From assembly GCA_027491075.1 (NCBI GenBank), contig JAIXWX010000034.1, forward strand, positions 1 through 64,000: a stretch of DNA of 64,000 nucleotides, read 5' to 3'. Both the position numbers and the translations under genes were made by a program. Origin of the DNA: Flavobacteriales bacterium (lineage in GTDB: Bacteria; Bacteroidota; Bacteroidia; Flavobacteriales_D; Sanyastnellaceae). The notes below the pieces were generated by a model. The model was not told the origin of the DNA and did no database searches. It saw nothing but the letters and a program-made list of their open reading frames with translations. Below, piece by piece: positions 1 to 64,000 of the stretch (within the stretch, counting starts at the first letter, position 1; the number at the start of each line of letters is the position of its first letter).

Positions 1-1
1 T

Positions 2-379
2 ACGGCTTTAGGTAGAGCGTATATGTACACCGGGTCGGGGCCGCAGGGAGGATATATTCAAGACTCTTTTCTCATTCGCGTGGATAGCTTGGGCTGCTTG
101 GTCTCTGGATGCGCCGTGGGCATTACAGAATGGGAAGAGCAGCAAGATTTACTCGTGTATCCCAATCCTGCGTCCACTCACGCTACCATCGAGTTTCAAA
201 CCAGCGGAAACTGGAATATTTCCCTCTACAATTTACAAGGAGCTCTCGTAAGCCAAGACCAATTAAAGCACACCCAACAATTTCAATTAGACCTCCAGTA
301 TCTCCCCGCAGGCATTTACACTATACAGTGCAATGATGGTAGAGGAAGATGGTATACATCGAAGGTGGTGAAATTATAG
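2..379 (+). CDS. C-terminal part of a T9SS-sorted secreted protein (5' end outside window)
   Basis: The reading frame is open from base 2, so this is the 3' end of a gene that begins before the window; the first internal ATG (base 23) is probably not the start. The last 75 or so residues form a type A T9SS sorting domain: the YPNPAS motif, alternating hydrophobic strands, and a GIYTIQ strand close to the end. In Bacteroidota this domain is recognised by the Por secretion machinery and removed as the protein reaches the cell surface. The visible part before it (RVDSLGCLVSGC) resembles the end of a repeat or propeller-type domain, but too little is present to assign a function. Confidence 0.8.
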   Translation, partial: TALGRAYMYTGSGPQGGYIQDSFLIRVDSLGCLVSGCAVGITEWEEQQDLLVYPNPASTHATIEFQTSGNWNISLYNLQGALVSQDQLKHTQQFQLDLQYLPAGIYTIQCNDGRGRWYTSKVVKL

Positions 380-392
380 GAAAAAAAATGAA

Positions 393-424
393 GAGGCCGT
401 CCATTGGACGACCTCTCGTTTTGC
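393..424 (+). terminator. Rho-independent terminator after the T9SS gene
   Basis: A hairpin with arms at 393-402 and 406-415 (GAGGCCGTCC and GGACGACCTC, one mismatch, three-base loop) is followed by a short T-rich tract. It lies 13 bases after the stop of the T9SS gene. The next 150 bases up to the end of the converging helicase gene are AT-rich and show nothing else. Confidence 0.7.
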
Positions 425-574
425 ACTCGCTTTACGGCGAGGTTACTTCCTTCGCCCCCCGTAGTTTTTATATGTCTTTAGAATAATCTTCTGAAGTAAA
501 CTTACGTACCTTATACCAATAGGTCCTTTTTTTACCCTACAACTAATTCTAAAATTTTTCTTATCTAAATAGAA

Positions 575-3500
575 TTATTGCACCTCAATCACTTCGCAAT
601 CTCCCGTGTATATTAGAAATCCCCTTATTTTTTTTGAGCTTATTTTTTCTAATTCTGACATATATCTTTTCAATTGACGCTCATGCGAAGGATGCCTTTC
701 GCCTGTTTTGAAGTCTACCACTTCCCAATGGTGGTCGCGCAAAACAACTCGATCCGGCCGAAGGGGTTCGCCACCCTTGGCAACAATTTCTTGCTCTTGA
801 AGAATTTCGTATTCCTGATCAAACCAAGGACGTAATTGGGGATGCTCACATATGCGCAGCAACTCCGCTGCTATTTCTTTTGAAGATGGATCACTCCAAC
901 CTGGATACTTGGGAAGAACTTTTGCAACTGCATGGGGAATATCTGCGGCAACACGTATAAATGCTAAACACTCATGAATAATGTTTCCATGCATGCGCTT
1001 CCATTGAGAAGCCTCCAAACGCTGATTGGTGGCCGTTGTGCGAAGGGTGAGTTGTTTGATGGATCTATTAAAACTCTCGGAAAGTTGCAACCTCGGCGCA
1101 GCATTTCTCTTCTCACGTGCGACTTTTTCTTTTTCTCCAAGAAAGAAAATCTCGGAGGTCTGACTTTGGAGCTCTCGAGAAAACGCTAACAAGGATTGTC
1201 CAATGACATCGCTGCTTTGAACTTCTTTCACTAGCATGTATAAACGACTTTCTGGACGAGTGGTAGCCACATAGAGCGCGTTCAAGTCATCGAGGAGCAT
1301 TTTGCGTTTTTCTTCTGCCACTTCTGGCAAATCGTGCGGTTGAATTTGACCATTCACGGGCATCATGGTGACGGAAACCGGTAGATCACTTTCAGGTTTA
1401 TCAATCCAAATGGTGCTTCCTGGAGAGGACGAACCTGGACGTGGATAGATGACTACTGGAAATTGAAGTCCCTTGCTCTTGTGAATTGTCATTAAAGTGA
1501 CTTTTTCCGTATCGCTTTGAGAAGCGATGTACAACTTTTCACGGTGCTCCTCCCACCATTCAATGGCTTCGCCTAAGCCATAGTCCTTTTGCTGACTTAA
1601 TCGCGTCAGGTGATCCAATAAAAATTCTACGTATTCGTCTTTGGCGATGGAAAAAATTCGCAACATCTGTTCTGCCAATTGCAACACGGAGGAGGAGATA
1701 CTCAAGTTAAAATATTCAGGGAAATTTTCTTCCAGAAAAGCCGCAACATCAATAACTGTTTTTTCTCCTTCTTTATTTTGATATTTTAAAAACAAGGCTT
1801 GCAGAGAATATTGCTCAGGATGCAAAGCGGATAAGCATTCCCAAATGTTCACTCCACTATATTTATGCGACGAATCATTCATGTAATGCAACAACGACAT
1901 CAGCAGCTTTACACGAATCGAGTTGCTTATTAAAAAGCTTTCTTTTGTAACAAATTCAATATTGTTCTTAAACAGTATTTCAGTGATAGGCGCGGTATCC
2001 TTTATTCCTCTTCGAGTAAGAATCGCAATGTCTCCAGGGGCATAGCCATCGCTCAAGCATTCGCGAATGATTTCTACAATGCGCCCGTTAATCCGATTTT
2101 CTACTTCTATAGAATCATCTTTCTGCTCTTTGTTTTTATTAAAAAACTCCATGGCAACATATCCCATTTCTGTCCTAACTTTTTCTTGAGCCTGATCCTG
2201 ATATACTGCTTGGATGAACTCATCTGCAACAGATGCGGAAATGAAATTATAAAGTTTATTGTTGAAATCGATGATAGCGCTGGCACTTCGAAAGTTTCTC
2301 GAAAGCGATTTCATGGTATATGAATCTTTCAAAGCACGACGCAACTCGGGACGATGATATGCATCGATTTCTGGCAGGTTCACAAATTGTTCTGCCTTTC
2401 CATTGCGCCATCGGTATATCGCTTGTTTGCCGTCACCCACGATCAGATTAATTTTTCCTTTGGAAAGATTGTTTTCTAATAATGGAAGAAAGTTATTCCA
2501 CTGCAGTGCGGAGGTATCTTGAAACTCATCGAAAAGAATATGCTCGTATCTTTCTCCAACACGCTCGTAGATGAATGGAGCCGGACTGTCCGCTACCAAA
2601 TCTGAAATGATTCTGTGAAAGTCGGCAATAAGGAGGGTGTTTTCTTCTTGCTTTATTTGCTCGGCTATAAGATGAAGCTTTTGTAAAAGCCCGATAAATA
2701 TGATTTTAGAAATAACGGATTTTGCATTCTTGTATTTCTTGTATTGTTCTCCTTCAAATTGATCAATGATTTCCGTTCGCAAATTTTCTACTTGATCTTT
2801 AATAGGACTGAATATCGGATCGTACTTGGGAACATTGGCTTTGGTAAACCAAGGTTCTTCTCTTTTGAACAATCGTTTACTTTCTTGAGCTCCTTTAAAG
2901 TCTTGCTTTAGAATTTTGAATATTCCACCGAGAATGCCTTTTTTTTTATTGCTGAAATCATCCACGGTAAGTCCGCGAGAGTGAATTAACTGCATTATTT
3001 TTTCCGCTTTTTCAGTGAGGGCATTTTCAAAAGTGATGATTCTTTCTTTTAAAATTTCTCTGGTCTTTTGATAATCACTGAGCGTGTAAGCTGATATTTT
3101 TTGAAGAATAGGAAGTGTTTCTTCTTTCGAAAGTTCAGTAGAAATTTCTTCTACTGATTTTCGGATGTTCGTATTGCTTTGATCCTCGAGCATTTCAATC
3201 GCATACGATTGTATGTATTGTGTAATTTCTGGATCGCGACCGATTTTTGATAAAAACTCATCTGCTACTTTTTGATAGAATGCGCTGGTATCCAAATCAA
3301 TGTTGAAGTCGGGAGAAAGTTGAAGGTCGCGGGCAAAAGAGCGTACAATTTTGTGTACAAAAGAGTCAATGGTAGATACTGCGATTGCTCCATAATGATG
3401 GAGCATGTGCGTGAGGGTTTGCGATGCCCTTTTCTTTAGTTCGTGAGGCTCAAGACGTAGCTCCTCTTGTATTTCACAGAAAAGAGAGTGATTAGACAAC

Positions 3501-3718
3501 TCCGTTTCTGTGAGTTCCGAAAACTCCCTCAATCGTAGAATGATGCGCTCTTTCATCTCTGCCGCCGCGGCATTGGTAAAAGTGATGGCTAGAATACGTT
3601 TGTAAGCTTCTGTTTCTCCTTTTTCAAGCGCGAGAAGAAGATAGAACTTCACCAAGGCATACGTTTTACCGCTGCCGGCCGAACTCTTCAGAACATAAAA
3701 GGTTTTGGATGGTTCCAT
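575..3718 (-). CDS. AddA/UvrD-like ATP-dependent helicase-nuclease
   Basis: A 1047-residue superfamily 1A helicase with a C-terminal nuclease, the architecture of the AddA subunit of double-strand break repair enzymes. Walker A is SSAGSGKT at residues 12-19, the DEFQDT Walker B motif is near residue 390, and a motif with MTIHKSKGLQFP lies in the second half. A RecB/AddA-type PD-(D/E)XK nuclease motif (RPDRVV followed by VVDFKTG) is near residue 1000. The start at 3718 is chosen because relatives begin a few residues before the Walker A loop; an in-frame ATG at 3766 is also possible and would overlap the clpX start. The likely partner, an AddB-like nuclease, is at the other end of the window (63108-64000) rather than adjacent. 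Confidence 0.88.
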   Translation of the reverse strand: MEPSKTFYVLKSSAGSGKTYALVKFYLLLALEKGETEAYKRILAITFTNAAAAEMKERIILRLREFSELTETELSNHSLFCEIQEELRLEPHELKKRASQTLTHMLHHYGAIAVSTIDSFVHKIVRSFARDLQLSPDFNIDLDTSAFYQKVADEFLSKIGRDPEITQYIQSYAIEMLEDQSNTNIRKSVEEISTELSKEETLPILQKISAYTLSDYQKTREILKERIITFENALTEKAEKIMQLIHSRGLTVDDFSNKKKGILGGIFKILKQDFKGAQESKRLFKREEPWFTKANVPKYDPIFSPIKDQVENLRTEIIDQFEGEQYKKYKNAKSVISKIIFIGLLQKLHLIAEQIKQEENTLLIADFHRIISDLVADSPAPFIYERVGERYEHILFDEFQDTSALQWNNFLPLLENNLSKGKINLIVGDGKQAIYRWRNGKAEQFVNLPEIDAYHRPELRRALKDSYTMKSLSRNFRSASAIIDFNNKLYNFISASVADEFIQAVYQDQAQEKVRTEMGYVAMEFFNKNKEQKDDSIEVENRINGRIVEIIRECLSDGYAPGDIAILTRRGIKDTAPITEILFKNNIEFVTKESFLISNSIRVKLLMSLLHYMNDSSHKYSGVNIWECLSALHPEQYSLQALFLKYQNKEGEKTVIDVAAFLEENFPEYFNLSISSSVLQLAEQMLRIFSIAKDEYVEFLLDHLTRLSQQKDYGLGEAIEWWEEHREKLYIASQSDTEKVTLMTIHKSKGLQFPVVIYPRPGSSSPGSTIWIDKPESDLPVSVTMMPVNGQIQPHDLPEVAEEKRKMLLDDLNALYVATTRPESRLYMLVKEVQSSDVIGQSLLAFSRELQSQTSEIFFLGEKEKVAREKRNAAPRLQLSESFNRSIKQLTLRTTATNQRLEASQWKRMHGNIIHECLAFIRVAADIPHAVAKVLPKYPGWSDPSSKEIAAELLRICEHPQLRPWFDQEYEILQEQEIVAKGGEPLRPDRVVLRDHHWEVVDFKTGERHPSHERQLKRYMSELEKISSKKIRGFLIYTGDCEVIEVQ

Positions 3719-3764
3719 GAAGCGAATATAATCGTTACCTTTGTGGGTCTGTAAAAAGTCGTTC

Positions 3765-4991
3765 ATGAAAGAAATTACCTGTTCATTTTGTGGGAGAAAG
3801 AAAAGTGATGTAAGTATTTTGATCGCTGGTTTGAGTGGCCATATCTGCGAAGATTGTGCGACGCAAGCGCATGCCATCGTCAATGAGGAAGTCAATTCAA
3901 AGCCAGCCGCTGCGGCATCTCAGGAGCTGGAAATAATGAAGCCTTCGGAAATCAAACGTTTCATGGATGATTATGTCATCGGTCAAGATGATGCTAAGAA
4001 GTCGTTGAGTGTGGCCGTGTATAATCATTACAAAAGACTCATGCAGAAATCGGCGAGAGAGTCGGACGGTGTGGAAATTGAAAAATCAAACATCGTATTG
4101 GTCGGAGAAACGGGCACAGGAAAAACACTTTTAGCAAAGACCATTGCCAAAATGCTGCACGTTCCTTTCTGTATTGCAGACGCTACGGTTCTCACCGAAG
4201 CAGGTTATGTAGGTGAAGACGTGGAAAGTATTTTGAGCAGACTTTTACAGGATGCTGAATACGACGTGACCAAAGCAGAAAGAGGAATCGTTTTTATAGA
4301 TGAAATTGATAAAATAGCGCGCAAGAGCGACAATCCAAGCATCACTCGTGATGTTAGCGGTGAAGGGGTTCAGCAGGCATTGCTGAAACTATTGGAAGGA
4401 TCTACAGTGAATGTGCCTCCGCAAGGTGGTAGAAAGCACCCAGAACAAAAGATGATTCAAGTAAACACCTCGAATATCTTATTCATCTGTGGTGGTGCAT
4501 TTGATGGTATTGATAAAGTGATCGAACGCCGAATGAACACTGCAGCCATCGGTTATAGTGCGAAGAGCGTAGAACAAGTAGATAGAAACAATTTGCTTCA
4601 ATACGTGAGTCCTTTGGACTTGAAGAAATTCGGTTTGATCCCAGAGCTTATTGGACGTTTTCCAGTTTTAACGCATTTAGATCCACTGAATGAAGCTACG
4701 CTGAAGAGAATCTTGACAGAGCCTAAGAATGCAATCATCAAGCAGTATGTGAAGCTTTTCGAAATGGACGGTGTAAAACTGACATTCGATAAAAAAGTTT
4801 TGGATTTTATTGTGGAAAAAGCCATCGAGTACAAACTCGGAGCGCGCGGCTTGAGGAGTATTTGTGAAGCCATCATGTTGGATGCGATGTACGAATTACC
4901 TTCATCCAATGAGAAGGAATTCAAAGTTACCGCGGCTTATGCGCGCGAGAAATTCAGCCGAAGCAAGTTGAGCCAGTTGAAAGTGGCGTAA
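3765..4991 (+). CDS. clpX: ATP-dependent Clp protease ATP-binding subunit ClpX
   Basis: A 408-residue AAA+ unfoldase that recognises tagged substrates and feeds them to the ClpP protease in the cytoplasm. The N-terminal zinc-binding domain has C6, C9, C28 and C31. Walker A GETGTGKT is at about 114-121 and Walker [10 protein letters not shown] follows; the GYVGEDVE pore loop and the RPISGxxP-like substrate region of the C-terminal domain are conserved. The start at 3765 ([10 protein letters not shown]) is set by the zinc domain; a longer frame upstream has no family support. clpP is not adjacent. The gene diverges from the helicase gene with almost no intergenic space. Confidence 0.97.
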
Positions 4992-5083
4992 CACAAACTG
5001 TTCATTATTTGTTGAAAACTAGAACGACAACATTTAGAGGTTGTCCTTACGTTTGAATAACGATTTTTACATGATTAGCGAAG

Positions 5084-5123
5084 CTGCCGTCTTCTTTATT
5101 GAGGCGGCAGTTTTGCTTTTTTT
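5084..5123 (+). terminator. Hairpin terminator between clpX and mutS
   Basis: CTGCCG at 5084-5089 pairs with CGGCAG at 5105-5110, followed by TTTTGCTTTTTTT. It presumably ends clpX transcription. It stops only seven bases before the GTG start used for mutS, which leaves very little room for a separate mutS promoter. Confidence 0.65.
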
Positions 5124-5129
5124 GCAACC

Positions 5130-7769
5130 GTGAAAGAACAAGAAGAACATAGTACTACCGCAACTGAAGGCATAGTAGAAACGCCTTTGATGAAGCAATA
5201 CAATGGGATCAAATCGAAATACCCTGACGCATTATTGCTCTTTAGAGTGGGGGATTTCTACGAAACCTTTGGAGAGGACGCCGTTCGGGCCTCGAAAATT
5301 CTAGGAATAACGCTTACTAAAAGAAAAAATGGGGCAGCGGCCTACGTAGAGCTGGCCGGTTTCCCCCATCACTCTTTAGATACCTACTTGCCGAAATTGG
5401 TAAAAGCAGGAAACAGAGTGGCCATCTGCGATCAATTAGAAGATCCGAAACTCACTAAGAAAATTGTGAAACGTGGGATCACAGAACTGGTTACCCCGGG
5501 GGTTTCTTATAACGATAAAACCATTGATGCGGTATCCAATAATTTCGTGGCATGTATCGCATTTGGTCCGTCGGATAAAGCAGGTGTCGCTTTCCTCGAT
5601 ATTTCTACGGGAGAATTTCTTGTAGCACATGGATCGCATGATTATGTAGACAAACTCATTCAAAGTTTTCGACCGAATGAAGTATTGTATCAAAAACAAC
5701 ACGACGCCTTATTTAAGCAGCGATTCAACGATCGCTTCTATACCTTCCGATTGGACGAATGGGTGTTTACCTCCACTTTTGCAGAGGAAATATTGAACAA
5801 GCACTTTGGAACCAAGTCTTTGAAAGGTTTTGGAGTGGAAGATCATCCTTTGGGTGTGATCGCAGCTGGCGCAATCATGCACTACCTTGCAGAAACCCAG
5901 CACGATAAAGTAGCCCATATCGCCACATTGGGACGAATCGAAGAAGATAGATATGTATGGCTCGATAAGTTCACCATTCGAAATCTAGAATTGGTTTCAA
6001 GTGTGCATGAACAAGCGAAAACACTCGTCGATATTCTGGATGAAACCATTACTCCCATGGGAAGCAGACTGCTGCGAAGATGGATTTTATTGCCCCTAAA
6101 AGAAAAAACGCTCATCGAACAACGTCTCTCTGTGGTAGATTACTTAGTGCATCACGGAGAAGTGAGTGCCACCATTGCGGCAGAATTAAAGCACATTGGT
6201 GATCTCGAACGATTGATCTCGAAAGTAGCGGTCGGCAGAGTAAACCCAAGGGAACTACAACAAGTAAGAAGGGCGTTACAAGCCATCGAGCCCTTGCGCA
6301 ATGCATGTATTTCTTCTTCCAACAATGAACTAGCGGCCATCGGCCAACAGCTCAATCCGTGCAAGGAAATTAGCGATCGAATTCAAAGGGAAATTCATCC
6401 CGATCCTCCAATGGCCATGAACAAGGGGCAAGTGATTGCAGAAGGAGTGAATGCGGAATTGGATGAATTAAGACAATTGGCTTTTAGTGGGAAAGACTTT
6501 TTGCAAAAAATACAAGAACGCGAAGCAGAACGCACGGGCATTCCTTCTTTGAAGATTTCTTATAACAATGTCTTTGGATATTATTTAGAGGTGAGAAACA
6601 CCCATAAAGACAAGGTACCAGCCGATTGGATTAGAAAACAAACACTCACGCAAGCGGAAAGATATATCACCGAAGAGTTGAAGGAATATGAGACGAAAAT
6701 TCTTGGTGCTGAAGAAAAGATCAGTTCGATTGAATTGAGAATTTTCAATGAATTGGTAGCGGCGGTGATGGAGTTTACGTCTTCTATTCAACTCAACGCG
6801 CAATTGATAGGTAAGTTGGATACCATGATGTCGTTTTCTACCGTGGCACAGCGATTCAACTATGTTAAACCAAGCGTCAACGATTCGCATACGATAAAGA
6901 TCATCGCCGGCAGACATCCCGTTATTGAGCGTTCTCTCCCCGTGGGAGAAGAGTACGTGAGCAATGATATATACTTGGATAACGATACGCAACAGGTGAT
7001 GATGATAACGGGTCCTAACATGTCTGGTAAATCTGCTGTATTGCGTCAAACTGCTCTGATTGTTTTGATGGCACAAATCGGTTCGTTTGTTCCGGCGAGC
7101 GCGGCAGACATTGGTATCGTGGATAAAGTATTTACACGTGTAGGAGCCAGCGACAATATCAGCAGCGGCGAGTCTACCTTCATGGTAGAAATGAATGAAA
7201 CAGCGAGCATCTTAAATAACCTTTCCGATAGAAGTTTGATTCTATTGGACGAGATCGGTCGTGGAACTTCTACCTACGACGGGATTTCCATCGCTTGGTC
7301 TATCGCTGAGTTTATTCACGAGCATCCGCGATACAAAGCCAAAACTTTGTTCGCAACGCATTATCATGAATTGAACGAAATGGAAGGCATTTACAAGCGC
7401 ATTCGCAATTTCAATGTAAGTGTGAAAGAAGTAGGTCAGAAGATTATTTTCCTAAGAAAGCTTGCGCAAGGTGGAAGCAATCACAGCTTCGGAATTCACG
7501 TGGCAAAGTTGGCGGGCATGCCGTCCAAAGTGGTTGATCGTGCGAAAGAAGTTTTGGTACAATTAGAGAAATCACATTCCAGAGAAAACTTACAGGGCAA
7601 TATCAAGCAGGTGGCGCAAGATGCGTCTGTTCAATTAAGCTTTTTTCAATTGGACGATCCCTTACTCGCGCAAATTCGAGACGAAATAGCGCATATCGAC
7701 ATCAACACCCTCACTCCCGTTGAAGCACTCATGAAATTAAACGACATCAAACGCTGGATCAAGGGATGA
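5130..7769 (+). CDS. mutS: DNA mismatch repair protein MutS
   Basis: An 879-residue MutS that binds mismatches as a dimer and recruits MutL. The mismatch-wedge motif DFYETFG lies around residues 41-47, followed by the connector, lever and clamp regions. The ATPase domain has Walker A GPNMSGKS near 628 and Walker [17 protein letters not shown], plus the [10 protein letters not shown] motif. The length is normal for bacterial MutS1. The start is a GTG at 5130; the first in-frame ATG (5190, LMKQYN) would still keep the mismatch motif, so the first 20 residues are uncertain. It converges on the thioredoxin-like gene with 11 bases between stops. Confidence 0.97.
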
Positions 7770-7780
7770 GTATTTTAATC

Positions 7781-9001
7781 TCACTCCCCTCGTAACTTCT
7801 CGATCTCATTTCGCAATCGCTCGGTATACAGCGTATGATACTTCCCTGTACTCGGTCCATAAAATCCAGTATGAATCTTGCGAACCTTGCCTTGCTTATC
7901 GATGATGATACTGGTAGGATAAGACATGATGGCGTTCAAATCGCTGAACACACTTGCAGCATTGTTCTTGTTGACTTCACCACCTAAATACACTTCATAA
8001 GGTAGAGCAAATTGCTTCTTATAATTATCGATGGCTCGAATATGTCTTCCAAAATCATTGCCTCGCTCAAATGCTACAGGGATGATCTGTACATCGTTTG
8101 CATACGTGGTGGCAACGGATTTCCAAAAACGCGTTTCGTCGGTGCAATTTGGACACCATGTTCCTAGAATCTGCACCACTGTAATCTTGTCGCGAAATTG
8201 TTCCTCTCCAAAGTAAACACTATCGCCATTGATGTTTTTTACCGAAAAATCCAATGAAGAAATTCCATCTTTTAAGAAAGTAAGACTATCGGGATCACGC
8301 AATTGGGCATTCGGATTTTCTACCGCGTTCCATTGCTCATGGTGATGCTTGCCACTATAAAACATACCATCTGAGATACTATCTCCATTCATCGTTCCAG
8401 TGAAATAGAACAAATGTGCACCATCAAAACACGACATGAAAAAACTGCCGTCTTTTTTAGTGAGCCCTTGCAAATAACGATAATCGCCGGACTCTGTTAA
8501 GAAGGTCCCGGTTAAAAGTCCATCTTCGGATCGAAAAATTCCAACGGTCTTGTAAGCACAATCTGCACAATCGTATGAAAAGGTCGCATCGTAGGTTCTT
8601 TCCGTCCACTCGGGATTATATAGTTCGCTGCCAGCGGAAGGTGTACCGGAAAATGAGATTTTGTAATTCTCTCGCGATTCATCCTGCCAATATCCATGGA
8701 TCGAATCCGGACGAATGATTTTGAAATGCAAGGTGGATAAATAAGGCTCCAATCGCACAATGACGCTATCACCTTCTCTCTTAAAACTGCTCAGCTCGAT
8801 TCGCTCATCACCATTTATTAATGCCATGTGAAGTGCACTGTCTAGTTCCAGTCGAGCGGGAATGCGGAATGTTCCAGATGAATCTTGGATTTCAAAACTC
8901 AGTTGCCAAATGCCCGATACAGGATTAGTAGAAAGTGAGGTCGTTTTTTCGCTGCAAGAATAGAATAGAAGAGCAGTAATGAGGAGTAGGGTATATTTCA
9001 C
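7781..9001 (-). CDS. TlpA-like thioredoxin-fold lipoprotein
   Basis: A 406-residue lipoprotein with signal peptide and lipobox (LLFYSC, Cys16), so it probably sits on the periplasmic face of a membrane. The C-terminal 150 residues are a TlpA/ResA-type thioredoxin fold with the redox pair in GTWCPNC near residues 280-286 and a YPTSIIID cis-proline region. The N-terminal 240 residues are beta-rich and resemble the variable domains before TlpA modules in Bacteroidota; they have no clear assignment. The likely role is thiol-disulfide exchange on exported proteins. It may share a transcript with the aldehyde dehydrogenase gene upstream, although a hairpin lies between them. Confidence 0.85.
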   Translation of the reverse strand: MKYTLLLITALLFYSCSEKTTSLSTNPVSGIWQLSFEIQDSSGTFRIPARLELDSALHMALINGDERIELSSFKREGDSVIVRLEPYLSTLHFKIIRPDSIHGYWQDESRENYKISFSGTPSAGSELYNPEWTERTYDATFSYDCADCAYKTVGIFRSEDGLLTGTFLTESGDYRYLQGLTKKDGSFFMSCFDGAHLFYFTGTMNGDSISDGMFYSGKHHHEQWNAVENPNAQLRDPDSLTFLKDGISSLDFSVKNINGDSVYFGEEQFRDKITVVQILGTWCPNCTDETRFWKSVATTYANDVQIIPVAFERGNDFGRHIRAIDNYKKQFALPYEVYLGGEVNKNNAASVFSDLNAIMSYPTSIIIDKQGKVRKIHTGFYGPSTGKYHTLYTERLRNEIEKLRGE

Positions 9002-9035
9002 AAACAGGTTTTTAAGGTGTCTATGGACAGACGAA

Positions 9036-9057
9036 GAGGCATCCGAGAGGATGCCTC
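9036..9057 (-). terminator. Hairpin between the aldehyde dehydrogenase and TlpA-like genes
   Basis: A perfect nine-base-pair inverted repeat, GAGGCATCC and GGATGCCTC, with a four-base loop, lies 22 bases after the aldehyde dehydrogenase stop. The tract after it on the minus strand is only weakly T-rich, so it may attenuate rather than fully end transcription. Confidence 0.6.
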
Positions 9058-9078
9058 CTTCGCTGTGACTGTATTTTC

Positions 9079-10635
9079 TTAGAAATCAAATTTTATTCCC
9101 TGCGCCAAAGGCAAATTGGTGCTGTAATTAATGGTATTCGTCTGACGTCTCATATACGCTTTCCAGCTATCAGAGCCACTTTCACGACCGCCGCCGGTTT
9201 CTTTTTCACCTCCAAACGCTCCGCCGATTTCGGCTCCAGATGTTCCAATGTTCACGTTAGCAATTCCACAATCGCTTCCTTCTGCAGAAAGAAAATACTC
9301 TGCCTCTCTCATGTTGAGGGTCATGATCGAAGAGCTCAAGCCTTGCGCTACACCGTTCTGTTGTGCAACGGCATCTTCGAGATTTTTATACTTCATAATG
9401 TAGAGAACAGGAGCGAAAGTCTCATGCTGAACGATCGGCAAATGAGTTCCAGAAACTTCAACGATGCATGGTTTCACATAACACCCGCTTTCGAATCCTT
9501 CGCCGGATAGCACTCCACCTTCTACCAAAACTTTTCCGCCTTGTTCAACGGCTTCTTTAATGGCTTTCTCATAAAGACCAACCGCTGCAGTATCGATCAG
9601 TGGTCCAACGTGGTTGTTTTTATCCAAAGGATTACCAATTCTCAACTGGCTATATGCACTCACCAATTTACCCTTCAGATCTTCATAAACGCTTTCGTGA
9701 ATGATCAATCGTCGGGTAGTGGTGCAACGCTGTCCAGCGGTTCCCACCGCACCGAAAACGATAGCGGGGATGGCCAATTTCAAATCGGCATGTTCGCTAA
9801 CGATGATGGCGTTGTTTCCACCCAACTCCAGAAGGCTGCGTCCAAAGCGCTCTGCAACAGCAGCTCCTACAATGCGTCCCATTCTGCTACTTCCAGTGGC
9901 ACTTACCAACGGTACGCGTGCATCTTTGGTCATCATTTCTCCCACTTTATAATCTCCGCTGACGATGCAAGAAATTCCCTCAGGTAAGTTGTTTTCCTCC
10001 GCCACTTCGTTCCAAATATTCTGACATGCTATTGCGCATAATGGTGTCTTTTCTGATCCTTTCCATACACATACATCTCCGCATACCCAAGCCAAAGCGC
10101 TGTTCCAACTCCATACAGCCACAGGGAAGTTGAAGGCTGAAATAATTCCAATAACTCCGATGGGATGCCATTGCTCATACATGCGGTGACCGGGGCGCTC
10201 GCTATGCATGGTCAAACCGTACAATTGACGACTCAAACCCACAGCGAAATCACATATATCGATCATCTCCTGAACTTCGCCTAATCCTTCTTGAAGACTC
10301 TTGCCCATTTCAAAACTCACGAGCATACCGAGTTCTTCTTTATAGGCTCTCAAGCGATCGCCGTATTGACGAACTATCTCACCACGCTTAGGAGCAGGCA
10401 TCTTTCTCCAAGTTAAAAAAGCAGAGGTAGCCGCTTCCATCACTTTCTGATAGTCTTCAGAAGTAGTGGTAGACACCGAAGCTATCAACTCTCCAGTAAC
10501 TGGAGAATATGAATCGATCATCGGGCCAGATCCAAAAAAGTGCTTCCCAGTGGAAGTTCCTTCATTTACCTTTTTTAATCCCAATTTTTCCAGCGCTGGA
10601 GTGATTTGCAGGCCTGTTTGAACAGTAGTACTCAT
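9079..10635 (-). CDS. Aldehyde dehydrogenase, ALDH7 (aminoadipate semialdehyde dehydrogenase) type
   Basis: A 518-residue NAD(P)-dependent aldehyde dehydrogenase. The block [20 protein letters not shown] with KGSEKTPL is characteristic of the ALDH7/antiquitin group, whose bacterial members oxidise L-piperideine-6-carboxylate (aminoadipate semialdehyde) in lysine catabolism. The general-base Glu is in LELGGNN (about 268) and the catalytic Cys in GQRCTTTRR (about 302). The start at 10635 is preferred over an upstream in-frame ATG at 10713 because a promoter-like TATTTTTG lies at 10661-10654, between the two. No other lysine-degradation gene is nearby, so the substrate is inferred from family only. 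Confidence 0.88.
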
Positions 10636-10653
10636 GTTAAATTTTTCTTTGGG

Positions 10654-10661
10654 CAAAAATA
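10654..10661 (-). promoter_or_regulatory. Bacteroidota -7 promoter element of the aldehyde dehydrogenase gene
   Basis: TATTTTTG on the minus strand fits the TAnnTTTG element and lies 18 bases before the ATG at 10635. No convincing -33 TTG is seen at the right distance. Confidence 0.45.
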
Positions 10662-10803
10662 GGGTATTCCACGTTGGCAGAGGTGCTAAAACGGCGGATC
10701 GGTTGGACTTCAAAGTGTAAAATCGACACCAACGGACTATCGTTGTGCTGATATACTTACATTAGCGCCCGCATTTACAGGATACCCAACCAATAACAAT
10801 AGA

Positions 10804-11799
10804 ATGAGCGCAATCAGAGCAGCCATTACTGCGGTTCAAGGATATGTACCGCCAGACTTATTGACCAACAAGGATTTAGAAAAAATAGTAGATACCACCG
10901 ACGAGTGGATTCGCTCAAGAACCGGTATTGAGGAGCGACACATCTTAAAAGGTGAGGGTCTCGGTACCAGCGATATGGCGGTGGAAGCGGTGAATGGCCT
11001 TCTCAAAAAGCGAGGCATCACACCAGGTGACATCGACCTCTTGATCTGCGCTACCGTAACCCCTGACCATGTTTTCCCAGCCACTGCCAATATCATTTGC
11101 GATAAAGTAGGAGCGAAGAATGCTTTCGGTTTTGATTTAGGAGCCGCTTGCAGCGGTTTCTTGTTCGCGCTAGCAACGGGTTCGCAATTCATCGAAACAG
11201 GAAAATACAAAAAAGTAGTAGTGGTAGGGGCCGATAAGATGTCGGCCATTATCGACTACACCGATAGAACCACCTGTGTGCTCTTCGGAGACGGCGCAGG
11301 CGCTGTATTGTTAGAACCTACAGAGGATGAAGTAGGAATCATGGATTCTATCCTTCGTTCAGACGGACATGGAAGACATTACTTGCATCAAAAAGCTGGC
11401 GGTTCTGTGAAACCACCAACACACGAAAGCATTGATGCTCGAGAACATTATGTATTTCAAGACGGACAGCCAGTATTCAAGGCAGCCGTGGTTGGAATGG
11501 CAGATGTATCCGCAGAAATCATGGAGAAGAACCATCTCACAGCAGATGACGTGGCCTACCTTGTTCCCCATCAGGCAAACTTGCGCATCATTGATGCAAC
11601 AGCACGCCGCATGGGAGTTGGCAGTGAAAAGGTGATGATCAATATCCATAAGTATGGAAACACCACCGCAGCCACCATTCCGCTCTGTTTGTGGGATTGG
11701 GAAGATAAACTCAAGAAAGGAGATAACCTTATATTGGCCGCGTTTGGAGGCGGTTTTACATGGGGTGCGGTGTTTGTGAAATGGGCCTACGGCAACTAA
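10804..11799 (+). CDS. fabH: Beta-ketoacyl-ACP synthase III
   Basis: A 331-residue FabH that condenses an acyl-CoA primer with malonyl-ACP to start fatty-acid synthesis. The catalytic triad is visible: Cys in GAACSGFLF (about 116), His in VPHQANLRI (about 256) and Asn in HKYGNTTAA (about 286). The C-terminal glycine-rich FGGGFTWGA motif is present. In many Bacteroidota fabH follows rpmF and plsX; here it follows a divergent aldehyde dehydrogenase, and rpmF is 47 kb away. Downstream are accB and accC, which supply malonyl-CoA, so the three genes form a fatty-acid initiation group. Confidence 0.96.
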
Positions 11800-11825
11800 A
11801 TTTTTTCTTCTTGTAAAGAAAAAAT
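11800..11825. repeat. AT-rich perfect inverted repeat after fabH
   Basis: ATTTTTTCTT at 11800-11809 and AAGAAAAAAT at 11816-11825 form a ten-base-pair stem around six bases, overlapping the fabH stop. The stem is weak because it is nearly all A-T. A second AT-rich inverted repeat (TTAAAATC and GATTTTAA) lies at about 11901-11931 in the accB leader. Their function is unclear. Confidence 0.4.
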
Positions 11826-11963
11826 GGAAGGAAAGCACATTTCATTAAATTTGTTTTGAATTAACCAGAAAAAAATTAATCGATCATTCTGTTGTGTTCT
11901 TAAAATCAATCAATTAAGATTTTAAAGCAGAACCAAAGAATGGCTTGAAGACAATACCACGGT

Positions 11964-12461
11964 ATGAACATTACACAAATTCAAGATCTCATCAAGTTCG
12001 TTGCAAAAAGTGGCGTAAGTGAGGTAGAAATCGAGCAAAAAGATTTCAAGATTACAATCAAGACACACGATCCAGCCAGCAAGAGAGAGGTAGTGCAAGT
12101 ATTGGCTCCTGCTGCTGCTCCAGTTGCCGCCATTGCAGCACCTGCACCTGTGGCCGCGCCTGCCGCTGCCCCGGCTCCAGCTGCTGCCGCACCGGCGCCC
12201 GCTGCTGAATCGAAAGGAAATACGATAGAAATCAAATCTCCTATGATCGGTACGTTCTACCGTTCATCTTCTCCAGACAAGCCACCATTTGTGGAGGTCG
12301 GTCAAAGCATCAAGAAAGGTGACACCGTTTGTATCATTGAAGCCATGAAGCTTTTCAATGAAATCGAATCTGAAGTGTCAGGAACCATCGTGAAAGTATT
12401 GGTAAACGACAGTTCACCGATTGAATACGATCAGCCATTGTTCCTTGTAGAACCCGCTTAA
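11964..12461 (+). CDS. accB: Biotin carboxyl carrier protein of acetyl-CoA carboxylase
   Basis: A 165-residue BCCP carrying biotin between the carboxylase and transferase active sites. The N-terminal AccB helix ([17 protein letters not shown]) and a long Ala/Pro-rich flexible linker (about residues 47-85) precede the biotinyl domain. The biotinylated lysine is in EAMKL, about residue 129, and the strand-turn symmetry of the lipoyl/biotinyl fold is intact. It lies 164 bases after fabH and nine bases before accC, with which it is probably co-transcribed. Confidence 0.97.
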
Positions 12462-12470
12462 GCATACCCT

Positions 12471-13808
12471 ATGTTTAAAAAAATTCTCATAGCGAATCGT
12501 GGAGAGATAGCGCTCCGCGTGATTCGCACTTGCAAAGAAATGGGCATCGCTACCGTAGCAGTATATTCTACTGCCGACCGCGATAGCCTGCACGTGCGAT
12601 TTGCAGACGAAGCCATTTGCATCGGGCCTCCTCCAAGTAAGGAGTCCTATTTGAAGATGGCGAATATCATTGCAGCAGCGGAGATCACCAATGCAGATGC
12701 CATCCACCCTGGATATGGATTTCTTTCGGAGAATGCCACTTTCTCTAAGGTGTGTAAGGACAATGGAATCAAGTTCATTGGAGCTTCTCCAGAAATGATC
12801 GAGGCCATGGGCGACAAGAGTTCCGCCAAGCAAACCATGAAAGATGCCGGCGTGCCTACCATCCCAGGAAGCGATGGATTGCTTGCAAGTTTGGAAGAAG
12901 CTCTTGAGATTGCTCATAAAATCAAGTATCCTATCATGCTCAAGGCCACGGCTGGCGGCGGAGGAAAAGGGATGCGTGTATGCCACAACGACGAAGATCT
13001 GGCAGATGCGTGGGATAAAACAAGAAGAGAAGCAGGCGCAGCTTTCGGAAACGACGGCATGTACATGGAGAAGTTCATTGAAGAACCCCGTCACATCGAG
13101 ATTCAAATCGCCGGTGACCAATATGGAAAAGCATGTCACCTTTCTGAAAGAGATTGCAGCATTCAGCGTCGTCACCAGAAGTTGGTAGAAGAAACCCCTT
13201 CACCTTTCATGACCGATGAGCTGCGTGAGAAGATGGGACAGGCAGCGATCAAAGCAGCCGAGGCCGTGAAGTACGAAGGAGTCGGAACGGTGGAGTTTCT
13301 CGTAGACAAGAACAGAGACTTTTATTTCATGGAGATGAACACCCGTATTCAGGTAGAGCATACCATTACGGAGGAAGTCATCAATTATGATTTGGTAAAA
13401 GAGCAAATTAAGTTGGCTTGGGGCGATCCGATCAGCGGAAGAAATTACTATCCCAAGATGCATGCGATCCAATGTCGTATCAATGCCGAGGATCCATTTA
13501 AAAACTTTGCACCTTCTCCTGGAAAGATTACCTCTTATCATTCACCCGGTGGACATGGAGTGCGTTTAGATACCCACGCCTACGCTGGGTATGTGATACC
13601 GCCGCATTACGATTCCATGATATCCAAGCTCATCGTAGTGGCTCAAACAAGAGAAGAAGCCATTACCAAGATGGAGAGAGCTTTGGATGAGTATATCATC
13701 GAAGGAATAAAGACGACCATTCCCTTCCATCAGAAATTGATGAAAAACGCCAAGTTTCGTGAAGGTGACTTCACCACCAAGTTCATGGAAACTTTTTCGA
13801 TGGAGTAA
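12471..13808 (+). CDS. accC: Biotin carboxylase subunit of acetyl-CoA carboxylase
   Basis: A 445-residue ATP-grasp enzyme that carboxylates the biotin on AccB using bicarbonate and ATP. The N-terminal domain begins [16 protein letters not shown]; the glycine-rich ATP loop AGGGGKGMR, the RRHQKLVEE segment and the catalytic [15 protein letters not shown] region are all present. The length is normal for the stand-alone bacterial subunit. It ends the fabH-accB-accC group and is followed by a clear terminator. The carboxyltransferase genes accA and accD are not in the window. Confidence 0.97.
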
Positions 13809-13831
13809 AAAAAGAGTTTTATAAAAGAAAA

Positions 13832-13859
13832 AACCCAAAGCGACAGCTTTGGGTTTTTT
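13832..13859 (+). terminator. Terminator after accC
   Basis: A perfect ten-base-pair stem, AACCCAAAGC and GCTTTGGGTT, around GACA, is followed by a T tract. It ends transcription of the fatty-acid group, and the symmetric A/T flanks would also let it act on the converging FISUMP gene. Confidence 0.9.
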
Positions 13860-13885
13860 GTAATTAAATTCTTTGCCTCGAATAT

Positions 13886-14992
13886 TTAATCCTTGATGCA
13901 TCTAATTGGCACTCCTTGATATTTCTTGAATCCACTAATGCCTATTGATGTGTCGCTATAGTTGAGGCTTATGAACCAACCGTAAGTGTTGTCATTATCA
14001 TATTCATTCGCCGACCACCAAAACGCATTGGCCCCTACCCCAAGAAAAGAAGAGCCTAGGATTTTAGCGCCCGCTGGAATGCCGTTAAAACCGCTTTCGT
14101 TGGTTGCGCCTCCATTTGGTGATAACCAATATTGCTCCCCAACAGTTTTCATCATTCCACCAGCAGTGGAGCTTTGCTGTCCTTCTACGGGGAAACCTGG
14201 TGTTGTCGGATCTAGGTAGTTCAATAGATTATTCCAATCTTCATTCGAAGGAACGTGCCAACCGCTCGGACACACATTGCGAGGATCAACAACTGTGTAC
14301 CAGTTGTAGTATTTTCCATATGGATATAAGGTTTGACTTACGTTATTAATATTTGCCCATACACCATATGTTGTTACAGGGCTCCAGTCAGATGTTGAGT
14401 TTGCGATTTCATCACCATTGGAGTAGATACTGGTTTGTAAGTTTTCAGCCATCCATTCCTGATTATTTCCAAGTATTACAGTAGGGTATAAATAGCCATC
14501 AAGTTCAACGCCTGCACCTTCATACGAAATGATACCTTCATTGATTGGCGTGGTTGAAAAATTCAATTCATCTCCATATGCGGTGCCCGCACTATTAATT
14601 GCGTAAGCTCTTACATAGTAGGTAGTACCTTCTTGAAGATTACTAAGCTCACTTGAAAATGAACCAATTCCACTTCCGTCAACTGTGAAATCATTGTTGA
14701 GTGTTGGGTTTGGATTTGTGCTCCAAACAACTCCTCTTTGAATTAATGGTGATCCTCCACTGCTTGTTATTGTACCTCCCGAAGAAGCAGATAAGTTCGA
14801 TATATTCTGAATCGGACTGGTGGTAAGTTCGGCTAATACTCCTTGATTCGGAATAGTATAGGTTATACTATCTATTGTGCTAGTTGGTATTTGTAGAATC
14901 GTACCATTATTTTGATGGATGTTCATAATGGTTTGCGCATAGATAGATAAGGTCCCGAAAAGAAGTGTTACGATAAGGAAGATTGATCGCAT
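13886..14992 (-). CDS. Secreted FISUMP-domain protein with a fibronectin III-like module
   Basis: A 368-residue exported protein. The signal peptide ends near IYAQ (residue 20). Residues 20-50 contain an IPTSTIDSITYT motif common at the N terminus of Bacteroidota surface proteins. Residues 55-150 look like a fibronectin III-type module (GVVWSTNPNPTL, TTYYVRAYAINSAGTAYG). Residues 160-368 are a Fibrobacter succinogenes major paralogous (FISUMP) domain, with EWMAENL, CPSGWHVPS and WWSANEYD. The function of these domains is not known. It follows the upstream gene by eight bases, so both are probably in one transcript. Confidence 0.85.
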   Translation of the reverse strand: MRSIFLIVTLLFGTLSIYAQTIMNIHQNNGTILQIPTSTIDSITYTIPNQGVLAELTTSPIQNISNLSASSGGTITSSGGSPLIQRGVVWSTNPNPTLNNDFTVDGSGIGSFSSELSNLQEGTTYYVRAYAINSAGTAYGDELNFSTTPINEGIISYEGAGVELDGYLYPTVILGNNQEWMAENLQTSIYSNGDEIANSTSDWSPVTTYGVWANINNVSQTLYPYGKYYNWYTVVDPRNVCPSGWHVPSNEDWNNLLNYLDPTTPGFPVEGQQSSTAGGMMKTVGEQYWLSPNGGATNESGFNGIPAGAKILGSSFLGVGANAFWWSANEYDNDNTYGWFISLNYSDTSIGISGFKKYQGVPIRCIKD

Positions 14993-15000
14993 AAGGCAAA

Positions 15001-15573
15001 TTAGCTTTTAATAATTACTTTGGAGACTGTAATACTTGGACTGATTACACGAATCACATAAGTGCCAGCGGTAACATCGAGTAAAGAAATAGTTTCGACA
15101 TGGTTTCCCGGTATGATTGTTCCAAGATGCCGGACGGAAATAATTGTGCCCTTTAGGTCGATTAGTTGTATCGTAATTTCTTCGCTTTTATAATTAGAAA
15201 AAAGGAGTGAAATACAAGAGCTAGTTGGATTGGGGTAAACTGAAAAATCCACAAGATCAATTTTTTCTTTCAAGCCCACATTTCCCAACACCACGTCGTT
15301 GTAGCTAAGTTTAGTAATGGAGGTAAGATTCCAAGAGTAAGTAGTTCCATTCCATAACACGAGATTCATTAAGCCATCGGTAACATTTATTTTTCTGATT
15401 GCCTCCAAATTGAATGTATCCGTATTATTTTCATTGTGGTTTACATTTAATGATTGCGTCGTAGCTTTGGTTTGAGAGCAAACTATTAAGATAAACGAGA
15501 TGATTTTTATAAATGTTTTTAATCGGTAATTAGCATGCTTTAGACTAGGCAAAAATTCTTTCAAGAGGATCAT
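15001..15573 (-). CDS. Small T9SS-sorted secreted protein
   Basis: A 190-residue protein with an N-terminal hydrophobic stretch (about residues 20-35) acting as signal peptide and a C-terminal T9SS type A sorting domain from about 110 (VYPNPTSS, GTYVIRV). The region between is only about 70 residues and includes the FNLEAIRKINVT motif, similar in style to the SITYT motif of the downstream FISUMP protein. With so little mature domain it may be a structural or accessory partner of that protein. The extent of the N terminus is uncertain, because a later start (MRLK-like context is absent) is not obvious. Confidence 0.7.
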   Translation of the reverse strand: MILLKEFLPSLKHANYRLKTFIKIISFILIVCSQTKATTQSLNVNHNENNTDTFNLEAIRKINVTDGLMNLVLWNGTTYSWNLTSITKLSYNDVVLGNVGLKEKIDLVDFSVYPNPTSSCISLLFSNYKSEEITIQLIDLKGTIISVRHLGTIIPGNHVETISLLDVTAGTYVIRVISPSITVSKVIIKS

Positions 15574-15641
15574 TTCTTTTTCGATTAAACTAGTATAGGG
15601 GTCGAAGGTAATCGAAAGTCAATTTCGTTGATGGGATTTCC

Positions 15642-16032
15642 TTAGTCGTTATTTGTGTTGATAGTCTGAAAGTTTAGCATAGGATTAGTTAAATTCATAT
15701 TTACAGAATTAAAATCAATTTTTTTCCATAAACGGAATTACTGCTTCGGTTTTTTCGGCAAGTTGCATTGCTTGGCTGTGGCTATCTTTATTTTTCCAAT
15801 AAACAATGTCTGTCCAAAGAGTGTCGCCCGATTGTGTAAGGGTTCGTTTAATAAATCCTTCCTGTCTTTTCAGAAAGTCGTTTTGCATTTATTCAGCCGA
15901 TTTTACAAAGTCAGCACTTGAAACACCATCGTTTAGTTTGAAAGTGGTCATTTCTATCATTCCAACTCTCTTTTTTTTATTACAAGCCGTTAAACTTGCA
16001 ATGGTCATTACTGTTAAAATTGTCTTTTTCAT
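15642..16032 (-). pseudogene. Broken lipoprotein gene (in-frame stop plus homopolymer frameshift)
   Basis: Read from 16032, the gene starts with a lipoprotein signal (Cys17 in IASLTACNKK) and a beta-rich segment MIEMTTFKLNDGVSSADF. It then meets TAA at 15891-15889. The same frame goes straight on with MQNDFLKRQEGFIKR and TLWTDIVYWKNK, clearly the same domain, then stops at 15717-15715. Removing one A from a seven-A run (minus strand, about 15726-15720) restores MEKIDFNSVNMNL and carries the frame to a stop at 15644-15642. The restored protein, about 130 residues, has the look of a ferredoxin-like (antibiotic monooxygenase-type) fold seen in small Bacteroidota proteins. The nonsense change is firm; the homopolymer change could be a sequencing error. 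Confidence 0.75.
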
Positions 16033-16180
16033 TCTTGTCAAATTAGATGATTTAACAGTTAGATATTCAAAATGTCCAAGTGTGACAGTTGAGTCGTGCA
16101 GGTCTTTTAGGGTTGCCAATAACTACTAACTACTAGTGACGATATTATAACTTCTTAACTACGTAAATACTTTACATTTT

Positions 16181-16221
16181 AACTCTTATAACTCTTATAA
16201 CTCTTGTAACCCTTACAACTC
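16181..16221. repeat. Short tandem repeat, nine-base unit AACTCTTAT
   Basis: Two exact copies of AACTCTTAT are followed by AACTCTTGT, AACCCTTAC and AACTCCCCC. The last copies lie in the final codons of the converging minus-strand gene (stop at 16213), so slippage here could change its C terminus. Confidence 0.75.
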
Positions 16222-17634
16222 CCCCCGGAGTTCTCTCAACTTGAAGGGTTTCATCTTCGATACGATAAAGTGACCTTCGTTGGTGTTGGCCTGCGCCACA
16301 GACATCATTGGCTGGGTGCCGTGTTGAATGGTGATGACTTTCACCTTTTCTCCTTTGGGAATTCCTACAAATTGAACTCCCTCAGACGTGGGTGTGCCAG
16401 CAAGAAGTCCCTGGAAATTTTCAAAACTTAAACTCACTTGACTGTCCATGGGACGCTCACAATGAACGAGAAAATCCGTTTTTTCTTCGGTCTCATAGAA
16501 ACGATCGCAGTTCAACCAACCCATCTCGGCGGCATTGAATACATAATAGAATAAATCACTTTTACTGATGCCCGAAATACCAGGTTGTTTTTGCATGTCT
16601 TTATCATCGTCGTATTTTTTTTCTAAAGCCCTGATGGTAGTTTCACTTGACGTGAGTTTTCCAGAACTAATCAATAACACAATGCGATGGTCTTCGTCGT
16701 ACTTGGGCATAAATTCTTGCATGTCGAAATCGGGCATCTGATCTAACTGCTGAAGGATGGCCAAATCACATTCGGGTGTGGAAGATTTCATCAAATAACG
16801 CTCTTTGATTTTTCCTTCTTCATCTATTTTTAAATGAACTTGGGTTTCATAATGGAAGGTGCAAAATGCATCAATCATCTCAAGCGTTGGATTGAATGAA
16901 CTGAGAAACCAACTCTGTAAACTGTTGCCGGTTTCCAGTTGCCAATTGTAGTGATCTTGAAGATGAACTTTGGTATTGCGAATGACATATGAATCGCGAA
17001 TCTTGATAAAACATTTTTGCTCAGACTCGTCCTCAGATACCTCATCCTGTTTCAAAGGGGTCGCGGGTTGTTCCGCTAACTCCCATTGCATGGCTTTTCC
17101 ACCTTCTTTCACACCATAAAAAAGTTGAAAGTCTTCTTTGGATGATTTTCGAGGAAACGCGACTTGATAGCTTTTGCCTTCTTTCAATTGGAGTTTTTTA
17201 CCTTCACTAAAAGCTTCGAGATGCACCATCCCAGCGGTCTCGAGGATTTTGTCATAGTTGGTAGTACTTAAATTTTCAATAATCATATCGCTTAGGTCAT
17301 AGCATTCTTTCAAGGCAATTTTAATTTCACCAGATGGCGCTGTGCCATCTTCGAATTGTAAATCTTGTCTTTCGATATGTATCTGCGTACCCTCTTTTCC
17401 AATGACAGAAATGGTTTCATCTGCATCGAATAAATAGAATTGACAGATGACGTTGGACGGAACTTTTTCAACGGGGGCTTGCGTAATTAGCTCTATGTTT
17501 TCGTCGATGGAGGCAACGATACTGTCCATCACTTGTGGAGAATTCTCATTGGATATTCTGCGGTTGAGCTCGAAGAAGTAAATAACGGTTCCTCCAATAG
17601 CGGCCAGAGAAATAAGGATCAGTTCTTTTTTCAT
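16213..17634 (-). CDS. Membrane-anchored or exported protein of unknown function
   Basis: A 473-residue protein with one N-terminal hydrophobic segment (residues 4-20) and no lipobox, so either an uncleaved anchor or a signal peptide. Residues 75-170 contain GKEGTQIHIERQDLQF, GEIKIALKECYDLSDMI and ENLSTTNY, a recurring beta-sandwich-like arrangement in uncharacterised Bacteroidota surface proteins. The segment LQLKEGKSYQVAFPRK supports the same grouping. The C-terminal half is beta-rich with no recognised motif. No function can be assigned. It diverges from the ABC ATPase gene, and its 3' end runs into the nine-base tandem repeat. Confidence 0.65.
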   Translation of the reverse strand: MKKELILISLAAIGGTVIYFFELNRRISNENSPQVMDSIVASIDENIELITQAPVEKVPSNVICQFYLFDADETISVIGKEGTQIHIERQDLQFEDGTAPSGEIKIALKECYDLSDMIIENLSTTNYDKILETAGMVHLEAFSEGKKLQLKEGKSYQVAFPRKSSKEDFQLFYGVKEGGKAMQWELAEQPATPLKQDEVSEDESEQKCFIKIRDSYVIRNTKVHLQDHYNWQLETGNSLQSWFLSSFNPTLEMIDAFCTFHYETQVHLKIDEEGKIKERYLMKSSTPECDLAILQQLDQMPDFDMQEFMPKYDEDHRIVLLISSGKLTSSETTIRALEKKYDDDKDMQKQPGISGISKSDLFYYVFNAAEMGWLNCDRFYETEEKTDFLVHCERPMDSQVSLSFENFQGLLAGTPTSEGVQFVGIPKGEKVKVITIQHGTQPMMSVAQANTNEGHFIVSKMKPFKLRELRGEL

Positions 17635-17718
17635 AGTGTAGAAGTTTTAAGGAGGCGACTGGGGAATAACTTTATTACTGCATGAATATTTTATGCGGTT
17701 ATTTCTTTTCTTTACCCC

Positions 17719-19392
17719 GTGGAAAATCAACCGTATATCTCGATACAACATTTATCCCTCAGCTTCAAAACGGACGAGGGTTGGAAGCGTGTACTGGAGA
17801 ATGTTTCCTTGAACGTAGCGCACGGCAAAACAACTGCGCTGGTGGGTGAATCAGGCAGCGGCAAGTCTGTGACTTCTCTTGCATTGATGAACCTTCATAA
17901 ACACGGTTCTACACGCATCGATCAAGGAGAACTGCTGGTAGATGGTCGTCGATTTGATTTTAACGCACCTGAAATCATTGCCAAACGAGGAAAGGAATGG
18001 ACCATGATTTTTCAAGAACCCATGACTTCTCTCAACCCGGTGATGACCTGTGGCGAACAAGTAGCGGAAGTATTGAAGGTTCATTTCAACCTCCACGAAA
18101 AGGACGCGAAGGGCAGGGTGTTGGAATTGTTTGAGGAGGTAAAGTTGCCTGAACCAACTGCAATGTGGAGTCGATATCCACACCAACTTTCAGGCGGTCA
18201 AAGACAGCGGGTCATGATTGCGCTGGCAATAGCGTGCAACCCAAAGCTACTAATCGCTGACGAACCGACCACGGCATTGGATGTAACTGTACAGAGATCA
18301 ATATTGGATCTTCTGCTCGGTCTGCAAAAGAAGTATGGTATGGCCATGATTTTTATTACACATGATCTCGGGGTGGTACAAGACCTAGCAGATGATGTAG
18401 TGGTCATGAAGCACGGCAAGGTGGTAGAAAGCGGTGAGGCAACACAAATATTAAATGATCCAAAAGAGGACTATACCAAAGGACTACTCGCCTGCAGACC
18501 CGTGCCTGGAGTAAAGCTGGAGAGACTGCTAACGGTATCGGATGTTCTCGAAGGTAAAGAGCGAAAACCAATATCTGAGAATGCTCTTTTCAAATCAGAA
18601 GGTGTGCTCTTGGAAGTAAATCATCTTTCGAAAACCTATACCAAAACAATCGGTTTTTGGAAAAAGCGGACGATTGAAACCAAGGCCGTTCACGAGGTGT
18701 CGTTTCAGGTGTTTGAAGGGGAAACTCTTGGCCTTGTCGGTGAAAGCGGTTGTGGAAAAACAACATTGAGTCGCATGCTCCTGGGCCTTATTGAAGCAAG
18801 TGCTGGGGAGATTCGATATAAGGGAATAAATCTCCTTGAATTGAATTCAAAGGAGTGGAGAGACATGAGGAGAAGAGTTCAAATCATTTTTCAAGATCCA
18901 TATTCCTCTTTAAATCCGCGTCACACAATTAAGGAAATCATTACGTCACCCATTCTTCGATTCGGCTTGGCGCGGTCTTCTTCAGAAGCAAATAGTATCG
19001 CGGAAAACTTATTGGAGAAGGTGGGAATGCCAAAAGATATTTTATCGAGATACCCACATGAGTTTTCTGGAGGACAACGACAACGGATTGTTATTGCTCG
19101 CGCGCTGGCTGTTCAACCGGAATTTATAATCTGCGATGAAAGTGTCGCTGCGTTGGATGTATCAGTTCAAGCGCAAGTACTAAATCTTTTGAATGATTTA
19201 AAGAAGGAATTCAATCTCACGCTTTTGTTTATTTCACATGACTTGAGCGTCATTTACCAAATGGCCGATCGAATCATGGTCATGCAAAAAGGAAAAATAG
19301 AGGAGTTGGGAAGCGCCACTGAGGTGTATCATCACCCGCATTCGCCCTACACCCAAAACCTCATCGCATCTATTCCAAGCGGCGGAAGATGA
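17719..19392 (+). CDS. Fused oligopeptide-type ABC transporter ATPase (two ATPase domains)
   Basis: A 557-residue protein with two complete nucleotide-binding domains, equivalent to a DppD-DppF or YejF fusion, that would power a dipeptide/oligopeptide importer. The first domain has GESGSGKS (about 43-50), LSGGQRQRV and [12 protein letters not shown]; the second has [17 protein letters not shown] and [12 protein letters not shown], and the typical C-terminal PHSPYTQNL segment after each. The start is GTG at 17719. No permease or binding-protein gene is adjacent, so its partners must lie elsewhere, as is common in Bacteroidota. Confidence 0.93.
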
Positions 19393-19393
19393 T

Positions 19394-19412
19394 GGACACG
19401 GAAACACGGAGA
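19394..19412. repeat. Left arm of an inverted repeat around the GxxExxY gene
   Basis: GGACACGGAAACACGGAGA begins one base after the ABC ATPase stop. Its reverse complement matches CTCCGTGTCTCCGTGTC at 19931-19947 in 16 of 17 positions, so the small gene is enclosed by inverted arms. Confidence 0.7.
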
Positions 19413-19483
19413 ATAAAGCTTGTTAAGCAGGAATATGTTATGCTTGTAAGTGCTTGTTGATCTTTTCACATTTGTAAAAAAAA

Positions 19484-19861
19484 ATGACTGAAAATGACAT
19501 TACAGCTATAATTCTTGGTTCGGCTATCGAGGTTCATAGGTGCTTAGGTCCAGGATTATTGGAAAGTGTATATCAACAATGTTTGTTTATCGAATTGTCG
19601 GAAAGAGGTTTATATGTGGAGAAAGAAAAACGCCTAGGGATCATCTACAAGGACATTCCTTTGGATTCCTACTACCGAATGGACTTGTTGGTGGAAGGCA
19701 CAGTGCTTGTCGAATTAAAGAGCGTGGAATTCTTAACTGGGTTACATTTTGCACAAACCCTCACGTATCTTCGACTCAGTAAAATGCGCTTAGGTTTACT
19801 TATCAACTTTAATGTACCAGTTTTAAAGGATGGCATAAAACGAGTAATAAACGGATATTAA
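19484..19861 (+). CDS. GxxExxY protein
   Basis: A 125-residue member of the GxxExxY (PDDEXK_3) family; the naming motif is G24-L-L-E27-S-V-Y30. The family is related to PD-(D/E)XK nucleases: the segment DLLVEGTVLVELKSVE supplies the D...E-x-K residues. No biological role is established. These genes are widespread, often in multiple copies, in Bacteroidota and related groups. It is separated from the upstream ABC gene by 91 bases and lies inside inverted and tandem GTGTCTCCGTG-type repeats, which suggests it moved here as a unit. Confidence 0.88.
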   Translation: MTENDITAIILGSAIEVHRCLGPGLLESVYQQCLFIELSERGLYVEKEKRLGIIYKDIPLDSYYRMDLLVEGTVLVELKSVEFLTGLHFAQTLTYLRLSKMRLGLLINFNVPVLKDGIKRVINGY

Positions 19862-19880
19862 GTCCTTACTTTTCTGTATT

Positions 19881-19971
19881 TCTCTGTGTCACCTCCGTGT
19901 CTCTGTGTCACCTCCGTGTCTCTGTGTCACCTCCGTGTCTCCGTGTCTCTGTGTCACTGAGTCACTGTGTC
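19881..19971. repeat. Tandem repeat array, 19-base unit TCTCTGTGTCACCTCCGTG, right of GxxExxY
   Basis: Three exact 19-base copies occupy 19881-19899, 19900-19918 and 19919-19937, followed by degenerate TCTCCGTGTCTCTGTGTCAC and GTCACTGTGTCAC stretches. The array begins 20 bases after the GxxExxY stop and includes the right inverted arm. Confidence 0.9.
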
Positions 19972-20022
19972 ACAATCATCCCCCCCCTCGAGGCTTATTG
20001 TTTTACCGAGGGTTAGACCATG

Positions 20023-20030
20023 TATATTTG
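20023..20030 (+). promoter_or_regulatory. Bacteroidota promoter of pccB
   Basis: TATATTTG at 20023-20030 is an exact TAnnTTTG element 24 bases before the ATG at 20054. A TTG at 19998-20000 lies 22 bases upstream of it, slightly longer than the usual 19-20 spacing. It argues against the longer in-frame start at 19967. Confidence 0.6.
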
Positions 20031-20053
20031 CCCACAAATCACTTTTTGATCGT

Positions 20054-21595
20054 ATGACGGACAAGTTCAAAAAACTCGAGGAGAAGATGGCTCAAGCCCT
20101 TTTAGGCGGTGGCGCAAATAGAATCGAGTCGCAACATAAGAAAGGCAAATTGACAGCAAGAGAACGCATCCACTTCTTACTGGACGAGGGTTCTTTTGAA
20201 GAACTGGGTATGCTTGTCACGCACCGATCTACCAACTTCGGATTGGATAAAGAAGTATACTTAGGCGATGGAGTAGTCACTGGATACGGCACCATCCATG
20301 GACGCTTGGTGTATGTGTTTTCTCAAGACTTCACCGTAATGGGAGGATCTCTCGCAGAAGCACATGCTGAAAAGATTTGCCGCGTGATGGATTTGGCGAT
20401 GAAGAACGGTGCACCGGTCATTGGTTTGAACGATAGCGGTGGCGCGCGTATTCAAGAAGGTGTGGTGTCATTGGGCGGATATGCAGATATCTTCTATAAA
20501 AACGTACAAGCAAGTGGTGTCGTTCCTCAAATCAGTGCAATAATGGGCCCCTGCGCCGGTGGTGCAGTTTACAGTCCAGCCTTGACTGATTTTATTCTCA
20601 TGGTGGAAAACACAAGTTACATGTTCGTCACAGGTCCCAATGTGGTGAAGACAGTAACACATGAAGAAGTAACAAGCGAAGAACTCGGTGGGGCAAGTAC
20701 GCACAGCACCAAAAGCGGTGTAACGCATTTCACCGCAGAGAATGATATCGCGTGCATTCAAAAGATACGTACTCTTCTTTCATATATGCCTCAGAACTGC
20801 GAAGAACAAGCCCCTGATGTGGCATACGAGTCTTCGAATGAAAGTCGCCCGGAGTTGGATCGGATCATTCCAGAGAATCCGAACCAACCTTATGACATGC
20901 ATGAGGTAATCGGTCAAGTCATCGATGAGAATACCTGGTGTGAAGTGCATAAAGATTATGCAGAAAACATCATTGTAGGCTTCGCACGCTTGGCGGGAAA
21001 AAGCATTGGTGTTGTTGCCAATCAGCCGGCATACCTCGCAGGGGTTTTGGACATCAAATCGTCTAACAAGGCAGCACGGTTTGTTCGTTTTTGTGATGCC
21101 TTCAATATTCCATTGCTCGTATTTGAAGACGTTCCTGGATTTTTACCCGGCACCGATCAAGAGTGGAACGGGATTATTTCCAATGGAGCGAAATTGCTCT
21201 ACGCATTCAGTGAAGCAACCGTACCGCGAGTGACCGTTATCACCCGTAAGGCCTATGGTGGAGCGTATGATGTGATGAACTCCAAGCACATTGGCGCGGA
21301 CATGAACTATGCATGGCCAAGTGCAGAAATTGCAGTGATGGGTGCAAAGGGTGCTGCTGAAATTATTTTTAAGAAAGAAATCAATGAGGCCGCGGATAAG
21401 GATTCGAAGTGGAAAGAGAAGGAAGCCGAGTATGCGGAGCTTTTCGCAAATCCATACAGCGCTGCAGAAAGAGGATATGTGGACGAAGTAATACGTCCGT
21501 CACAAACAAGAGAAAAATTAATCAAAGCATTTAAAATGCTCGAGAATAAAGCGGAAAAGGCGCCGCGTAAGAAACACAGCAATATGCCTCTCTAA
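20054..21595 (+). CDS. pccB: Acyl-CoA carboxylase beta subunit (propionyl-CoA carboxylase type)
   Basis: A 513-residue biotin-dependent carboxyltransferase that moves the carboxyl group from biotin to propionyl-CoA or a similar acyl-Co[22 protein letters not shown] at the N terminus, [28 protein letters not shown] (first oxyanion loop) and [19 protein letters not shown] (second) are all present. The start at 20054 matches family N termini and follows a good promoter; the longer frame upstream runs into the repeat array. The biotin-carrying alpha subunit is not adjacent, although accB/accC lie 7 kb upstream. Substrate choice between propionyl-CoA and other acyl-CoAs cannot be settled here. Confidence 0.92.
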
Positions 21596-21604
21596 TTCAA
21601 TGCT

Positions 21605-22474
21605 ATGCTAAAATCAATGACCGGCTTTGGAAAGTCTGAAGCCACCATAGGACAAAAAAAGTTTACCGTAGAGATTCGTTCGCTCAACAGTAAACAATTT
21701 GACCTAACGCTTCGCCTTCCAAGTTTATATCGTGAGAAAGAACTGGATCTTCGTGCGTGGCTGAGTGAAAATATTCTACGCGGAAAGGCGGATGTGCTGA
21801 TCTATTATGAAAGCCTTGAGGCGGAAAAGAGAATGGCAATAAATGCTTCTTTGTTGGAGAGTTATTATCATGATCTAAAAAACTTTGGCGAAAAAGTCGG
21901 ACTGACTGGTGCGGATTACTTGAATGCACTGATGAAGATTCCAGATGTAATGAAGCCCGAGTCGCAAGAATTCGACGAAAGCGAATGGAACGCAGTATAT
22001 CAGCTGGTCAAGGATGCGTACGCTAAATTTGATACATACAGATCTGCAGAGGGCAGCAAGTTGAAGACGGAGTTTGAAAAGCGCATTGAAATAATTCTTG
22101 AGAAAAGAAGCGCTTTGGAAGAACCAATGAAGCTGAGAAGCGAGAAAATCCGAGAAAAGATCAAGAACAATCTGAATGAATTGGTTCCTATCGATAAAAT
22201 CGACCCCAATCGCTTCGAACAAGAGTTGATATATTATTTGGAAAGACTGGATGTGAGTGAAGAACAGCAACGACTGTTGACCAATTGCGAACACTTCCAA
22301 GAGGAATTAAGACTCGATGGTCAAGGAAAGAAGTTGGGCTTTATTTCTCAAGAAATTGGAAGGGAAATTAATACCATTGGAAGCAAAGCCAATGACGCAG
22401 AAATGCAGCGTCTGGTGGTACACATGAAGGATGAATTGGAGAAAATTAAAGAACAGATCAACAACGTTCTTTAA
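21605..22474 (+). CDS. YicC family protein
   Basis: A 289-residue YicC-like protein. The N terminus MLKSMTGFGKSE and the internal EIRSLNSKQFDL are family signatures, and the C-terminal DUF1732 region with ELIYYLERLDVSEEQQRL and LGFISQEIGREINTIGSKA is intact. In E. coli YicC has been linked to endoribonuclease activity on small RNAs, which would be a reasonable role here. It starts nine bases after pccB and precedes gmk, the common yicC-gmk order. Confidence 0.93.
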   Translation: MLKSMTGFGKSEATIGQKKFTVEIRSLNSKQFDLTLRLPSLYREKELDLRAWLSENILRGKADVLIYYESLEAEKRMAINASLLESYYHDLKNFGEKVGLTGADYLNALMKIPDVMKPESQEFDESEWNAVYQLVKDAYAKFDTYRSAEGSKLKTEFEKRIEIILEKRSALEEPMKLRSEKIREKIKNNLNELVPIDKIDPNRFEQELIYYLERLDVSEEQQRLLTNCEHFQEELRLDGQGKKLGFISQEIGREINTIGSKANDAEMQRLVVHMKDELEKIKEQINNVL

Positions 22475-22503
22475 GGTTTAAGCCAACTTTCTTATTTTCG
22501 CGC

Positions 22504-23082
22504 ATGGAACGTTTCTCCGGAAAGGCTATCATATTTTCAGCTCCCAGTGGAGCGGGCAAGACAACCATTGTGAGGCATTTGCTTCAAATGGTGCATCTGC
22601 GTCTTGAGTTTTCAGTATCAGCAACTAGCAGAGCGAAAAGAGGACATGAAGTGGACGGCAAGGATTATTACTTCCTTTCTGCAGGTGATTTTCTCAAGAA
22701 AGCAAAAGCAGGAATGTTTCTCGAATGGGAAGAAGTATATAGAGATCAATATTATGGTACGCTGAAATCGGAAATGGATCGAATCTGGTCGGCAGGTAAG
22801 AATGTGATCTTCGATGTGGATGTAGTCGGTGGATTGAACTTGAAGAAAATCTTTGGTGAACAAGCACTTTCTATTTTTGTACAACCGCCAAGTATTGAGG
22901 TGTTGAATTTTCGCTTGAGAAATCGATCTACAGAAACCCCAGAGAAAATAGCGATGCGCATTGAGAAAGCAAAACACGAAATGTCCTTTGCTCCAAAGTT
23001 TGATTTTATTCTGGTGAATGACAAACTGGATTTAGCACTGCAACAAGCAGAAGCGAAAGTTTCAGAATTTATTCGACTATGA
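22504..23082 (+). CDS. gmk: Guanylate kinase
   Basis: A 192-residue kinase converting GMP to GDP with ATP. The P-loop APSGAGKT is at residues 13-20, followed by the GMP-binding segment SATSRAKRGHEVDGKDYYF and a lid with RNRSTETPEKIAMRIEKA. The length is normal. The ATG is only four bases after a TATTTTCG promoter-like box (22493-22500), so some transcripts may start at or near the start codon, although no -33 element is obvious. Its stop overlaps the nadD start (ATGA), so the two are translationally coupled. Confidence 0.96.
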   Translation: MERFSGKAIIFSAPSGAGKTTIVRHLLQMVHLRLEFSVSATSRAKRGHEVDGKDYYFLSAGDFLKKAKAGMFLEWEEVYRDQYYGTLKSEMDRIWSAGKNVIFDVDVVGGLNLKKIFGEQALSIFVQPPSIEVLNFRLRNRSTETPEKIAMRIEKAKHEMSFAPKFDFILVNDKLDLALQQAEAKVSEFIRL

Positions 23083-23663
23083 AGAAGGTAGGACTGTACT
23101 TCGGTTCATTCAATCCTATCCATGTAGGCCACCTCATCATAGCAGATTATTTCGCGTCCTCAGCATTATTAGATGAGGTAATCCTCGTAGTCAGTCCTCA
23201 TAATCCGCTTAAAAATAGTTCTGAATTGGCTACCTTTGAAGATCGCTGGGAGATGACACAAATCGCATTGAAGAATCATCCTGCGCTGTCTTGTTCGGAT
23301 GTGGAAGCATCACTTCCTCTGCCTTCATTCACCATCAATACATTGGATTTTTTTAGAAAGAAAAATCCTCAGAATACTTATCATGTGATCATGGGTCAGG
23401 ATAGCCTAGAGAGTTTACATCTTTGGAAAGACTATCGACGCATCATTGAAGAGTTCGGGATCATTGTATTTCCGAGAAAAACTCCATCTGATAAATTGTC
23501 CGAGGAGTTCATTCATCCTCATATTGTCTTTGAGAAAGATGCCCCACGATTAGATATTTCTTCCACCTCCATTCGATCAGACATTCGAGCACATCGATCG
23601 ATTCGTTATCGAGTTGTCCCTGAGGTCGAAGAGTATATTCAGAGTAAAGGTCTGTACAAATGA
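23079..23663 (+). CDS. nadD: Nicotinate-nucleotide adenylyltransferase
   Basis: A 194-residue nucleotidyltransferase that adenylates nicotinate mononucleotide in NAD synthesis. The nucleotide-binding GSFNPIHVGH is at residues 9-18, the substrate segment FTINTLDFF follows, and the C-terminal ISSTSIR motif matches the family SxTxxR. It overlaps gmk by four bases and ends the yicC-gmk-nadD group. nadC, the preceding enzyme of the pathway, is at 60017 in this window. Confidence 0.96.
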   Translation: MKKVGLYFGSFNPIHVGHLIIADYFASSALLDEVILVVSPHNPLKNSSELATFEDRWEMTQIALKNHPALSCSDVEASLPLPSFTINTLDFFRKKNPQNTYHVIMGQDSLESLHLWKDYRRIIEEFGIIVFPRKTPSDKLSEEFIHPHIVFEKDAPRLDISSTSIRSDIRAHRSIRYRVVPEVEEYIQSKGLYK

Positions 23664-23711
23664 AGATACTACTTTGATCGAAAGAATTGATTTAGTCGGA
23701 TATAAGATATT

Positions 23712-24644
23712 TTATCGCATCACCGTGAATTTGATGTTTTGTCTTACTCCATATTTATTCATTATAGAAATAAAATAAATCCCAGCAGGAATACCGCTCG
23801 TATCCCACTGAATACTTTTCTCATTTTTGGAGGTCATTGGAAGGTGAGTGGTTCTGCCGAAAAAATCATAAAACTCAATTTGCTGAAAGGTTAAATTTAT
23901 ACTTTCAGTTTCTAAGATTAATTCGTTTTGTGAGGGGTTTGGAAATAATCGGTAATTGATTTGTGATTTGACTTCTTCTATTGAAATGAACGCACAACAA
24001 TCCAGACTGGATTCTAAAGGTTCGGTACTATGAATTTTCAAATCATTCTCAATGAAACAAATAAGTCCTTCATTCTGATCAATACATCCCGACCCGATAT
24101 TAGGCTGGTTCAAACCTTTGGTTGAACTGCCTATGCCTTCGATGTACTGACAATCTGGACCAGCGCATGGACCAAAAGGACTTCCATAATCAGCTGTCCA
24201 TCTTCTTCTTGATACTCCATCAGGTGTAATAATCGTATCGATAGAATAAACGATGAGTACATGTTCCATTTGGCACCAAGGATCGTTAACTATGATGGTG
24301 TCCCCGACTTCCGAGGTAAAGTCGAATAGAAGTACTTTTTGATAAAGTGTCATCCAATTTCGGATCATCCATTTTCCCGAATCTTCTCTTATTAAGAGCC
24401 CTGTAGGGACAAATGTGGTGTCTCCACCACAGTAGTTAATGTTGCAAATAACATGATAGGTGGTGTCATTTACTGTGGTAGTCCCGTGAAGGCCATTTCC
24501 ATAGCCTATTGGGGATCCTGGAACCATCACAGGATAACTTGCCATCCAATAAATCCCATTGGTCGGTAAGGGTAAAGGTGTAATTTGTGTGATAGCTGAA
24601 TTAGATAGGGCGAGGCAAAGAACGAAAAGTAAAATTCTTTTCAT
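23712..24644 (-). CDS. T9SS-sorted secreted protein, function unknown
   Basis: A 310-residue exported protein with a signal peptide (cleavage near residue 20) and a C-terminal T9SS type A domain from about residue 230 (RLFPNPSQNEL, GIPAGIYFISI). The middle (about 25-215) is beta-rich, with short conserved pieces such as NDTTYHVICNINYCGGDTTF and several cysteines, as in uncharacterised families found next to sorting domains. No catalytic motif is recognised. It converges on nadD with 48 bases between. Confidence 0.75.
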   Translation of the reverse strand: MKRILLFVLCLALSNSAITQITPLPLPTNGIYWMASYPVMVPGSPIGYGNGLHGTTTVNDTTYHVICNINYCGGDTTFVPTGLLIREDSGKWMIRNWMTLYQKVLLFDFTSEVGDTIIVNDPWCQMEHVLIVYSIDTIITPDGVSRRRWTADYGSPFGPCAGPDCQYIEGIGSSTKGLNQPNIGSGCIDQNEGLICFIENDLKIHSTEPLESSLDCCAFISIEEVKSQINYRLFPNPSQNELILETESINLTFQQIEFYDFFGRTTHLPMTSKNEKSIQWDTSGIPAGIYFISIMNKYGVRQNIKFTVMR

Positions 24645-24765
24645 GAGAATAAGATTAATAGTAATAGCGAAGTTACTTATTTATAATATAAGAAAGCCAA
24701 TAGGAGGGAAGGTGCGTTAAAAAAAAGACTTGTAGGGAGTCTTGTAATTCTTCATCTTCGCTTCT

Positions 24766-26190
24766 ATGATTTTCGAAGACAATAATCGTGTTTTTTTCTT
24801 CTTATCTGCTGCGGCAGTAATCATCACCATATTGGTTGTTCTGTCAACCGGTGCGTATCAAGGCGGTGATACATTCCAGCATTTCATGATTGCCAAATGG
24901 TCATTTGAACATCCTTATCTCTTTTTAGATCATTGGGGAAAACCGTTTTTCACCGCCCTCTTTGCTCCCGTTTCTCAGTGGGGATATACAGCAGCCAAGG
25001 TCTTGAATACACTTTTGGGATTTACTGCTGCTTGGTACGCCTATCTCACTGCGAAGGAACTGGGTCACCGCTTGGCTTGGCCTGTAGTGCTCATGGTCAT
25101 TTGCGCCCCGATTTATTTCATTCATCTCAATTCAGCGATGACTGAAATTTTGTTTTCTACCGTGCTGATTGTTTCTACTTATTGGATTATCAAAGAAAGA
25201 TGGGTTCTTGGAGCACTGTTGCTGTCGTACCTTCCTTTTGTACGCACAGAGGGTTTCGTGTTGATCCCATTTATCTCTCTCTGGTTTTTATACCACAAAA
25301 AATTCATACCGTTTTTATTTCTTGGATGTGGCACCATCGTTTATTCATTGCTGGGTTATTTCTTCTATTTTCACGATATCCTATGGGTTTTTCATAAGAA
25401 TCCCTATGAGGTGAATGTGGATTATTACGGCAGCGGCAATTGGCATCATTTCATCAGTACGAATTATGTGACGTGGGGAGTGCCTACTTTCATTGCGCTC
25501 TGTACGGGCTATTATTGGATTTTTAGATCGTGGCTGCGTCATTCAGGAAGAATGGAAAAGACGTTGTCTACGGAGTTGGCATTGATCGTGTCTCCGGCCT
25601 TGATCTTTTTGATGTTCCATTCCTTGGCTTGGTGGTTGGGAAAATTGGCAAGCGTCGGAGAGATTCGTGTGCTTGCCTCATTGATGCCCTTTTATGCCAT
25701 CACTGCCAACAGAGGTTTGATGTGGATGAATGAGAGATTCAAAAGTGAAGAGAAGAAAAGCCTTCGCTTTATGACTTTCTTTTGTGTTTCTGTCCTAGTG
25801 ATGCCTTTCTTGTTTTTTCCTCTTCCATTGCGAAGATTAAGAGGTCAGGAGGTCATGCATCGGGTTTCGGAATGGTTGGAGAATACACCGATCAACGGAC
25901 GGGTATGGTATTTTGACCCGCAAATCGCTTTCGAAGCGGAGGCAGATCCTTTTATACAAGGAAATATTCGCCCTTATTTTCCCAAACAAGACTCTGTACC
26001 AGCACAAAGGATGTGGCAAAATGATATCATCATTTGGGACACCCACTTTGCGGCAAACGAAGGACGCACTCCGCTAGAATTGCTTTCTGATACCGCATCC
26101 TTTGAACTGCTCAAACAATTTGATCCAGAAAAACCTTTTCAAACGTTCGACGGATTCAATTACGAGGTGAAGATTTTTAGGAGAAAGTAA
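24766..26190 (+). CDS. GT-C fold membrane glycosyltransferase-like protein
   Basis: A 474-residue polytopic protein with about 9-11 hydrophobic segments and a soluble C-terminal tail. The first extracytoplasmic loop contains YQGGDTFQHF with Asp35 where GT-C (PMT/ArnT-type) enzymes place the catalytic acid, and the next helices contain GKPFFTALFAP and RTEGFVLIP, typical of mannosyltransferase-like proteins. These enzymes move a sugar from a polyprenyl-phosphate carrier to an exported acceptor; the acceptor is unknown. The last 41 coding bases (26146-26186) recur exactly at 27515-27555, flanking the inserted AAA gene, and both copies encode the same terminus ending KIFRRK. Confidence 0.72.
   Translation: MIFEDNNRVFFFLSAAAVIITILVVLSTGAYQGGDTFQHFMIAKWSFEHPYLFLDHWGKPFFTALFAPVSQWGYTAAKVLNTLLGFTAAWYAYLTAKELGHRLAWPVVLMVICAPIYFIHLNSAMTEILFSTVLIVSTYWIIKERWVLGALLLSYLPFVRTEGFVLIPFISLWFLYHKKFIPFLFLGCGTIVYSLLGYFFYFHDILWVFHKNPYEVNVDYYGSGNWHHFISTNYVTWGVPTFIALCTGYYWIFRSWLRHSGRMEKTLSTELALIVSPALIFLMFHSLAWWLGKLASVGEIRVLASLMPFYAITANRGLMWMNERFKSEEKKSLRFMTFFCVSVLVMPFLFFPLPLRRLRGQEVMHRVSEWLENTPINGRVWYFDPQIAFEAEADPFIQGNIRPYFPKQDSVPAQRMWQNDIIIWDTHFAANEGRTPLELLSDTASFELLKQFDPEKPFQTFDGFNYEVKIFRRK
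26146..26186. repeat. 41-bp direct repeat, left copy (3' end of the GT-C gene)
   Basis: Identical over 41 bases to 27515-27555. The next base differs (AAG versus AAA lysine codon), then both copies have TAA. The copies bracket the AAA/DUF4143 gene; the span from the end of one copy to the end of the other is 1369 bases. Confidence 0.95.
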
Positions 26191-26231
26191 AATTCACCGC
26201 GATCACCCACAGTGGAGGAAAAAATATGTAC

Positions 26232-26295
26232 TTTTTTGGAATAAAATCCGAAAAAGTCATAACTATTTCGGAATTAAATCCGAAAATGTTATAAT
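26232..26295. repeat. Two 32-bp direct repeats with palindromic cores before the AAA gene
   Basis: Two units of 32 bases (26232-26263 and 26264-26295) match at about 26 of 32 positions. Each contains a palindromic core; the second is TTTCGGAATTAAATCCGAAA, a clean inverted repeat, and the first is the less perfect GGAATAAAATCC with flanks. They end nine bases before the ATG of the ATPase gene, where an operator would be expected. Confidence 0.75.
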
Positions 26296-26303
26296 ATTGT
26301 ATT

Positions 26304-27431
26304 ATGATCAAACGTCATTTAGAGTCAATTATTTCGAAGAAAATTCCTTCTGATAAGGCTGTAATTATACTTGGGCCAAGGCAAGTGGGAAAGACTACCT
26401 TGCTTGAAAAGATCTCTAGTACGTTGAAAAGTGAGACGGTTTGGATGAATGGAGATGAGTATGATGTGCAGGAATTATTTCGAAACGCTTCGGCTACAAG
26501 ACTTAAAACGTTATTCGGTAAGGCTACAACAGTAATCATTGATGAAGCGCAGCGAATACCAGAAATAGGACTGCGTTTAAAGTTGATTACGGATAAAATT
26601 AAGAATGTTCAAGTAATTGTTAGCGGAAGTTCTGCTTTTGAATTGGGAAATACGATCAATGAGTCCTTGACAGGACGTAAGTGGGAATACAAGATGTTAC
26701 CGCTTTCTTTTTCTGAAATGGTGGCACATCATGGACTAATAGAAGAACGAAGGTTACTTTCACAGCGATTAGTATTTGGCTATTATCCAGAAATAGTTAC
26801 GCATCCAGGGGAGGAAGAAGAACGATTGAGAGAGCTTACGGAGAGTTATCTGTATAAAGACCTTTTCACCCTTGAAAACGTAAAAAAGTCAAGCGCGATT
26901 GTTCATTTGCTGCGTGCATTAGCTCATCAGGTTGGTTCGCAAGTTTCCTATAGTGAGCTTTCACGTGAAGTGGGTTTAGATATGAAGACAGTTGAAAAAT
27001 ACATCGATTTACTGGAAAAGGCATTTATCATTTTTAGGCTTGGAAGCTACAGCAACAACCTGAGAAATGAGTTATCGAAAAGCAAGAAAATCTATTTTTA
27101 CGATAATGGTGTTATGAATGCACTTCTTAATGATTTCACTATTGCGGAAGTAAGAACAGATCTTGGTAAACTGTGGGAAAATTTTTTCGTTGCTGAACGG
27201 TTTAAGTTGAATGCCTATAATAAGAGTGGAGCCTTGCCCTACTTCTGGAGAACGCGTCAAGGTCAAGAAATTGATTTATTGGAAATAAGAAATAAGAAGA
27301 TTGAAGCCTTCGAAATTAAATGGAGTATCCAGAAAAAAGTGAAAATCACAACGACCTTTACGGAAGCTTATCCTAATGCATCAACTCATATTGTGACGCC
27401 AAAGAATTTTGATCAGTTTTTAGCACAATGA
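26304..27431 (+). CDS. AAA family ATPase with DUF4143 domain
   Basis: A 375-residue protein with Walker A GPRQVGKT (24-31), Walker B VIIDEAQ (77-83) and a sensor-like SGSSAFEL. The middle holds a winged-helix-like segment (SYSELSREVGLDMKTVEKYIDLLEKAFI). The C-terminal DUF4143 part carries GQEIDLLEI followed by AFEIKW, a PD-(D/E)XK-like arrangement. The family is very common, variable in copy number and without an established function. The gene sits between duplicated ends of the preceding GT-C gene and has its own repeated palindromes upstream, so it is probably a recent insertion. Confidence 0.88.
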   Translation: MIKRHLESIISKKIPSDKAVIILGPRQVGKTTLLEKISSTLKSETVWMNGDEYDVQELFRNASATRLKTLFGKATTVIIDEAQRIPEIGLRLKLITDKIKNVQVIVSGSSAFELGNTINESLTGRKWEYKMLPLSFSEMVAHHGLIEERRLLSQRLVFGYYPEIVTHPGEEEERLRELTESYLYKDLFTLENVKKSSAIVHLLRALAHQVGSQVSYSELSREVGLDMKTVEKYIDLLEKAFIIFRLGSYSNNLRNELSKSKKIYFYDNGVMNALLNDFTIAEVRTDLGKLWENFFVAERFKLNAYNKSGALPYFWRTRQGQEIDLLEIRNKKIEAFEIKWSIQKKVKITTTFTEAYPNASTHIVTPKNFDQFLAQ

Positions 27432-27485
27432 TTTTGGAGAAATGATGAGAAAGTGATGCACGTTCCTTACCGTGTCAAGTTAAAA

Positions 27486-27530
27486 AATTGAATCCGTCGA
27501 ATGAATTTTTTGCTTTCGACGGATTCAATT
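27486..27530. repeat. 16-bp perfect inverted repeat at the right end of the AAA insertion
   Basis: AATTGAATCCGTCGAA at 27486-27501 is the exact reverse complement of TTCGACGGATTCAATT at 27515-27530, with a 13-base loop. The right arm is the first 16 bases of the 41-bp direct repeat; the left arm exists only on the insertion side. No T tract follows, so it does not look like a terminator. Confidence 0.9.
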
Positions 27531-27555
27531 ACGAGGTGAAGATTTTTAGGAGAAA
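27515..27555. repeat. 41-bp direct repeat, right copy (GT-C 3' end fragment)
   Basis: Exact copy of 26146-26186, in frame with the same stop position. It ends seven bases before the stop of the converging TonB receptor gene, so before the insertion the GT-C and receptor genes were probably convergent with only a few bases between them. Confidence 0.95.
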
Positions 27556-27561
27556 ATAAGA

Positions 27562-29826
27562 TCACTCTATTCTCCACCGCACTCCTACATATCCCATCGC
27601 ACCGAATACAGGTCCCCATATCATGCTCGCATCAAAGCTCGCATCGAAAGGTCGATCGGCACTCACAATCGGTGACATCTGCATAAAGTTGGTCAGATTT
27701 TCACCCCCGATGTATACTTCTAAATGAGAATTGAAATGTTTGGATACCTGAGCATTGACCAAAACGAAATCATCACTAGAAGTGCCTAGACCTTCACCTC
27801 CATGATGGGTTTCAGTATAGGGCAAACGCTGCGTACCCAACCATTTTACGGTAAGATCAAACATCCATTTGGAACCATTGTCTTTTTCTTTGGTGCTGTA
27901 TTCAAAGTTAGCAAAAGCTCTATGACGAGCCACCAACGGGCGATCCAATACTTCTGAACCATATTGAGTACGCGCTTCCAACCAACGATATGCAGTACGC
28001 ACATTTAATCGTCGTATTGGACTAAATTGAAACTCAGCTTGCACGCTGGTAGAATAGGACTTTCCTTCTAGTTGATAGAAACTGATCTCACGAGGAGTTT
28101 CCCAATCAACAACGATTTGATCCATAAATTCAGTATGATAGGCATCAAGTATAAAACTGGATTCACGATGAAATAACTTTAACTTTCTTGAGAATACCAC
28201 GCCAAGATTCACCGCTTCTTCCATGCGCATTCCATAAGGCGCACCTTCTAGTGATGGTTGAATGCGGATAACGCGATTGCTTGCAAACAAACCTACATTG
28301 TCCATTAATAAATTAGGTGAACGATAGCCTTTTCCTGCGGCGATCTTGACGGTTGTGTTTTCATTGATGCTATACCGCGCATGCAAACGGGGAGTAACAA
28401 AAAAACCATAGGAATTGTGATAGTCTCCTCTCAAACCAACGATGATCGACCATTTTTCATTAGGAGAAAAGGTATGCTCGGAAAAAATACCGAATACTTG
28501 TTCTGTTCTTGAGAAATCGATTGTGTCTAAAATTTCAGTATAATCGTCCATCACAAACGATACTCCAGATGTCTGTTTAACCTGCTCGCTGTATTCACTT
28601 GCAAACATAAGATTGACGCGCGCATTTAGCTGATCGCCTTGGTACTCTCGCATTCCGTATTTCCCTGTCTGATCGTGATAGCTTACTGAGACTTGTGACC
28701 CCAAACTCATTCCGTCTTTTTCTTCAAAAACATATCCTGTTTTTCCAGAAAATTCATAACGCTGGGTAGTCACATTTACTCCCCACAAACGACTGAGTAT
28801 TTCATCTTTAGGATTAAAATTGAATTGCCCGCTCGTGTTTTCAAGGCGGTGAAAAGAAGTCATATACTCGCCTCTTAAACCGTGTTTACCTGCATAACTC
28901 CATTCACTGCGCAGGGCTATGTTTCTAAATAAGGGGTTGTCAAGAAATCCATCGTTATTCATATCAAAGCGCAAATCAGCCATGGCGCCATGAGCGTGCA
29001 GTCTACTAGACCAACGTGGGCCGAAGTCACGTTTGACCACGGTGTTAAACTCTAGTCTTCCTTGTGATCCGGCGTAAGCGTTGATGAATATTTTTTCCTT
29101 CATTTCATCGCCTTTGTGAGCCACATTAATTTGTCCAGTCATACTCTCGAAACCGGCAATAACGCTTCCCACTCCTTTGGATATAGAAATTTCTTTGATC
29201 CAGGGCCCGGGCAGATAGCTTAAACCATAAATCGATGCCAAGCCTCGCACAGTGGGAATGTTGTCAAACATGATCTGCGTGTAGCGGCCTTCGAGTCCGA
29301 GCATTTTTATTTGACGCGTTCCTGTCACGGCGTCCGTAAAGGATGCGTCAATGGAGGCATTGGTCTCGAAGCTTTCTGATAGATTACAGCATGCAGCCTT
29401 ACACAATTCTTTCTCTGTCATTACTTGAGAAAGCTGAGCATCGCGAATTTTCATCATCGTGGAAGCTAATTCTCCTACAATGTTGATCTCTTTTCCATCA
29501 CCAAGAGACTTCAGTTCGATTTCTAAATCGGCTTGTCCTTCATATAACAAGGTGTCGGTTTGATATCCCACGAGGGCTACTACAAAGTACTTTTCGGAGG
29601 GATGTAGATCAAGTTCGAAACGACCTTTATCATCGGTCATAGCACCTTCTGAGGTTCCTTTCCAAAACACCACTGCACCAAATAAGGGTTCTTTTTTACC
29701 CTCTAAATTGCGGGTATATACTTCTCCATGAAAATGTCCTTCATGCTCTTCATGTTCTTCTTTTTGGCTGAAAATTGCAGGAGCAAAAAATAAGAGACCT
29801 AGTAAAAGAAACAGTGATTTCTTCAT
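27562..29826 (-). CDS. TonB-dependent outer-membrane receptor, probably for a metal
   Basis: A 754-residue receptor: signal peptide (to about residue 20), a His/Glu-rich stretch EEHEEHEGHFHGE (about 22-34), a carboxypeptidase-regulatory-like domain (about 35-115), a plug with AACCNLSESFETN, and a 22-strand-type barrel to the C terminus. The start at 29826 begins the signal peptide. The histidine cluster, and the HMA and HYC_CC_PP genes directly upstream (two bases from the HMA stop), suggest transport or sensing of copper or another soft metal. The substrate is inferred, not shown. It needs the inner-membrane TonB-ExbBD complex, which is not in the window. Confidence 0.88.
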   Translation of the reverse strand: MKKSLFLLLGLLFFAPAIFSQKEEHEEHEGHFHGEVYTRNLEGKKEPLFGAVVFWKGTSEGAMTDDKGRFELDLHPSEKYFVVALVGYQTDTLLYEGQADLEIELKSLGDGKEINIVGELASTMMKIRDAQLSQVMTEKELCKAACCNLSESFETNASIDASFTDAVTGTRQIKMLGLEGRYTQIMFDNIPTVRGLASIYGLSYLPGPWIKEISISKGVGSVIAGFESMTGQINVAHKGDEMKEKIFINAYAGSQGRLEFNTVVKRDFGPRWSSRLHAHGAMADLRFDMNNDGFLDNPLFRNIALRSEWSYAGKHGLRGEYMTSFHRLENTSGQFNFNPKDEILSRLWGVNVTTQRYEFSGKTGYVFEEKDGMSLGSQVSVSYHDQTGKYGMREYQGDQLNARVNLMFASEYSEQVKQTSGVSFVMDDYTEILDTIDFSRTEQVFGIFSEHTFSPNEKWSIIVGLRGDYHNSYGFFVTPRLHARYSINENTTVKIAAGKGYRSPNLLMDNVGLFASNRVIRIQPSLEGAPYGMRMEEAVNLGVVFSRKLKLFHRESSFILDAYHTEFMDQIVVDWETPREISFYQLEGKSYSTSVQAEFQFSPIRRLNVRTAYRWLEARTQYGSEVLDRPLVARHRAFANFEYSTKEKDNGSKWMFDLTVKWLGTQRLPYTETHHGGEGLGTSSDDFVLVNAQVSKHFNSHLEVYIGGENLTNFMQMSPIVSADRPFDASFDASMIWGPVFGAMGYVGVRWRIE

Positions 29827-29828
29827 AC

Positions 29829-30170
29829 TCAATGTTTTTCTTGTTCTCTGTATTTGCAGCATCCATGGGTCCGGCTATACTGTTCGTCCGTTGCTTTAGA
29901 CTTTTCAGTGTCATAACCCATTTCATTGATGAGAAAATGAATTCTATCTTCCGTAATCTTCTTTGGATTGTACGTGACTGTTGCTGTATTGGTGTCTAGC
30001 TGGTAGTCTGCTGTGAGAATACCCTTAGCGTCCAAAGCGGACTCGATTTTTTTCTCACACATTCCGCAAATACCTTCTACCCGGAAGGAGATGGTAACGG
30101 GTTTATTTTTTTGAGCGATAGCAGCGCTGGATATAATTACCAAGAAAGCTGCGAAAAGAAATTTTTTCAT
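29829..30170 (-). CDS. Periplasmic heavy-metal-associated (HMA) domain protein
   Basis: A 113-residue exported protein: signal peptide ending near Ala19-Gln20, then a single HMA domain. The metal-binding pair is C35 and C38 in GICGMCEKKI, and the fold continues with VTYNPKKITEDRI and LINEMGYDTE. The C-terminal tail has HGCCKYREQEKH, a second potential ligand set. Such proteins bind Cu(I) or similar ions in the periplasm. The start at 30170 begins the signal peptide; a longer frame upstream has no support. It is two bases upstream of the TonB receptor gene, so the two are co-transcribed. Confidence 0.88.
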   Translation of the reverse strand: MKKFLFAAFLVIISSAAIAQKNKPVTISFRVEGICGMCEKKIESALDAKGILTADYQLDTNTATVTYNPKKITEDRIHFLINEMGYDTEKSKATDEQYSRTHGCCKYREQEKH

Positions 30171-30245
30171 AATTACCTGATTGAATGATGTAAAAAAAAG
30201 AATGTTGCGTTGAGCCGAAGCGATATCGGCTATTGACATTCTAAA

Positions 30246-30647
30246 TCAGGCGTAGAATAAGAGAGAACAATACATTTGGTAACGCTTCTCTTCTGCAGGA
30301 GGTGGATCCGTATTGCTAAAGGAAAGTCGTTCTTCTCTATCACTGGAATGAACGAATAAATATGGACTCAAGGTCCATGCAACTTGGTCTGCTTCGGAAA
30401 ATGTTATACGCATTTCTGAAGCGGAGGTGTGATCGCTTTCTAAATTGATTGAAATGATTTCGTTGCTACAACAGCTCTTACCGAAATGGGATTTCTCACA
30501 ACTGTGGTCGACCTTGCAACAGGTCTCTCCCATAGAATTGATAGAAAAGTCTTTAAGATTTCCCTTGCAATAGTGCAAATGAATGTGGACGCCTACTGTG
30601 ACCAGCAGGTAATAACAAACACACAATATGCCCAGTATTTTTTTCAT
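30246..30647 (-). CDS. HYC_CC_PP family protein
   Basis: A 133-residue protein named for its motifs, here HYCKG (about residues 25-29), a CC pair in KSCCSNE, and TDPPPAEEKR near the C terminus. It has an N-terminal hydrophobic segment and further cysteines (CCKVDHSC), consistent with a metal-binding exported or anchored protein. The family is usually found beside metal TonB receptors and HMA proteins, as here. ATG 30647 is preferred over the TTG at 30656 because a TATATTTG promoter box covers the TTG. Exact function unknown. Confidence 0.85.
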   Translation of the reverse strand: MKKILGILCVCYYLLVTVGVHIHLHYCKGNLKDFSINSMGETCCKVDHSCEKSHFGKSCCSNEIISINLESDHTSASEMRITFSEADQVAWTLSPYLFVHSSDREERLSFSNTDPPPAEEKRYQMYCSLLFYA

Positions 30648-30653
30648 CCAAAG

Positions 30654-30681
30654 CAAATATAGTGCTTTTCTATACGCCCAA
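30654..30681 (-). promoter_or_regulatory. Promoter of the HYC_CC_PP-HMA-TonB receptor set
   Basis: On the minus strand TATATTTG (30661-30654) is an exact -7 element, with TTG at 30681-30679 17 bases upstream. It overlaps the 3' end of the phosphosugar mutase gene and puts the transcript start close to the ATG at 30647. Confidence 0.55.
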
Positions 30682-32397
30682 CTCTTTGCGAATGAAATCG
30701 ATACGTGATTTTATGTCGTTTCTTTGATTCTTATAGGCCGCAGACCCTTGGAATTTTTCTTTAATAGAAAAGTAGAACTTAATCTTGGGCTCTGTTCCAG
30801 AGGGACGAGCGGATATCTTACTTCCATCTGCTAAAACGAACTGGAGAACATTGCTGGAAGGCAAAGAAATTTTAGACTCCGATCCATCAAGTACATTTTT
30901 AGCTATTCCATTCGCAATATCTCGGATCTCCACCACTTCGCTTCCTCCGAGCGTTTTAGGAGGGGCGGTTCTCAATGAACTCATCATTTCCTTTATTTTT
31001 TCTACACCGTCCATGCCTTTTATCGTAATGGAAACCAATTCTTCATGGTATAAACCATTTTGAGCATAAATATCCATAAGCATCTGATAAAGTGAACTCT
31101 TCTGAGCTTTAGCATAAGCAGCAATTTCAGAGATCACCACTGCTGAAAGCACCGCATCTTTATCTCGTACAAATTCATCGACCAAATAGCCATAACTTTC
31201 CTCTCCGCCTCCAATGAAGAGTTCTTTTCCCTCGCGCTTTCCAATAACTTCTGCGATATACTTAAATCCAGTAAGTGTCTCGTAGCAAGGGATTCCTGCT
31301 TTTTTGGCCAGGTCTGATATCAAATCCGTGGTGACAATGGTTTTGGCCACGTATTCATTTCCTCTCATCAAACCTTTCTCCTTTCTTCTTTGAATTTGAT
31401 AAGCTACTAACAATGCTCCGGTTTGGTTACCATTGAGGAGTATCAAGTTGCCTTCATCATCGCGCACCGCTATTCCCACGCGATCGGCATCGGGATCTGT
31501 TCCAAGCACTAGATCTGCGCCAAGTGCTTCAGCTTGTTGCAAGGCCAAGTCCAACGCTTCCTTTTCTTCAGGATTGGGAGAAGTTACTGTCGGAAAATTC
31601 CCATCGGGAACAGCTTGTGATTCAACTATGGTTACGCCTGAAAAACCTAAGTCTTCAAGTGCTTTTGGTACCATGGTGATTCCTGACCCGTGAATAGAGG
31701 TGTAAACAATTTTCAAATCTCCCGCTTGCTTTATTTCTTCTTTAGAAAGAATGATTTGTTGCAACTTCTCCTGATAAGATTTTTCTACCGATGAATCGAT
31801 GCACTCAATCAATTTCGTATCTTCTTTGAAATTGACATCGTCTGGATGGCCAATGGCGCGAACCTCTCCAATTATACCTTTGTCGTGCGGTGGTAATACT
31901 TGAGCACCATCTTCCCAATACACTTTATAACCATTGTATTCTGGAGGATTATGCGAAGCGGTGATAACAATTCCCGCCTGGCATTCAAGTTGGCGAACTG
32001 CAAAACTGAGAAGTGGGGTAGGGCGCAATTCGGAAAAAAGTTTGACCTTAATTCCATTCGCGGATAAAACCCCAGCGGCTGTGCGCGCGAAGAAAGAACT
32101 ATTGTTGCGCGAATCATAAGCGATGGCAACGGAAATAGGGCGTCCTGAAAATTGCTTTTTCAAGTAATTCGCAAGCCCTTGTGTCGCTATACCAATACTG
32201 TATTTGTTGACGCGGTTGCTTCCAACTCCCATTACACCACGCAAACCACCGGTGCCGAAATCCAAGTCGGTATAAAAGCTTTCCAACAATTCTTTAGGAT
32301 CCTCCTTTTGCAAACGAAGAATTTCATTTTTACTTTCTTGATCAATGGAGCTATTCAACCATTGATTTATTTTTTCTTGAACATCTAATGATATCAT
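30670..32397 (-). CDS. Phosphoglucomutase/phosphomannomutase family phospho-sugar mutase
   Basis: A 575-residue alpha-D-phosphohexomutase that interconverts hexose 1- and 6-phosphates. The phosphoserine loop is TASHNPPEYNGYK (Ser near 147), the metal-binding loop is GTDPDADRVG, the sugar loop GGGEESYGY and the C-terminal phosphate loop RPSGTEPKIK. Length and motifs fit the long PgcA-type mutases of Firmicutes and Bacteroidota. It starts three bases after the rfbD stop, so both are in one transcript; glucose 1-phosphate from this enzyme feeds dTDP-sugar synthesis, which fits the pairing. The true substrate cannot be read from the sequence. Confidence 0.93.
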   Translation of the reverse strand: MISLDVQEKINQWLNSSIDQESKNEILRLQKEDPKELLESFYTDLDFGTGGLRGVMGVGSNRVNKYSIGIATQGLANYLKKQFSGRPISVAIAYDSRNNSSFFARTAAGVLSANGIKVKLFSELRPTPLLSFAVRQLECQAGIVITASHNPPEYNGYKVYWEDGAQVLPPHDKGIIGEVRAIGHPDDVNFKEDTKLIECIDSSVEKSYQEKLQQIILSKEEIKQAGDLKIVYTSIHGSGITMVPKALEDLGFSGVTIVESQAVPDGNFPTVTSPNPEEKEALDLALQQAEALGADLVLGTDPDADRVGIAVRDDEGNLILLNGNQTGALLVAYQIQRRKEKGLMRGNEYVAKTIVTTDLISDLAKKAGIPCYETLTGFKYIAEVIGKREGKELFIGGGEESYGYLVDEFVRDKDAVLSAVVISEIAAYAKAQKSSLYQMLMDIYAQNGLYHEELVSITIKGMDGVEKIKEMMSSLRTAPPKTLGGSEVVEIRDIANGIAKNVLDGSESKISLPSSNVLQFVLADGSKISARPSGTEPKIKFYFSIKEKFQGSAAYKNQRNDIKSRIDFIRKELGV

Positions 32398-32400
32398 CTC

Positions 32401-33309
32401 TCAGGATTTTAAGTCGTTGATACACTCTTTTAAACAATCTTCCCAATGTGGAAGTTTCAAACCGAATGTTTGTTCGGTGTATGAAGAATCTAATTTGCTA
32501 TATACCGGACGTACGGCTTTGGTGGGAAAGGCATCGCTCGTTACTGGGCTAACAGGAATATTTCGATGGGTGTATTCCATTATTCTTCTTGCAAAGTCAA
32601 ACCACGAAGCCGTTCCATATTGGGTATAGTGATATATTCCTTTTTTTTCTTTTAGGTTAGGAAATCGCTGGATGATACTGAGCACGTCGGAAGCAAGTTG
32701 TCGCGAATAAGTTGGACTTGCCACTTGATCGGAAACGACACTTAGTTTACCATTGGCATCAGCCAAACGAATCATTGTCTTCATGAAATTATTTCCAAAT
32801 GTTCCGTAAAGCCAAGAAACACGAAACACAATTGCATCGGCGCCGGTATCGAGTATTTCATTTTCACCCAGTAGTTTGGCACAGCCATATTGATTGATCG
32901 GATGGGTTGAGTCAATTTCTGTGTAGGGCGTAGACTTTTTTCCATCAAATACATAATCGGTGGAAAAATGAATCAGCACGCTATTATTGTCTGCGCACCA
33001 TTCTGCTATTACGCGCGGGGCGTTGGCATTTAAAAGCCAATTTTGTGCATTTACAATTTTATTGTTTTGCTCTGTGTCCGCTCCATGGTCTTCAGCGGCC
33101 TCTACGTTGGTGTAGGCGGCACAGTTAATGATGATGTCGGCTTGCACACTTTGAAGGTAGGGTGAGATACCTGAAGTTTTGGAGAGGTCAAGTTCTTCTC
33201 GGGTAACAAATAGAAATTCCCATTGAGGATACTGATCTTGCAGAAAGCGGAACTCACTTCCCAATTGACCATTGGCCCCAGTAACCAGTATGCGCAATCC
33301 CTTTGACAT
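32401..33309 (-). CDS. rfbD: dTDP-4-dehydrorhamnose reductase
   Basis: A 302-residue short-chain reductase that makes dTDP-L-rhamnose, a precursor of surface polysaccharides. The NAD(P)-binding GANGQLG is at residues 11-17, the FSTDYVFDG segment follows, and the catalytic YGCAK motif is near 140-144. The start at 33309 is chosen because relatives begin a few residues before the glycine loop; the longer frame runs into the promoter region of the divergent gene. The other rml genes (rfbA, rfbB, rfbC) are not in the window. Confidence 0.92.
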   Translation of the reverse strand: MSKGLRILVTGANGQLGSEFRFLQDQYPQWEFLFVTREELDLSKTSGISPYLQSVQADIIINCAAYTNVEAAEDHGADTEQNNKIVNAQNWLLNANAPRVIAEWCADNNSVLIHFSTDYVFDGKKSTPYTEIDSTHPINQYGCAKLLGENEILDTGADAIVFRVSWLYGTFGNNFMKTMIRLADANGKLSVVSDQVASPTYSRQLASDVLSIIQRFPNLKEKKGIYHYTQYGTASWFDFARRIMEYTHRNIPVSPVTSDAFPTKAVRPVYSKLDSSYTEQTFGLKLPHWEDCLKECINDLKS

Positions 33310-33406
33310 ATTTTGTGGGTCGCAATTTAGACAATTCAATAGATTTGTATTCATGAAAGTAAGGCGGTGGCATAATGATTGGGATGCTTTCAATAAATTC
33401 AATGCC

Positions 33407-34138
33407 ATGAGAAAGTTGATTTTTACCCTCATGATTCTAGGCATCAGTGCCTCTTATTATGCGCAGAACGAACGTAGAATTGACCGTTGGAACCGCTGGG
33501 ACAGAGATCCCACGCTGGCGGTAGGTATTCAGATAGCTGATCCACGAGGCGAATTTGATCAAAACTATGACGGCGTATTGGCTGGAATTGCAGGAACATT
33601 CTCCGTTCCCATGGGGAATTCACCCTTCGAATGGGGTATTGGTTTCGCCTGGAATAGCATGGGCGCAGACAACGAGGATGTGAGTGTGATTGCAGGGGAA
33701 GACATCGATGGTGACCTGGTCTATGAAGAGGGGACCATGAGAATTACCAGTAACAACTACCGCTATCAAATGCTTGGAAGATTTCGCCCTTTCAACGGCC
33801 GTATTCAGCCGTATGGTGATTTAATTGGGGGATTAGAGCGATTTACTACTTCTTCGGATATAAAAGTGGACAATGCGGGACATTCTGAGGTCATTGAAAG
33901 CAATACAGCTCACCGTGATTTCGGAATTACCTTCGGTTGGGCAGCGGGTATGAGAATCCGAGTAAATCAGCACCTTTTTATCGACGCGCGTTTTGAAAAT
34001 CTCGAAGGTGGAATTGCTTCTTACGTAGATAAAGAAACCATCACCATCAACCCAGACAATAATGCTTTAGAGTTTGATATGCGCGAATCACGCACGGATA
34101 AATACACTTTTCAAGTCGGAATTGCAGTGCATTTCTAG
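33407..34138 (+). CDS. Outer-membrane beta-barrel protein
   Basis: A 243-residue protein with signal peptide (MRKLIFTLMILGIS...YYAQ, cleavage near 20) followed by alternating strands typical of small outer-membrane barrels of the OmpW/PorT-like type. Strand-forming segments include LAGIAGTFSVPMG, FEWGIGFAWNSMG and FGITFGWAAGMRIRV, and the last residues KYTFQVGIAVHF end in Phe, the usual barrel C terminus. The start at 33407 is the signal-peptide Met. A TAGATTTG box at 33340-33347 may be its promoter. Its function is unknown. Confidence 0.78.
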   Translation: MRKLIFTLMILGISASYYAQNERRIDRWNRWDRDPTLAVGIQIADPRGEFDQNYDGVLAGIAGTFSVPMGNSPFEWGIGFAWNSMGADNEDVSVIAGEDIDGDLVYEEGTMRITSNNYRYQMLGRFRPFNGRIQPYGDLIGGLERFTTSSDIKVDNAGHSEVIESNTAHRDFGITFGWAAGMRIRVNQHLFIDARFENLEGGIASYVDKETITINPDNNALEFDMRESRTDKYTFQVGIAVHF

Positions 34139-34141
34139 TCA

Positions 34142-35386
34142 CTATTTAGAACGAATAGCATCAACTGGATTTAAGCGAGAAGCTTGAAGTGCGGGCACGA
34201 ATCCAGCTACTGTTCCTACGATGGCAGAAATACTCAGTCCCATCACTACTCTGCTCACAGGCAGTATGAAATTAAAGTCAAATGCCACTGTAAGCACAGA
34301 ACTCAAAAGCCATACAAACAATAGTCCGAGCGCCCCTCCAATCAAGCAAAGTGCAACCGACTCGAATAAAAATTGGAAGAGAATAAAGTAGTTTTTAGCT
34401 CCAAGGGACTTCTGAATTCCAATGATATTGGTTCGTTCTTTTACGCTCACAAACATTATGTTGGCAATACTGAACGCACCCACCAAAATCGCAAAGACAC
34501 CAATGATCATTCCCGCGACATTGAAGACTCCAACAATGCTATCTACCATTCCTGATATGGCTTTCGATTCGATCAAGCTGAAATCGTTCTCCCCTCCGGG
34601 CTTTATCCCTCTTACTTCTCTGAATGTAGCCATCACATCATCCTTCAACTGAGCGTTCGTGATGCCTTCTTTCGCTTTAACGATGATAGAGCCATCCAGC
34701 TCTTCAAGATTGATCAACTTTAATCCAAAACCAACAGGAACCATCACCGATTGATCGGATCCATTGCCAAAAAGAGAGGCTCCTTCTTTTTCCAAAACAC
34801 CAATAACGGTGCATTTCAATCCACCAATTTTTATGTCTTTTCCCAAAGGCTCTTCCGATGGAAACAATTGTTCAGCTACTACAGCGCCTATCAATGCGAG
34901 ATTGGTTCCCGCATCTGCTTCTTGCCTTGAGAAATACCTCCCTTGGGCAATCTTCAAAGCAATGCATTGATTATAGTCAAAGGTGACGGCCACGACATTT
35001 GCGTCATCCAAATAATTATTTTTATACTCTGCATTTTTTTGAGTAGAAACTTGATATGCCATTGCAGAAAAGGAACTCATCCTGTCGTGCAACTTATCCA
35101 TGTCTTTCACATTGGGCTGTCGGCGACTCATGTATTTCCACCATTCATATTCAGTGCTGCCCTCCTCTGGACCCATTGGCCATTTTTGAATAAAAAGAAT
35201 ATCGCCGCCGATCATGTCTAAACTAGACTTCATATCGGCCTCCATGCTGTCTACTACGCTTAATACGAAAATGATAGAAAAAATACCAATGGTCACCCCC
35301 AGTAAGGATAACACGGTTCTGAGCTTGTTCACCACCAAGGCTTGCCAAGCAAAGACAAAACTTTCTCCAATCAACCTTAAAATCAT
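34142..35386 (-). CDS. ABC transporter permease, MacB/FtsX type
   Basis: A 414-residue permease with the MacB topology: one N-terminal helix (about 18-40), a large periplasmic MacB-PCD domain (about 45-255), then three C-terminal helices with the FtsX-type ERTNIIGIQKSLGAKNYFIL cytoplasmic coupling region. Such proteins act as mechanotransmission machines for lipoprotein, peptide or drug export rather than as simple channels. The ATPase partner gene is not adjacent. It converges on the barrel gene with three bases between stops and diverges from the large surface protein gene. Confidence 0.9.
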   Translation of the reverse strand: MILRLIGESFVFAWQALVVNKLRTVLSLLGVTIGIFSIIFVLSVVDSMEADMKSSLDMIGGDILFIQKWPMGPEEGSTEYEWWKYMSRRQPNVKDMDKLHDRMSSFSAMAYQVSTQKNAEYKNNYLDDANVVAVTFDYNQCIALKIAQGRYFSRQEADAGTNLALIGAVVAEQLFPSEEPLGKDIKIGGLKCTVIGVLEKEGASLFGNGSDQSVMVPVGFGLKLINLEELDGSIIVKAKEGITNAQLKDDVMATFREVRGIKPGGENDFSLIESKAISGMVDSIVGVFNVAGMIIGVFAILVGAFSIANIMFVSVKERTNIIGIQKSLGAKNYFILFQFLFESVALCLIGGALGLLFVWLLSSVLTVAFDFNFILPVSRVVMGLSISAIVGTVAGFVPALQASRLNPVDAIRSK

Positions 35387-35472
35387 GTAGCTAAGCTATT
35401 GAGTTTCCTTTTAAGTTGATATAACTTATGATGAGCGGTAATTTAGCCACGTAAATACCGTTTGCCCCCCTG

Positions 35473-38400
35473 GTGAGTGCCTCCTCCACATATCTTCGAT
35501 TACTACTGTCTGTGGTGATAGTCTGCATTTTTTGCCAGAATGCAAGTGCCCAGTTGGACAATAGAAGAGTGGTACTGACCATTGCCTCTGATTCTGTTTT
35601 TCTGGATTCATCATTGGTTATGCCAACCTCCCTGATCATTACTGACCAAAAAGGAAGAAAATTGACCAATTATAAGTATGACTTCCCCTGCAATTGTCTT
35701 CTTCGTTCCGATTCTTCTTCTATTGACTCGGTGTGGGTGGAGTTCCGCGTTTATCCCCCAAACCTGCAAAGAATAGTAGCCAACAAAGATTCTTCGATGG
35801 TCAGAACAGGGAAAGGCGGAATGATTCAGCCTTTTCAAGTTGGACCTTCTACTCGAGATATCCTACCGGAAAGCGGCTCCATTCAGAGAAGCGGCTCGAT
35901 TTCACGAGGATTGGCATTTGGCAATACACAAAACCTCAGCGTTAACAGCACGCTGAATTTACAGTTATCTGGCCGAATCACCCAGCGATACAATATTCTA
36001 GCTTCCATTACAGATGACAATATTCCCATTCAACCCAACGGAAACACCAGACAACTTCAAGACTTTGATAGAATATTCATTCAAATATTCGATGATCAAT
36101 CGAAGTTGATAGCTGGAGATTTCATTATTCGAAAACCAGAAGGCTATTTTGTCAACTATTTCAAAAGAGCGCAGGGAGCGTATTTTGAAACGAAGCGATC
36201 GCTGCAGTCTGGTCGAATTTTCTCCGCGGAGGTGAGCGCTTCTGTCAGCAAAGGAAGGTTTGCAAGAAATGTTATTCAAGGCATAGAAGGGAATCAGGGA
36301 CCGTACAGATTAACGGGTGCAGAGAATGAACTGTTCATCGTAGTATTAGCAGGAACCGAAGCGGTTTATATCGATGGTCGACTGCTCGAACGAGGACAAG
36401 ACAAAGACTATATCATCGACTACAACGCGGCGGAGATCATATTTACGCCCAAACAGTTCATTACAAAAGACCGCCGAATTACAGTAGAATTTCAGTACTC
36501 TGATCGCCGATATGCGCGGCCCATGATTCACTCTTCGCTTCAATATGGAAATCAAGCTTCGCTGACTTATTTGAATGTTTTTTCAGAAAGCGACGCACGC
36601 AATCAACCCTTACAGCAAGAACTTACCAATGATGAGAAATTAATATTATCCAATAGTGGAGATCGCTTGTTGCAAGCCGCAATTAATGGGATTGACAGCC
36701 TCGGTTTTAACTCCAATGAAGTACTCTACGCTTTGATAGATTCTCTAGGATTTGATAGTGTGCTGGTATATTCGAACGACCCTGCCAAGGCAACTTACAG
36801 GGCTCGATTTAGCCTGGTTGGGTCAGGTAATGGTGACTATGTGGAAGATGGTTTTACTGCTTTTGGAAGAAAGTATCGCTGGGTGTCGCCCATAGTATCA
36901 GATGGTACAATCATCCGACAGGGCAACTACGCTCCTTTGGTCTTGCTTGTTTCTCCTAAGAAAAGACAAGTCGTTTCAGTAGGCCATAAAAAAGAATGGA
37001 ACAACGGAAGTAAGGCATGGATTGAAGGCGCAGCATCGATCAACGATGTGAATACGTTTTCTCCGTTAGATAGCAGAAATGACGATGGCTGGGCACTCAA
37101 ATCAGGGTGGAATATTTATCTTTCAAAACCGAATAAACGTTCGAGATGGTTTACGCTGGGGCAATTTGAATATACCTCTACTGATTTCATTGGTGTAGAA
37201 CGATTCAGAGAGGTAGAGTTTGACAGGAACTGGAACCGGCTTGGGCTGGATTTCCTATCAGACTTTCACTGGATATCCACAGGTCTGGGCTTGGATAATA
37301 AAGAAAAAGGTCAGTGGAATGTTGGAGCCGCAGCAATTCGAAATGGTTCTGGATATAGCGGTCAAAGACTGCAAGGCGATGTGAAGTGGAAAACCAAAAG
37401 ATGGAGCTGGAATGGAAATGCTTTTGCACTTCAAACGGCAGGCCTACGGAATTCCTCATTTGTCCGGCATGTGAATGATGCTGGTTGGAATGTCGGAAAG
37501 TGGCGCTTGCAATTCAAAGACGAACATGAATTGAACCGCTTGTTTATTGACAGTTCAGATACACTTCAAAGCAATAGCTATCAATGGTACGATTGGCAGG
37601 TAGGCATTGGAACCCAAGACACACTTCGCACCTCTTTTTCCATCTATTACCGCGATCGAATTGATCGCCGCGCACGGAATACAAATCTCGACGCTAGCAC
37701 ACGCGCTGATGAATACGGTTTTAAGTTTCAGCATCGTTCGTTAAAAGACAACAAGTTTACGATGATGGCGAGCAACAGAAGATTGAGGGTAATCGATCCT
37801 GAACTATTTACCGCTGCTCCTGAGAATACCCTCGTTGGTCGAGCGGAGTATTATTACAAAGCTCCTTCTTCATGGCTGGTCAGCTCTACTTTTTATGAAA
37901 TTGGAAGTGGTCTTGAACAGCGCCGTGAATTTGTTTATTTCGAAGTACCTGCTGGACAAGGAAGCTATGTGTGGATTGATTACAACAACAATGGCATCAA
38001 AGAGCTCAACGAATTCGAAGTGGCACGATTTGAATATGAAGCTAATTACATAAGGAGCTTTATTCAAACTACGGATTATGTTAGAACATATACCAATCAA
38101 TTCAGTCAGAGCGTTCAAATACAACCAGGAAGAAACTGGAAGAAAGATTCGGCATGGAAGAAGTTTGTGGCGCGCTGGAGCAATCAAGCATCCTATAAAA
38201 TCGAAAGAAAGACGGATTCGGAAGAAGGGACAGATCGTTTCAATCCATTTCTTTCGGATGTGTTGGACTCCGTGCTTATTACTCTAAACAGCAGTGTTAG
38301 AAATGTACTATTCTTTAATAAATCGCATCCCGTTTTTGGCGCCGATTATACCATTCAGCAAGTGAGAAATCGAAATTTATTGAGCAATGGTTTCGAATCC

Positions 38401-38925
38401 AGGGGAGACGATTATCATCTTATTACGGGGCGCTGGAATTTCTATCGTGAATTTATTTTCTCTACCGAACAAAGATTCGGTCGGAGAATCATCTCCTCGG
38501 ATTTTTTACAAGGAAGAAATTATGAATTGAAAGTCATCACAACCAAACCCAGGCTTACATGGCAGCCCAACGGCGCTTCAAGATTAATCGCAGTTTCTGA
38601 ATACACTACAAAAGAAAATATACAAGGATTGGAACGAGCAGTCATTCTAAGCTATGGTTTAGAATTCGCATTGAACAGTACCGAGAAAGGGAGCTTTCAA
38701 GGCAACATCAACTTCTATAGAATAACCTATAACGGTGAAGGAAACAATTCACTCGCATTCGATATGCTCGATGGGCTCAATGCTGGATTTAATAGCACAT
38801 GGAATGTGAGCCTGCAGCGAACTGTAGCAAAGAACCTTCAACTCATTATCAACTACAATGGTCGCAAACCAGAAGGGGTTCCTACAGTTCACGCTGGCGG
38901 TGTACAAGTGCGCGCGTTCTTCTAA
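35473..38925 (+). CDS. Large outer-membrane protein, function unknown
   Basis: A 1150-residue exported protein starting at GTG with a signal peptide that ends near NASAQ (residue 26). Residues 120-260 contain a conserved-looking block (GSISRGLAFGNTQNLS, FDRIFIQIFDD, LIAGDFIIRKPEGYF). A beta-rich middle and a long C-terminal region of amphipathic strands ending in RAFF suggest a large outer-membrane barrel. An EF-hand-like DYNNNGIKELNEFE occurs near residue 840. Related long proteins are found across Bacteroidota without assigned function. It diverges from the MacB-like permease gene; a TACCGTTTG at about 35455 is only a weak promoter candidate. Confidence 0.72.
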   Translation: MSASSTYLRLLLSVVIVCIFCQNASAQLDNRRVVLTIASDSVFLDSSLVMPTSLIITDQKGRKLTNYKYDFPCNCLLRSDSSSIDSVWVEFRVYPPNLQRIVANKDSSMVRTGKGGMIQPFQVGPSTRDILPESGSIQRSGSISRGLAFGNTQNLSVNSTLNLQLSGRITQRYNILASITDDNIPIQPNGNTRQLQDFDRIFIQIFDDQSKLIAGDFIIRKPEGYFVNYFKRAQGAYFETKRSLQSGRIFSAEVSASVSKGRFARNVIQGIEGNQGPYRLTGAENELFIVVLAGTEAVYIDGRLLERGQDKDYIIDYNAAEIIFTPKQFITKDRRITVEFQYSDRRYARPMIHSSLQYGNQASLTYLNVFSESDARNQPLQQELTNDEKLILSNSGDRLLQAAINGIDSLGFNSNEVLYALIDSLGFDSVLVYSNDPAKATYRARFSLVGSGNGDYVEDGFTAFGRKYRWVSPIVSDGTIIRQGNYAPLVLLVSPKKRQVVSVGHKKEWNNGSKAWIEGAASINDVNTFSPLDSRNDDGWALKSGWNIYLSKPNKRSRWFTLGQFEYTSTDFIGVERFREVEFDRNWNRLGLDFLSDFHWISTGLGLDNKEKGQWNVGAAAIRNGSGYSGQRLQGDVKWKTKRWSWNGNAFALQTAGLRNSSFVRHVNDAGWNVGKWRLQFKDEHELNRLFIDSSDTLQSNSYQWYDWQVGIGTQDTLRTSFSIYYRDRIDRRARNTNLDASTRADEYGFKFQHRSLKDNKFTMMASNRRLRVIDPELFTAAPENTLVGRAEYYYKAPSSWLVSSTFYEIGSGLEQRREFVYFEVPAGQGSYVWIDYNNNGIKELNEFEVARFEYEANYIRSFIQTTDYVRTYTNQFSQSVQIQPGRNWKKDSAWKKFVARWSNQASYKIERKTDSEEGTDRFNPFLSDVLDSVLITLNSSVRNVLFFNKSHPVFGADYTIQQVRNRNLLSNGFESRGDDYHLITGRWNFYREFIFSTEQRFGRRIISSDFLQGRNYELKVITTKPRLTWQPNGASRLIAVSEYTTKENIQGLERAVILSYGLEFALNSTEKGSFQGNINFYRITYNGEGNNSLAFDMLDGLNAGFNSTWNVSLQRTVAKNLQLIINYNGRKPEGVPTVHAGGVQVRAFF

Positions 38926-38953
38926 CTTGTTATAAAAAATTGCTCCTATTTAA

Positions 38954-40156
38954 TTAAAACTGAGATCTTCCGAGCTTTTGAGATTCATAGATGTTTCCGT
39001 CTGCAATTCTCCAACCCAATGTGAAGTTAGCGATAAGAGATGTTCCTGTAACGCGATCGCCGTATGGATTGCGATAGTTGTTCAAGATAACCCGGGTATC
39101 CATTCCTACAAATGCGGAAGAGGTGAAGTTGTATTGGTAGGTTAGACCAGCACTGGCTCCAATGGAGTGAAGTCGAAATCGAATGTCGCGGAATTCTCTG
39201 TTCTGATTATCAAATCCATTGTTATTGTTATTGTCGTCGCCATTCCCTCTGTCGCCGCGATAGTCATCAGGGGTGATATCGAGTAGATCGTAGCCAAAGC
39301 CGCCCTTTATTCCAAAGCGGTGACGTGAGTTTGGGGAGAGTAAAAGCTGCTTATCGTAACAAACGGTAAAAGCGAATCCCGAGATTTGATTCGAGTGCAA
39401 TAAGGTATCACCAGTTTGAATGGGAATTCTTCCGAGGGTGTTGGATATGACTCTGAAGTCTAATTCTCCTGTAAGAATATCGCCATTTCTGAAACTTCCG
39501 CCTCCAGCTATTCCAAGATTCAATAATTCTGGGATGGAATCCATACTGATCTGTGGAAGCCAAATCCCCGTCCGGATAGCAAAGAAGCCCATTGATTTCT
39601 TGTAGAAAGAACGAACCCGCATATCGTAGGCACGCTTCCAATCAGGCAATGTTTCTTTATTTCTGCGAAGTTCTTTTACGGTTTCAAAGCGATCTTCAAA
39701 TAAGAAAGCCAAGATCATTGCTTCTTTTGAGCCAGCAGCAAAGTCTTTGTCGCGCAACTTTTCTGCGATGGTAAGAAGGGTTTGGTAAGATGCTCCAGTG
39801 GTGTTTTCCGAGTAGCTGTAATATTCGTTGTTCTTCCGACTAGATCCAATTCCCCCTTTTTGCTCAATCAGTTGATCAAAAAGCTTCGTGCCATAGGAAG
39901 TGCTTAACTTGCCATTTTGAAGCATTTCCATTGTGGCGAGAATGAGAAGATTATTCGGCTCCAATGGACAATATTGATAAAGTGACTGAGCTTCTTCCAA
40001 AGCACTTGCATAATTTTTCTCAGCCAACAATTCATTGATGCGTTTGGCTTGACGCAAGGAGATGCTGAAGCAGTCGTTGTCTTTTTTCGAATCCTCTTGA
40101 GCAAAAAATGATAAGGAAGAAGAAATGAACAGTAAGCAGAATAGAAGATATTTCAT
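38954..40156 (-). CDS. Outer-membrane protein with N-terminal helical repeat region
   Basis: A 400-residue exported protein: signal peptide to about residue 20 (LSFFAQ), an alpha-helical region (about 25-190) that resembles degenerate tetratricopeptide repeats (AKRINELLAEKNYASALEEAQSL is the clearest part), then a beta-barrel-like C-terminal half. An Asn/Asp/Gly-rich loop (GDRGNGDDNNNNNGFDNQN) lies near residue 310. It resembles Bacteroidota surface proteins of unknown role. A tandem AAT-like run in the loop could vary in length. Confidence 0.65.
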   Translation of the reverse strand: MKYLLFCLLFISSSLSFFAQEDSKKDNDCFSISLRQAKRINELLAEKNYASALEEAQSLYQYCPLEPNNLLILATMEMLQNGKLSTSYGTKLFDQLIEQKGGIGSSRKNNEYYSYSENTTGASYQTLLTIAEKLRDKDFAAGSKEAMILAFLFEDRFETVKELRRNKETLPDWKRAYDMRVRSFYKKSMGFFAIRTGIWLPQISMDSIPELLNLGIAGGGSFRNGDILTGELDFRVISNTLGRIPIQTGDTLLHSNQISGFAFTVCYDKQLLLSPNSRHRFGIKGGFGYDLLDITPDDYRGDRGNGDDNNNNNGFDNQNREFRDIRFRLHSIGASAGLTYQYNFTSSAFVGMDTRVILNNYRNPYGDRVTGTSLIANFTLGWRIADGNIYESQKLGRSQF

Positions 40157-40170
40157 AACTCGAAGATACT

Positions 40171-40198
40171 AAAAATAAAAAACCCGCCGAGGCGGGTT
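40171..40198 (-). terminator. Minus-strand terminator between the small peptide gene and the outer-membrane gene
   Basis: AACCCGCC and GGCGGGTT (40181-40188 and 40191-40198) form a perfect eight-base-pair GC-rich stem with a two-base step. On the minus strand it is followed by TTTTATTTTT; on the plus strand there is no T tract. It therefore ends a minus-strand transcript coming from 40200-40550, where no known gene lies. Confidence 0.9.
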
Positions 40199-40245
40199 CA
40201 AAACCAAACAAAAACCAAACACAAACTCACTTGCTGTGAGAAATC

Positions 40246-40311
40246 TTATTTATCATTAAAAATCCAGAGACCTTGTCCGAATTTTGGCACTTCCTTGTTA
40301 TTTTTCTTCAT
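40246..40311 (-). CDS. Possible 21-residue peptide gene (MKKNNKEVPKFGQGLWIFNDK)
   Basis: A short open frame, ATG at 40311 and TAA at 40248-40246, encodes a basic, soluble 21-residue peptide with a FGQGLWIF core. It lies about 48 bases upstream of a strong terminator in the matching orientation, with a small CTCAC/GTGAG hairpin between. The terminator shows that a minus-strand transcript must end here, and this is the only open frame in the interval that fits. The alternative is a non-coding RNA of about 150-300 bases. No family is recognised and the start codon context is not informative. Confidence 0.4.
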   Translation of the reverse strand: MKKNNKEVPKFGQGLWIFNDK

Positions 40312-40475
40312 GGCTGCAATTTTTTGATGACCTAAAATTCGTATTATATAAATGTATAAGGAGGGCAGATTGTAGCAACGGGTTCTTTCTTAGAGTAAAC
40401 GGATGGAAAAAAGCGAGGAACGGGTACTTTTCACTTTAAAACTCAGTATTTTCATAAAGTAATGTTGAAAAGTAT

Positions 40476-40505
40476 TTGCTTATTCAAAAAAAGGTAGTAT
40501 TTTCG
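40476..40505 (+). promoter_or_regulatory. Promoter of the rplM-rpsI operon
   Basis: TTG at 40476-40478 and TATTTTCG at 40498-40505, with 19 bases between, fit the Bacteroidota promoter except for C instead of T in the last TTTG. The predicted start leaves a leader of about 38 bases before rplM. Confidence 0.7.
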
Positions 40506-40548
40506 CAGCCCGTTTTTCAAAAAGGAAATACGCTAGAAATCAATAGCA

Positions 40549-40998
40549 ATGGATACGTTGAGCTATAAAACAGTTTCAGTAAATAAGGAGAATGCCAATA
40601 AGCAGTGGCTTCTTATCGATGCTGAAGGAAAGACATTAGGACGCCTTTCAAGCGAAATCGCATACGTGCTTCGCGGAAAGCATAAGCCAAGTTACACTCC
40701 CCACTCAGACTGTGGAGACCATGTAGTGGTTATCAATGCTGAGAAGGTGCAATTAACTGGCAAGAAGTGGGATGAGAAAGTATACATCCGCTACACTGGC
40801 TACCCAGGTGGTCAGCGATTTGCCACTCCAAAAGAAACCATGGCTAAGCACCCTACAGCAATGATTGAAATGGCTGTTAGAGGTATGTTGCCTAAGAATC
40901 GTTTGGGTCGTGCTGTATATCGCAACTTGTATGTGTATGCAGGACCAAACCACGAGCAAGCTGCTCAACAACCAAAGGAATACAGTTTAAAAGGATAA
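40549..40998 (+). CDS. rplM: 50S ribosomal protein L13
   Basis: A 149-residue L13, an early-assembling protein of the large subunit. Conserved segments WLLIDAEGKTLGRLSS, RGKHKPSYTPHSDCGDHVVVINAE and AVRGMLPKNRLGR are present, and the length is normal. It begins the rplM-rpsI-rpsB-tsf cluster and follows a strong promoter. The 12-base gap to rpsI marks the usual two-gene operon. Confidence 0.98.
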   Translation: MDTLSYKTVSVNKENANKQWLLIDAEGKTLGRLSSEIAYVLRGKHKPSYTPHSDCGDHVVVINAEKVQLTGKKWDEKVYIRYTGYPGGQRFATPKETMAKHPTAMIEMAVRGMLPKNRLGRAVYRNLYVYAGPNHEQAAQQPKEYSLKG

Positions 40999-41010
40999 TT
41001 GTCAAGTTAA

Positions 41011-41404
<394 letters not shown>

Positions 41405-41452
41405 GGAGAGCAGAAGAATTGCTGCTTGTTTAGAATCCAAACTGCCAGGACT

Positions 41453-41495
41453 CTTTTTTCACTGTGGACACTTCACAGTGCTACAGTGAAAAAAG
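41453..41495 (+). promoter_or_regulatory. Two mutually exclusive hairpins in the rpsB leader
   Basis: A 13-base perfect inverted repeat has arms at 41453-41465 (CTTTTTTCACTGT) and 41483-41495 (ACAGTGAAAAAAG). The loop holds CACAGTG (41474-41480), which can instead pair perfectly with CACTGTG (41460-41466). The structures cannot coexist. No T tract follows on either strand, so it is not a simple terminator; it ends 49 bases before the rpsB ATG. Confidence 0.65.
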
Positions 41496-41544
41496 GCTAC
41501 CGGGCGGTTGAATTAAGTGAACGTAAACAAGACAAATCAATACA

Positions 41545-42306
41545 ATGGCAAAAGTTACTTTTGACGAATTGCTGGATGCAGGTGTACATTTTGGTCACCT
41601 CAGCCGCAAGTGGAATCCAAACATGGCCCCTTACATCTTCGGAGAAAAAAAGGGTATCCATATCATCGACCTCAACAAAACGGTCGTTAAACTCGATGAG
41701 GCTGCAAACGCGCTAAAGCAAATTGCAAAGTCTGGAAAGAAAATCCTCTTCGTAGCTACTAAAAAACAAGCAAAAGATATCGTATCTGAAAAGGTAAGCG
41801 CCATCGGCATGCCTTTCGTTACTGAGCGTTGGCCAGGCGGAATGCTTACGAATTTCGTAACCATCCGTAAGGCAGTTAGAAAAATGGCTTCTATTGAGAA
41901 AATGGGAGCGGATGGAACTGCGGCGACTCTTAGCAAACGCGAGCGTCTTCAATTGGATCGTACTTTCATGAAAATGCAAAAGAACCTCGGATCTATCGCA
42001 GATATGAACCGCGTTCCTGCTGCTCTTTTCGTGGTAGACATCATGAAAGAACATATCGCTGTTGCTGAAGCAAAGAGACTAGGTATTCCCGTGTTTGCAA
42101 TGGTAGATACCAATAGCGATCCACGTAAAGTAGATTTCGCTATCCCAGCAAACGACGATGCTACCAAGTCTATTTCAAAGATTTTGGATGTGGTGATCGA
42201 ATCTATCGCAGAAGGGTTGAGCGAGCGCAAAGCCGATAAAGCGGAAGATGTAGAAAGCAAAGGTGAAGCTCGTGGAGGTCGTAAAAAAACCACTGCTGAA
42301 GCTTAA
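41545..42306 (+). CDS. rpsB: 30S ribosomal protein S2
   Basis: A 253-residue S2 of the small subunit, required for docking of S1. [21 protein letters not shown], the GxRW-like [12 protein letters not shown] segment and [31 protein letters not shown] are conserved. The C-terminal 25 residues are Lys/Glu/Ala-rich and variable. It is separated from rpsI by a 144-base leader with an inverted-repeat structure, so it is probably regulated apart from rplM-rpsI, and is followed by tsf. Confidence 0.98.
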
Positions 42307-42379
42307 TCTTAATATCTGCTTTACACGGTCCTAAGGACCTCATATCAAATTTGTCAAAAAAAACACAAAGGATAATACC

Positions 42380-43207
42380 ATGACTATTACCGCTGCAGAC
42401 GTAAACAAATTGCGCAGTATCACAGGAGCAGGTATGATGGATTGCAAAAAAGCGCTCACCGAAGCAAACGGTGACTTTGAAGCGGCTATCGACCTTCTTC
42501 GTAAAAAGGGACAAAAAGTAGCAGCTAGCCGCGGAGATCGCGACGCTGCTGAAGGTCTCGTAATCACCAAAAAGACGGACGACGGAAAAACAGGTGTCCT
42601 CATCGTTCTCAACTGCGAAACAGATTTCGTAGCTAAAAACGCTGACTTCGATAAAGTAGCAAATACCATCTGCGATATCGCAGTGGCGAACAAGCCTGCG
42701 ACTATCGATGAGTTGAAGGCAATCACTTATCCAGGAACGGATTTAACCATCGCGGATAAAATCATCGAAGAAATTGGAAAAATAGGCGAGAAAATAGACC
42801 TCTCTACTTATTCCATCATCAACGCTGAATTTATCTCCTGCTACAATCACCCAGGAAATAAATTGGCAGCTATGGTTGGCTTCAATAAGTCGATCGCTGA
42901 AGAAGTAGGAAGAGACGTTGCGATGCAGGCTGCCGCTATGGCTCCGATCGCACTGGACGAATCTTCTGTTCCAGAAGATGTGAAGCAAAGAGAAATCGAA
43001 GTTGGAAAAGAACAAGCCGTGAACGAGGGTAAACCAGCTGACATGGCTGAAAAAATCGCGATGGGTCGCCTCAATAAATTCTATAAGGAAGCTACATTGC
43101 TCAACCAAGAGTTTATCAAGGATGGCAAGCTTTCGGTTGCTCAATACCTCAAGAGCGTAGATAAAGATCTTACTGCAATTGACTTTAAGAGAGTCTCTTT
43201 AAGCTAA
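42380..43207 (+). CDS. tsf: Elongation factor Ts
   Basis: A 275-residue nucleotide exchange factor that regenerates EF-Tu-GTP. The N-terminal helical domain with KLRSITGAGMMDCKKALTEANGD and the core with GVLIVLNCETDFVAKN are intact, and the C-terminal core domain with AAMAPIALDESSVPEDV follows. The length is in the normal range. It lies 73 bases after rpsB in the standard order and is followed by a strong terminator. Confidence 0.98.
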   Translation: MTITAADVNKLRSITGAGMMDCKKALTEANGDFEAAIDLLRKKGQKVAASRGDRDAAEGLVITKKTDDGKTGVLIVLNCETDFVAKNADFDKVANTICDIAVANKPATIDELKAITYPGTDLTIADKIIEEIGKIGEKIDLSTYSIINAEFISCYNHPGNKLAAMVGFNKSIAEEVGRDVAMQAAAMAPIALDESSVPEDVKQREIEVGKEQAVNEGKPADMAEKIAMGRLNKFYKEATLLNQEFIKDGKLSVAQYLKSVDKDLTAIDFKRVSLS

Positions 43208-43228
43208 GATTTTGATTTAGAAAATAAT

Positions 43229-43259
43229 AAAATCCCGTCTTCCGACGGGATTTTTTTTT
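43229..43259 (+). terminator. Terminator after tsf
   Basis: ATCCCGTC and GACGGGAT form an eight-base-pair stem around TTCC, preceded by A residues and followed by a run of nine T. Confidence 0.92.
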
Positions 43260-43304
43260 GTGATTTTTATAATGAACAGTGAAGGAAATTGTGAGTTTTT
43301 TATT

Positions 43305-43333
43305 TTGTATTAGTCGGTTGCCTCTTATTTTCG
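43305..43333 (+). promoter_or_regulatory. Promoter of sdhCAB
   Basis: TTG at 43305-43307 and TATTTTCG at 43326-43333 are 18 bases apart, the same -7 variant as the rplM promoter. It lies 21 bases before the sdhC ATG. Confidence 0.65.
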
Positions 43334-43354
43334 CCGAGCAAAATCAATTCACTT

Positions 43355-44047
43355 ATGGCTTCTGCTATTTTTAAATCGTCTCTTACCAAGAAATTCTGGA
43401 TGGCCCTCACGGGAATTTTCTTGATTTCGTTCTTGGTGGTCCACTGCGCGATTAACGCGACTATTTTCTTCAACGACGGTGGAAAGACCTTCAATGTTTG
43501 GGCCCATTTTATGGGAACCAACATCATTATCCGAACCATGGAAATCGTGCTTTTTGCGGGTTTGCTGCTGCACGTCATCGATGGACTTATCCTCTACTTT
43601 CAAAATAGAAAGGCCCGCCCGGTGAAGTACGCCTATGAAAAGTCTTCGGCCAGTAGCACTTGGTACTCGCGCTCAATGGCGCTCCTGGGAACGCTTATAT
43701 TGCTTTTCCTCATCTTGCACATGTATCATTTTTGGTTCAAGACAAGAATCACACATCTGGACGTTACCAATCATGTCATGATGATTGATGGTTTAGAGTA
43801 TGAAAATCTATATGCCCAAATGCAATTGGTATTTAGCAATCTGATCGTGGTCATTGTGTATGTGCTCGGATGTATTTCTCTTTTCTGGCACTTGCTACAT
43901 GGCTTCAAGAGCGCTTTCCAGTCGCTTGGATTCAATCATTTGAAGTATAAGAATGCCATAGCTTTTGTTGGTGACGCCTTCTCGGTAATTATACCAGCGA
44001 TTTTCGCAGCAATGCCTCTTGCATTCTATCTCAAGTTTATTCAATAA
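43355..44047 (+). CDS. sdhC: Succinate dehydrogenase cytochrome b subunit
   Basis: A 230-residue membrane subunit with five predicted helices, as in the single-subunit (type B) diheme cytochrome b of Bacteroidota succinate:quinone oxidoreductase. Candidate heme-ligand histidines occur within or next to the helices: VVHCAINAT, AGLLLHVIDG, LILHMYHFWF and FWHLLHGFKSAF. It anchors SdhAB and passes electrons to menaquinone. It starts the sdhCAB operon and follows its own promoter. Confidence 0.93.
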   Translation: MASAIFKSSLTKKFWMALTGIFLISFLVVHCAINATIFFNDGGKTFNVWAHFMGTNIIIRTMEIVLFAGLLLHVIDGLILYFQNRKARPVKYAYEKSSASSTWYSRSMALLGTLILLFLILHMYHFWFKTRITHLDVTNHVMMIDGLEYENLYAQMQLVFSNLIVVIVYVLGCISLFWHLLHGFKSAFQSLGFNHLKYKNAIAFVGDAFSVIIPAIFAAMPLAFYLKFIQ

Positions 44048-44076
44048 GAAATTAAATAAGTCAAAACGAAAGTAAA

Positions 44077-46077
44077 ATGACGTTGGACGCCAAAATACCT
44101 TCCGGATCAATCGATCAAAAGTGGACCAAGTACAAGAACTCAGTTCGACTGGTCAATCCGGCAAACAAAAGAAACATTGATGTGATCGTTGTTGGCACTG
44201 GTCTCGCAGGAGCCTCTGCAGCAGCCTCACTCGCTGAAATGGGATACAAGGTGAAAGCACTTTGCTTCCAAGACAGTCCACGCCGCGCGCACTCTATTGC
44301 TGCGCAAGGTGGAATCAATGCTGCAAAGAATTACATGAACGACGGGGATAGCACTTATCGTTTGTTTTATGATACCATCAAAGGAGGTGACTACCGTTCA
44401 CGCGAGGCCAACGTACACAGGCTGGCTGAGGTAAGCGCTAACATTATCGACCAATGCGTGGCACAAGGAGTTCCATTTGCACGTGATTATGGCGGACTAT
44501 TGGACAATCGTTCGTTCGGTGGAACTCAGGTGTCAAGGACTTTTTACGCGAAAGGGCAAACAGGTCAACAGCTTCTTTTGGGAGCGTACTCTGCCATGTC
44601 GCGCCAAGTTGGAAAGGGTAATATTCAGTTGCTCAACCGTCATGAAATGTTGGATTTGGTAATTGTGGACGGTAAGGCGAGAGGAATCATTGCGAGAAAC
44701 ATGGTGACAGGAGAGTTAGAACGTCACAGTGCGCATGCAGTGGCATTGTGCACAGGGGGTTATGGCAACGTGTTTTTCCTTTCTACCAATGCCATGGGAT
44801 CCAACGTTACTGCGGGCTGGAGAGCACATCGCAGAGGAGCTTTGTTTGCAAATCCGTGCTTTACTCAAATTCACCCAACGTGCATTCCAGTTTCCGGCGA
44901 TCATCAATCAAAACTTACCCTCATGTCGGAATCGTTGAGAAACGACGGACGTATTTGGGTTCCGAAGTTCAAAGAAGATGCGGAAGCCATTCGCGCTAAG
45001 AAATTGCGTCCGAATGATCTTCCAGAAGAAAGAAGAGACTACTACTTAGAAAGAAGGTATCCTGCATTTGGAAACTTGGTACCGCGTGACATCGCTTCCA
45101 GAGCGGCTAAGGAAAGATGTGACGAGGGATTTGGGGTAAACTCCACAGGTGAAGCGGTATATCTCGATTTTAGTGCCGCCATTGTACGCTACGGAAAGGC
45201 TGAAGCAAACGTAAAAGGATTGCACAACGTAACAGATGCGGAGATCTTAAAACTCGGAAAGAAGGTGGTAGAAGCCAAGTACGGAAATCTCTTTCAGATG
45301 TACGAGCAAATCGTTGACGAAAATCCATATGAAACCCCAATGATGATTTATCCCGCGGTGCATTATACCATGGGAGGACTGTGGGTGGATTATGAGTTGA
45401 TGACAACCATACCCGGTTGCTATGCTTGCGGCGAAGCCAACTTCTCAGACCACGGTGCGAATAGACTAGGAGCTTCTGCATTGATGCAAGGATTGGCAGA
45501 TGGATATTTCGTATTGCCTTATACCATTGGTAACTATTTGGCAGATGAAATCAAAACAGGTTCCATTCCAACGAATACACCTGAGTTTGATGAAGCGGAA
45601 AATAACGTAAGAAAACAGCTAGAAGGATTCTTCACCAATGGAGGCACCAAGCCTGTTGATTATTACCACAAGAAGTTGGGTAAAATCATTTGGGATAAGT
45701 GCGGAATGGCAAGAAATGAAGAGGGCTTAAAGTGGGCTATCACAGAGATCAAGAAGATTCGCGAAGATTTCTATAAGAATGTCAGAGTTCCTGGATCTAT
45801 GAAAGGAATGAATCCTGAGCTAGAGAAAGCAGCCCGCGTTGCTGATTTCATAGAGCTCGGCGAATTGATGTGTTTGGATGCATTGAATAGAAATGAGAGT
45901 TGTGGAGGGCACTTTAGAGAAGAATACCAAACACCAGATGGAGAAGCTCTTCGTGACGATGAGAACTACATGTATGTAGCTGCTTGGCAATTCACTGGAA
46001 ATCCTAGTGAACCTAATTTGATCAAAGAAGACTTGATCTATGAGAATATTAAAGTTTCTGCCCGTTCTTATAAATAA
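44077..46077 (+). CDS. sdhA: Succinate dehydrogenase/fumarate reductase flavoprotein subunit
   Basis: A 666-residue flavoprotein that oxidises succinate in the TCA cycle. The FAD-binding GTGLAG is at 40-45, the covalent FAD ligand His72 is in [14 protein letters not shown], and the dicarboxylate-binding [10 protein letters not shown] and [18 protein letters not shown] segments are intact. It is longer than the E. coli protein (588), as usual for the type B group. It is followed by sdhB after 14 bases. Confidence 0.97.
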
Positions 46078-46091
46078 TTAAACAGAAGGCA

Positions 46092-46844
46092 ATGAATTTA
46101 ACATTGAAAGTGTGGCGCCAAAAGAGCACCAGCGAACAAGGAAAATTAGTCGAGTATAAGGTTTCAGAGATTTCTGAAGACATGTCGTTTTTGGAAATGA
46201 TGGACGTACTCAACTATAAACTGATAGAGAGCGGCGATGATCCAGTGGCTTTTGACCACGATTGCCGCGAAGGAATTTGTGGGATGTGTAGCATGTTCAT
46301 CAACGGAGAGGCACATGGACCCAACCGTGGAGTGACTACTTGCCAATTGCACATGCGCTCATTTAAAGACGGAGATACCATTTATATCGAACCCTGGAGA
46401 AGCGCTGCGTTTCCTGTAATCAAAGATTTGATGGTAGACAGAAGCGCCTTCGATCGTGTGCAGCAGGCGGGAGGATTTATTTCTGTGAATACCAGCGGCC
46501 GCACGCTTGATGCCAACGCTATTCCTGTTCCTAAGGAAGATGCAGATAAGAGCTTTGATGCTGCAACATGTATTGGATGTGGTGCCTGCGTTGCCACTTG
46601 TCCTAATGGATCTGCAATGCTTTTTGTGAGTGCGAAAGTTTCTCAGTATGCATTGTTGCCGCAAGGTCAGGTAGAAAGAAAGGAGCGTGTGCTAAACATG
46701 GTGAAGAAGATGGATGAAGAAGGTTTTGGAAACTGTTCGAATATTGGTGCATGCGAAGTGCAGTGTCCAAAGAACATCAGTTTAGACAACATCGCCCGTA
46801 TGAATCGGGAGTACCTCATGGCTTCCATCAAGCCAGAGAACTGA
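46092..46844 (+). CDS. sdhB: Succinate dehydrogenase iron-sulfur subunit
   Basis: A 250-residue electron-transfer subunit. The [2Fe-2S] ligands are in CREGICGMC with a distal Cys in TTCQLH; the C-terminal domain has [15 protein letters not shown] and [13 protein letters not shown] for the [4Fe-4S] and [3Fe-4S] centres. It passes electrons from SdhA to the membrane heme subunit. It ends the operon ahead of a clear terminator. Confidence 0.97.
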
Positions 46845-46866
46845 TAGATTTTCCCTAAAAGAAAAA

Positions 46867-46898
46867 AAAGCCGTTTTCATTCTTGAAACGGCTTTTTT
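46867..46898 (+). terminator. Terminator after sdhB
   Basis: AAAAGCCGTTT and AAACGGCTTTT form an 11-base-pair stem around eight bases, followed by T residues. Confidence 0.9.
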
Positions 46899-46981
46899 AT
46901 TTTAGAGGACTAACTGCTCTATGTTAATATTGAAAAATCCCCTCTCGTCAATTCTGGCGCTGGATTTCTACTTTCGCCAAG

Positions 46982-47536
46982 ATGATCAGTTATATCGATA
47001 TTATATTGGTGTTGCTCATTGTTCTCGCGGCATGGAGAGGATGGAGAAATGGGTTTGTGATTGAGCTCTTTTCTTCTCTTTCTATTTTCGTTGGAATTTA
47101 TGCAGGAATTCATTTAAGCGATTGGTTTACCCAATGGCTTCGCAACTCCATGGAAGTTCAGTCGACTTACGCTCCGCTTTTCAGTTTTCTTGCCATTCTT
47201 GTAATCGTGATTATTGGGTTGTGGCTGCTGGCAAGGTTGATTACTAAAACAGTAAAAGCCGGTGGTGCGGAAAGATGGAATCAAATAGGCGGGTCGTTCT
47301 TCGCTATTTGTAAAACGGTACTAAGTATCAGTGTACTGTTTTTAATTTTTCACTCCATCGATACAAAGGCGTCTATCATACCCCAAAGCCAAAAGGATAA
47401 ATCGTATTTCTATCAGCCCATCTATCGTTTTTCTCTGATTATACTTCCTTCCATTAAGGATAGTGAATTTTATAAACAGTATATACCCAACCCTGCAGTG
47501 GAGCAAACAGAGAAAGAACTGGAAAAGCCGAAATAG
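46982..47536 (+). CDS. CvpA family membrane protein
   Basis: A 184-residue protein with four hydrophobic segments and the CvpA signature near the N terminus (MISYIDIILVLLIVLAAWRGWRNGF with the GWxxGF-type turn). CvpA homologues are linked to colicin V production in E. coli and to envelope stress tolerance elsewhere; the molecular role is unclear. A TACTTTCG box at 46969-46976 just before the ATG could give an almost leaderless transcript. Bases 47423-47475 near its 3' end are repeated at 55804-55856, beyond an 8.4-kb block, and each copy is followed by a different C-terminal tail and stop. Confidence 0.85.
   Translation: MISYIDIILVLLIVLAAWRGWRNGFVIELFSSLSIFVGIYAGIHLSDWFTQWLRNSMEVQSTYAPLFSFLAILVIVIIGLWLLARLITKTVKAGGAERWNQIGGSFFAICKTVLSISVLFLIFHSIDTKASIIPQSQKDKSYFYQPIYRFSLIILPSIKDSEFYKQYIPNPAVEQTEKELEKPK
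47423..47475. repeat. 53-bp direct repeat, left copy (within cvpA 3' end)
   Basis: Matches 55804-55856 at 52 of 53 positions; the only difference is A at 47467 versus G at 55848. Encodes YRFSLIILPSIKDSEFY in both copies. Confidence 0.97.
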
Positions 47537-47629
47537 GAGGTATGAAGATCAAATTTGAGTAGGGTTTTTGTTGTTGTAGGTAGGGGATTTTTCCATAAGT
47601 TTGAACCGTCAGCTATAAACCAAAACCAA

Positions 47630-50488
47630 ATGCGGCTTTTTACCTTGCTATTAGTGGCGAATGCCATGTTCGCGGTCTCTTCATTTTGTCAGCCAACTTT
47701 AAATGAATTTGTTTTTAATGGTACGGGCGATTTTCGTGACCGTTTTCAGGCCATTGAGACAGACAACAATGGCAACTCTTACATCGGTGGATATACAGTT
47801 CATGAAGACGAATTCACCAATTTTTTAATCCTTAAAAGAGATCTTAATGGTCAGGTAGTTTGGAAACGAGAATTCAATGGATTATCAGATAATGCTGATG
47901 AAATTGAAGATCTTGTTTACGATGTAACCAATGACCGAGTTATTGTCACTGGTTTTTCAAACAGCGGAGCGGTAGGCAATGACTTTTGGACCATTGCACT
48001 GTCGAGTGAAGGAGAGGTGCTATGGAGCGCATTGTACAATGATCCAGAGAGTAATCAATATGATCAACCCAATGCCATTGCTATAGACAATCAAGGAAAT
48101 GTTTTTATCACAGGCGATTGTGATGTGGATCCTACAAGCGGTATTCAGAAGGACGTGCTTACAATAGCCTATAACTCTAATGGTCAATTGCTCTGGGCAA
48201 GAAAATTCGATCAAGCAACTGGATTGGATCGTGGGGAGGATATCGCCTATTCAAGTGCAGGAGTAATTACGGTATGTGGTAGAAGTAGTAATGGTGGAAA
48301 TGATGATTATCTAGTGCTCGGATATGACATCTCTGGAAATTTAATCTGGTCTCAGATTTTAGATAGTGGTGGCACAGACAGAGGAACCTCAGTGGATGTT
48401 GCGACCGACGGCAGTATTTATACCACTGGGCGTTTCGGAAATGGGAACGATGATGATTTTTATACGCTGAAAATTGCAGCCAACGGTAGCATCTTATGGA
48501 CCCGTATTTTCGATTTCGTCGAAGATGATAGAGCAGATTTGATTCGTGTAGGCTCCAATGGCAATGTATACGTCGCTGGCCGAAGCGATGCGAATGCCAC
48601 TGCTGTTCTCAATTACAATTACCGCGTGGTAGTCTACAATGCAGCCTCAACACAACTGTGGACTGTGCAATATGAAGGAACTGGTTTTGGAGATGATCTT
48701 GTATCGGCAATGGATGTCTATTCTGATGGAGCTGTTGCTGTTACCGGTGTTTCCGATCAAATCGCTGGGGTGAATGTCTCCAATGATATCGTTACGGTGA
48801 AGTACTCGAATACAGGAGCTTTAGTTTGGACGAAAAAAATCAGCGGACTTCAAGGTGTTGATGATCTTAGCTTTGATGTCGCGTTCAATTCTTCAGGAGT
48901 CGTTGAAACGGTGGGGGTGGTGTCTAATGTCGCCAATAATTCTTCAGCTATTGCTAATCGTTACGACGGCCCAGCGTCTGATGTGAGCTTGCTCAACGAT
49001 GGCTTGGGGGATAACGCCGATAACGTGCGTGTAGTGAAATCGCTACTGGATCAAGAATATGTCGGCGGATATACTGTAAAGTCTGAGGATAATAGAAATG
49101 CAATTCTCATAAGAAAAACACTAACGGACACTCTTTGGACAAGAACGCTCAATGGTTCTCTCTACGGAAGTGATGACGATGTAGTGGACATAGAAGTATT
49201 TGCTGACGGAGTCGTGGTTTTAGGGTATCTAAGAAATTCTGGTCAAGGCGCTGATATATTTCTCAATAAATACACACCAACTGGAACTTTACTTTGGTCG
49301 CAGGTTTATAACGGGGCAGTAAGTGAGTCGGATAGGCCAGCGGAACTTCACAGCTACAATGGAGATCTCTATGTCATCGGAAGAACCGATATCGACCCTT
49401 TATTCACTACGAATAACCAACGCTTATTGCTTTGCTATAACCCAAATGGTGTGCTATTATGGAGCATGATCAATAATGATGGAAATGGAGACGATAGAAA
49501 TAAATGGATCAATGAAGTCAATGATGTTTTAATCGTAGCTGCAAGAGTATTCAATGGAAGTAATTCGGATGTTCTGATCACAGGATACTATCCAGACGGA
49601 ACTGTTTTTTGGAGTCAAACCTACGATGGAGGTTTCAATGACGATATTGAGAAAATGGAGGTTTTTCCTTCGGGTAGCATTGGTCTGAGCATGATTTCTT
49701 ATTCAGCGGATGATCTTACTTCGACTTCTGTATTTAGATTGATAAGTTCAGAAGGATCTTCCTATTGGACGGATTCATGGTCATCGGATTCTCATACTTA
49801 TAATCAACCCGTTCAAAGCGTCGAGTTTCCTAGTGTCGCAGGTAATAATTATTATGCTCAGTTGGTCAATCATCCTGTCGATAATTCTGGGAGTTTGGAG
49901 GCATATTCTCTACGAGTAGTTGATCATTTGGGTGTGCCGGTAGCCGCTTCCACAGTTGTTGCTTCGGGAGATTTAATTGGCGATGGTATAATTTTCAACC
50001 CCGCAGATCAGCAGATTCATCTCATTTGTCATGAAGATATCGATGCAGGACCTTCTATCAACTTTGATGTGAAAACGCAAATTTGGTCCGAGTCAAACTC
50101 ATTTCAATCGAATGAAATACTCCCCATTGGAGTCGTGTCGGACTCTTCTGAAATCGCCAATTTAGTGGGTGTCAATTTTCTTGCTGGAAGTAAGAGAGGT
50201 TTAAATCAAAGAGACATGTTTGTGTGGACATGGGATTGGTGGAGCGGTGTGCAGGAAAAGAAAAATGATGGCGTTGTTATCTATCCCAATCCTTTTGTCG
50301 ATGAAATCACTTTTGATCGATTGATGTCCGGGGATCTCGTGATAACCGATGTCTCAGGGAAGGACGTATGGAATAAAAAGCTGAGAGGCGAAAAACAAAT
50401 CGACCTCTCTTTCTTAAGTCCCGGAGCTTATTTTATTCAAATTCGAAATCAGCAATCATACGTTATTCAAAAACTCATAAAAAAGTAA
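47630..50488 (+). CDS. Large T9SS-sorted beta-propeller protein with duplicated halves
   Basis: A 952-residue secreted protein: signal peptide (cleavage near SSFCQ, about residue 20), two long arrays of SBBP-type propeller strands (YIGGYTV, VFITGD, IYTTGRFGNGNDDDF, VYVAGRSD) and a T9SS sorting domain in the last 80 residues (VVIYPNPF, PGAYFIQI). The second half, starting near residue 455, repeats the first: GDFRDRF...YIGGYTVHEDE versus LGDNADN...YVGGYTVKSED. The start at 47630 gives the signal peptide; the frame upstream does not. It is the first gene after the left repeat and is followed within five bases by the P-loop gene, so it may head the same transcript. Confidence 0.8.
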   Translation: MRLFTLLLVANAMFAVSSFCQPTLNEFVFNGTGDFRDRFQAIETDNNGNSYIGGYTVHEDEFTNFLILKRDLNGQVVWKREFNGLSDNADEIEDLVYDVTNDRVIVTGFSNSGAVGNDFWTIALSSEGEVLWSALYNDPESNQYDQPNAIAIDNQGNVFITGDCDVDPTSGIQKDVLTIAYNSNGQLLWARKFDQATGLDRGEDIAYSSAGVITVCGRSSNGGNDDYLVLGYDISGNLIWSQILDSGGTDRGTSVDVATDGSIYTTGRFGNGNDDDFYTLKIAANGSILWTRIFDFVEDDRADLIRVGSNGNVYVAGRSDANATAVLNYNYRVVVYNAASTQLWTVQYEGTGFGDDLVSAMDVYSDGAVAVTGVSDQIAGVNVSNDIVTVKYSNTGALVWTKKISGLQGVDDLSFDVAFNSSGVVETVGVVSNVANNSSAIANRYDGPASDVSLLNDGLGDNADNVRVVKSLLDQEYVGGYTVKSEDNRNAILIRKTLTDTLWTRTLNGSLYGSDDDVVDIEVFADGVVVLGYLRNSGQGADIFLNKYTPTGTLLWSQVYNGAVSESDRPAELHSYNGDLYVIGRTDIDPLFTTNNQRLLLCYNPNGVLLWSMINNDGNGDDRNKWINEVNDVLIVAARVFNGSNSDVLITGYYPDGTVFWSQTYDGGFNDDIEKMEVFPSGSIGLSMISYSADDLTSTSVFRLISSEGSSYWTDSWSSDSHTYNQPVQSVEFPSVAGNNYYAQLVNHPVDNSGSLEAYSLRVVDHLGVPVAASTVVASGDLIGDGIIFNPADQQIHLICHEDIDAGPSINFDVKTQIWSESNSFQSNEILPIGVVSDSSEIANLVGVNFLAGSKRGLNQRDMFVWTWDWWSGVQEKKNDGVVIYPNPFVDEITFDRLMSGDLVITDVSGKDVWNKKLRGEKQIDLSFLSPGAYFIQIRNQQSYVIQKLIKK

Positions 50489-50492
50489 TCTT

Positions 50493-51509
50493 GTGAAAAT
50501 CAAAAGAACTCTTGTTGCAAAAGGAATTGAAAATTATTCTGTCAACGAATCACTGGCTAAAACACATCTCCCAATAGCAGGAGATCTGGGTCTTTTTAAA
50601 ATCATAGAGATTGGTAAACACCGCAATGCTCAAGGAGATCAGGGTAGAAACGTGGCTATTTTTCCAGGAGATTACTTAGTTGCGGCATTTGCTGATCGTT
50701 ATGCAACCTCTCAATATGAAGGGTATGTTCCTAAGGAGCACAGAGATTTTTATCATGTCATTGGTGCAGGTGGGGTCATAGGTATTGTTCATTCGCAAAA
50801 TGCTTCTTTAGATTACATCGAACCAACAAAGGTGGAACTAGTAGGATATTGCTGCAATGAGTCGAATCAAATCATAAATACTAAGTTCTATCAAAAGACA
50901 AGAACCTCTTTCACTGGAATAGTTCCTGCTGGAATGAAAATAGTATTGAGCATTGGTAGCACAATGGATAGCGGCAAAACAACGACTGCAGCCCACGTCG
51001 CAAGGGGACTTAAAACCACTGGCAAGAACGTTGGATTTATCAAGTTTACAGGAACCGCTTATACAAAAGACCGCGATTATGTCTTGGACTGCGGAGCAGA
51101 CGTTGTTGGCGACTTTAGTGACTTTGGTTTTCCTTCTACCTTCATGTGTGAGAAAGAAGAATTATTGGATTTGTATCAATCACTTTTAGAAAATATGGCT
51201 GCTAAAGGATTGGAGCTTCTGGTGATGGAAATTGCAGACGGTATATGGCAAAGAGAAACGGAATTCTTGCTGAGAGATAAAGCTTTTATGAAAACAATTC
51301 ATAGTGTGGTGTTTTCATGCGGCGATAGCTTAAGTGCAATTCAAGGTGTTAAATCACTTCGAGAAATGGATATTCAACCAGTGCTAGTGAGCGGAAGATT
51401 TACCATGAGTCCATTGTTGATTACAGAAGTAAAAAATCATTTACCTTTACCCGTATTGACGATTGATGAAATAATGACTGGTGAATTCAATCACTTGATG
51501 TTGAATTAA
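50493..51509 (+). CDS. P-loop NTPase of the MobB/BioD/DUF1611-like class, role unknown
   Basis: A 338-residue cytoplasmic protein starting at GTG. Residues 1-145 are a beta-rich domain with GRNVAIFPGDYLVAAFADRY and HVIGAGGVIG. Residues 148-338 are a P-loop domain: Walker A GSTMDSGKTT at about 155-164, then TTGKNVGFIKFTGTAYTKD, and an acidic MEIADGIWQRET segment that could be the Walker B-like site. The arrangement resembles MobB, dethiobiotin synthase and DUF1611 proteins, but no characterised family is matched with confidence. It starts four bases after the T9SS gene and is followed within four bases by the ABC gene. Confidence 0.6.
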   Translation: MKIKRTLVAKGIENYSVNESLAKTHLPIAGDLGLFKIIEIGKHRNAQGDQGRNVAIFPGDYLVAAFADRYATSQYEGYVPKEHRDFYHVIGAGGVIGIVHSQNASLDYIEPTKVELVGYCCNESNQIINTKFYQKTRTSFTGIVPAGMKIVLSIGSTMDSGKTTTAAHVARGLKTTGKNVGFIKFTGTAYTKDRDYVLDCGADVVGDFSDFGFPSTFMCEKEELLDLYQSLLENMAAKGLELLVMEIADGIWQRETEFLLRDKAFMKTIHSVVFSCGDSLSAIQGVKSLREMDIQPVLVSGRFTMSPLLITEVKNHLPLPVLTIDEIMTGEFNHLMLN

Positions 51510-51513
51510 AGAA

Positions 51514-53109
51514 ATGGATACCAAAACAAGGCAAATTGTCCGAATTTTTTTCAAAGAAAAATGGACGTGGGTTTCAACCTTGTATTTTTTCGGGATGATC
51601 GGAGCATTTGCAAATGTTCTCCTTCCGGTAAGTATCGGTGGCTTGCTTTCAATTATTGATGAGTCAAGTTCTACAAAAGCCAGGTTGTTTGAATTGATTC
51701 CTTTTCATCCAACTAGCATGGATGCATTTTTCTTATTTTTTGCAACGCTGTTAGTTCTTCGAATAGTTTCTGTATTCATTATTGAGTCTTTCGGAAAACG
51801 CCTCAGCGAAAGCCTGGTGTTCCGTTTGCGTGTTGCTCTTTTCGAAAGATTAACACTGATGAAGTTAAATACAAAAAATCACAGCGAAAGTGCAAAATCA
51901 AGTCAACGGTTTTTCAATGAAATGACTTATTTGAAATCGTGGCTGACAAAGTACATTTTTGGAGCTCCTATAGATGTTATGGTCTTATTGGTTTCCCTTG
52001 CATTAATTACTGCATTAAGCTGGAAAGTTACTTTGGTTATTGGTGGAATAATTCTTTTTTTTACGGGAATTTCTATTTTTATTGCAAGATTTATAAAGCA
52101 AGATACTCAACTCAGAAATGAGAAAAGATCAAGCATGATGAGGTCTGTTTTACATTTTACAGATAATGCGCTTTCCTTTAAAGTCTTGAATCGTGAAAAA
52201 TTGGCTTTAGAAGAATTCACTCAGTCAAGTGAGGCTTTCTATGAATCCAATTTGCCTTTGAATAATAAAAAGGCAATGCTCGAAGCATTGCAGCCTTTAC
52301 AAGTCTTCTTGATTATCGGATGGATTCTGCTTTACTTTTCTTATGTTTCAGTGGAAAGAGACCCGTCGTCAATGATGACTTGCGTGCTATTGATCTTGTA
52401 TTCCCAAGGTCCTTTAAGAAGATTAACTCGCATACCAGCGATTAGAGCGCAAGCCAAGTTGTCGTTTGCGTCTATCGAACGTCAATTAAACAAGAATGAG
52501 GAAAGTAAGGAAAGACGAAAAGATCTACCAACTTCATACGGACTACTTTTCTGGGAGGACGGTTTTGTACAACCAAAAACAAGCGTTTTTCTTGAAGGAA
52601 AATCTGTAATCCTGGAGGAATGGTTTAGTGCTCTTTCAGGGCTTTCAAGAAAACGTATCCAGATCAGTTTGGACAATAAGAATATCGATAACATTGAGCC
52701 TTTCGAACTAAGAAGAAGAATCGCATTCGTACATTCGAGTATTGCCCTTTTAGGCGATTCGATCTATAAGATTATTAGCTATACAGCAAGTGAGGAAAGA
52801 AGTGAGGCAGCATTGAAAATGCTTACTAAACTGAACCTAAGATTGCCTGAAAATGCACTGAATGGAAGTTTGAAGGATGTGGAGAAGCTGAACAATACCG
52901 CCTATTTTTGGAAGTTGAGCTTGGCAAGGGCATTCTTTAGCAAGAAAGAAATAGTTTCCATAACCTTGCCATGGGATGAATTGAATGAGGATGATTTGCG
53001 TGTCATTGTCTCTTTTGTCAACGCATATCGTGGCAAAAGAACCATTTTACTGCTTGGCACAAGCTTACCAAAGGATCTGTTGATTGATAAGAAAGTACAA
53101 TTGAAATGA
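51514..53109 (+). CDS. ABC exporter-like protein with a degenerate nucleotide-binding domain
   Basis: A 531-residue protein. Residues 1-310 are a six-helix ABC type IV exporter membrane domain (FANVLLPVSIGG, KRLSESLVFRLRVALFERL). The remaining 200 residues align with an ATPase domain, but the catalytic motifs are gone: the P-loop is deleted, so that VFLEG runs straight into KSVILEEW near 357-368; the signature LSGGQ is LNNTAYFWK near 458; and Walker B is VSITLPWDE near 482-490. Structural landmarks survive, such as FELRRRIAFVHSSIALLGDSIY and LSLARAFFS. It overlaps the next gene by four bases. It may be a pseudo-transporter, a scaffold, or one half of a heterodimer whose partner is elsewhere. 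Confidence 0.8.
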   Translation: MDTKTRQIVRIFFKEKWTWVSTLYFFGMIGAFANVLLPVSIGGLLSIIDESSSTKARLFELIPFHPTSMDAFFLFFATLLVLRIVSVFIIESFGKRLSESLVFRLRVALFERLTLMKLNTKNHSESAKSSQRFFNEMTYLKSWLTKYIFGAPIDVMVLLVSLALITALSWKVTLVIGGIILFFTGISIFIARFIKQDTQLRNEKRSSMMRSVLHFTDNALSFKVLNREKLALEEFTQSSEAFYESNLPLNNKKAMLEALQPLQVFLIIGWILLYFSYVSVERDPSSMMTCVLLILYSQGPLRRLTRIPAIRAQAKLSFASIERQLNKNEESKERRKDLPTSYGLLFWEDGFVQPKTSVFLEGKSVILEEWFSALSGLSRKRIQISLDNKNIDNIEPFELRRRIAFVHSSIALLGDSIYKIISYTASEERSEAALKMLTKLNLRLPENALNGSLKDVEKLNNTAYFWKLSLARAFFSKKEIVSITLPWDELNEDDLRVIVSFVNAYRGKRTILLLGTSLPKDLLIDKKVQLK

Positions 53110-53495
53110 AATACTTATTGATGTTGATTACCATTGTTTTCCTTGGATGTAAAAAGGAAGCTGGAGAAGGCGGGAACGCTAGAATTTATGGTAAAATCTT
53201 AGAAGCAGATTACAATAGTGATTTTACAGTATTGATTTCAGAATTGCCGGCCACAGATACCTATGTCTATATCAAGTATGGAGCAAAAGGAGAGGGATTC
53301 GATGACAGAGTGAAAACGGACTATGAGGGAAATTTCCGTTTCGATTTTCTATACCCAGGAGATTATGAATTATATGTCTACAGCCGTGATAGTTCATTTC
53401 AAAATTTGTCGGGAGAAACTGTGGTAAAACAAGTGGTGAAGATTGAAGGTCGAAAAGAGTCTGTTCAGGCTCCAACTATGACACTATTCAAGTAA
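53106..53495 (+). CDS. Small lipoprotein with a carboxypeptidase-regulatory-like fold
   Basis: A 129-residue lipoprotein (lipobox FLGC, Cys15). The rest is a single beta-sandwich-like domain with KTDYEGNFRFDFLYPGDYELYVYSRDS, the usual pattern of a carboxypeptidase-D regulatory-like module. It overlaps the upstream ABC-like gene by four bases (ATGA) and precedes the next gene by two, so translation of the set is coupled. No specific role is recognised; lipoproteins of this type often assist outer-membrane complexes. Confidence 0.72.
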   Translation: MKYLLMLITIVFLGCKKEAGEGGNARIYGKILEADYNSDFTVLISELPATDTYVYIKYGAKGEGFDDRVKTDYEGNFRFDFLYPGDYELYVYSRDSSFQNLSGETVVKQVVKIEGRKESVQAPTMTLFK

Positions 53496-53497
53496 AT

Positions 53498-54052
53498 ATG
53501 AAGAATATATTTGTCATCTTTTTTTTGTTGCCAATTGTCGCATTCTCGCAAGGATCGGAGCAAATTAGAAACAGAAAGATTAAAGAAATAGTGACTATCG
53601 AGTTCCATAAGGAGAATGAAGATGAAAACAGAAAGATCCATGATTTTTATGATAAGAAAGGAAGATTGATTGAAAGAAAAGTATTTAGATCGAACGGCGA
53701 GTTGCGTTTTCATAAAAAAATTCAATACTTGGATCGAAATGGAAGTAATGAAGAGATCATCTTGGATTTGCCTTCTGGAAATGTGAAATCAATCACTATT
53801 CGGCACTTTAATAAATGGGAAGATGAAGTAAAAATGGAAAAGCGAGATGGCCAAGGCCGTGTTGACCAGTCAAAGATTTGGGAATACGATAAAAAAGGTA
53901 GGCTCATGAAGCTAGTCACTTATGGCCAGAATGGGGTAGTTATATCTACAAGATCCTTGGTCTATGATAAGAAAGGTATGATTTTGTCTGATAGTACAGT
54001 GGATCCACAGGGTAAAATAATTGAACAAACAACTTTGCAGTATACCTATTGA
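53498..54052 (+). CDS. Exported repeat protein with YDKKGRL-type motifs
   Basis: A 184-residue protein with a signal peptide (MKNIFVIFFLLPIVAFSQ) and repeated short beta-hairpin motifs: FYDKKGRLIERK, YLDRNGSNEE, EYDKKGRLMKLV and VYDKKGMILSD. These resemble RHS/YD-type or MORN-like repeats of secreted Bacteroidota proteins, but the array is short. It lacks a sorting domain, so it is probably periplasmic. The stop overlaps the TTG start of the following gene. Confidence 0.65.
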   Translation: MKNIFVIFFLLPIVAFSQGSEQIRNRKIKEIVTIEFHKENEDENRKIHDFYDKKGRLIERKVFRSNGELRFHKKIQYLDRNGSNEEIILDLPSGNVKSITIRHFNKWEDEVKMEKRDGQGRVDQSKIWEYDKKGRLMKLVTYGQNGVVISTRSLVYDKKGMILSDSTVDPQGKIIEQTTLQYTY

Positions 54053-54714
54053 AAAAGCTAGTTTTAATAACACTTTTAGCGTTAATCTTGAAAAGCGTCT
54101 TTTCGCAGCAAAGTGATTTTGTAATCATGCCACAGTTTGCTTTACGATATCAGCAATCGCGATCTCTCTATTTTAAATTTACGCAGCAAGCTCTTTTCAA
54201 CGAAAACGCAACAGAGTTTTGGATGTCTGGTGCCGACGGCGGTATTGGCATTCGAATAAATGAACACTTTAGCACAGAACTTCATAGTCGATGGGTTCAG
54301 TTTAAATCACCGAGAAATATAATCGAATCAAGAGCCCTTTTCTTTCACACCATTTCCTATAATAATAGAATAGGGAAGGTTCACTTTACCCTAAGAAATA
54401 GAGTACAGCAATTAGTATTTGTGGAGCACCTTAATGATCAGTATAGAAATCCAAGATGGTATAATCGCTTGAGATTTACTGCTTCTCATCGCCTGAATTA
54501 TTATTACGGTGTAGGGGTGAACACGGAGTTTTTTTATCCCCTAAATAATCCGAGTCGAAAGACGATCGATCAAATGAGAATCGGTGCTTCTGTGGAAAGA
54601 AAATTTAACGAACACTGGGAAGTATCGATCGGATATCAACTGCAGCAACTATTAGCCAGAGTTGGAAATAATCGTTATTTTGTGGCTTCTTTTCAAACAA
54701 CTCTTAGTCTATGA
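54049..54714 (+). CDS. DUF2490-like outer-membrane barrel protein
   Basis: A 221-residue protein starting at TTG that overlaps the previous stop. It has a signal peptide (LKSVFSQ, about residue 20) and a series of amphipathic strands with ELHSRWVQFKSPRN, RNRVQQLVFVEHLND and RWYNRLRFTASHRL, ending in FVASFQTTLSL. This layout fits the DUF2490 family of small outer-membrane proteins. In the context of the upstream exporter-like protein it could be the outer-membrane exit or a structural protein, which is inference only. Confidence 0.65.
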   Translation: MKKLVLITLLALILKSVFSQQSDFVIMPQFALRYQQSRSLYFKFTQQALFNENATEFWMSGADGGIGIRINEHFSTELHSRWVQFKSPRNIIESRALFFHTISYNNRIGKVHFTLRNRVQQLVFVEHLNDQYRNPRWYNRLRFTASHRLNYYYGVGVNTEFFYPLNNPSRKTIDQMRIGASVERKFNEHWEVSIGYQLQQLLARVGNNRYFVASFQTTLSL

Positions 54715-55727
54715 AGAATTTGTTATTTGTCATTATCGTTTTATGCTTGTCTTGCTCTGATTCAGCTTCTGACAAGTCGAAAACGGAGCAGGTGGTCAAA
54801 GAGTTTTTGCCAGTAATCGCACTCCACGGAGGGGCGGGAGACTTGAAAGGATTGAATTTAACACCGGCAGAGGAACAACAATACTTGATCGTTATGGACT
54901 CTGCTCTTCATGTTGGGTATCAAATCTTGGTAAATGGAGGTTCGTCATTGGATGCTGTTGAGTCAGTTATTAAAATTATGGAAGACTCCCCTCTATTCAA
55001 TGCAGGAAGAGGAGCAGTTTTTTCTCACGAAGGCAAAAATGAATTGGATGCTGCAATCATGAATGGACGAAATCAAGATTGCGCAGCAGTTGCTGGTGTT
55101 ACCATTGTGAAAAATCCAATACAACTTGTAAGGCATATTATGGATAGCTCTCGCTTCGTTTTTCTTTCAGGCGAAGGCGCTGAACAATATGCCACGGATT
55201 ACAAAATCCCGACAGTAGACCCATCTTATTTTTTCACACAGAAAAGATGGGATCAATATCAAGAAGCATTAAAAGAAGACAAAGAGAAACTAGATCACAG
55301 TCCATCAAGTGAAAAGAAAATGGGAACGGTAGGTTGTGTTGCATTAGATAGATATGGAAATCTAGCAGCAGGAACGAGTACGGGTGGAATCACCAATAAG
55401 AAATATGGTAGAATTGGAGACTCTCCAGTTATCGGAGCGGGAACGTATGCAGATAATGATGGTGTTGCGGTATCCTGCACAGGGAGAGGCGAAGACTTTA
55501 TCAAGGTTGCAGCCGCTCATGAAATAAACAGTCTAGTAAAATATAAGAAAAAGTCATTGAAGGATGCGGTTGAAAAGACTTTAAAGGAGATCGTCTCAAA
55601 GAAAGGAAGAGGTGGCTGTATAGTATTGGATCAAAAAGGAAACTATTACTTAGGTTTCACCACTTCGGGGATGTTTCGCGGAGTCATCGATGCGCAAGGG
55701 AATAAGTTGGTGAAAATCTATGAGTAG
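54711..55727 (+). CDS. Lipoprotein isoaspartyl peptidase/L-asparaginase (Ntn hydrolase)
   Basis: A 338-residue plant-type asparaginase with a lipobox (LCLSC, Cys15), so it is exported and anchored. HGGAGDL at the N terminus, the autocleavage site MGTVGCVALD with Thr206 as the new N-terminal nucleophile, and GRIGDSPVIGAGTYAD are intact. The family is made as a precursor that cleaves itself into alpha and beta chains and removes beta-aspartyl residues from peptides or hydrolyses asparagine. It overlaps the upstream barrel gene by four bases and is the last gene of the coupled set, 77 bases before the right 53-bp repeat. Confidence 0.9.
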   Translation: MKNLLFVIIVLCLSCSDSASDKSKTEQVVKEFLPVIALHGGAGDLKGLNLTPAEEQQYLIVMDSALHVGYQILVNGGSSLDAVESVIKIMEDSPLFNAGRGAVFSHEGKNELDAAIMNGRNQDCAAVAGVTIVKNPIQLVRHIMDSSRFVFLSGEGAEQYATDYKIPTVDPSYFFTQKRWDQYQEALKEDKEKLDHSPSSEKKMGTVGCVALDRYGNLAAGTSTGGITNKKYGRIGDSPVIGAGTYADNDGVAVSCTGRGEDFIKVAAAHEINSLVKYKKKSLKDAVEKTLKEIVSKKGRGGCIVLDQKGNYYLGFTTSGMFRGVIDAQGNKLVKIYE

Positions 55728-55803
55728 GTTCTTCGATGGAATTTCTAGCGCGTTTGTCACGAATGTGTGCCTCTTGAAGCGACCATTCATTGACTTAAGT
55801 GGT

Positions 55804-55856
55804 TATCGTTTTTCTCTGATTATACTTCCTTCCATTAAGGATAGTGAGTTTTATAA
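55804..55856. repeat. 53-bp direct repeat, right copy (cvpA 3' end fragment)
   Basis: Matches 47423-47475 at 52 of 53 positions and continues in the same frame to a different tail (NSIQSSVESEVQNKVE) and stop at 55903-55905. It is a displaced end of cvpA, not a gene of its own, although an ATG at 55720 happens to be in frame. Confidence 0.95.
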
Positions 55857-55971
55857 CTCAATCCAATCTTCAGTAGAATCGGAGGTGCAGAATAAAGTAG
55901 AATAACATTCAGCATATCTAGGTAAGAGTTTGAAGTATTTTTTACTTTTTTTGTAAATAAATCACTCTTAA

Positions 55972-56448
55972 ATGAAACGGAAAGCTATTGTTTATTTTGC
56001 ATTCGGAATTCTACTTATAAGCATGTACATCGGATGCGCCTCCTACACGCAAAGTGCTCCCAAGGGAACTTGGAGAACTTCCACCACGACATTCTGCCCG
56101 CAAGATTCTACAGGCAAATTGGTCGAGTTTACCTTTCTCAATAATGAAAAAATAAGGCTAACGGTAGGCACAAGAACCTTTACACTGGATATTGAACGAA
56201 CTTATGATTTTGATGAAAATCTTCTGGTGGCATTCAATCTTCCATATAGCCCACAGGGAGAGTTCAGCACAACTTGGAAGGTCTTGGAAGGCGATTACTT
56301 GTTTGATGTCTTTGAGTATAGCATGGTTAATCCGGAGACCAAGTTGAGGGAATCACAGGTAATACTCCGCTTCTTGGAAAACAAAGGATTCATTACGTGC
56401 AATGACGGGGTGTTTTTGGAGTACCTCGTGCTCCACCCAGTGGATTAA
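55972..56448 (+). CDS. Lipoprotein of unknown function
   Basis: A 158-residue lipoprotein with lipobox MYIGC (Cys22). The mature part is beta-rich (TFLNNEKIRLTVGTRTFTLDIERTYDF) and contains no recognised motif; the alternation of strands is consistent with a lipocalin-like or small sandwich fold. It lies outside the right repeat and may belong to the native gene order after cvpA. Confidence 0.65.
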   Translation: MKRKAIVYFAFGILLISMYIGCASYTQSAPKGTWRTSTTTFCPQDSTGKLVEFTFLNNEKIRLTVGTRTFTLDIERTYDFDENLLVAFNLPYSPQGEFSTTWKVLEGDYLFDVFEYSMVNPETKLRESQVILRFLENKGFITCNDGVFLEYLVLHPVD

Positions 56449-56479
56449 TCTGGTCGTTTTTTGATGGATCATACCAAGA

Positions 56480-56818
56480 TCACATCTCCAATTCTGTAAG
56501 GGGGTTCCAAAAAAGAGATTCAAAAGACTGCACCTGGTCATTGATGATCTTAATGCCTTCGGCTTCCAGTAGCTCCTGCATGCGATGAGGACTGCCGAAG
56601 TGCATTTTTCCGGTAAGAAGTCCGTGTCGGTTTACTACGCGATGCGCCGGAACGGGCGGGTCTGCCTGAATCGCGGCATTCATCGCCCAACCCACCATCC
56701 GCGAACTCATTCCTGTGCCCAAGTACTTTGCAATTGCGCCATACGAGGTCACTCGCCCCTGCGGTATCAAGCGAACAACAGCATAAACGTCTTCAAAGAA
56801 TGAGGATTTAGTGGTCAT
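56480..56818 (-). CDS. Alkyltransferase-like protein (Atl, MGMT fold)
   Basis: A 112-residue protein with the DNA-binding domain of O6-alkylguanine-DNA alkyltransferases. QGRVTSYGAIAKYLG and MVGWAMNAA are the helix-turn-helix region. The active-site motif reads PAHRVV with Ala58 in place of the cysteine of PCHRV, which defines the Atl group. Atl proteins bind O6-alkylguanine without repairing it and hand the lesion to nucleotide excision repair. The start at 56818 is preferred over an upstream ATG at 56833. Confidence 0.88.
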   Translation of the reverse strand: MTTKSSFFEDVYAVVRLIPQGRVTSYGAIAKYLGTGMSSRMVGWAMNAAIQADPPVPAHRVVNRHGLLTGKMHFGSPHRMQELLEAEGIKIINDQVQSFESLFWNPLTELEM

Positions 56819-56836
56819 GAAGAAGAACTTCAATCA

Positions 56837-57118
56837 TTAAGAAACGATGTATCTACCTTTGTATATTCTCCAAAGAAGCAAAGGAGTAGCAATGGTGCTC
56901 ATCGTAAAAAGGAAAACAAACCAAATACTATTGATATCTCGGATTCGCGAAGCAAGCACTATACTGTAAATCCAAATACCAACGATTATAAAGGAAGATA
57001 GTAGAAATGAAATGCTTGTAACAGCGACTTCCTCGCCGTAGCTTACGAAGTGAAAAACCATGAAAGAAAAAGAAAGTACAAATAGAATTATTAAATAAGG
57101 AATTCTTGAGGTATTCAT
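56837..57118 (-). CDS. Small membrane protein of unknown function
   Basis: A 93-residue protein with three hydrophobic segments (about 7-27, 36-58 and 68-85) and a basic end (WRIYKGRYIVS). The start at 57118 puts the first helix at the N terminus; a longer frame from 57157 adds residues that look like non-coding sequence. It lies 18 bases upstream of the atl gene and is probably co-transcribed. No family is recognised. Confidence 0.5.
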   Translation of the reverse strand: MNTSRIPYLIILFVLSFSFMVFHFVSYGEEVAVTSISFLLSSFIIVGIWIYSIVLASRIRDINSIWFVFLFTMSTIATPLLLWRIYKGRYIVS

Positions 57119-57163
57119 ATTTTTCGAAAAATAATAATCAAAAATAGGACTATTCAAGATTCA

Positions 57164-57194
57164 TTGAAACACAAAGATTGAATCTCTATCTTTG
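57164..57194 (+). promoter_or_regulatory. Promoter of lpdA, predicting an almost leaderless transcript
   Basis: TTG at 57164-57166 and TATCTTTG at 57187-57194, 20 bases apart, match the Bacteroidota promoter exactly. The ATG at 57199 is only four bases after the -7 element, so transcription should start at or next to the start codon. Confidence 0.75.
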
Positions 57195-57198
57195 TCGC

Positions 57199-58605
57199 AT
57201 GAATCAATATGATGTTGTAGTAATAGGCTCCGGTCCTGGAGGCTATGTTGGAGCGATCAGAGCAGCTCAATTGGGTTTGAAAACAGCGATCATAGAGCGC
57301 TATAGTACATTGGGTGGAACATGCTTGAATGTAGGGTGCATTCCTTCCAAGGCTTTGTTGGATAGTTCAGAACATTATCATCAGGCGGTGCATACCTTCA
57401 CAGAGCACGGCATTGATTTGAAATCTGCCCCAAAAGTTAACCTTCCACAGATGATCAAGCGCAAGCAAGGGGTTGTAGATCAGACTACCAAGGGCATTGA
57501 TTTTCTCATGAAGAAAAATAAAATCGATGTATATCACGGCCATGGTTCATTTGTAGATCAGAAAACCATCGCTATCGCCAAATCAGATGGAAGCATCGAG
57601 CAAATCGGAGCGAAGAATACCATCATTGCCACAGGATCAAAACCGGCTACGCTTCCATTTATCGAAGTGGATAAAAAGAGAATCATCACCAGCACCGAGG
57701 CGCTTGAACTTCAAGAGATCCCCAAACACATGGTGATCATCGGCGGTGGGGTGATTGGTTTGGAATTGGGAAGCGTATATGGAAGATTGGGATCTCAAAT
57801 TTCAGTGGTAGAATACATGGATAGTATCATCCCAACGATGGATCGTACTATGGGTAGGGAATTGCAAAAGTCACTGAAGAAAATTGGATTCGATTTCTAT
57901 CTTTCTCATAAAGTTAAAGAGGTAAGCGCAAAAGGCAAGACGGTTACAGTAAAGGCCGACAATGCCAAAGGCGAAGAGCTAGTGTTAGAAGGTGACTATG
58001 TCCTTGTGTCGGTGGGCAGAAAGCCTTACACGGAAAACTTGGGCTTGGAGAAAGCAGGGGTGAAGATCGATGATCGTGGCAGGGTTGAGGTGGACCAGCA
58101 CCTACAAACCAATGTGCCCGGAATTTATGCTATCGGTGATGTCGTGAAAGGCGCTATGTTGGCGCACAAAGCGGAGGAGGAGGGAACCTTTGTTGCGGAG
58201 GTCATTGCAGGTCAAAAACCCCATATCAATTACTTGTTGATTCCTGGTGTGGTGTATACGTGGCCAGAGGTAGCAAGTGTTGGCTATACCGAAGAACAGC
58301 TTAAGGATAACAGTACTCCTTATAAAGTAGGGTCCTTTCCTTTCAAAGCCAGCGGAAGAGCTCGAGCCAGCATGGATACCGATGGATTGATAAAGGTGTT
58401 GGCGCATAAGGATACCGATGAGATTTTAGGCGTTCACATGATTGGACCACGCTGTGCCGATATGATTGCCGAAGCAGTAGTGGCTATGGAATTCAAGGCT
58501 TCCGCTGAGGATATAGCACGTATTTCTCATGCGCACCCCACATTCACAGAGAGCTTTAGAGAGGCTGCTCTAGACGCTACGGATAAGAGGGCTATTCATA
58601 TCTAA
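57199..58605 (+). CDS. lpdA: Dihydrolipoyl dehydrogenase
   Basis: A 468-residue flavoprotein that reoxidises the lipoyl groups of pyruvate, 2-oxoglutarate or branched-chain dehydrogenase complexes or the glycine cleavage system. FAD-binding GSGPGG is at 10-15, the redox disulfide is C42 and C47 in GGTCLNVGC, the NAD-binding GGGVIGLELG is central, and the catalytic HAHPTFTE is near the C terminus. The start at 57199 is fixed by the promoter; an in-frame TTG at 57178 would lie upstream of the -7 element. No complex partner genes are adjacent. Confidence 0.95.
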   Translation: MNQYDVVVIGSGPGGYVGAIRAAQLGLKTAIIERYSTLGGTCLNVGCIPSKALLDSSEHYHQAVHTFTEHGIDLKSAPKVNLPQMIKRKQGVVDQTTKGIDFLMKKNKIDVYHGHGSFVDQKTIAIAKSDGSIEQIGAKNTIIATGSKPATLPFIEVDKKRIITSTEALELQEIPKHMVIIGGGVIGLELGSVYGRLGSQISVVEYMDSIIPTMDRTMGRELQKSLKKIGFDFYLSHKVKEVSAKGKTVTVKADNAKGEELVLEGDYVLVSVGRKPYTENLGLEKAGVKIDDRGRVEVDQHLQTNVPGIYAIGDVVKGAMLAHKAEEEGTFVAEVIAGQKPHINYLLIPGVVYTWPEVASVGYTEEQLKDNSTPYKVGSFPFKASGRARASMDTDGLIKVLAHKDTDEILGVHMIGPRCADMIAEAVVAMEFKASAEDIARISHAHPTFTESFREAALDATDKRAIHI

Positions 58606-58635
58606 ATCAAGCGATTGGGTGTGCCCGATTTTTTC

Positions 58636-58665
58636 TTGGTCGATCAAGAAAGTTTCGTATATTTG
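58636..58665 (+). promoter_or_regulatory. Promoter of the DUF177-rpmF operon
   Basis: TTG at 58636-58638 and TATATTTG at 58658-58665 with 19 bases between. It starts 22 bases before the GTG at 58687 and rules out an upstream in-frame start at 58615. Confidence 0.8.
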
Positions 58666-58686
58666 CCACCCCTAAAAAAATCGTCG

Positions 58687-59226
58687 GTGAAGGCCTTGAG
58701 AGAATACCATATTCCTTTTTTGGGCTTGAAACCGGGGCTCCATGAGTACCGATTTCAACTGACGAAAACGTTCTTTGAAGCCTTTGAATACTCGGAAATC
58801 TCTAATGCGGAGATAGAAGTAGAAGTAACACTTGAAAAGCAAAGTACCCTTATGGTATTGGACTTTCAATTGGGTGGAAACGTCGAACTTCTATGCGACC
58901 GTTGCGGAGATGCCTACCTCCAACCCATCTCATCGAATGATAAACTCATCGTGAAGTTTGGGGACGAGACGGGAAGTACAGATGATGAAATTTTGGTATT
59001 GGGTCCTTCGGAAAATACGGTGGACGTTTCTCAATATCTCTATGAATATGCCCATTTGGCACTCCCCGCACGACACGTTCATGCTACCGAAGAGGAATGT
59101 AACCAAGAAGTATTGGCCGCATTCAAAAAGTACACGGTAGAAAATGACAACCGAGATGATTGGGCAGCATTGAAAAATTTACACTTCGAGGAGCATGAGC
59201 CGCTCGAAGACGATGAAGAAGAATAA
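58687..59226 (+). CDS. DUF177 (YceD) family protein
   Basis: A 179-residue member of the DUF177/YceD family, nearly always encoded directly before rpmF and linked to large-subunit rRNA maturation in plants and bacteria. The zinc-like pair CDRCGDAY and the acidic C-terminal tail (EEHEPLEDDEEE) are typical. GTG at 58687 is chosen by promoter position and by the family N terminus VKALREYHIPFLGLKPG. It is followed by rpmF after 30 bases. Confidence 0.9.
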   Translation: MKALREYHIPFLGLKPGLHEYRFQLTKTFFEAFEYSEISNAEIEVEVTLEKQSTLMVLDFQLGGNVELLCDRCGDAYLQPISSNDKLIVKFGDETGSTDDEILVLGPSENTVDVSQYLYEYAHLALPARHVHATEEECNQEVLAAFKKYTVENDNRDDWAALKNLHFEEHEPLEDDEEE

Positions 59227-59256
59227 CAAGGTTATAAAGATTTAATATATACTGAG

Positions 59257-59451
59257 ATGGCACATCCCAAACACAGAATCTCGCAGACCCGTCAGGCAAA
59301 GCGCAGAACACACTACAAGATCGAAGCGCCAAACGTTTCTACTTGTCCAACTACCGGACAGCCTCACCTCTTTCACCGTGCTCACTGGTACGAAGGAAAA
59401 CTTTACTATAAGGGTAAAGTGGTGATGGAAAAAGAGAACGCGGAAGCATAA
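59257..59451 (+). CDS. rpmF: 50S ribosomal protein L32
   Basis: A 64-residue L32 with [21 protein letters not shown], then a single [15 protein letters not shown] segment; the second zinc ligand pair found in some L32 proteins is absent, so this is the zinc-independent form. In many Bacteroidota plsX and fabH follow directly; here a terminator and unrelated genes follow, and fabH is 47 kb away. Confidence 0.97.
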
Positions 59452-59488
59452 TAGACGTTGCTCCGGTAATTTCAGGATTTTCATATTG

Positions 59489-59524
59489 AGCCGACCTCTG
59501 TTTTGAGGTCGGCTTTCGTGTTTT
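59489..59524 (+). terminator. Terminator after rpmF
   Basis: AGCCGACCTC and GAGGTCGGCT form a perfect ten-base-pair stem around TGTTTT, followed by a T-rich tract. Confidence 0.85.
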
Positions 59525-59615
59525 AAGTGTTTGTTTTTCAATACATGAATACTTCTTATTTGGCTTGATGATTGATACACGTCAATCGGTTACTAAATTT
59601 TAGCATATTCGTACC

Positions 59616-59996
59616 ATGAAAGCCATAATTGTAGCATTTTTCATTCTCCTATCACCAGCTCTTTTTGCTCAAGCGGATATCACTCCTCAAGTGACAGAAG
59701 CACTTAAAAAAGGAGACGCCAACGCCCTCTCTGCATTTTTCATGAGTACAGTGGAGTTGGAAATCATAGGAGAAGAAGGAACCTATAGCGCTCCTACCGC
59801 CAAAACGATGCTCACGAAATTTTTCACAGAAAAACAAGTAAAAGGCTTTACAGTAAAACACCAAGGAAATTCTAAACTTGACGACCAGTACCGGATTGGA
59901 GAACTCACGACTGCTAAAGGAGTGTTTCGACTCACCTTCTTCATGAAAAAGAACGGAAACACCTGGCAGATAAAACAACTCAAAATCGAGAGTTGA
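59616..59996 (+). CDS. DUF4783 family exported protein
   Basis: A 126-residue protein with signal peptide (ALFAQA, cleavage near 19) and a single DUF4783 domain, which resembles the SnoaL/NTF2-like cone fold: ALKKGDANALSAFFMSTVEL, FTVKHQGNSK and FRLTFFMKKNGNTWQIKQLKIES. The family is typical of Bacteroidota and has no established function. It lies 20 bases upstream of nadC, as in many relatives, and may be co-transcribed. Confidence 0.85.
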   Translation: MKAIIVAFFILLSPALFAQADITPQVTEALKKGDANALSAFFMSTVELEIIGEEGTYSAPTAKTMLTKFFTEKQVKGFTVKHQGNSKLDDQYRIGELTTAKGVFRLTFFMKKNGNTWQIKQLKIES

Positions 59997-60004
59997 TTGT
60001 TCCG

Positions 60005-60012
60005 TAATTTTG
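60005..60012 (+). promoter_or_regulatory. Possible -7 element of nadC
   Basis: TAATTTTG fits TAnnTTTG and lies four bases before the nadC ATG, which would give a leaderless transcript. No -33 TTG occurs at the expected spacing. Confidence 0.4.
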
Positions 60013-60016
60013 CGGG

Positions 60017-60859
60017 ATGAATTCATTTGATCTAGATAATTTCTTATTACAAGCTATTGCGGAAGATGTGGGAGATGGAGACCATACCAGCCTCTCTACT
60101 ATTCCCCCAGATGCCATTGGTAAGGCGAAGCTTCTAATTAAAGACACTGGAATTATCGCAGGAATAGACATAGCAAAAAGAGTATTTGAACTCATCGATC
60201 CAAATCTATCTTTTGAAAAGCTCATCCACGACGGGAGTAGTGTAAAGCACGGGGAGATTGCATTTTATGTGGAAGGTCCTTCCAGAAGCATTGTGACGGC
60301 TGAAAGACTCGCACTGAACATCATGCAAAGAATGAGTGGAATTGCCACTCAAACCAGAAAAATCGTTGATATGATCGATCCGATGGGCTGCAAACTCTTG
60401 GATACACGAAAGACTACGCCGGGTTTTAGATACTTCGAAAAGCTAGCAGTGAAGCTAGGAGGTGGCGTCAATCACCGCTTTGGATTGTATGACATGATTT
60501 TAGTTAAAGACAATCACATCGATTATGCAGGAGGCATTCACAATGCACTCCGGCAAATTTCTTCGTATTTGAAAGAAAATCACCTTCAATTGAAAATCGA
60601 GGTGGAGGCAAGGTCAATGGAAGACGTTGAAATGATCCTTCAGGAGAACATGGCATTTCGAATTTTGCTTGACAATTTCTCTCCCGAACAACTCGCGAAC
60701 GCAGTAAAATTAATCAACGGAAGAGTGGAAACTGAAGCAAGCGGAGGGATTGATGAATCGAATGTTGCACAGTATGCGGCAACTGGAGTCGATTATATAT
60801 CCATGGGCGCACTTACGCACCGTATTCACAGTTTGGACTTGAGCTTAAAGGCAGTATAA
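60017..60859 (+). CDS. nadC: Nicotinate-nucleotide diphosphorylase (carboxylating)
   Basis: A 280-residue quinolinate phosphoribosyltransferase that makes nicotinate mononucleotide from quinolinate and PRPP. The N-terminal EDVGDGDHTS, the central LLDTRKTTPGFRYFEKLAVKLGG region, HRFGLYDMILVKDNH and the C-terminal EASGGIDESNVAQYAATGVDYISMG are conserved. Its product is used by NadD (23079 in this window). It is followed by the YihY gene after three bases. Confidence 0.97.
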   Translation: MNSFDLDNFLLQAIAEDVGDGDHTSLSTIPPDAIGKAKLLIKDTGIIAGIDIAKRVFELIDPNLSFEKLIHDGSSVKHGEIAFYVEGPSRSIVTAERLALNIMQRMSGIATQTRKIVDMIDPMGCKLLDTRKTTPGFRYFEKLAVKLGGGVNHRFGLYDMILVKDNHIDYAGGIHNALRQISSYLKENHLQLKIEVEARSMEDVEMILQENMAFRILLDNFSPEQLANAVKLINGRVETEASGGIDESNVAQYAATGVDYISMGALTHRIHSLDLSLKAV

Positions 60860-60862
60860 AGA

Positions 60863-61810
60863 ATGAAGTGGCTGGAGAGAATAAAGAAAATGAAGGGAAC
60901 CCGAATGATCGTTCGGTTCTTTAAAAACCTGAAGCTTCCAGGATTTGAAGGCTTATCGATGTGGTATGTGGGCAGTTTTTTCATAGAAGGTATTACGAAA
61001 GGATCACTTGCCACAAGAGCAGCAGCCATTTCCTTCCGATTGTTCCTGGCTTTTTTCCCAGGAATTATCTTGTTGCTTTCTCTCATTCCACACATTCCAA
61101 TAGATAATTTTCAAGCAAATCTATTTGATAGTGTACGTGGGTTTTTTCCAGGTGATACTTTCAGTCTCTTCGAAAGTACCTTGGATGATTTGATCAATCA
61201 AAAACACAATGCATTGTTATCAATAGGTTTTGTGTTGGTGATCTACTACGCTAGTTCGAGTATCAACGCAATTTTGCTCGGGTTTAATGAAAGCTATCAC
61301 ATCGAGGAACGCGGAAATCCACTGATTTTACGACTTGCAAGTATCGTATTGATTTTTGTATTGGGCTTTATAATGATTGTAGCGGTTTCACTAATCATTT
61401 TTTCTGGGTTGGCATTTGAGAAACTGCATGAAATTGGAATCATCGGGGATAAAGGATACATCCCACTATTGGATTTTGCTAAATGGATTATATCGCTCTT
61501 TTTGATTTATACCGTAATTAGCACGCTCTACAATGTTGGGAATGGGCGCAAAAGAAGGAAATGGCGGTTCTTCAATGTGGGAACTACATTTGCCACTACT
61601 TTCTTTGTACTTGCCTCTATTGCTTTTGCTTACTTCGTAAACAACTTTGGTCAGTTCAATAAATTATACGGTTCTCTGGGAACTTTGATGGTGCTTTTGA
61701 TTTGGTTGAATTTCAATAGCATGATCGTGCTTCTTGGATTTGACCTCAATACCAGTATTCGCAAAGCGAAGAAGCTAGCAAAGGACCAAGTGGCTCCCGT
61801 GCTACCTTAA
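60863..61810 (+). CDS. YihY/BrkB family membrane protein
   Basis: A 315-residue polytopic protein with about six helices. The family signatures AAAISFRLFLAFFPGIILLLSLIPH, YYASSSINAILLGFNESY and GSLGTLMVLLIWLNFNSMIVLLGFDLN are clear. The role is uncertain; the old name RNase BN for this family was not supported, and envelope transport has been suggested. The stop overlaps the stop of the converging glycosyltransferase gene. Confidence 0.92.
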   Translation: MKWLERIKKMKGTRMIVRFFKNLKLPGFEGLSMWYVGSFFIEGITKGSLATRAAAISFRLFLAFFPGIILLLSLIPHIPIDNFQANLFDSVRGFFPGDTFSLFESTLDDLINQKHNALLSIGFVLVIYYASSSINAILLGFNESYHIEERGNPLILRLASIVLIFVLGFIMIVAVSLIIFSGLAFEKLHEIGIIGDKGYIPLLDFAKWIISLFLIYTVISTLYNVGNGRKRRKWRFFNVGTTFATTFFVLASIAFAYFVNNFGQFNKLYGSLGTLMVLLIWLNFNSMIVLLGFDLNTSIRKAKKLAKDQVAPVLP

Positions 61811-63108
61811 TTGTTTATCAAGTTATCTAGCAGTTTGCAGAATTTCTGGGTCAGTGCTTCTCGACTGTAGTCAGGAGCACCCTTTGTGGTGAGCATCGTA
61901 TTGTTTTTCCAGGCGAGATAATGATTTAGCAACATTTCTTCCATTGCGTTTTGATTGCTACGCTCCATCACTTTTCCCGAACTGGTAGCATGAATAAGTG
62001 CCGCCGCATCTCCGTTTTCAGGACCAATGCCAAAGATGGGTGTACCACTGGCCATATACTCATACATTTTACCGGGCATATTTCCTGCTGCAATATCTGA
62101 ATGGGCTAAGATCAACAGCAATAGCGTAGAAGAACGATACAACCCAACCACACTGCTATGGGGTACTGCTGGGTGAAATGAAATGAGGTCATCTAGTTCT
62201 TTCTCTTTAATAAAGTCTCTGAATGCATTATTGACAGGCCCAATGAATTCTATTTTTAAATCGGTTACCTCTATCTTTCTCTGATCCAATAAAGACTTTA
62301 ATGCCAACACAAATGGTCTGGGATCCCTTAATTCATCGACACTGCCCAAGTGACGAATTAAGAAATAATCGGTTCTTTGCTTGGTGGTACCTTCGAAATC
62401 CCTGGCATCATACCCATTGTTGATGAGCTCACATTTTTTGGCTCCCAAAGCAATGAGTCTATCCACGTGATACGGACTAATGCTGATAACTAAATCGGAG
62501 TTTTGAAGTACTTTTCTTTCCAATGCTTGATGTTTTCTTCTCGCCCGTTCTTTGGTTTTAAGAACATCTAACAGGTCCCATTCTGACCATGGGTCGCGGA
62601 AGTCTGACACCCAAACTAAATTCGGGAATTTCTTTTTCAAATTCAATCCTATCAAATGCATGCTGTGCGGCGGACCAGTGGTGATGATTGCATCTACAGG
62701 ATGTTTTTTTAAATAATCTTTTAAAAATTTTATAGATGGGGCAACCCAAGTGACTCGAGGATCTGGAATAAAGTAATTTCCTCTTAAATAGGTGGCAAAG
62801 CGTTGAAAGAAAGAGGCATTTCTATCTGAGATAAAGTCTTTTTGCTGTGGTGGTTTTTTTCCGATCAACTTAAAGGCAGATTGAAAAACCTCCACAGGTT
62901 CGAAAATCTTCGTTTTGATGATCTCTATGGAAGGATCTACATCTTTCATCAATGATGCGTCTTTCACGTCGAAAGCTGGGTTCTCTGGGGTGTAAACTAT
63001 CGGCTCCCATCCATTGCTTCGCATGAATGCACTCATCTTCAACCAACGCTGAACACCGCCTCCTCCGCTGGGCGGCCAATAGTATGATATAATTAATGCT
63101 CTCTTCAT
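61807..63108 (-). CDS. GT4-type glycosyltransferase
   Basis: A 433-residue GT-B fold enzyme likely to transfer a sugar onto surface polysaccharide or lipid. The N-terminal acceptor domain starts ALIISYYWPPSGGGGVQRWLK; the DFRDPWSEWDLL segment and the C-terminal donor site with NMPGKMYEYMASGTPIFGIG (E-x7-E-like region) are present. The donor and acceptor are unknown. The ATG overlaps the nuclease stop by one base (TAATG), so the two are translationally coupled. Confidence 0.85.
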   Translation of the reverse strand: MKRALIISYYWPPSGGGGVQRWLKMSAFMRSNGWEPIVYTPENPAFDVKDASLMKDVDPSIEIIKTKIFEPVEVFQSAFKLIGKKPPQQKDFISDRNASFFQRFATYLRGNYFIPDPRVTWVAPSIKFLKDYLKKHPVDAIITTGPPHSMHLIGLNLKKKFPNLVWVSDFRDPWSEWDLLDVLKTKERARRKHQALERKVLQNSDLVISISPYHVDRLIALGAKKCELINNGYDARDFEGTTKQRTDYFLIRHLGSVDELRDPRPFVLALKSLLDQRKIEVTDLKIEFIGPVNNAFRDFIKEKELDDLISFHPAVPHSSVVGLYRSSTLLLLILAHSDIAAGNMPGKMYEYMASGTPIFGIGPENGDAAALIHATSSGKVMERSNQNAMEEMLLNHYLAWKNNTMLTTKGAPDYSREALTQKFCKLLDNLINN

Positions 63109-64000
63109 TATCTATTGCAATATTCGCAATAAAGCGAACCCGATTTGTGCTCAAAGGAATTACACTCTAGCATATCTCTTACAATGTCGCTTATTTTCTT
63201 TTCAAATAAACTCAAAACCTCGGACTGACTCAAATCGTTGTCTCCGAAATCCAATTCCATCCAACCGGATTTATAGTTCTTCATGCTAAAAATGGCGGGT
63301 CGGATGGCCCGGTCTCCCAACGAGTGTTTTGAAGCCATGTGCATATACATCAAAAGCTGGATCACCTTTCCATTGGTATTCATTTGCCCAGTTTTCGCAT
63401 TAAATACACTGAGCTCGTTTTCTTTTACGCGTCCTGTTTTATAATCCAATATTCTCAATGTATCGTTTAGCAAGTCGATGCGGTCTGTCTTTCCGCGAAG
63501 CACGATCGGAAAAGGTAAACCCGATGCTTCTGTTGGAATTTCAGACTTCAAGCTTTCTTCTAAAGCAATGATCTTAAGAGATTCATTGTTCGACTTCCTT
63601 TTCTTCAGCGCATCTATTTCGAAAGCAATGATCTGATGAAGCATTTGTAATGCTAAAGAAACCTGCAACTTGTTTTCACCAAATTGTAAATCCTCTCCGT
63701 TGAAGTATTTTTTAAAAACAAGAAGAAGATAATCTTCTGCATGATTTCTGAACTCTTCTAACTCTTCTATTGTTGGAAAAGAGGAGACGAAAGGAGTAAA
63801 AAAAACTTCGAGTGTTTCGTGTACCACGCTGCCAAACAATGCATGATCGATGCCTTCGTCAATGCCCTCTTCTTCTCCTAATTGTAGAATATAGCGATAG
63901 TAAAAATCGAGTGGGCACTGTATATATTTATTTATTGCAGAAGGACTCAATCCGGACGATATCATTTGTTGAAGTCGTTCTTTACTAAAACTGTCATTCA
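63108..64000 (-). CDS. AddB-like PD-(D/E)XK nuclease, C-terminal part (5' end outside window)
   Basis: The frame is open to the end of the window and continues upstream of the first ATG (63965), so this is the C-terminal 297 residues of a larger protein, probably an AddB-like deoxyribonuclease partner of the AddA-like helicase at 575. The nuclease core has GSVVHETLE, a DRIDLL strand with ILDYKTGRV as the D...E/D-x-K motif, and IQLLMYM. A Cys in YIQCPLDFYYRY and the terminal CEYC pair resemble the iron-sulfur staple of AddB nucleases. Most Bacteroidota encode the two next to each other; here they are 60 kb apart. Confidence 0.8.
   Translation of the reverse strand, partial: NDSFSKERLQQMISSGLSPSAINKYIQCPLDFYYRYILQLGEEEGIDEGIDHALFGSVVHETLEVFFTPFVSSFPTIEELEEFRNHAEDYLLLVFKKYFNGEDLQFGENKLQVSLALQMLHQIIAFEIDALKKRKSNNESLKIIALEESLKSEIPTEASGLPFPIVLRGKTDRIDLLNDTLRILDYKTGRVKENELSVFNAKTGQMNTNGKVIQLLMYMHMASKHSLGDRAIRPAIFSMKNYKSGWMELDFGDNDLSQSEVLSLFEKKISDIVRDMLECNSFEHKSGSLYCEYCNR

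Follow-up and report, generated by a model that had tools for sequence, protein, structure and literature searches.

Repeated loss of ATPase motifs in a family of ABC-exporter relatives from a Bacteroidota envelope operon

What does an ABC exporter do when its nucleotide-binding domain (NBD) no longer has the motifs of an ATPase? The question is raised by an open reading frame at 51514-53109 of the window, by which we mean the whole stretch of 64,000 nucleotides analysed here. The frame is the third of seven consecutive + strand genes in an operon that recurs in many Bacteroidota. The features are given below; locus counts refer to a 55-locus table that includes near-duplicates and some loci cut by contig ends.

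47555..50488, + strand: operon gene 1, secreted SBBP beta-propeller protein with a T9SS sorting tail (Pfam PF18962, PF06739; 24/55 loci)
50493..51509, + strand: operon gene 2, P-loop (SIMIBI/DTBS-like) protein with an N-terminal beta-rich domain and the motif GSTMDSGKT
51514..53109, + strand: operon gene 3, ABC-exporter relative with a dead NBD, 531 codons, no stop
51514..52488, + strand: transmembrane domain (TMD) of the exporter, residues 1-325
52516..53106, + strand: NBD-like domain of the exporter, residues 335-531, predicted fold kept
52597..52605, + strand: Walker A remnant G362-K363-S364 with the loop deleted (sequence and model)
52888..52914, + strand: position of the LSGGQ signature, now LNNTAYFWK (residues 459-467)
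52954..52980, + strand: position of Walker B, now VSITLPWDE (residues 481-489)
53106..53495, + strand: operon gene 4, lipoprotein-like, 129 aa (weak CarboxypepD_reg, below cut-off; 26/55 loci)
53498..54052, + strand: operon gene 5, 184-aa protein whose N-terminus looks secreted (24/55 loci)
54049..54714, + strand: operon gene 6, DUF2490 protein, probably an outer-membrane barrel (PF10677, E 2.2e-14; 27/55 loci)
54711..55727, + strand: operon gene 7, beta-aspartyl peptidase (Asparaginase_2) with a lipoprotein-like N-terminus (PF01112, E 1.8e-105; 32/55 loci)

Gene 7 also matched NCBIfam NF007589 at E 4.3e-86, under the cut-off of that model. No report of this operon was found in open-licence PubMed Central titles and abstracts. 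At other loci a DUF2490 protein lies just upstream, over the Pfam cut-off in L105, L106, L107, L110 and L151 and just under it in L117; the upstream proteins of L104, L112 and L150 gave no DUF2490 match (Pfam, 10 proteins; L154 was already counted). The genes upstream of the P-loop gene in L108 and L109 differ from the usual SBBP or DUF2490, and two L108 ORFs of 265 and 196 aa are, judged by eye, presumably VTC/DUF4956-type proteins.

By its ABC_membrane fold with long cytoplasmic helices, the protein is a relative of the type IV ABC exporters (ABCB/MsbA-like). Residues 25-300 match PF00664 (ABC_membrane) at E 1.6e-17, while Pfam returned no match to PF00005 (ABC_tran) at E<=0.1. The nearest named family in NCBIfam is MsbA (TIGR02203), at E 1.3e-16 and far under its cut-off, and PaMsbA aligns at E 6.3e-6. 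An AlphaFold2 model built on 37 sequences has a mean pLDDT of 85.5 and a pTM of 0.77. TM287/288 ranks first for this model in Foldseek (TM-score 0.80 by query length), and TmrAB ranks first in VIA-align (Z 25.8, 511 of 531 residues, rmsd 3.2). Since the TmrAB match runs over the whole length, and full exporters align through residue 531, the NBD fold is kept in the predicted structure.

The catalytic parts within this fold are gone. In the model a strand at residues 357-361 (SVFLE) passes via G362-K363 directly into a helix that starts at S364, so the Walker A motif GxxxxGKS/T has shrunk to 'GK'. Gln of the Q-loop and His of the H-loop are both absent at the aligned positions. Thus Walker A, the LSGGQ signature, Walker B with its catalytic Glu, and the Q- and H-loops are all missing from the window exporter. 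An earlier note on this DNA had described the P-loop, signature and Walker B as lost, and here sequence and model agree; its description of the P-loop as deleted is correct, though the residual GKS stays. The same note had reported an intact frame over 531 codons and had proposed structure prediction as a check on the fold. The frame (+ strand) is stop-free with a coding signature in frame 0, and the model retains the NBD fold. In the NBD half there are no stops in frame 0, compared with 15 in frame +1 and 17 in frame +2; none of 20,000 dinucleotide resamplings was stop-free, and codon log-odds are positive in frame 0 only. The open NBD frame is not due to chance.

We then looked for relatives. 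A protein-level search of genome contigs with the window exporter found nothing, its sequence having diverged too far, and the conserved P-loop neighbour served as the query instead. The P-loop gene occurs in 11 of the 114 genomes of the family, ten of which have an exporter orthologue directly beside it; the remaining one, G019, has a strongly diverged exporter (L099) that was recognised by profile and place. One further genome (G037) has the exporter on a contig that starts inside it, so that the place of the P-loop gene lies off the contig. Matches to the P-loop protein were found in 23 of 399 genomes at the level of the order, that of G117 being only distant, and 33 of 395 genomes of the phylum carry the protein or a distant relative. 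Scanning named genomes with the alignment of P-loop proteins yielded 43 loci (by title 41 Bacteroidota-like, one Armatimonadetes and one Acidobacteria), with an exporter relative near the P-loop gene in 41, lying upstream of that gene in L116. Of the two others, L102 runs into the end of its contig, and in L087 neither strand carries an exporter. Altogether 50 of 55 loci have an exporter close to the P-loop gene; many of the loci are metagenome bins, and L084/L094 and L078/L079 among them are near-duplicates. L095 and L099 are very divergent and were assigned by family-profile scores of 74 and 78 bits together with their place in the operon; L092, L095 and L099 gave no Pfam ABC_membrane match at E<=0.05.

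Several loci deserve separate mention. L087 carries the P-loop gene with no exporter in 15 kb and is nested among exporter-bearing relatives, perhaps as an end stage of loss. The record of L115 is titled Armatimonadetes and has a Bacteroidota-type pair, which may reflect a mis-binned contig or a transfer. Damaged P-loop genes, by assembly error or in reality, were seen in L082 (internal TGA) and L118 (Persicobacter, frameshift); apart from these and a TAG in G215 (L074), the gene is open in the loci seen.

We aligned 51 exporters and scored 50, L119 being cut by a contig end; in the most degenerate rows the placement of the NBD remnants is uncertain. Walker A (GxxxxGK[S/T]) is kept in 22 of the 50. 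It is lost with NBD-like sequence retained in 23, and five (L106, L110, L115, L117, L151) have no NBD at all, so that Walker A is absent in 28 of 50. A family NBD profile run in six frames found no match at E<=1 in the five NBD-less loci (2.5 to 7 kb around the exporter; for L117 1.9 kb, where the contig stops) or in L087, and recovered the control L089 at 2.3e-88. An assembly frameshift as the cause of the NBD-less exporters was rejected on this search and by eye.

At the other extreme, L154 is fully canonical, with GATGAGKST, LSGGQ, LLLDEP, Q-loop and His (PF00005, E 3.7e-35). It is a distant relative that adjoins the same kind of P-loop gene plus a DUF2490 protein, and from it we infer an ATPase ancestor of the family, a canonical root state that is read from this single relative on a long branch. 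Gln occupies the Q-loop column only in L154, L088 and L101, and His the H-loop column only in L154 and L111, the latter within IIKLEHKQN in a protein whose motifs are otherwise lost. Given this near absence of Gln and His, even the members with intact Walker A depart from a canonical ATPase. Of the 21 members that keep Walker A without being canonical, 17 also retain an acidic Walker B with Glu. The window genome also contains a 573-aa exporter beside a 465-aa ORF (L175, G000:C1) in which Walker A is kept, with LLLEDT in the place of Walker B and ISND in that of the H-loop.

The number of losses was estimated on a maximum-likelihood tree of 54 P-loop proteins, 49 of which carry an exporter state; L035, which has no P-loop gene on its contig, was excluded from the count. 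With unordered changes Walker A requires at least 8 steps and absence of the NBD 2. When losses are one-way and L154 is the root, the best tree implies 10 losses of Walker A; collapsing branches under 80 leaves at least 9, and collapsing those under 90 or 95 at least 7. The tree contradicts the idea that loss of Walker A is a quirk of the genus of the window. The nearest relative, L077 of the same genus, also lacks the P-loop and has an open frame; its P-loop partner is 70% identical to that of the window, and its exporter 27.6% in the TMD and 23.9% in the NBD.

Is the altered NBD maintained? The nearest exporter (26% identical) is too distant from the window copy for dN/dS; constraint was measured on relatives, as NG86 values between close pairs:

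Walker A lost, L070/L071: NBD 0.085, TMD 0.028
Walker A lost, L070/L072: NBD 0.075, TMD 0.040
Walker A lost, L071/L072: NBD 0.038, TMD 0.031
Walker A lost, L111/L114: NBD 0.186, TMD 0.133
Walker A lost, L111/L113: NBD 0.336, TMD 0.146
Walker A lost, L113/L114: NBD 0.438, TMD 0.139
Walker A kept, L078/L079: NBD 0.154, TMD 0.087
Walker A kept, L084/L094: NBD 0.072, TMD 0.046
Walker A kept, L085/L086: NBD 0.118, TMD 0.104
Walker A kept, L083/L084: NBD 0.106, TMD 0.050

Ratios are rough where the synonymous distance exceeds ~1 (L070/L072, L071/L072, the L113 pairs and L083/L084), and all three pairs of L073 were saturated in the NBD. Four pairs with dead NBDs gave 0.04-0.19; the other two, both with L113, gave 0.34-0.44 and are the weakest case for NBD constraint. 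Dead NBDs are under constraint, somewhat weaker than that on their own TMD, as is also the case for live NBDs.

These values bear on the possibility that the window gene is simply a decaying pseudogene. Loss of the motifs, fast divergence from L077 and the lack of an exporter beside the P-loop gene in L087 could be read in this way. However, the NBD half has a stop-free frame with a coding signature, the same state is found in relatives with open frames, and dN/dS is below 1 in other dead members; we regard decay as highly unlikely. The suggestion in the earlier note that the change was retained rather than decaying is supported, both by L077 and by the absence of Walker A in 28 of 50 exporters, and the purifying selection that it had proposed looking for in other species is seen in six close pairs of relatives (NBD dN/dS 0.04-0.44). 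It had also held that homologues with intact Walker motifs, combined with lesions or relaxed selection in this copy, would speak against a stable pseudo-ATPase; homologues with intact Walker A do exist (22/50), but the window copy shows no lesion.

The window exporter could also be one half, the degenerate one, of a heterodimer that has its active half encoded at another place in the genome. Six other ABC_membrane proteins of this genome all have Walker A, and degenerate halves are known, as in TM287/288 and TmrAB, the nearest folds. These two, BmrCD and CydDC, each with a degenerate nucleotide site, are among the best structural matches, and they tolerate the loss of catalytic residues. Degenerate-site exporters keep one complete site through the partner. 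The window exporter, unlike them, can form no complete site: with Walker A and the signature both gone, neither composite site can be complete, which makes a heterodimer most improbable. Moreover, no second half-exporter adjoins, either in the window gene order or in the 55-locus table (an extra match in L105 is a 253-aa ORF), and relatives without any NBD exist.

We also examined the membrane domain. D154 and R303 are present in all 44 NBD-bearing family members compared, live or dead. Among 20 canonical exporters (L154 and 19 paralogues), R303 is found in none and Asp at 154 in 7, and E99 occurs in 39 of 49 family members versus 1 of these 20. The five NBD-less forms have D154 in 2, R303 in 1 and E99 in 4. 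D154 is thus not a universal proton site, because three of the five NBD-less forms, which would be most in need of an ion gradient, lack it. D154 corresponds to MsbA residue 149 by offset (74 to 69) and by position 154 of L089, assuming no gap between, and the PaMsbA alignment, counted by hand, sets it on the Glu of REG. E149 belongs to the three acidic residues that were changed jointly in the transport-inactive MsbA-DED (PMC4979069). In intracellular loop ICL1 the motif GKYLLRYSGD, or one close to it, is found in 19 of 21 members with Walker A intact, 13 of 23 with Walker A lost and 3 of 5 NBD-less forms; in the window exporter it has diverged and was counted as lacking.

The gene upstream, 50493-51509, does contain a P-loop (GSTMDSGKT), as the earlier note had said, and that note had asked whether energy or regulation might come from it. 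The protein is confidently modelled (AF2, pLDDT 95.8) and folds like SRP GTPases, HypB and dethiobiotin synthetase (Foldseek), with a beta-rich N-terminal domain; sequence and Foldseek searches gave a fold class only. It resembles DUF1611_C/DgcN and dethiobiotin synthetase in its P-loop (G-x5-GKT) and fold class. Unlike a DUF1611 protein, it falls below the Pfam cut-off (PF07755, E 0.017, 15 bits versus 25) and has the beta-rich N-terminal domain; no DUF1611 match was found in the genome at E<=0.001. DgcN is a DUF1611 protein.

Docking of this protein on the coupling helices in place of the NBD, so that it energises or gates the exporter in trans, would account for the close pairing of exporter and P-loop genes (50 of 55 loci) and for a G-x5-GK[S/T] that is intact in 54 of 54 partners even though 28 of 50 exporters lack Walker A. 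It would also fit the persistence of the ICL1 coupling motif in three of the five NBD-less forms, whereas SLiPTs lack both the NBD and the coupling helices (PMC13316013). Set against this, the window exporter has a diverged ICL1 motif, members with intact Walker A and the canonical L154 share the same kind of partner, and L087 carries the P-loop gene with no exporter. Distant relatives of the partner also occur without the exporter. In 13 of 20 fetched loci from other families (L155-L162, L164, L166-L169) such a relative lies between argG and argC, genes confirmed by NCBIfam in L155, L159, L160, L162 and L166 and assigned by eye from N-terminal sequence in the other eight; L155 also has an argD-family gene (NCBIfam), and two of these argG-argC P-loop proteins, when checked, had no NCBIfam name at E<=1e-5. 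The relative follows an M20 glutamate-carboxypeptidase-like gene in L163 and L076. In L152 and L153 a beta-aspartyl peptidase comes directly after it and the 12 kb taken contain no exporter, a layout that suggests a metabolic core of P-loop enzyme and peptidase. The peptidase of L152 and L153 has no obvious signal peptide.

Because relatives occur without an exporter, as between argG and argC, an enzyme is indicated, and we favour an enzymatic role for the P-loop neighbour over that of a motor. From gene order, the argG-argC relative is possibly an arginine-pathway enzyme of an N-acylglutamate-forming step, and the neighbourhoods suggest that the P-loop protein acts on acidic amino acids. On the question raised in the earlier note, the protein is closely co-conserved with the exporter (50/55), but distant relatives of it are found where there is no exporter. 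We consider energising or gating in trans quite improbable. The fuller proposal, that the ATP motor moved out and a SIMIBI-type P-loop protein took over gating at the coupling helices as the NBD died 7-10 times independently, is if anything a longer shot; if true, it would describe a new split transporter with a non-ABC NTPase.

Another explanation is that the protein carries out no active transport and serves as a facilitator, a receptor or a scaffold for the envelope proteins of the operon. The lost ATPase motifs, the strong divergence of the window exporter from its relatives (14-26% identity, alignment A2) and the fact that the exporter can be missing beside the P-loop gene (L087, L152, L153) are compatible with this. 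A role of this kind does not readily explain why the predicted transporter fold is kept over the whole length, why TMD dN/dS is 0.03-0.15 in the non-saturated dead-NBD pairs, or why D154 and R303 are invariant in the NBD-bearing forms. We think it rather unlikely.

The reading that we prefer, with about even confidence, is a stable pseudo-ATPase transporter in a Bacteroidota envelope operon, probably driven by an ion gradient as SbmA is. The shape has been kept, the ATP parts have been lost, and the losses are repeated among relatives; for these reasons the pump probably runs on something other than ATP. An ATPase ancestor would have lost Walker A 7-10 times, with the whole NBD gone too in five loci. 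The membrane domain would still perform alternating access without a need for ATP, most likely as ion (proton)-coupled secondary transport, and the leftover NBD may be a structural dimer clamp that can fade. The cargo might be a small acidic amino-acid conjugate or a beta-aspartyl compound, moved in one direction or the other between the cytoplasmic P-loop enzyme and the outer DUF2490 barrel and beta-aspartyl peptidase.

Two known systems are closest to this proposal. MsbA is the nearest by sequence, and its NBD-less form, MsbA-MD, moves ethidium on a pH gradient alone (PMC4979069). MsbA itself is a live ATPase that exports lipid A, whereas the window family represents a natural loss in a different operon. 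SbmA/BacA (SLiPT) resembles the NBD-less members in having the membrane domain of a type IV exporter without an NBD, and is proton-driven and derived from an NBD-bearing exporter (PMC13316013). Unlike in SLiPTs, a dead NBD is still attached in 23 of the 28 members that lack Walker A, and the losses are repeated with surviving intermediates. PF05992 (SbmA/BacA) gave no match in the window exporter at E<=0.1 or in the genome at E<=0.001; as a control on 14 genomes, it matched in E. coli and Synechococcus. SbmA/BacA were found only in Pseudomonadota (PMC12003926). The window family is distinct from SbmA, with no PF05992, an NBD that is mostly attached and a different phylum, and is an independent, repeated version with living intermediates.

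The change from primary to secondary transporter has so far been tied mainly to SbmA, traced to a single branch of an NBD-bearing ancestor (PMC13316013). Here the stages stand side by side in one family: canonical, Q- and H-loops lost, Walker A lost, NBD stub, no NBD, and no exporter. Nearly all stages of loss adjoin the same partner gene, and consequently related proteins, several of them from records that carry a strain name, allow direct tests of both the order of loss and the substitute for ATP.
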